Source: a virus
Virus record (IMG/VR): IMGVR_UViG_3300031788_000136
Coordinates: 1 to 20,005 of that record
Length of the DNA stretch: 20,005 nucleotides
Direction: 5' to 3' (one strand)
In this document: positions 1 through 20,005 of the stretch, piece after piece
How the letters are laid out: the number at the start of each line of letters is the position of its first letter
Numbering within the stretch: the stretch's first letter is position 1
Notes under the pieces: generated by a model
Told to the model about the DNA's origin: nothing
What the model saw: only the letters and a program-made list of their open reading frames with translations
Databases searched by the model: none
Program-made: the position numbers and the translations under genes

Positions 1-50
1 GGTGACGCAGTTGCTGTAGGATTCTTCGGTTGTTTGAAAGGAAGTGATTT

Positions 51-305
51 ATGGTTTGGACAGGAAAAGAAGAAATCGGGTTTGATACAGGACGCAAGGC
101 GCGCGTGCCGGGCGGCGTTATCGGGATCAACGCTGCCGGGTCTGTCGTGTATTGCGGTTCCGAGCAGACGATCAACAAAAACACGCCGATGCAGGAATTG
201 ACCGCAACGGATGGCACTCCGTTGACTGCCGTGGAACTTCGCGAACTGGCGGAGAACCAGGTTCGCATGTGGCGTCGGGTTGCCAGTGACGCGAAGGGAG
301 AATGA
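51..305 (+). CDS. Small hypothetical phage protein
   Basis: An 84-residue protein that I do not recognise. It has no obvious signal peptide, membrane segment or metal-binding cluster. The N-terminal half is rich in Gly and Val, suggesting a small beta fold, and the C-terminal third (from about residue 58, LTAVELRELAENQVRMWRRV) looks like one amphipathic helix. The start is set by a strong Shine-Dalgarno, GAAAGGAAGTG at 36-46, 4 nt before the ATG; almost the same leader precedes the genes at 1978 and 4562. Its last codons overlap the start of the SbcD-like gene (ATGA), so it is probably translationally coupled to it and belongs to the recombination operon. Being a real gene is likely; its function is unknown. 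Confidence 0.75.
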   Translation: MVWTGKEEIGFDTGRKARVPGGVIGINAAGSVVYCGSEQTINKNTPMQELTATDGTPLTAVELRELAENQVRMWRRVASDAKGE

Positions 306-1330
306 CGGTGAAATTCGCAGTGTGTGCCGATCTTCAGTTCGACCTGTACAAGCGGCTGTCTACGCCACATCCGAACGGCGGGACAAGTCGCTTGGCCGAT
401 GCGCTGGCGTGTTGGGACTGGATTGTCGATACGGCGGTCAAGCGGGGGTGTGAACATCTGTTGGTTCTCGGGGACATCTTTGAGTCGCGGACGACGTTAG
501 ACCTTCCAGTGCTGGACTTGGTGTGCCGGGCGTTTGAACGTGCGAGCAAGAAGATTGGACTGACGATCCTTGCCGGAAATCACGATTCATATTTGCGGCA
601 TGCGGGGATCAACAGCATTCAGGCGTTCAAGGGGTACGCGACCGTGATTGATACGCCAGCTTGCGCGGAATACGCGATTGGCGTGTGGTTCGGATTTGTT
701 CCGTGGACGGAAGATCTGACGGCGTTCAGAGAATCGGTTGACACTGTGTCAAAGGAAGGTGCCAAGTTTCTGTTTAGTCACGTCCTGCTGGAAGGCGCTA
801 CCGGGGGTGGGAAAGGCGTGCCGTTGGAGTATCTGCAGGCGGAAAAGTTTGACTACGTTGTTCTCGGGGACGTGCACGATTCGCAGGCGATGGCGGAAAA
901 TGTGTTCTACGTCGGTTCTCCGATGCAGATTGACTGGCGGGATGCTGGACAGCATCGCGGGTTTTATGTTTTCAGCGGCAACGGATTTGACTATGTCGAA
1001 AATACGATCAGTCCGCGCTTCTTCGTTGTAACGAATGAAGCGGAAGCACGGGTTGCCGGTGAAGGGGACTTCGTCCGGATACGGGTTCCGGACGGGAAGG
1101 AAGATGAAGCGAAGAAGGTCGTGACGCTGTTGGAGAGGCGCAAGGCGGCGTGGGTCGAAAGCGGAGCGGTCAAGGTCGAAGAGACAGTTCCCCGGTTGAA
1201 GGTCAGTGCGTCAGACGCACACGCCGACGCATTGACGAAGTACACGCGGCTGATGCTGCCGGAAGACGAAGACGTGATTGCGGATCTGGTGAGCGTAGGG
1301 CTGGATTTGTTGAACGAGGCGCGCACATGA
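302..1330 (+). CDS. SbcD/Mre11-like metallophosphoesterase (recombination nuclease subunit)
   Basis: A calcineurin-like phosphoesterase of 342 residues, expected to be the nuclease subunit that pairs with the SbcC-like ATPase at 2348, like T4 gp47/gp46 or SbcCD. Such complexes resect DNA ends for recombination-dependent replication. Visible motifs in order: ADLQFD (residues 9-14, motif I), LGDIFES (D58), AGNHDSY (N93, H94, D95), FSHVLLEG (H near 160) and LGDVHD (D190, H192). These are the standard two-metal ligands. One oddity is motif I: the family norm is D-x-H, whereas here it is D-L-Q. The ATG overlaps the previous stop and has AAGGGAG just upstream. A copy of the 15-bp palindrome lies inside the gene at 738-752, encoding VDTVSK. 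Family assignment is firm; exact substrate is inferred. Confidence 0.88.
   Translation: MTVKFAVCADLQFDLYKRLSTPHPNGGTSRLADALACWDWIVDTAVKRGCEHLLVLGDIFESRTTLDLPVLDLVCRAFERASKKIGLTILAGNHDSYLRHAGINSIQAFKGYATVIDTPACAEYAIGVWFGFVPWTEDLTAFRESVDTVSKEGAKFLFSHVLLEGATGGGKGVPLEYLQAEKFDYVVLGDVHDSQAMAENVFYVGSPMQIDWRDAGQHRGFYVFSGNGFDYVENTISPRFFVVTNEAEARVAGEGDFVRIRVPDGKEDEAKKVVTLLERRKAAWVESGAVKVEETVPRLKVSASDAHADALTKYTRLMLPEDEDVIADLVSVGLDLLNEART
738..752. promoter_or_regulatory. 15-bp palindrome, copy 1 (inside sbcD-like gene)
   Basis: TTGACACTGTGTCAA, a perfect 7-1-7 inverted repeat. It is intragenic and reads VDTVSK. No matching -10 box is present downstream, so it is not a promoter. A bound protein could block transcription through the operon here. 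Confidence 0.75.
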
Positions 1331-1419
1331 AAGTCGTATTTTGGAGTCGCACGGACTGTTCGTGGGGGGAAAGGATTGGTAAGACAGAAGATAAGTCGGC
1401 AGTGGACTGCCGGACCTGA
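1327..1419 (+). CDS. Possible 30-residue ORF
   Basis: A 30-codon frame begins at the ATGA overlap with the end of the SbcD-like gene and would be translated by reinitiation. The peptide has two Cys and two Trp and no recognisable motif. The overlap start is typical of this operon, but the ORF is very short and AT/GC phasing cannot be judged over so few codons. It may simply be the upstream part of the spacer before the gene at 1455. Low confidence. Confidence 0.3.
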   Translation: MKVVFWSRTDCSWGERIGKTEDKSAVDCRT

Positions 1420-1454
1420 AGCTAGTGTAAGACTCAAAAGGAAATGGTGACTGT

Positions 1455-1991
1455 ATGGGAATGATGGATTTTTTGAAACGGAGGATGCAGGACGGCGGTG
1501 ACGCAATGACGCGTGCTAATCGCGCTGTGGAAGCAAAGAAGGTGAAAGCCGAAGCGGAAGCGGCCGCGATTCGTAAGAAGAAGTCGGAAGAAGTCGAAGC
1601 AGCCCGTAAGGATCGGGAAGCAAAGCGAGTGGCGGAAGCGGAAGAAATGCGGCGCATTCGGGAACTGACGAAGCCGAGCAAGCCGGCGAAGCTGGAACGC
1701 CGGGACGTGAATTGGGGAATCAGCAAGCGAGTCACGTGGAATCCACCACACCCGTTTGCAGGTGCCCGGCAGGTGTCGATCATGGGATTTGAAGGTAGGG
1801 ATTTGCCTGTGAAGTTCGACGAAGACTGTTTGGCGTACATCAAGTCGCATCCGACATACGAGAACGCCGTGTTCTTCTTCCGGGTTGTTATGGCAGGCGG
1901 AAGCGTTTTCCATGTTCGGAAGCGCACGGCGGAACTGGACGCGGTGCTTGCAGAATATAGGGGAAAGGAAGTGCAACATGTTGCCGGTTGA
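1455..1991 (+). CDS. Hypothetical protein with charged coiled-coil N-terminus
   Basis: A 178-residue protein. Residues about 15-75 are a long, highly charged Ala/Glu/Lys/Arg helix, likely a coiled coil. After a Pro/Lys linker (PSKPAKLERR) a globular domain follows from about residue 84 to the end, containing WNPPHPFAGARQVSIMGFEG and a hydrophobic core stretch ENAVFFFRVVMAG. I do not recognise the family. AAAAGGAAA lies about 10 nt before the ATG. The last 14 nt overlap the start of the next gene at 1978. It lies between sbcD-like and sbcC-like genes, so a structural or accessory role in the recombination or replication complex is possible but is inference from position only. Confidence 0.8.
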   Translation: MGMMDFLKRRMQDGGDAMTRANRAVEAKKVKAEAEAAAIRKKKSEEVEAARKDREAKRVAEAEEMRRIRELTKPSKPAKLERRDVNWGISKRVTWNPPHPFAGARQVSIMGFEGRDLPVKFDEDCLAYIKSHPTYENAVFFFRVVMAGGSVFHVRKRTAELDAVLAEYRGKEVQHVAG

Positions 1992-2343
1992 TCTGTCGAT
2001 GCGTGATTATTTTGCGGTGGCGGCATTGCCAGCGTTGATTGAACGCGGTTCCGCGTGCGCTCCGGAAGCGGCGTATGCCATTGCGGATGCGATGTTGCAG
2101 GAACGCGCGCGGAAAAAGCCGGTGCGCGAAGACGATCCGATAAAGCTGCTGAACGTCAGTGCAGGAACGCAGGACGCGCTGGCGGTTGCGGGGATCAGGA
2201 CGATGAAGGATTTAGCGCGTCTGGATCGGACGCGGCTGCTGAACACTGTCGGCGGTCCGATGTTTCTTCGGGAGATTATGCGGGCGTTTGTAGACCGGGG
2301 CGTTCCAGTTCCGGATGCGTGGCAGAAGAAAAAGAAGGATTGA
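1978..2343 (+). CDS. Small phage protein with RNA-polymerase alpha-CTD-like helix-hairpin-helix domain
   Basis: A 121-residue protein in two parts. Residues 1-45 (MRDYFAVAALPALI then AYAIADAMLQER) resemble a short helical module common in small phage proteins. Residues about 55-110 resemble the C-terminal domain of the bacterial RNA polymerase alpha subunit: IKLLNVSAGTQDALAVAGI, then RTMKDLARLD, then FLREIMRAFVDRGV. That domain is a helix-hairpin-helix fold that binds DNA and transcription factors. The start at 1978 is preferred over a longer in-frame ATG at 1885 because GAAAGGAAGTG sits immediately upstream and the longer form would overlap the preceding gene heavily. The TGA stop (2341-2343) lies inside the palindrome at 2340-2354. 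The domain resemblance is by eye; a role in transcription is inferred. Confidence 0.82.
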   Translation: MLPVDLSMRDYFAVAALPALIERGSACAPEAAYAIADAMLQERARKKPVREDDPIKLLNVSAGTQDALAVAGIRTMKDLARLDRTRLLNTVGGPMFLREIMRAFVDRGVPVPDAWQKKKKD

Positions 2344-2354
2344 CACAGTGTCAA
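2340..2354. promoter_or_regulatory. 15-bp palindrome, copy 2 (on sbcC-like start)
   Basis: TTGACACAGTGTCAA, perfect arms. It contains the TGA stop of the alpha-CTD-like gene (2341-2343) and the GTG start of the SbcC-like gene (2348-2350). The ribosome-binding AGAAGGA lies immediately 5'. Confidence 0.8.
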
Positions 2355-4312
2355 ACAATAGCGGCTATCGGATCGGGTTGGTTGAGTATGAAAACTTCAT
2401 GCCATTCGCATCCGCGCAGATTGACTTTTCCGTTCCGGGTGTGACCGTCGTTGAAGGCGAAATCCTGAATGTTCCGGGATGCGAAAATAACGGCGCAGGG
2501 AAGTCGTGTTGCCTGGAGGGGCCAGTCTGGGCGTTCTACGGTCGGTGCATCCGCGAAAAGTACAAGGGGGATGATGTAGTGGCGCTCGGATCGACCGGCG
2601 GGTGCCGGGTCCGTGTCAATTTAGTTGGCGGGGATCAGCCAGTTGTTGTCGAGCGGTTCCGCAAGCATCCGTTGCACAAGGATCGCGTGTACCTGCTGGT
2701 TGGGAAGAACGCGACCTATACCGATTCGCCGGGGACGAATACTGAAACGGAACTGAAGATTGAAGAACTGCTCGGCATGAGTTTTATGACGTTCGTCAAT
2801 ACGGTTGCCTTCGGCGCCCGGGAAGACATCAAGGGATTCTTTTCGGCCAGTGATGCAGACCGCAAGGCGATCTTGGAAAATGTTCTGGGGCTGGCGCTGT
2901 ATGCGGACGCGGAAGTGATCGCACGCAAGCGGCTGAAGATTCTTGTTGGAAAGTTGAACGTATTGTCCAGTGAATTTACGACGCTGGAGCAGCGGGCCAC
3001 GGAGAAGCAGGAAGTCGTAGCGCGGTTCCGTGAGCAGGCGGAAAGCAATGATGCCGCGCTGGCGCTGGCGGAACTGAAGCTGAGGGCAAAGCAGACCGGC
3101 GATGCAGTGAAGAAGTCATCGGCGGTGGTTGCTAAGATAAAGGCGGAACTGACACAGGTTGCTGCGCAGTTCCAAATCAAGCAGGGCGCGTTTACGGACG
3201 CGTTCAAAACGTACAGCGATGCTAAGGGGGCGCTTCAGCAGGAAATCGGGGATCTGAAGGGAGAAATCGGCAAGGTAGTCGGACAGGTGCAGTCGCTGAA
3301 AGTGCGCAAGGCGAAGCTTGTGAAGTCGTCCGGGGCGGAATGTCCGCAGTGCGGTCAAGAGATCAAACCCGCGCACGTCAAGTCCGCGTCCGTGGCACTG
3401 GAAGCGGAGATTGCGAAGCTGGAACACAGCTTGACTTGTTTTGATATGGAAGTGGATCAGCGGAAGAACAAGGTCGAAGCACTGACTGCGCCGGTTGCTC
3501 CGGACAACGAAGCCGTGACGGAAAAGAAACTGCAGTGCAATCAGGCGGCAAGCGCCTTGGAAAAGCATATGGCGGTAGAAGTCGAAGCGAAGAGGCAACT
3601 GGTGAAGGCGCAGGCTGACTATGACGCGTCAACGCAGCAACTGGACGCATTGGAAGCCGAAGCGAATGCGCTGACGACGGAAGCTGCCGGTAAGCATGCT
3701 GAATATGACCTGTTGAACCAGGACGCTGCGAAGCTGGAATTCTGGGTGACCGGGTTCGGTAATCAAGGTCTTAAGAGCTATTTGATTGAAGCGGAGATTC
3801 CGGAAATCAACAAGAACGCGACGGGGTTTGTCCATCGCTTTCTCGGCAACGGCGCGTACGTGCGGCTCAGCGCCACGAAGCAGAACAAGACGAACGCGGT
3901 CGTCAAGGATGAACTGACGGTGCAAGGCGTGATCCCCGGTATGACCAGGACGTATGCAGGCGCGAGCAAGGGACAGAAGCGCCGTATGGACCTGGCGATC
4001 CTGCTGGGGTTTTGGAGGGTCACGTCGTCGCGCGCTTCCAAGCGGTTCAATCAACTGTTTTTTGACGAACTGTTTGACGGATTGGACCGGACCGGCAGTG
4101 AAAGCGTAGTAGAACTGCTGCGCGAACTGGCGGAAGACAGACCGGTCATCGTGGTTAGTCAGGATGATCGGATTAAGTGCGCGGGGGCGCGGATCGTGCT
4201 GGTTAAACATAACGGCGATCCGGTCAAAGGCAGGGCAACGATAGTCGGCGGCGCAAGTGCGACCGCCAAGGTTGCGACTCCTAAAGTCGCGGTGTTGAAG
4301 AAGAAAGGCTGA
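2348..4312 (+). CDS. SbcC/Rad50-like AAA ATPase (recombination endonuclease subunit)
   Basis: A 654-residue SMC-type ATPase that should partner the SbcD-like protein in DNA-end processing, as in T4 gp46/gp47. Walker A is near the N-terminus (ENNGAGKS, Lys52). Long charged helices flank a zinc-hook CPQC at residues 332-335, and the C-terminal ATPase half has a signature-like AGASKGQKRRMDLAIL (about 537-552) and Walker B LFFDELFDGLD (D573). The usual SGGE signature is replaced by SKGQ, and the H-loop position reads VVSQDD instead of VSH. The GTG start is chosen because it lies 8 nt after AGAAGGA and gives the sensible N-terminus MSNNSGYRIGLVEYENF; the longer frame from 2315 runs through the upstream gene. 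The start codon lies inside the palindrome at 2340-2354. Confidence 0.9.
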   Translation: MSNNSGYRIGLVEYENFMPFASAQIDFSVPGVTVVEGEILNVPGCENNGAGKSCCLEGPVWAFYGRCIREKYKGDDVVALGSTGGCRVRVNLVGGDQPVVVERFRKHPLHKDRVYLLVGKNATYTDSPGTNTETELKIEELLGMSFMTFVNTVAFGAREDIKGFFSASDADRKAILENVLGLALYADAEVIARKRLKILVGKLNVLSSEFTTLEQRATEKQEVVARFREQAESNDAALALAELKLRAKQTGDAVKKSSAVVAKIKAELTQVAAQFQIKQGAFTDAFKTYSDAKGALQQEIGDLKGEIGKVVGQVQSLKVRKAKLVKSSGAECPQCGQEIKPAHVKSASVALEAEIAKLEHSLTCFDMEVDQRKNKVEALTAPVAPDNEAVTEKKLQCNQAASALEKHMAVEVEAKRQLVKAQADYDASTQQLDALEAEANALTTEAAGKHAEYDLLNQDAAKLEFWVTGFGNQGLKSYLIEAEIPEINKNATGFVHRFLGNGAYVRLSATKQNKTNAVVKDELTVQGVIPGMTRTYAGASKGQKRRMDLAILLGFWRVTSSRASKRFNQLFFDELFDGLDRTGSESVVELLRELAEDRPVIVVSQDDRIKCAGARIVLVKHNGDPVKGRATIVGGASATAKVATPKVAVLKKKG

Positions 4313-4316
4313 TGAG

Positions 4317-4472
4317 ATGGAATTGAAATCAAAATTGTTGGCGATGAACGGGAAGTTGACAGAGGCGGATATGGAGCTTGCGAAGTTCGAGCGCGGCAAT
4401 AAAGCGGCCGGCACGCGTCTTCGCAAGGCGATGCAGGAGATCAAGACGCCCGCACAGAAGACCCGGTGGTGA
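4317..4472 (+). CDS. Histone H1-like (Hc1-type) small DNA-binding protein
   Basis: A 51-residue Lys/Arg-rich protein. The central segment, AKFERGNKAAGTRLRKAMQEIK (residues 22-43), closely matches the N-terminal signature of Hc1-like histone H1 homologues, small helical DNA-binding proteins known from chlamydiae and also seen in phages and environmental bacteria. It ends after QKTRW, slightly shorter than family members I remember. The ATG is 4 nt after the SbcC-like stop, with no strong Shine-Dalgarno, so coupling to the upstream gene is likely. Together with two HU-like genes in this window it suggests that the phage packs or organises its own DNA. The 89 nt that follow up to 4561 appear non-coding and hold only the ribosome-binding region of the next gene. 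Confidence 0.65.
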   Translation: MELKSKLLAMNGKLTEADMELAKFERGNKAAGTRLRKAMQEIKTPAQKTRW

Positions 4473-4561
4473 TTCAGCCGTCCGTGCTGCCGGGTTGGTA
4501 GATCGGATCTCGCGCAGGAAGACGCAGCGAAGTGGTCGGGTTGAAAGGAAGGAAGTGGAAC

Positions 4562-4927
4562 ATGGAAGAGAAACCCTTGATTCATAGTCTGTTTCGGGAC
4601 GATCCAAAAACGCCGGAGGGCAAGTACCTCGTCAAGCGGCGCGATGGAACGGTGGTTGAGTGGCCGAGCTTTGTGCTTGGCGCTCGCGATCCTCATGCAG
4701 TGGCTGCGCTTGAGGCGTATGCGGATAGTCTGTTTTCTACTGCGGATAGAAGCATGGATCTTGCGGAGCAACAAGCCTTAACAGGACTCGCATGGTCCGT
4801 GCGCAAGTTGGCAGCTACATTCGACTCGTATCGCGAATCGCACGGTAACGGCGATCCCGAACGCGGGCGGCATCGTAAAGACGACCCGGCAACGATTGCC
4901 GAAATGCGGAAGGGGATGTCAGCATGA
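4562..4927 (+). CDS. Conserved phage hypothetical protein (K-Y-L-V-x-R-R-D-G-T family)
   Basis: A 121-residue soluble protein. The N-terminal block GKYLVKRRDGTVVEWPSFVL followed by GARDPHAVAALEAYAD matches a pattern I recognise from small phage and plasmid proteins with no assigned function. The C-terminus is charged and probably disordered. An in-frame ATG exists at 4532, but 4562 is preferred because GGAAGGAAGTG lies just upstream and the same leader type precedes two other genes here. Its TGA overlaps the ATG of the resolvase-like gene (ATGA), so they are probably translated together. No catalytic motif is visible. Confidence 0.8.
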   Translation: MEEKPLIHSLFRDDPKTPEGKYLVKRRDGTVVEWPSFVLGARDPHAVAALEAYADSLFSTADRSMDLAEQQALTGLAWSVRKLAATFDSYRESHGNGDPERGRHRKDDPATIAEMRKGMSA

Positions 4928-5499
4928 TAGACGGACGGCGGAAAGGAAATAGCGCTGAAAATGCGATTTGCTATGCGCTGTCGAAATGGCTGAGCGGCGC
5001 GCCGAAGTCTGCGTCGTCGTGGGATTTTAAGACGGTTCACGAATTGCCTTTTCGGCGACGGACTACGAGCATTGTGCCGATCTCCGGATTCTGGGAAGGC
5101 GGCGGGGATATTCTTCACAAGCCAGGCGTGCTGTGTCCGTTTAGAATTGAAGTGAAGAAGCAGCAGGGGTGGGATCTGGACGGGCTGTTGTGCGCTCAAC
5201 AGTGGCCCGTCTGGGATTGGTGGGAGCAAGCAAAAGGCCAAGCGACGGACAAGTTACGTCCGCTGTTGTTTTTTTCTCGGAATAACAAACCGACGTACGT
5301 ACTTTTGGAAACAGGAGTGGCCCGATGCCTGCAGGTGAAACCGATCAATGCGCCCGTGTTGCAAATCGAAAGAGTGCCAAGGTCACGACTCGCGCCCGTG
5401 GTGCGCGCAGAGTTGACGCTGTGCACGCTGGCCGACCTGGTAGTAACGGAAAGGCGAAACGTGTTGAAGTTGTCCCGCGCGGTCCCGGTGTCAGTCTGA
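4924..5499 (+). CDS. PD-(D/E)XK nuclease, Holliday-junction-resolvase-like
   Basis: A 191-residue protein with the layout of a PD-(D/E)XK endonuclease: RRKGNSAENA near the N-terminus (E12), then GGGDILHKPG (D62), then RIEVKKQQGW (E76, K78). This matches the E, D and E-x-K ligand pattern of Holliday-junction resolvases. Residues 92-103 (QQWPVWDWWEQA) and PLLFFSRNNKPTYVLL complete a core like that of small phage resolvases and VRR-NUC-type enzymes. A role in resolving recombination or packaging intermediates fits its place beside the SbcCD-like pair, but the substrate is inferred. The codon pattern stays typical of this genome up to the TGA at 5497, although a second frame (HU-like gene) may begin at 5325 inside it. 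Confidence 0.65.
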   Translation: MIDGRRKGNSAENAICYALSKWLSGAPKSASSWDFKTVHELPFRRRTTSIVPISGFWEGGGDILHKPGVLCPFRIEVKKQQGWDLDGLLCAQQWPVWDWWEQAKGQATDKLRPLLFFSRNNKPTYVLLETGVARCLQVKPINAPVLQIERVPRSRLAPVVRAELTLCTLADLVVTERRNVLKLSRAVPVSV

Positions 5500-5804
5500 G
5501 CGAACGCGGGAAGTTGACGACAGGGGCAATGGGTGTCACGCTGTCTAAGTATCTGGACGTTTCGGAGATGGTTGTTAAGACGTTCTGGCAAGCGGCGCTG
5601 GTGGTAGTGCGCAAGGCGCTGATTGAAGGGCATACGGTCGTACTGGAGGAAGTCGCGACGATCACGCCCTATGTAAAACCTTCTAGAAAATACTATAATT
5701 CGCACTACGGCAAGGAACGCCGGACCCCCGTGCGGAACTACGTTCGGTTCAAGCCGAGCGTGACGCTGGTTGCGGCATTGAGAAAGAAGCCGGTGAAGAA
5801 ATGA
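5325..5804 (+). CDS. HU/IHF-like DNA-binding protein (first copy)
   Basis: The C-terminal 90 residues have the HU/IHF pattern: a helical N-terminus (VTLSKYLDVSEMVVKTFWQA), then EGHTVVLEEVATITPYVKP, then a basic arm segment and a final VRFKPSVTLVAALRK resembling the HU helix with its conserved F-x-P/S-x-L. It should bind and bend DNA non-specifically. Two starts are possible. ATG 5325 has ACAGGAGTG 5 nt upstream, the same leader as the other HU-like gene at 17508, but gives a 68-residue basic extension and a 175-nt overlap with the resolvase-like gene. ATG 5529 gives the normal HU size of 91 residues but has a weak ribosome-binding site. The stop overlaps the next gene by ATGA. Confidence 0.75.
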   Translation: MPAGETDQCARVANRKSAKVTTRARGARRVDAVHAGRPGSNGKAKRVEVVPRGPGVSLSERGKLTTGAMGVTLSKYLDVSEMVVKTFWQAALVVVRKALIEGHTVVLEEVATITPYVKPSRKYYNSHYGKERRTPVRNYVRFKPSVTLVAALRKKPVKK

Positions 5805-6076
5805 CAGACGAAGAGGTAATGGCACAGCCGTGCGAAGAGTGCGGGGGTGCGTGCGAAGTGACGCATGTTGATTACTCGTTTCACATGCGCTGTACCGGGT
5901 GCGGCGCTACGTTTTATCGGGAAGGTGTCGAAGGGATGGAAACGCTTCTGATCGAAGCGCTTGAAGGGCTTGTCAATGCGGTTGAACCGATTACTCGTGA
6001 AGTCGGGCGTGAAGTCGGGGATGCTTGGAATAAAGCGAAGCGGGCGTTGCAGATTGCGAAGGCAAAAAAGGATTGA
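5801..6076 (+). CDS. Small zinc-ribbon protein
   Basis: A 91-residue protein with two CxxC knuckles, C11-x2-C14 and C31-x2-C34 (CTGCGATF), plus C18, the pattern of a zinc ribbon. Residues 45-91 form one or two charged helices. Such small ribbons in phages often bind nucleic acid or a protein partner; no specific role can be read here. The ATG overlaps the HU-like gene's TGA. Its own TGA (6074-6076) lies inside the palindrome at 6073-6087, and the next start codon (GTG 6081) lies in the same palindrome, so this gene and the methyltransferase form a coupled pair. Confidence 0.82.
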   Translation: MTDEEVMAQPCEECGGACEVTHVDYSFHMRCTGCGATFYREGVEGMETLLIEALEGLVNAVEPITREVGREVGDAWNKAKRALQIAKAKKD

Positions 6077-6087
6077 CACTGTGTCAC
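6073..6087. promoter_or_regulatory. 15-bp palindrome, copy 3 (on cytosine methyltransferase start)
   Basis: TTGACACTGTGTCAC, one mismatch at the last base. It holds the upstream TGA (6074-6076) and the GTG start (6081-6083). The context AAGGATTGACACWGTGTCA is the same as at copy 2. Confidence 0.8.
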
Positions 6088-8816
6088 AACTGAATTGCGT
6101 CAGCTTGTTTACGGGGAGCGGCATTGGCGACCTTGCCGCCGAAGCGGCTGGCTTTACGACCGTGCTGCAGTGCGAGAACGAACCGTTTTGTCTGGACGGT
6201 CTGAACGTGTTGTTTCCGAACGTGCGAAAGGTGAAGGATGTCAAAAAACTCAACCGTAAAATCTGCAAAGAAGTTGTCGAAAAGCACGGGAAAATACGAC
6301 TTCTTATTGGCGGGTTCCCGTGTTTCCCTGCGGGAACGCCGGTTTTGACGGATGTTGGAGAACGCCGGATTGAATCGGTCAAGGTTGGGGATCGGATGTT
6401 GACGCACAAAGGGCGGTATAAGAAGGTCGTACGGACGGGGAGTAAGTACGCGCCCGCGTTGTTGAAGATAACAGCGACGGGCGCGCTGCCGTTTCGAGTT
6501 ACGTGCGAACATCCGTTTTGGGCGCGCGAACGGAAGTACGTGTGGGATTCGGCTTTGCGGCGGTATGTCCGTATTTTTACAAAACCGGAATGGGTTCCTG
6601 CGGAGCGGCTGACGACGAAGCATTTTATTGCGCAGCCGATAGATCGGTTTGAAACGGATCGGAAGTGGGAGTCTGAAGAATTTTGGTACATGATCGGGCG
6701 TTACTTAGGTGACGGTTGGTTTTGTAACGGGAAGCGGAAGAGTAAAATTAAGCGCGGTCGTGGAAGTCGGATCAACAGTCGCGTTTGGAAGGTGGTTATC
6801 TGCACGGCGCGCATTGACGGGGATGATTTAGAACGCCGGATTAAAGTCGCTGGTTTTCACGCAACGCGGGACAATGCGGGGAGCGTGACGAAGTTCATTA
6901 TCTGCAGTCAGCGGCTGACTGAATTTGTAATGCAGTTCGGTCGGTATGCGGACGGCAAGTACATTCCGGAATGGGTGTTAGGTGCGCCAGTTCGCATTTT
7001 GAAGGCGTTGTGGGCGGGGTACATGGATGCGGACGGAAATGAAGGTAAGAATGCAGCAGAAAACACTTCGACGGTTAGCCGTGATCTGGCAGCGGGGATG
7101 GCGCGCGCGGCGCGCAGAGCGTTTTGTCAGCCAGTTGCCTTTTACCGATCCGTGCGGGAAAAGACCTGTGTGATCGAAGGGCGGGTGGTAAATCAACAGG
7201 ATGCGTATCAATTGCGGCGGTGTGTTCATCGGCAGATTGGTTTTGAAGAAGATGGGATTGTTTGGGAACCGGTGCGCCGTGTGCAGCGGATTCCGGGTCG
7301 GGAAGTTTTTAACATCGAGGTCGAACATGACCACACTTACATTGCGGCATCATTTCTTGTCCACAACTGCATCGATATTTCCACGGCGGGTAAAGGCGCA
7401 GGCATCACGGGCGCGGCGTCGGGCCTTTGGTTCGAGATGTACCGCGTTACCCGTATCTTGCGACCAGATTGGTGCTTGTTTGAAAATGTACCTCCTCTCC
7501 GCATTCGAGGCGCGGACCGGGTGCTCGCTGGCATGGACAAAGCAGGCTACGACTGCTGGCCGGTCGTGGCTGGTGCTTGGGCGGCGGGCGCTCCCCACGT
7601 CCGAAATCGAGTCTGGATTGTCTGCCGAAACCGGGACATCCCCTACGAACAGCCGGTGGCCGACGCCGGTAGTGTACGACGACACTCCGGGGGGTCCGAA
7701 CAATCACTACAAGGGGTTGGGGCATCAGGCGAAGCACGGGAATATCAACAAGGTGAATTGGCCCACAGCGCACGGAATGGTGAATCCGGAAGTGGATCGT
7801 CCGCACGGTCCAACCGGTTGCGAGTTGGGAAGGGCGGTGACAAAGGTATCGGAGTCGGCTTGGCCGACTCCGATGGCGGGCGGGCTGGCGAAGACGAAGA
7901 ACCGAGAATTGCTGCAAGCGAAGAACTGGCCGACACCGCGCAGGGAAGACAGCGAACAGACAGGGGCGCACGCCGGCGTTCCGGATACGCTGACCAGTGC
8001 GGCAAGAACGAAGAACTGGCAAACGCCCGGAGCAAACGAACGGGAAGCAATTCCGAAGACGTATCGGCGGGGCAATCCGAATTTAGCGTTGCAGGCGACG
8101 TGGCAAACGCCAACGGCGGGAGCAGCAACGGCGGGAAACAGAAGTCGAAGCGGAAAGCGAAAGGGCGAACTGCTGCTGACCGGGCAGGCACGGGTGTCGT
8201 CCTGGCCGACACCCACGACGCAAGACGCAACGAATCTGGCCGGACCGTCGCAGTTCGACAGGAACAGTGCGCCGCTCAACGTTGCGGTAGTCAAGGCAAG
8301 TTGGCCGACACCGAATGCGTCCAAGGCGGTGAACGATACGGGATTACAGTGCAGCGGAGACGGTCGGAAGAAACCGAACAAGTCGGGATGGGTAACAGCG
8401 GCGCAGGAAATGGCGATGCGCAAGAAAACGTGGGCAACACCGCAGTGTGCGGACGAAATGGGGGCGCGCGGAGGATTGGACGAAGCAATCGAACGGCACG
8501 CGAAGAAGGGCGTACACAAGCAGATGATGCTGGTGGAGCAGATTATTCACGATCCGAGGAATTCTGGCCAGCAGAACCAGGGCAGCCGCAGTACGACTGG
8601 GAATATCCCCGCCTCACAACCGACCGGGCAGGGATCGGATGTCCCGTTGACCCGCGGGGCGGGGAGTTTGAATCCAGCTTGGTGCGCGCAGTTAATGGGC
8701 TTCCCCGCGTATTGGCTGGCCGCATTCGCCGCGGGTGCTTGCGCGTCTTGGGAAACGCGTGGGTTCCGCAGATTCCGTACGAAATTTTCAGATGGATTAG
8801 AGCGCAGCTTGATTGA
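6081..8816 (+). CDS. C5-cytosine DNA methyltransferase precursor interrupted by an intein
   Basis: A Dcm-family enzyme, 911 residues before splicing and 562 after, that should methylate cytosine at C5. Motif I is LFTGSGIGDLAAEAAGF (residues 9-25). Motif IV is split: GGFP, then an intein (residues 81-429), then CIDISTAGKG. Motif VI is FENVPPLRIRG, motif VIII is APHVRNRVWIV, and motif X is LGNAWVPQIPYEI at the C-terminus. The target-recognition region between VIII and X (about 7645-8660) has degenerate repeats of the form ELADT. GTG 6081 is chosen because AAGGA lies 8 nt upstream and it places motif I at the expected spot. Codon use in the recognition region looks less typical than in the +1 frame, which is separately noted. 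Possible roles are protection from host restriction or epigenetic control. Confidence 0.9.
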   Translation: MSQLNCVSLFTGSGIGDLAAEAAGFTTVLQCENEPFCLDGLNVLFPNVRKVKDVKKLNRKICKEVVEKHGKIRLLIGGFPCFPAGTPVLTDVGERRIESVKVGDRMLTHKGRYKKVVRTGSKYAPALLKITATGALPFRVTCEHPFWARERKYVWDSALRRYVRIFTKPEWVPAERLTTKHFIAQPIDRFETDRKWESEEFWYMIGRYLGDGWFCNGKRKSKIKRGRGSRINSRVWKVVICTARIDGDDLERRIKVAGFHATRDNAGSVTKFIICSQRLTEFVMQFGRYADGKYIPEWVLGAPVRILKALWAGYMDADGNEGKNAAENTSTVSRDLAAGMARAARRAFCQPVAFYRSVREKTCVIEGRVVNQQDAYQLRRCVHRQIGFEEDGIVWEPVRRVQRIPGREVFNIEVEHDHTYIAASFLVHNCIDISTAGKGAGITGAASGLWFEMYRVTRILRPDWCLFENVPPLRIRGADRVLAGMDKAGYDCWPVVAGAWAAGAPHVRNRVWIVCRNRDIPYEQPVADAGSVRRHSGGSEQSLQGVGASGEAREYQQGELAHSARNGESGSGSSARSNRLRVGKGGDKGIGVGLADSDGGRAGEDEEPRIAASEELADTAQGRQRTDRGARRRSGYADQCGKNEELANARSKRTGSNSEDVSAGQSEFSVAGDVANANGGSSNGGKQKSKRKAKGRTAADRAGTGVVLADTHDARRNESGRTVAVRQEQCAAQRCGSQGKLADTECVQGGERYGITVQRRRSEETEQVGMGNSGAGNGDAQENVGNTAVCGRNGGARRIGRSNRTAREEGRTQADDAGGADYSRSEEFWPAEPGQPQYDWEYPRLTTDRAGIGCPVDPRGGEFESSLVRAVNGLPRVLAGRIRRGCLRVLGNAWVPQIPYEIFRWIRAQLD
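6321..7367 (+). other. Intein 1 with LAGLIDADG homing endonuclease (in cytosine methyltransferase)
   Basis: A 349-residue in-frame intein. It begins at Cys1 (CFPAGTPVLTDVGERRIESV, block A), has a block B RVTCEHPFW with the Thr/His pattern, and ends with block F/G HTYIAASFLVHN followed by Cys+1 of the C-extein. The penultimate His and terminal Asn are both present, so standard class 1 splicing is expected. Two LAGLIDADG-type helices are visible: MIGRYLGDGWF (Asp211) and LWAGYMDADGNE (Asp316, Asp318), both keeping acidic catalytic residues, so the homing endonuclease may be active. The insertion point is exactly before the catalytic cysteine of motif IV, the most conserved site of the enzyme. 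The Cys+1 splicing nucleophile is also the methyltransferase nucleophile. Confidence 0.93.
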
Positions 8817-8844
8817 CGCGGGTGTGCTGGAAGAAAAGAAGTAA
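7645..8844 (+). CDS. Alternate-frame reading of methyltransferase recognition region (expression unproven)
   Basis: The +1 frame relative to the methyltransferase is open across the whole recognition region and ends at TAA 8842-8844. From about 7645 its codons look more typical of this genome (many ACG, CCG, GCG, AAG, GAA) than the methyltransferase frame. It contains repeated WPTP/WQTP motifs and ends with LNPAWCAQLMGFPAYW, a C-terminal signature I know from phage cytosine-methyltransferase-family proteins. No convincing start codon with a ribosome-binding site is visible near 7645. It could be reached by +1 frameshifting from the methyltransferase, for instance at CCC-T (7641-7644), or could be a leftover of an older reading frame. 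The start coordinate is only where the frame begins to look coding. Confidence 0.35.
   Translation, partial: TNSRWPTPVVYDDTPGGPNNHYKGLGHQAKHGNINKVNWPTAHGMVNPEVDRPHGPTGCELGRAVTKVSESAWPTPMAGGLAKTKNRELLQAKNWPTPRREDSEQTGAHAGVPDTLTSAARTKNWQTPGANEREAIPKTYRRGNPNLALQATWQTPTAGAATAGNRSRSGKRKGELLLTGQARVSSWPTPTTQDATNLAGPSQFDRNSAPLNVAVVKASWPTPNASKAVNDTGLQCSGDGRKKPNKSGWVTAAQEMAMRKKTWATPQCADEMGARGGLDEAIERHAKKGVHKQMMLVEQIIHDPRNSGQQNQGSRSTTGNIPASQPTGQGSDVPLTRGAGSLNPAWCAQLMGFPAYWLAAFAAGACASWETRGFRRFRTKFSDGLERSLIDAGVLEEKK
7657..8441 (+). repeat. Nine dispersed copies of an 11-bp motif (TGGCCGACACC-like)
   Basis: A degenerate motif, best form TGGCCGACACC, occurs at 7657, 7759, 7861, 7927, 8017, 8101, 8203, 8302 and 8431. 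All spacings (102, 102, 66, 90, 84, 102, 99, 129) are multiples of three. It therefore always reads LADT/LANA in the methyltransferase frame and WPTP/WQTP in the +1 frame. The copies differ mainly at synonymous or near-synonymous positions. This points to a repeat kept for protein sequence rather than a DNA-level tandem array. Confidence 0.8.
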
Positions 8845-8936
8845 GTTAGGCCACGGCGATGCCGCAAGATTTATCCTAAAGCAAGGATGGCGTTTCCTCC
8901 GTTAGCTAAAGCAGACGGTATTCACGCCGAGCAGAA
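8845..8936. other. Short non-coding gap before packaging genes
   Basis: Ninety-two bases separate the last stop of the methyltransferase region from the possible small terminase gene. A small inverted repeat, ATCCT/AGGAT around 8870-8888, is present but has no following T-run, so it is not a convincing terminator. I see no promoter with good -35 and -10 boxes and no copy of the 15-bp palindrome. Confidence 0.5.
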
Positions 8937-9806
8937 ATGAAAGTCGCGACGAAGAAAAAGACGATGGATCGGTTGGACGTGCTTCTGGCGAACCGCGTCT
9001 TCGCCGAAGGTCCGTCCGCGTTGTTGGATGCGGGTCTGACGAACAAGCAGCAGGCGGACTTCCTGGCTCGGACGGACATACAAGCGTTCTTGCGGCAGCA
9101 GACCGAGGAATTGAAGGAAAACGATGCGCTGCTGGCCCGTACTCGATTCGCGGCGTTGCGCGCGTTGCAGCGGATGGCACCGACTGCTGTGCAGATCATG
9201 GCGGATGCGATGAACGGGACCGTGTATGAAAAGAACAAGGATGGCACGGTTAAGCTGCAGACGATTGTGCGTGGCGATGGAGTTCATAAGATCGTGCCTG
9301 TTGTTAAGACTTATGCACCGTCGCATAATCAGATCGTTGCAGCGCAGGACGTACTGGACCGTTTGGGCGTACACGATAAAGCGGAAGTGGACAAGGGCGC
9401 GGGCATCAAGGTCAATGTGCTGTTCAATCACGTGGTCACGAACAACACGTTGACCTACGCGCCGGAACTGAAGACGGAAGAAGAGAAGCGGTTGAGCCGC
9501 GAGCGGATGCGGACCGTATTACAGAAGTTGCTTCCGAAGATCGACGGCATCAAGGAAACACTGGAAGAAAGTGCTGCGAAGTTGAAGAAGAAGTACGTGA
9601 AGAAGAAGTTGAAGGCGCAAAATGGAAAATACAAATCAGTCATTGTCGCCGGGACAGTCAGTGACGCTGCAAGTTCCGACGATGGCGGAAAAGGCGGACC
9701 CGGCGACAATTCTGGATCGGATGCTGCGGTCGGAACCGGCGAAGATCCCGGAAGCGGAAGTACAGGCGGTGCGGGAAGTGCAGCAGGCGGAACGCCGGTT
9801 GGCTGA
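8937..9806 (+). CDS. Possible terminase small subunit
   Basis: A 289-residue protein two genes upstream of the large terminase, the usual place for the small subunit that recognises packaging sites. Residues about 35-60 are helical (DAGLTNKQQADFLARTDIQAF), and a later segment, NQIVAAQDVLDRLGV, resembles the helix found in many small terminases (A-A-x-x-V-L-D-R-x-G). Residues about 180-230 are charged and probably coiled. The last 60 residues are a Gly/Ser/Asp-rich tail that overlaps, in another frame, the start of the gene at 9622; codon use there favours the other gene. The ribosome-binding site is weak. The call rests mainly on position and on the D-R-x-G segment. Confidence 0.5.
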   Translation: MKVATKKKTMDRLDVLLANRVFAEGPSALLDAGLTNKQQADFLARTDIQAFLRQQTEELKENDALLARTRFAALRALQRMAPTAVQIMADAMNGTVYEKNKDGTVKLQTIVRGDGVHKIVPVVKTYAPSHNQIVAAQDVLDRLGVHDKAEVDKGAGIKVNVLFNHVVTNNTLTYAPELKTEEEKRLSRERMRTVLQKLLPKIDGIKETLEESAAKLKKKYVKKKLKAQNGKYKSVIVAGTVSDAASSDDGGKGGPGDNSGSDAAVGTGEDPGSGSTGGAGSAAGGTPVG

Positions 9807-10011
9807 AGCAGCGTTTCGTGCACTGCCGTTTCATTTTACGCCGCCCCGGCGCAGCCGTAAGGAAGTAGACATCTTGGTCGGCTTGCCGGATACGCCGAAG
9901 GGACCGGTGCCGATCGGCCTGTTGCCGTTTATGCGGCGCAAGCCGATCGTGACAAAGACCGCTCCCGCACCGCGCGGGGGCTGGCACAGGAAGAAAGGAC
10001 GGAATCAATGA
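9622..10011 (+). CDS. Hypothetical phage protein overlapping the preceding gene
   Basis: A 129-residue protein with a helical stretch EAEVQAVREVQQAERRLAEA (about 44-63), then FHFTPPRRSRKEVD and a basic, Pro-rich C-terminus. I do not recognise a family. The first 185 nt overlap the preceding gene in a different frame, yet the codons here (CCG, GCG, GAA, CTG, AAG) are typical of this genome, so this is likely a real gene. GAAGG lies 6 nt before the ATG. The TGA overlaps the next start (ATGA). Position between the possible small and large terminase genes suggests a packaging or head accessory role, by inference only. Confidence 0.75.
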   Translation: MENTNQSLSPGQSVTLQVPTMAEKADPATILDRMLRSEPAKIPEAEVQAVREVQQAERRLAEAAFRALPFHFTPPRRSRKEVDILVGLPDTPKGPVPIGLLPFMRRKPIVTKTAPAPRGGWHRKKGRNQ

Positions 10012-10217
10012 TTGCGGCTGATGTAGGAAAGCACTTGTTCAACAAGGTGAAAACGCCGGACGGTGTCGGCACCTTGGTCGGTGTGGAAGTCGATTGGAAC
10101 GGGCGGAACTTTTTCCCGGAAACAGCACGTCTGCACGTTTGGTACGGAACAGATAATGTGCAAGGTGGATGGGTAGAACACGGATATCCGCTTGACGAAG
10201 TGTCCGCGGCTGATTGA
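10008..10217 (+). CDS. Small hypothetical phage protein
   Basis: A 69-residue protein of alternating hydrophobic strands (VGTLVGVEVDW, ARLHVWYG), consistent with a small beta-barrel, but not recognised. It starts in an ATGA overlap with the gene before it. Its stop TGA (10215-10217) lies inside the palindrome at 10214-10228, just upstream of the large terminase start, repeating the arrangement seen at 2340 and 6073. The gene is likely real because it fits the overlapped operon and has typical codons. Its function is unknown. Confidence 0.72.
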   Translation: MIAADVGKHLFNKVKTPDGVGTLVGVEVDWNGRNFFPETARLHVWYGTDNVQGGWVEHGYPLDEVSAAD

Positions 10218-10228
10218 CAGTGTGTCAA
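10214..10228. promoter_or_regulatory. 15-bp palindrome, copy 4 (before large terminase)
   Basis: TTGACAGTGTGTCAA, one mismatch between arms. It contains the TGA of the preceding gene and ends 4 nt before the terminase ATG at 10233. No -10 box follows at 16-18 nt. Confidence 0.78.
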
Positions 10229-10232
10229 AGAA

Positions 10233-12407
10233 ATGGCGACGAAAGCACGCAAATCACCGTATCGGGGTCCGAAGAAGCAGAAAGACGCTTCGACGGTAGC
10301 GGGGGAGAATCTGTACAAGCGGTACGTTCTGGATAGCTTGACGGAAGAAGAACGGGAAGGATTGAATAAACTCAACCCGGTTGAACGGGAAACGATCGTC
10401 ACGGCGCTGGCGGACGCGATGGTGGAAGACAAGGGGATCAGTTCACCGGTCAATGAATTCTTGTGGGAAGAAGACTATCGACGCAAGCCCGTGGACATCG
10501 ACACGTTTATCCATGACGACTATTACCTGGGCAGGGCGGCGAAGGATTTGGATGGTCCGTGGAAAGACGACCTGCGTCAGATATTTGCAGTGGATAGCCA
10601 AGTGTCAGAATTTATTATGACGGGCGCGATCGGAATAGGAAAGACCACTATTGCTATGGTGGCAAATGCTTACACGATTTATAGATTATCGTGTTTGAAG
10701 AACCCGTCGAAGTATTACGGGGTGCTGCCGAATTCCAAGATCACGATTGGCTTGTATTCGATTACGAAGACGCAGACGCAGGACACAGGATTTTTCAAAC
10801 TGCGGGCGTTTTTGGACGTTAGCGAATACTTTTCAACGACGTTTCCGCGCGACCGGAACATCGACAGCGTGATCCGGTTTAAGGATGAAACAACTAATAT
10901 TGAAGTTATAGCAGGTTCCCGAGAATTGCACGCTCTTGGCAGGGATGTATTTTCTTGCTCTTTGGACGAAGCTAATTTTATGGTTGCTGCTGCGAAGGAT
11001 AAGGACGCGCAGCAGATGGTTGGGCAAGCGTACGAACTGTACCGGGCGGTTAGTACGCGCATGGAATCGCGATTTATGCGGGCCGGCGGCAGTGTGCCGG
11101 GTTTGCTGATTCTGATGTCGTCGCGCAAGTCGCAGTCGGACTTCTTGGAAAATCGGTTGAAGACAGTAACGCAGGGAGCTTACAGGCCGGGGATGCGGGG
11201 TCTGATTTCTCCGCGTTTGTACATTTCGGATTACGCGCTGTGGGAAGTGAAAGCGAAGTACAAGTTTCCGATGCCGCACTTCCGTGTGCAGGTCGGTGAC
11301 CGGACGTACCGTTCGCGCATCCTGAAGGACGATGAGCAGCCGAAGGAAAACATTCGGGTTATCAGTGTGCCTGGGGACTTTCACCGGGCGTTTGAGGAAG
11401 ATGCGGATCAGGCGTTGCGTGACATTGCGGGCGTAGCGACGATTGCGATCAGCCCGTTGATTCGTGACCGGCAAAGCCTGATTGACGCCGAACGTCCGCA
11501 CTTGCTTCATCCGTTCACATCTGAATGGGTGACGATCAGCACTGAAGACGATTACGTGATTGAGGATTTCTTCAAGTTGGATACGGCGTGCCGGATTGAA
11601 AATTCCAAGTGGACGCCGCGATTGAATCCGACAGCGCCGCGGTTCCTGCATATCGACTTGTCAATCACAGGAGATGCTGCCGGGATCTCGATGGCGCACG
11701 CCAGCGGCAAGGTGAAGCGACGGACGAACAGGCCGGACGGAACGTATACGCTGGACTATAAGCCATTCGTGATTGTGGATTTCATGCTGCGGATCGTACC
11801 CCCAACTGGTAGTGAAACGGATTTGAGCAAGGTGCGCTCGTTCATTCTGTACCTCCGAGAAATGTATCCGATCACGCGCGTGACCTTCGATGGTTATCAA
11901 TCGGTGGATTCAGCGCAGATCTTGAACAAAGCGCAAGTTGAGTCGGGAACGCTGTCGGTAGATCGCACAGAAGAACCGTACGTGAGCCTGAGGGCCGCGT
12001 TTTTTGAGCGGCGGATTGCGTGCTATCACTACGAACGATTTTATACGGAAATGTTGTTCTTGGAACGCGATATCAATAAGAAAAAGATCGACCATCCTCA
12101 GAAGTTCCCGGACGGGACACCGGGAAGCAAGGACGTAGCGGATTCTTGCTGTGGTTCTGTGTGGTGGTGCTTGAACGATCCCCGCGCATCTCGCGATCTG
12201 GCGATCATGGCGGATGATGTCGCAGTTCAGTCGGAAAGCCGGATCGTCGATCCGCCGAAGGAAATAATCACGAATGTTGGGACGCTTCCGGCGGCGGGAG
12301 TGGAACCGAAGGGAAACCCCGGATTGCCAGGCCGGCCGCGCGTCGTTGTAGCCGGGGCTGCGTTTGACTGGTCGAAGTTGAAAGGCAACGTCGGAAAGAA
12401 GGAGTAA
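10233..12407 (+). CDS. terL: Terminase large subunit
   Basis: The 724-residue motor that cuts concatemeric phage DNA and pumps it into the prohead through the portal. The N-terminal ATPase has Walker A MTGAIGIGKTTIAMV (about residues 129-143) and Walker B CSLDEANFM (D245, E246). The C-terminal RNase H-like nuclease has FLHIDLSITGDAAGISM (first Asp), RVTFDGYQSVDSAQIL (second Asp) and SKDVADSCCGSVWW (third Asp). No intein is present, although terminases often carry one. The ATG is 5 nt after the palindrome at 10214-10228, and no strong Shine-Dalgarno is visible, so initiation may depend on coupling to the upstream gene. Length and domain order suit a complete two-domain terminase. Confidence 0.93.
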   Translation: MATKARKSPYRGPKKQKDASTVAGENLYKRYVLDSLTEEEREGLNKLNPVERETIVTALADAMVEDKGISSPVNEFLWEEDYRRKPVDIDTFIHDDYYLGRAAKDLDGPWKDDLRQIFAVDSQVSEFIMTGAIGIGKTTIAMVANAYTIYRLSCLKNPSKYYGVLPNSKITIGLYSITKTQTQDTGFFKLRAFLDVSEYFSTTFPRDRNIDSVIRFKDETTNIEVIAGSRELHALGRDVFSCSLDEANFMVAAAKDKDAQQMVGQAYELYRAVSTRMESRFMRAGGSVPGLLILMSSRKSQSDFLENRLKTVTQGAYRPGMRGLISPRLYISDYALWEVKAKYKFPMPHFRVQVGDRTYRSRILKDDEQPKENIRVISVPGDFHRAFEEDADQALRDIAGVATIAISPLIRDRQSLIDAERPHLLHPFTSEWVTISTEDDYVIEDFFKLDTACRIENSKWTPRLNPTAPRFLHIDLSITGDAAGISMAHASGKVKRRTNRPDGTYTLDYKPFVIVDFMLRIVPPTGSETDLSKVRSFILYLREMYPITRVTFDGYQSVDSAQILNKAQVESGTLSVDRTEEPYVSLRAAFFERRIACYHYERFYTEMLFLERDINKKKIDHPQKFPDGTPGSKDVADSCCGSVWWCLNDPRASRDLAIMADDVAVQSESRIVDPPKEIITNVGTLPAAGVEPKGNPGLPGRPRVVVAGAAFDWSKLKGNVGKKE

Positions 12408-12408
12408 C

Positions 12409-12588
12409 ATGTCTGCAACGAAGAAGAAAGCGGTGCGGGTTAAGCAAGACGAATTTGCACTTCAGTGTTTCGTAAACGGGAGGCGGAAGCTGACAAAAGA
12501 CTTGACGCGGGAAGAAGCGTTTGCTTTTCTTCAGGACGCGATGCACTTAGCAGCATTCCTTGCGGAACGGATTAGATTAGAAAGGTGA
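12409..12588 (+). CDS. Small basic hypothetical protein
   Basis: A 59-residue protein starting 2 nt after the terminase stop, with AAGGAG just upstream of the ATG inside the terminase end. The N-terminus is Lys-rich and the C-terminal half is helical (TREEAFAFLQDAMHLAAFLA). Not recognised. The close junction and good ribosome-binding site support a real gene. It ends 9 nt before the next start. Confidence 0.62.
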   Translation: MSATKKKAVRVKQDEFALQCFVNGRRKLTKDLTREEAFAFLQDAMHLAAFLAERIRLER

Positions 12589-12597
12589 AGTAGTCAG

Positions 12598-12792
12598 GTG
12601 AACAAGTTCATTCATGTTTCGAGCATCGTCTTTTTTTGTGTCGGCTGCTTGACGCTGCTGACTGCGATTATCGCAACGGTTTTTGTGACCGCGCCGGATC
12701 GGGTGGCTGCGCTGCAGGTCGCGATGTTTGGCAGTCTGTTTCTGATTGTTGGGTCGGGCGTAGTTCGTTTAGGGATGTATCCGGATGCGTGA
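12598..12792 (+). CDS. Small two-helix membrane protein
   Basis: A 64-residue protein that is almost entirely hydrophobic, with two likely transmembrane helices at about residues 8-30 and 40-60, separated by a short charged turn (APDRVAAL). Small two-helix proteins in phages include holins and membrane-modifying proteins, but no lysis gene is adjacent and the position between packaging and methylation genes gives no support for that. GTG is the only reasonable start in frame; the nearest purine-rich stretch (AAAGGTGAAG) is somewhat far upstream. The stop overlaps the next ORF start. Function not assigned. Confidence 0.6.
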   Translation: MNKFIHVSSIVFFCVGCLTLLTAIIATVFVTAPDRVAALQVAMFGSLFLIVGSGVVRLGMYPDA

Positions 12793-12979
12793 GGAAATTA
12801 TGGGAGAAGATGAACGATCTAAGTTTGATTTGCTGGCGCGTGTTGTGAAGCAGGAGAAGGAAACGCTGTTGTCGAAGGCAGCGGGCGTGGAGTTGATCCG
12901 CGCCGTGCTCCTGGCGGACATTGGCAAGCTGCCGCCGGAAGTCCGCGAAGCCCGGTTGAAGCTGGAAAGGACTGCGTGA
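12785..12979 (+). CDS. Small helical hypothetical protein
   Basis: A 64-residue, highly charged, helical protein (SKFDLLARVVKQEKETLLSK then PPEVREARLKLER). Not recognised. ATG 12785 overlaps the preceding stop and has AGGGA upstream; ATG 12800, preceded by GAGGAA, is an equally good start giving 59 residues. The TGA at 12977-12979 abuts the palindrome at 12980-12994, which contains the start of the next gene. This is again the stop, palindrome, start arrangement. Confidence 0.65.
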   Translation: MREEIMGEDERSKFDLLARVVKQEKETLLSKAAGVELIRAVLLADIGKLPPEVREARLKLERTA

Positions 12980-12994
12980 TTGACATGGTGTCAA
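12980..12994. promoter_or_regulatory. 15-bp palindrome, copy 5 (on DPPA methyltransferase start)
   Basis: TTGACATGGTGTCAA, one mismatch between arms. It directly follows the upstream TGA and contains the ATG at 12985 and the GTG at 12988. Confidence 0.78.
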
Positions 12995-15450
12995 AGGTTA
13001 AGTGCGCGGACTGTTTGACGTTTCTGAAAACGCTTCCGGATAACTGCGTGGATGCGGTTGTGACGGACCCTCCGGCCGGCATTGGATTCATGGGCAGGGA
13101 ATGGGATACTTTCAATGATGTGCCAAGCGGATTTGTCGGGGCGTCTCCGGCAAATATACGCGCGACGAATGCGATGTTTTCTCACAAAGGGCAGACAATA
13201 GCTGAGTCTGGAAAAGCGCGTCATGCGTTCATCGAGTTCATAACTGCCGTCATGTCTGAGTGCCTGCGTGTTCTCAAGCCTGGCGGGCATGCGCTGGTTT
13301 GGGCACTTCCCCGTACGTCGCATTGGACGGGAACGGCGATCGAAGACGCGGGGTTTGAGGTCCGCGACCGAATATCGCATGTATTCGGGTGCCTGAGCGA
13401 TGACACTGAAATCATGGTTGATGGACGGTGGGAACCTTACCGAAATGTTGCTGAAAGTCGTCTCGCTTTAGGGTATAATCCCGACGATGGAACATTTACC
13501 TGGCAACCAATCGAGCGAGTCTTTGCCTACGACCACGACGATACTGCTTACCGAATCGAGTCCGACAGGACTAATCAAATCGTTACACGTAATCACCGCT
13601 GCCTCGTTGAACGCGGCCCAGGAAGCTATGGCTTCCAGGTCGCCGAAGAAGCGGCACGGAAACTCGAAATATCTGTACCCATTCTGGAAGACGTGCGAAG
13701 TCTGCTCGAGTCCCTTCCCATGCCAAACGCGCGATTAGGTGAGGCGGAACAAGACGTGTGGGATGGAATGCGCTGCCGAATCAACGAGCAAGAAGAAGAT
13801 CGGCAAGTTTCGCCCGCCAAGTCCGCGCTGCCGGTTTTGCAAGATGACGTTTCGACCGGATCGTCCGGCGAAGGCTTTGGGGGATTATCTCTATTGCTCA
13901 ACAAAGTGCGCAGCACAGGATCGCAGGTCGAAACCGGGATTTTCTGCAAAGATGAAGAGGATTGGCGCACTGGGACGCGCGGGCTGGACAGAGGATTCCC
14001 GCAAGTCTTATCTTTCAAAGATGGGTGGGTCACTCAACCCGGCGTGGAAGGGTGGCATCACGATACTCAGAACGCACGGGAATTATGCTGGTGTCCGATA
14101 CGTCCGCTGCCCGGTTCCGTTCTTGCCGATGGCCCGGAAGGACGGATACGTGATGGAGCATCGACTGTTTGTTGCGAAGGCAATGGGTCGATGTCTGTTG
14201 AGGGTCGAGGTTGTGCATCACGACAACCACGACCCGACGGACAATGCGATCAAGAATCTGGCACTGTTCGCGCGCAATCGGGACCACAAGCTTTTCGAGC
14301 ACCGCGGCATACCGTTACCGATCTGGCACGGATAACGCCGTTCCACTTCAAGGGGGTCGTCTGGTGCGTCAAGGTCGCTACCGGGGCATTCGTCGCACGA
14401 CGAAATGGCAAGGTGTTCGTGACGGGGAACAGTGGCTTTCCGAAGTCGCTGGACGTAAGCAAGGCAATCGACGAAGCGGCTGGGGCAGAACGGGTAATCC
14501 TGTCCGAAGGAAAGTCGCTTAAGCGGATGATCCCCGGCGCGGATCAGGACAAGACGGGAAGTTGGATTAAGGATAACGGGAGAGAGTTTGTTCCAACGAA
14601 AACCGCGCCAGCAACCGACGCCGCCCGTCAATGGGACGGATGGGGCACGGCGCTAAAGCCGGCGATGGAAGATTGGTGGCTTGCCCGTAAGCCGTTGATC
14701 GGCACTGTAGTCGCTAACGTCGTGAAGCACGGCACGGGGGCGCTGAACATCGATGGGTGCAGGGTCAACCCCGGTGAACTTACGCCCGGCGGAAGGAATG
14801 GAAAGGCACACAATCGCGGCGGTTGGTGCGCCCGAGAGACGTTTGGCGTGCGTCCTATTGTCAAGCCGCACGCCGATGGCCGTTGGCCCGCTCACCTTGT
14901 TCACGACGGAAGCGAAGAAGTGCTGGCGGGATTCCCAGATAGCGATGGACAAGTGGGAGACGTAAAGGGGAACGAACCAAGTCACACCGGCGATGGCAAC
15001 TCGAATTGCTATGGAGAATATGGTCGAGTTCCCCAGCCGAAGCGGGGTGACACTGGCAGCGCTGCTCGCTTCTTCTACTGCAGCAAAGCGTCCAAGCGTG
15101 ACCGGGGCGAGAACAATCATCCGACCGTGAAGAACACGCGGCTGATGCGCTGGTTGTGTCGCTTGGTTACGCCTCCCGGCGGCGTGGTGCTGGACCCGTT
15201 TGCAGGCAGCGGCAGTACGGGTGTGGCTTGTGCGAAGGAGGGATTTCTGTTTATTGGTTGTGAAAAGGATGCTACGCACGCTCGGATTGCTTCCAAGCGC
15301 TTTGCCGAAGCGGTGAAGGAAGCCGAACGGAGGCGCATTGCGAAGAAGGCACGGCAAGCGGCGAAATGGAAGCCTGTCCGTTTTAAGCCTGCTACGGCGG
15401 CACGGAAATCCGTTGACACTGTGTCAAAGGTTGCACGGGCGAAGCACTAA
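12985..15450 (+). CDS. Site-specific DNA methyltransferase (DPPA type) precursor interrupted by an intein
   Basis: An amino-methyltransferase (N6-adenine or N4-cytosine), 821 residues before splicing and 474 after. Motif IV, VVTDPPAGIGFMGREWD (about 25-41), comes first. RVLKPGGHALVWALPRTSHW and GFEVRDRISHVFG follow, then the intein (136-482), then SGFPKSLDVSKAIDEAAGAE. The SAM-binding motif I, VLDPFAGSGSTGVACAKEG, is at the C-terminus (near 734). The IV-before-I order is typical of beta-type enzymes, and DPPA in place of DPPY is common in phage members. The ATG lies within the palindrome at 12980-12994; GTG 12976 is an alternative start with AAAGGA close upstream. A second palindrome at 15413 lies ten codons before the stop. 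The target base cannot be told. Confidence 0.88.
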   Translation: MVSKVKCADCLTFLKTLPDNCVDAVVTDPPAGIGFMGREWDTFNDVPSGFVGASPANIRATNAMFSHKGQTIAESGKARHAFIEFITAVMSECLRVLKPGGHALVWALPRTSHWTGTAIEDAGFEVRDRISHVFGCLSDDTEIMVDGRWEPYRNVAESRLALGYNPDDGTFTWQPIERVFAYDHDDTAYRIESDRTNQIVTRNHRCLVERGPGSYGFQVAEEAARKLEISVPILEDVRSLLESLPMPNARLGEAEQDVWDGMRCRINEQEEDRQVSPAKSALPVLQDDVSTGSSGEGFGGLSLLLNKVRSTGSQVETGIFCKDEEDWRTGTRGLDRGFPQVLSFKDGWVTQPGVEGWHHDTQNARELCWCPIRPLPGSVLADGPEGRIRDGASTVCCEGNGSMSVEGRGCASRQPRPDGQCDQESGTVRAQSGPQAFRAPRHTVTDLARITPFHFKGVVWCVKVATGAFVARRNGKVFVTGNSGFPKSLDVSKAIDEAAGAERVILSEGKSLKRMIPGADQDKTGSWIKDNGREFVPTKTAPATDAARQWDGWGTALKPAMEDWWLARKPLIGTVVANVVKHGTGALNIDGCRVNPGELTPGGRNGKAHNRGGWCARETFGVRPIVKPHADGRWPAHLVHDGSEEVLAGFPDSDGQVGDVKGNEPSHTGDGNSNCYGEYGRVPQPKRGDTGSAARFFYCSKASKRDRGENNHPTVKNTRLMRWLCRLVTPPGGVVLDPFAGSGSTGVACAKEGFLFIGCEKDATHARIASKRFAEAVKEAERRRIAKKARQAAKWKPVRFKPATAARKSVDTVSKVARAKH
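13390..14430 (+). other. Intein 2 in the DPPA methyltransferase, with overprinted linker
   Basis: A 347-residue in-frame intein. Block A begins at Cys1 (CLSDDTEIMVDGRW), block B is IVTRNHRCLV, and the C-terminal blocks are VVWCVKVATGAFVARRNGK and VFVTGN, followed by Ser+1 (SGFPKS). Joining VFG to SGFPKS restores the normal methyltransferase sequence. The penultimate residue is Gly, not His, which is allowed in some families. Between blocks B and F the intein frame stays open for about 240 residues (roughly 13616-14335) but carries no endonuclease motif. The same DNA in the +1 frame encodes an HNH endonuclease ending exactly where block F begins. This is not the usual fused endonuclease arrangement. 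Confidence 0.88.
13739..14335 (+). CDS. HNH homing endonuclease in the +1 frame inside intein 2
   Basis: A 198-residue frame, +1 to the intein. A zinc knuckle (CRFC and CSTKC, residues 31-57) precedes an HNH core: VEVVHHDNHDPTDN (H160, H161), NLALF (N173) and RDHKLFEH (H183), preceded by DGYVMEHRLFVAKAMGRCLL. This is a homing-type HNH nuclease that probably spreads the intein. The frame continues upstream to an ATG at 13628 with AGGAAG before it, but a TAG at 13736-13738 interrupts, splitting a first zinc-finger pair (CEVC before, CGMEC after). The product may start at GTG 13739, or the gene may be damaged. Codon use is typical of the genome. The TAA at 14333 sits just before the intein's C-terminal blocks. 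Confidence 0.72.
   Translation: MRRNKTCGMECAAESTSKKKIGKFRPPSPRCRFCKMTFRPDRPAKALGDYLYCSTKCAAQDRRSKPGFSAKMKRIGALGRAGWTEDSRKSYLSKMGGSLNPAWKGGITILRTHGNYAGVRYVRCPVPFLPMARKDGYVMEHRLFVAKAMGRCLLRVEVVHHDNHDPTDNAIKNLALFARNRDHKLFEHRGIPLPIWHG
15413..15427. promoter_or_regulatory. 15-bp palindrome, copy 6 (end of DPPA methyltransferase, before portal)
   Basis: TTGACACTGTGTCAA, perfect. It lies in the last codons of the methyltransferase (VDTVSK) and about 30 nt before the portal start. It shares the longer GTGTCAAAGGTT with copy 5 at the other end of the same gene. Confidence 0.78.
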
Positions 15451-15458
15451 CGGATACA

Positions 15459-17480
15459 ATGTCAGCAATGACGCAGTTTCAAACGCAAGATCCGTCGCAG
15501 CCGACGCGGGGTGAGCAGTTGGCGAATGTCCACGATTACCCGTGGTATTGGCGTCTGCGCGAACTGTTCGGGCTGAATCGGCACGCATTGTCGAGCGAAG
15601 AAGATCCGCAGACAGCGGCTGAACGTGAGGGGCTGCAGCTTCAAGAATGGTTCATGCGGCAGTTCCAGATTTCGACGAACCGGCAGGAACGCTACCGGAT
15701 CTTCGAGGAAATGGACACGTTTGATCTGGTGCAGGCGGTCATGGACGTGTACGCGGAAGAGTGCACGCAGAAGGATTACGACAAGGGTAGGGCGGTGTGG
15801 ATTGAAAGCAGGCATTCACACATGGTTCACAGCGGGGACGTGTGTCTGGCGAACGCCATGCTGGAAGACCGGCTGTTTCAACTGGTCCGGCAGACGTGCG
15901 TGATGGGAGACAGTTTCCGCCGTCTGTTGTATCAAGCTGGCAAGGGTGTGCTCGGCTGGAAGTATGCGGCGCCGCCGCAGTGTCATCGGGTCGAAGATAA
16001 GTACGATCGGTTGATCGGCTTCCGGCAGGACGGACACAGTTTTCGCGGGCGCAAGCATCCGGTGAGTTTTCCGTGGGATTACGTACACTTCCGGTTGATG
16101 GGCAAGGAAGTCGATACAGTGTACGGGTCGTCAGCCTGCGCTCCGCTGTTTCGTAGTTGGAGGCAATTGGTTTTATTTGAAGATTCAGACTTGATGTACA
16201 ATTTGCGGCGGGCCGCTTCGCGCAATCTTGTGCTGGTGGACACGGGCGATCTGGACGACGTGGAAGCGACGGAGCGGTTGAACCGCTGGCGTAAGCGGAT
16301 GAAGAAGCACGAATTCATAGATCCAGCAAGTCCTAGCTATAAGAAGTCGTACAACCCGCTAACGCCGTTGGAAGATATTTTCGTGGCTATCCGAGGGCCG
16401 GACGATCAGACCCGAATTGAAAATCTGGAAGGCAGTCCGAATCCGCTGTCCCCCGAGCGGATGGATTACTACCGCAAGAAGTTCTGTGGCGTGGCGCGCA
16501 TTCCTGGGGACTATTTAGGCTGGGGTGAAGACAGTGACGCCAAAAGCACGTTATTGCAAAAGGACGTGAGATTTGCAAGGACGATGAAGCGCGTTCAGAA
16601 GATGGCGATCTACGGGGTCCGCAATCTTCTGGACATTCACTACTCTTTGTTTTCCGGTGATCCGGATCGGGACGTGCAGGATCAGGACAAGTATGACGTT
16701 TCCAAGAATCCGTACCTGGTTTGCATGTCGCCGATTTCGTATCTGGACGAATGGGAGCGGCTGGAACTGGTGCAGTTGAGGTACAGCATTATCGAGGCGA
16801 TGGCGGGTCTGGGGCAGTCGTTGCAGATCGACGTTCATGCTTGGACGACGTATATCCTCTTGCACTACGCGAAGCTTCCGGAGGATATCGTCCGGCTGCT
16901 GACTAAGCGCGTGGACAACGCAGACGCGGCAGGCGGCGGGATGCCGCCGGGCAGTCCTTCCGGCAGTCCTGGATTGTTTGGTGCGGCTCCGGGGGGCAAC
17001 GGCGCGCCTCCGGCGTCGGGTGGACCCGCTGGACCGGGCGAAGAATTTGATTTGAACAATGACAGATTCGGTTTGCACGGTAACGGGCGGCGCCGGCTGT
17101 TGACGGAAGTTGAACGGAAGTGGGGTGCGGCGCGCAAGGGTATGGATTCGCGCCGTTGGTCTTCTGGATTTTACGAACCGAATGAAGCAGAGCAGAAACG
17201 GATTGCGGAAGCGATCCATGCCAGCCCGAAGTTGAGGAAGCTGATTGGGGATTTCGCGGAATTTCACAGTGACGACGAACTGACGGAACAGCAGACTGAC
17301 TTTTCGACCCTGCCGCCGCGTATTCTGTGTGAAGAGTTTGACACTGTGTCAAACTGCAAGGTCTATCAGATGCGGTTTTTCTCGGACGACGTTGCGGAAG
17401 ACGACGAAGCGAAGATCTTGAAAGAAGACATCGCACGATTGAATCAGCCGGTGTTGACGGAAGGACGCAGTGGCAACTAA
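15459..17480 (+). CDS. Portal protein
   Basis: A 673-residue portal, the dodecameric ring at one head vertex through which the terminase packs DNA. The central part has the portal pattern of large tailed phages: ERYRIFEEMDTFDLVQAVMD, CVMGDSFRRLLYQ, PPQCHRVEDKYDRLIGF, FPWDYVHFRL, YGSSACAPLFRSWRQL and later GDYLGWGEDSDAKSTLLQKD. A Gly/Pro-rich linker lies near residues 490-525. The C-terminal part contains the palindrome at 17338-17352, read as FDTVSN. No strong Shine-Dalgarno precedes ATG 15459; ATG 15468 is an alternative. It follows the DPPA methyltransferase closely, with the palindrome at 15413 about 30 nt upstream. Placement after terL, with methylation genes between, fits a head and packaging module. 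Confidence 0.85.
   Translation: MSAMTQFQTQDPSQPTRGEQLANVHDYPWYWRLRELFGLNRHALSSEEDPQTAAEREGLQLQEWFMRQFQISTNRQERYRIFEEMDTFDLVQAVMDVYAEECTQKDYDKGRAVWIESRHSHMVHSGDVCLANAMLEDRLFQLVRQTCVMGDSFRRLLYQAGKGVLGWKYAAPPQCHRVEDKYDRLIGFRQDGHSFRGRKHPVSFPWDYVHFRLMGKEVDTVYGSSACAPLFRSWRQLVLFEDSDLMYNLRRAASRNLVLVDTGDLDDVEATERLNRWRKRMKKHEFIDPASPSYKKSYNPLTPLEDIFVAIRGPDDQTRIENLEGSPNPLSPERMDYYRKKFCGVARIPGDYLGWGEDSDAKSTLLQKDVRFARTMKRVQKMAIYGVRNLLDIHYSLFSGDPDRDVQDQDKYDVSKNPYLVCMSPISYLDEWERLELVQLRYSIIEAMAGLGQSLQIDVHAWTTYILLHYAKLPEDIVRLLTKRVDNADAAGGGMPPGSPSGSPGLFGAAPGGNGAPPASGGPAGPGEEFDLNNDRFGLHGNGRRRLLTEVERKWGAARKGMDSRRWSSGFYEPNEAEQKRIAEAIHASPKLRKLIGDFAEFHSDDELTEQQTDFSTLPPRILCEEFDTVSNCKVYQMRFFSDDVAEDDEAKILKEDIARLNQPVLTEGRSGN
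17338..17352. promoter_or_regulatory. 15-bp palindrome, copy 7 (late in portal gene)
   Basis: TTGACACTGTGTCAA, perfect, flanked by one more complementary base on each side (17337-17353). It reads FDTVSN and lies about 155 nt before the HU-like gene start. Confidence 0.75.
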
Positions 17481-17507
17481 GCGTTGTCGTGTTACAGGAG
17501 TGTGCAG

Positions 17508-18059
17508 ATGCCGAAGTTGAAAGCAGGACGTCGCCCACGTACCGGGAAACTGTTGGCATTGAATTACGGGCCGGAGAATGATCGTAGTCGCGCTATGCTA
17601 CGGTGTATCGAACGCGCTGCGGATGCGACCGGCTGTAATGAGTTTCACGTCGCAACGATCATGACGTATTTCCTGGAGGAACTGTGCCAGCAGGTAGCAC
17701 TGGGGCGGGCGGTTACTATTCCCGGATTCGGTGCATTTGGTCCGCTCAAGTGGCAGTCGCGCAAAGACCCGGAAAAGCTGCCACACTGTTATCCGGGGTT
17801 TAGTGCGGCGATCCCGTTCCGAAACGCCGTGCGGTTTGGCTGTTCACCCGCGATGACGGATGTGGATTGGATACGAAAGCACAGCGACAAACACAACAGT
17901 TATACCAACGGGCGCGCCCCGTGCGATGACCGCTTTGATCCCGCTGCCGGACGGCGTGGACCGCGGCAGTCGCGGGACATTCGGCGACCGGACACGGCGT
18001 TCCGTTCAGTCCGGCAGCGCATCGCAGTCCGTGCCCGTGAAGTGGGAATGAGCGTTTGA
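17508..18059 (+). CDS. HU/IHF-like DNA-binding protein with basic C-terminal tail (second copy)
   Basis: A 183-residue protein whose middle has the HU/IHF signature: helices RAMLRCIERAADATG and FHVATIMTYFLEELCQQV, then the strand-turn-strand GRAVTIPGFGAFGPL (about 66-80), then YPGFSAAIPFRNAVRF. The last 60 residues are Arg-rich and probably disordered, a tail like those of some histone-like proteins. ATG 17508 is chosen over 17484 because ACAGGAGTG lies 5 nt upstream and the N-terminus MPKLKAGRRPRTGK is plausible. The same leader precedes the first HU-like gene. It overlaps the next gene in a TGATG junction. Possible roles are packaging of the genome in the head or assisting recombination; not decided by sequence. 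Confidence 0.8.
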   Translation: MPKLKAGRRPRTGKLLALNYGPENDRSRAMLRCIERAADATGCNEFHVATIMTYFLEELCQQVALGRAVTIPGFGAFGPLKWQSRKDPEKLPHCYPGFSAAIPFRNAVRFGCSPAMTDVDWIRKHSDKHNSYTNGRAPCDDRFDPAAGRRGPRQSRDIRRPDTAFRSVRQRIAVRAREVGMSV

Positions 18060-18898
18060 TGTTTTATGACCCGATCATTCTTGCGCCATCATTCGCGATT
18101 CGCGGGGGTGAACTATGTGAGGGGAAAAGCATCGGAACTGCCAAGTTACAGGATTTGGAACTGTCGAAGGATTTGCGCAAGGCACACGCGTATCACGCCG
18201 CGAAGTTCGCGAAGCATCGTCAGATCGGGCATACGGTAGGACGGAGGAAGCTGAGGGAAGTACAGGGCCGGGTCGAAGCGGGGTTGAACGGGCTGATCGA
18301 CAAGTATTACCGAGGCAAGTTGGAAGACAAGGCGTTACGGGATCGGGCGACGGAAATGATGAAGGTTGCTTGGGGGGAAGTGTTTCAAGCCGGCCTGCGA
18401 GCCGGCGGCGTTCCGGGGCAGGGACCGGGTGCTGAAGCGATGGTGAAGCTGGGTCCGGGGGATGACGTGTGGTTGAAGTCCGCGATGCAGCACGAAATGA
18501 GATTTTTCAATGGGATGCTGAAAGCGGTCATGGAGAACACGGCGGTCATGCCGCTGCCGCGGCGGGTTCACATGTACGCGGAAAGCCTGAACAGTTTCTA
18601 TCAGTCAGCCAGGGTCATTGCGTTGCCGGCGGATAGTGTGATTCATTGGGTGGGGCCGGATGATGAACGGACCTGTCCGGGGTGCATTTACCTGTTTGAG
18701 CATTCACCGTACACTAAGCACAATTTGCCTACCGTGCCGCAAGCCGGGAGTTGCCAGTGCCTCACGAATTGCAGGGATCATCTGTATATTCGCAGGGCAA
18801 CGCAGGAAGAAGCGCAGGCGTTAATCGAGTCGCATAAGTACAGTCGGGACGCACACATACGCAACCTTCGCCGGATCAGGTCGAACGGCCACGTCTAG
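18059..18898 (+). CDS. Phage head morphogenesis (minor head) protein
   Basis: A 279-residue protein like the minor head proteins of the Mu gpF / SPP1 gp7 type, which help attach portal and scaffold during head assembly. The diagnostic region is near the C-terminus: VIHWVGPDDERTCPGC, then SPYTKHNLPTVPQAGS and CQCLTNCRDHL. These Cys residues (CPGC, CQC, NC) may bind zinc. The N-terminal half is helical with a basic stretch (AKHRQIGHTVGRRKLRE). TTG 18056 would add one residue; ATG 18059 overlaps the upstream TGA and is preferred. The gene ends with TAG at 18896, followed by the largest non-coding gap in the window. It is consistent with the portal two genes upstream. Confidence 0.82.
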   Translation: MFYDPIILAPSFAIRGGELCEGKSIGTAKLQDLELSKDLRKAHAYHAAKFAKHRQIGHTVGRRKLREVQGRVEAGLNGLIDKYYRGKLEDKALRDRATEMMKVAWGEVFQAGLRAGGVPGQGPGAEAMVKLGPGDDVWLKSAMQHEMRFFNGMLKAVMENTAVMPLPRRVHMYAESLNSFYQSARVIALPADSVIHWVGPDDERTCPGCIYLFEHSPYTKHNLPTVPQAGSCQCLTNCRDHLYIRRATQEEAQALIESHKYSRDAHIRNLRRIRSNGHV

Positions 18899-18927
18899 AA
18901 AAACACGCACGGTGCATCATTTTATCG

Positions 18928-18942
18928 TTGACACTGTGTCAA
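18928..18942. promoter_or_regulatory. 15-bp palindrome, copy 8 (over promoter -35)
   Basis: TTGACACTGTGTCAA, perfect, in the non-coding region. Its first six bases are a consensus -35 box. It shares a longer TGTGTCAATCACG with copy 9. Confidence 0.82.
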
Positions 18943-18956
18943 TCACGTGGTAGACT
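18928..18956 (+). promoter_or_regulatory. Sigma-70-type promoter overlapped by the palindrome
   Basis: TTGACA (18928-18933, perfect -35), a 17-nt spacer, then TAGACT (18951-18956; four of six match TATAAT). It is the best -35/-10 pair I found in the window and points to the non-coding leader and the small genes from 19174. Binding of any protein to the palindrome would cover the -35, so repression is expected. Transcription start would fall near 18963. Confidence 0.55.
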
Positions 18957-18962
18957 ATTCGT

Positions 18963-18987
18963 GTTGGATGAATGAAGTTCATTCAAC
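18963..18987 (+). other. Hairpin at predicted 5' end of the leader transcript
   Basis: GTTGGATGAAT, loop GAA, then GTTCATTCAAC: an 11-bp stem with two G-U pairs. It lies about 7 nt after the -10 box, so it would form the very 5' end of the RNA. There is no T-run after it, so it is not a terminator. A role in protecting the transcript from decay is inferred from its position. Confidence 0.5.
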
Positions 18988-19060
18988 TTGTGCGGGAACC
19001 GGACAGCACGACGAGAACGCGGCTTGCCGCTTCCATGACGCTAGATCCTTCCTGCACACC

Positions 19061-19112
19061 GTACGCGTAACTCAATTGGCAGAGTAGCCGGTTCTTACCC
19101 GGCAGGTTGCAA
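19061..19112 (+). tRNA. 3'-truncated tRNA-Lys(CTT)-like segment
   Basis: The 5' two-thirds of a tRNA can be read. T8-A9 is at 19068-19069. The D-stem ACTC/GAGT (19070-19073 with 19082-19085) is perfectly paired around an AATTGGCA loop that keeps A14, G18-G19 and A21. The anticodon stem GCCGG/CCGGC (19087-19091 with 19099-19103) is perfectly paired around TTCTTAC, giving anticodon CTT with T33 and A37. AGGTTGCAA follows as a variable loop and start of a T-stem. The T-loop, the 3' acceptor strand and CCA are not recognisable; the sequence instead runs into the palindrome at 19125. It is therefore a remnant, an attachment-site-like fragment or a tRNA mimic in the leader RNA, not a standard tRNA gene. 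Confidence 0.45.
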
Positions 19113-19124
19113 CTAACGAAACGG

Positions 19125-19139
19125 TTGACAGTGTGTCAA
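19125..19139. promoter_or_regulatory. 15-bp palindrome, copy 9 (before small-gene operon)
   Basis: TTGACAGTGTGTCAA, one mismatch between arms, 35 nt before the ATG at 19174. No -10 box is visible at the right distance, so it looks like an operator or transcription block rather than a promoter. Confidence 0.78.
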
Positions 19140-19173
19140 TCACGGCAGAGGGAGAAAGCTCAGAAGGTGACTT

Positions 19174-19383
19174 ATGGAAAGCGAAACAAAACAGTTCGAT
19201 ACAGTCGGTTTCGTCATGGACTTTGAAGGCGGCGAGATGACGCAGGAGCGTATGGTCGAAGGATTTCAAGCCCTGGTGGACAGCGGGCTGGCGTGGCAGC
19301 TTCAGGGCTGTTACGGCCGGCAGGCGGCGCAGTTGATTCGTGCGGGATTGGTCGTGGATACGCATGGCGTTTTGAGCGAATAG
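19174..19383 (+). CDS. Conserved small phage protein (W-Q-L-Q-G-x-Y-G-R family)
   Basis: A 69-residue protein. The pattern FVMDFEGGEMTQERMVEGFQ, then LVDSGLAWQLQGCYGRQAA and LIRAGLV, matches a very common small phage protein of unknown function. It is mostly helical, acidic at the start, with no catalytic motif. AAGGTGACTT precedes the ATG; the next gene has the same AGGTGACTTATGG context. It is the first gene downstream of the structured non-coding region, and the palindrome at 19125 is 35 nt upstream, so it is probably under that operator. It ends with TAG. Confidence 0.82.
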   Translation: MESETKQFDTVGFVMDFEGGEMTQERMVEGFQALVDSGLAWQLQGCYGRQAAQLIRAGLVVDTHGVLSE

Positions 19384-19403
19384 CACGGAAGGACAGGTGA
19401 CTT

Positions 19404-19619
19404 ATGGCGACAGCGATCAAAGTGAAGGCGACGATGGCGGACGTGCAGGAAGGTTGCAACGGAGGCTGTCTGGCCTGCGGCGAGATTCAGTACGGATGCG
19501 TCGAACCGGATGCGCGGGGTTATGCCTGCGAATCCTGCGGCGCGAACAAGGTCTATGGTTTGGAAGAACTGGTCCTGATGGGCCGGCTGGATTTGGAAGG
19601 CGGTGAGGACGATGAGTAA
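19404..19619 (+). CDS. Small zinc-ribbon phage protein
   Basis: A 71-residue protein with two CxxC pairs, C22-x2-C25 and C42-x2-C45, and an acidic C-terminus. The segment SCGANKVYGLEELVLMGRL is typical of a small family found in phages next to the W-Q-L-Q-G protein and the DUF6573-like protein, as here. It probably folds as a zinc ribbon; its partner is unknown. ACAGGTGACTT lies before the ATG. The TAA overlaps the next start by 8 nt. Confidence 0.8.
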   Translation: MATAIKVKATMADVQEGCNGGCLACGEIQYGCVEPDARGYACESCGANKVYGLEELVLMGRLDLEGGEDDE

Positions 19620-20005
19620 CCCATTTGAAAACGCCCCTGTGATTTTTAGTTACAGCCGGGCGCAGGCAATCGAGGATGGCGTGCTGGTTGAACTGGACCC
19701 GGCGACGGTCCGCGAAGCGGGATTCAAGTTCCCGATTGCGATGACCAGCGCCGCGTTCAGTCAGGTCGTCTGGCCAATTGACGATGAGAAGTCGGCGGCG
19801 TGGCTGACGAAGCACGGCCAGGATTTTCAGGGCCGGCTGTGGGACGTTTTGAGCGTCCTGCGCTTTGCGGTCCGGCGGGGCGGTGCGCAACTGACGATGA
19901 TCGTCAAGGTGTTGAATCACCGGACGAAGTGCCGGCAGAACGTGACGCTCAAGAGTGTATGTGGACCAGGGGACAACTTGGAGCCGGTCATAACGATCAT
20001 GCTCC
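19612..20005 (+). CDS. DUF6573-like phage protein, 3' end cut by window
   Basis: A partial CDS of 131 codons with no stop in the window. The start VIFSYSRAQAIEDGVLVELD and the later KSVCGPGDNLEPVITIML match a family I recognise as DUF6573, widespread in phages, plasmids and integrative elements and of unknown function. FPIAMTSAAFSQVVW and GRLWDVLSVLRFAV also fit. It starts within the end of the zinc-ribbon gene (ATGAGTAA), so the three genes form one operon. Only a few residues are probably missing, since the family usually ends soon after the V-I-T-I-M motif. Confidence 0.82.
   Translation, partial: MSNPFENAPVIFSYSRAQAIEDGVLVELDPATVREAGFKFPIAMTSAAFSQVVWPIDDEKSAAWLTKHGQDFQGRLWDVLSVLRFAVRRGGAQLTMIVKVLNHRTKCRQNVTLKSVCGPGDNLEPVITIML

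Follow-up and report, generated by a model that had tools for sequence, protein, structure and literature searches.

The methylase gene and its intein

The window, by which we mean the whole stretch of 20005 bases analysed here, contains a phage DNA methyltransferase gene interrupted by an intein, and the DNA of the intein also encodes an HNH endonuclease sequence in its +1 frame (Table 1). Profile searches place the methyltransferase in the N6/N4 type (PF01555, E 6e-25; phrog_67, E 6e-57), and its neighbors are phage terminase-like and portal genes. The methylase and the intein form a single open frame. A first-pass annotation of this DNA had proposed intein splicing blocks at both ends of an insert lying in one continuous methyltransferase frame, and this is borne out, as positions 12976 to 15450 are open and the catalytic landmarks are conserved. 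Cys1, the block-B histidine (His69) and the terminal Asn347 are invariant across 46 homologues, and the Asn|Ser junction at the intein end is found in 49 of 49 listed loci. The insertion context in the window methylase is ...EVRDRISHVFG|SGFPKSLDVSK..., and intein-free alleles were found that read ...KVAHIFG|TGFPKS (L178) and ...RVAHVFG|SGFPKS (L179). The penultimate residue of block G is glycine (Gly-Asn), the usual His-Asn being absent in this intein family. A penultimate histidine is usual in block G, yet it is not obligatory for inteins.

The window intein belongs to a divergent intein family, since the Pfam intein models do not detect it and recover just 5 of the 46 family members at E<0.01. 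An NCBIfam search likewise gave no match for the HNH or the intein. The family profile matches the AceL NrdHF intein (E 1.3e-8). In an AlphaFold model of the intein built with 45 homologues, residues 1–110 have pLDDT values of 92–98 and both ends exceed 92, while the spacer is mostly below 50 (most of intein residues 149–286). The model gives a confidently predicted Hint fold formed by the two intein ends together, with disorder between them, and its PDB matches in Foldseek belong to the Hint superfamily and are for the most part inteins (E 6e-5, prob 1.00). The linker, earlier described as lacking known motifs, indeed holds no known domain. The conserved splicing residues and the predicted fold suggest that the window intein splices out of the methylase precursor.

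Table 1. Features of the methylase–intein–HNH locus (window coordinates) and related loci
Feature	Position	Strand	Remarks
Phage DNA methyltransferase gene (PF01555 N6_N4_Mtase, phrog_67)	12976..15450	+	824 aa with intein, 477 aa without
Intein, 347 aa	13390..14430	+	Cys1 ... Gly-Asn, then Ser+1; inserted in ...HVFG|SGFPKS...
Intein N-terminal splicing half, blocks A and B	13390..13692	+	CLSDDTEI..., ...VTRNHRCLVER..., VPILED
Intein spacer, ~205 residues in intein frame	13687..14301	+	Disordered by prediction and kept open; no known domain
Intein C-terminal splicing half, blocks F and G	14302..14430	+	...VWCVKVATGAFVARRNGKVFVTGN; pLDDT ~97
Upstream HNH frame: N-terminal extension and zinc knuckle 1	13487..13738	+	Extension dual-coded with block B; terminated by TAG
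Onset of dual coding	13529..13738	+	From here intein synonymous sites conserved and +1 stops absent in relatives
In-frame TAG in HNH frame	13736..13738	+	At conserved Gln, CAG to TAG; alters only a spacer residue in intein frame
HNH endonuclease ORF, +1 frame, 198 aa	13739..14335	+	Downstream of TAG; zinc knuckle 2 and HNH core
HNH core residues	HH 14216-14221, N 14255-14257, H 14285-14287	+	From alignment of nested homologues
Direct +1 methylase overprints			L031, L049, L051, L055, L060-L063, L065, L066, L068-L074, L076-L083, L092, L094, L095

The HNH reading in the +1 frame

The open reading frame downstream of the TAG codon matches phage HNH families (phrog_20891, E 9e-13), and Pfam HNH_3 matches it at E 1.2e-4, which is under that model's cut-off. 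The core residues H197, N210 and H220 (P0003 numbering) are invariant in the nested homologues, and the zinc-knuckle cysteines C68, C71, C90 and C94 (same numbering) are kept in at least 90% of them. The nuclease residues H160/H161, N173 and H183 named at first pass are in the numbering of the 198-aa frame. An AlphaFold model of the HNH protein has a mean pLDDT of 84.5, with 93–98 in the HNH core; the Foldseek placement of this model is weak (I-HmuI, E 3), and a profile search of the HNH against the PDB gave no match.

A closer look at the edges of the spacer shows the two readings sharing nucleotides. At the 5′ edge, VPILE in frame 0 and YPFWK in +1 lie on the same bases, and both motifs are kept in relatives. 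At the 3′ edge, the first bases of block F also hold the HNH stop, CCGATCTGGCACGGATAA giving TDLARI in frame 0 and PIWHG* in +1; these six shared codons are at once the end of the HNH and the opening of block F, in agreement with the earlier reading that the one ends where the other begins. The block B DNA GCCTTGTTGAACGAGGC (window 13600-13620), which recurs in many relatives, contains by eye a near-perfect 7-bp inverted repeat that coincides with conserved synonymous sites.

The nested layout in relatives

A query with the HNH against viral contigs returned 80 loci. The HNH is flanked by intein halves in 48 of these, or 49 together with L003 (a 484-kb uncultured phage record) or the window, and in those 49 loci both intein halves lie in one stop-free frame with the HNH in +1. 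An intein query and one scan of genome contigs enlarged the set to 73 distinct inteins, in every one of which the intein frame is stop-free and the HNH is in +1. The +1 nesting is the standard form of this intein family, beyond one phage. Stop-filled linkers, which the first-pass annotation had named as evidence that would count against the overlap, were found in none of the 73.

The layout could in principle be produced by sequencing or assembly frameshifts, with the HNH of the true gene sharing the frame of the two intein ends. Two such errors would conceal an ordinary HNH-containing intein, and the window is one piece of a virus assembly. The 73 inteins come from independent contigs and share an identical +1 layout over an unbroken intein frame, no member found has the HNH in frame, and the selection signature in both frames (below) also speaks against an assembly frameshift. 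We give this explanation, and the double frameshift error raised at first pass, a negligible probability.

Selection on both frames

In a recoding test, HNH codons were recoded synonymously, either by permutation within each open reading frame or according to host codon usage. Over 47 distinct loci with an intein-borne HNH (class I), the intein frame has 0 stops, compared with 437 (permutation) or 606 (host usage) expected, while the third frame is not depleted (543 stops seen, 490 expected). For the window alone there are 0 intein-frame stops against 8.3 or 12.3 expected on HNH recoding (P<0.0005). Variability at intein codon positions 1, 2 and 3 is 0.61, 0.42 and 0.37 in the overlap and 0.42, 0.36 and 0.66 in the N-extein; variation in the overlap thus peaks at intein codon position 1, which is position 3 of the HNH codon, and in the N-extein at position 3. 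HNH pN/pS is 0.21–0.46 among the 25 closest pairs, and the intein-frame value is above 1. Given the HNH protein and an open frame, residue likeness in the intein frame is 0.239, barely above the 0.219 of recoded sequences, and the largest excess occurs near both spacer ends, where the splicing blocks begin. Taken together, the recoding, codon-position, pN/pS and residue-likeness results show that the HNH sequence and the openness of the intein frame are selected, and that the spacer residues mostly are not. The homologue search and the comparison of substitution rates that had been suggested for this locus therefore find an HNH under purifying selection and an intein frame kept open.

These results bear on a further explanation, in which the intein frame is open by an accident of base composition and the overlap is a dead relic or an intron acting at the RNA level. 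In its favor, group I introns often contain HNH genes, and the window HNH is broken. Against this, an intron would not require an open host frame, and an Rfam search of 12900-15500 gave no match up to E 1. The accident is excluded by the 0 stops against 437–606 on recoding and by an HNH pN/pS well below 1. We therefore regard an intron or relic as highly improbable.

Where the HNH reading begins

Constraint on the HNH frame begins sharply at about intein residue 47 (window ~13529). Read in the upstream direction, the relatives have 0 stops in +1 against 36 expected in the first segment and 0 against 30 expected in the following one, while nearer the intein start such stops are not depleted (63 seen, 53 expected). 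Position 13628, previously taken as the start of dual coding, is therefore too far downstream, since the +1 stops vanish from ~13529. The ATG at 13628 was dropped as a candidate HNH start; it lies inside the dual-coded part, which starts ~100 bases upstream of it. In the window, the candidates for the HNH start are ATG 13487 and TTG 13523, neither of them strong, with no strong ribosome site.

The sharp onset, and the fact that no single start codon is universal (an onset ATG occurs in only some of the loci), would fit a frameshift of ribosomes into +1 around intein residue 47, which would fuse the HNH to the N-extein and the N-terminal half of the intein. However, 70 of the 73 loci have an ATG, GTG or TTG codon after the last +1 stop and before the dual-coded part, and the onset ATGs more often have Shine-Dalgarno-like sites such as AGAGGAGGT than control ATGs do (43% below −5 kcal/mol anti-Shine-Dalgarno pairing, compared with 21% of controls, p=0.002). 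Inspection of the alignment by eye showed no conserved slippery motif. A ribosomal frameshift is thus improbable in our judgment, and internal initiation is favored as the way in which the HNH would be made, because of the start codons in 70 of 73 loci and the stronger Shine-Dalgarno pairing at onset ATGs.

A stop codon in the window copy

In the window, the TAG codon falls within the first zinc knuckle of the HNH frame, at a glutamine that is conserved across nested HNHs and encoded by CAG in relatives. The proposal of an HNH in +1 over 13628-14335 consequently holds for the identity of the HNH, but not for a continuous span. Similarly, the idea of two functional readings nested in one another is upheld as regards the nesting, but the two are probably not both functional in this copy: given a TAG at a conserved glutamine, the full-length HNH is probably dead, or not made. 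The TAG could also be an assembly error. Because TAG is the ordinary stop for at least two other reading frames of the window, genome-wide suppression of TAG is unlikely.

The HNH of the window copy might nevertheless be alive, either through suppression of the stop or through a restart at GTG 13739, directly after the TAG, giving an active HNH with one knuckle. Shorter one-knuckle nested HNHs exist (L045-L059), and the HNH core is retained in 13739-14335. Weighing against a live enzyme are the conservation of the glutamine, the retention of knuckle 1 in full-length close relatives and the use of TAG as a terminator elsewhere in the window, and no relative has a nonsense codon at the same HNH position. 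We consider a live HNH in this copy rather unlikely. In a relative, L165, the HNH core is deleted while the intein frame stays intact. Together with the TAG copy, this is consistent with endonuclease decay following fixation, during which the splicing frame would be retained because the methylase needs splicing.

Mobility and HNH relatives without the intein

Extein matches were collected by a blastn screen and then checked by global alignments. Intein pairs that are 84–86% identical in DNA occur inside methylases just 36–55% identical in protein (for example, L096/L132). Near-identical inteins in divergent methylases, along with the empty sites, are as expected if the intein and its HNH travel together from one divergent allele to another. 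A Mantel test of co-inheritance points weakly in the same direction (HNH–intein rho 0.27), the pairwise comparison being clearer. From the HNH family, the empty sites and the transfer pattern, we infer that the HNH cleaves intein-free methylase genes.

Most HNH relatives that lack the intein overprint the same methylase directly, also in +1, in the loop between GFPKS and GTALKPA (Table 1). These direct overprints have 0 host-frame stops in 24 distinct loci, where 130–195 are expected. HNH relatives with no match to the intein query were considered as free-standing controls and rejected, nearly all being overprinted in the methylase. Only L043, L064 and L075, and probably also the plasmid locus L090, L098 and L099, appear free-standing; the apparently free-standing phage contigs make up two groups (L043; L064 with L075), and the plasmid HNH is that of L090. 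The intein-borne (class I) and direct (class II) forms cluster in the HNH tree, whose few columns and many open forks are too little to fix single origins or the number of transfers.

We think it likely that these genes are a distinct class of phage homing endonuclease, whose coding sequence is adapted for stop-free reading by the host (“read-through” homing genes), found within one methylase family in two settings: borne by an intein, with the spacer spliced away, or left unremoved in a variable methylase loop. The two readings would be inseparable and move together, while the in-frame content drifts and only its openness is selected.

Several related arrangements were observed. One direct +1 overprint of the methylase sits on the Cupriavidus necator chromosome. 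In L130 (4074-4817) and L142 (4098-4676), a second HNH frame lies in +1 downstream of the intein-borne HNH in the same methylase gene, and in L117, L127 and L162 (~3670-4464) the second downstream methylase HNH frame is in +2, as in the ShiLan domain discussed below. A member of another methylase family (L097, 293-2458) has an HNH in +1, with 0 stops in the host frame and 12 in the third frame.

The window has a second overlap, in its C5 methylase gene (5961-8816), where a 547-aa +1 frame (7201-8844) is rich in WPTP repeats that the other frame reads as LADT. Under recoding, 0 stops are seen where 4.2 are expected (P 0.002) in one direction and 1 where 18.8 are expected in the other, and the WPTP frame has a weak match to DNA lying between cytosine methylase genes of phages. 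This C5 methylase gene also carries, in its PC motif, a canonical intein with in-frame LAGLIDADG-like motifs (~6321-7370).

Proposed mechanism

Our explanation, which we hold to be very probable as a whole, is that of a mobile intein with its own homing endonuclease overprinted on it. In frame 0, ribosomes would read the methylase mRNA straight through the intein, after which the Hint halves (blocks A/B and F/G) would fold around the disordered spacer, excise themselves and restore the methylase. In the +1 frame, ribosomes would start inside the intein gene, near block B, and make a separate zinc-knuckle HNH endonuclease. This enzyme is proposed to cut intein-free methylase genes at the GFPKS site, so that repair copies the intein and the HNH together. 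Selection maintains the HNH sequence and, on the same DNA, a stop-free intein frame. In the window copy, the change from CAG to TAG probably killed the full-length HNH and left a spliceable intein open, which may represent a degenerating stage of the homing cycle; with GTG 13739 beside the TAG, a restart could yield a one-knuckle enzyme.

Comparison with known systems

On the prevailing view, the endonuclease of an intein shares its frame or, in a split intein, occupies a gene of its own. Canonical large inteins resemble the window element in having a Hint domain, an endonuclease between blocks B and F and an insertion in a conserved motif. They differ in that their LAGLIDADG or HNH endonuclease is in frame, whereas the window HNH would be a separate protein encoded in +1 and the in-frame spacer is predicted to be disordered. 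A close relative of the splicing domain, in a terminase-like gene (L170, 1211-3478), has in-frame LAGLIDADG-like motifs and possibly represents the ancestral architecture. Split inteins whose halves flank a free-standing endonuclease gene were reportedly described by Dassa et al. in 2009. As proposed for the window, their intein region encodes the endonuclease as a polypeptide of its own, but the window intein is unsplit and the two genes overlap on the same DNA. I-HmuI, a group I intron HNH with weak fold similarity to the window protein, is also a homing enzyme nested in a self-removing element. In the window, by contrast, removal would occur at the protein level, the overlapped frame must stay open and no intron was found.

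The closest parallel is the ShiLan domain, together with the Pacc40 gp60 insertion, in which a hidden, out-of-frame HNH was described for DNA methylases of mycobacteriophages (Arsenault, Gosselin, Gogarten 2025, PMC11855218). No splicing domain turned up in that study, whose authors anticipate that the protein retains the insert, and by their account a ribosome binding site is absent (PMC11855218). Our searches of the open literature turned up no endonuclease overprinted on an intein; a preprint from this group, on “non-canonical architecture” in actinophage inteins (10.1101/2025.01.02.630785), may bear on priority.

Like the ShiLan domain, the window element is a zinc-finger HNH placed out of frame in a phage DNA methylase whose host frame is open, and the ShiLan domain is also patchily distributed, which suggests homing. 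The ShiLan HNH occupies the third frame (+2; L004, and likewise the ShiLan-type Mantra) rather than +1, forms a distant branch in the HNH tree and is inserted at a different point from the window intein. In the window family, a single piece of DNA serves two selfish functions, one per frame; this is so in dozens of distinct viruses, with selection measurable on both frames, and provides a well-populated natural set for overlapping-gene evolution, internal initiation and the stages of homing decay. Annotation pipelines that forbid long overlaps on the same strand are expected to miss such HNH genes. While ShiLan has no intein, the window insert is an intein with a Hint domain that could remove a nonsense-like spacer. 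Splicing out of the overprinted spacer suggests how an out-of-frame endonuclease can inhabit a gene harmlessly, the puzzle that was left open for the ShiLan domain.
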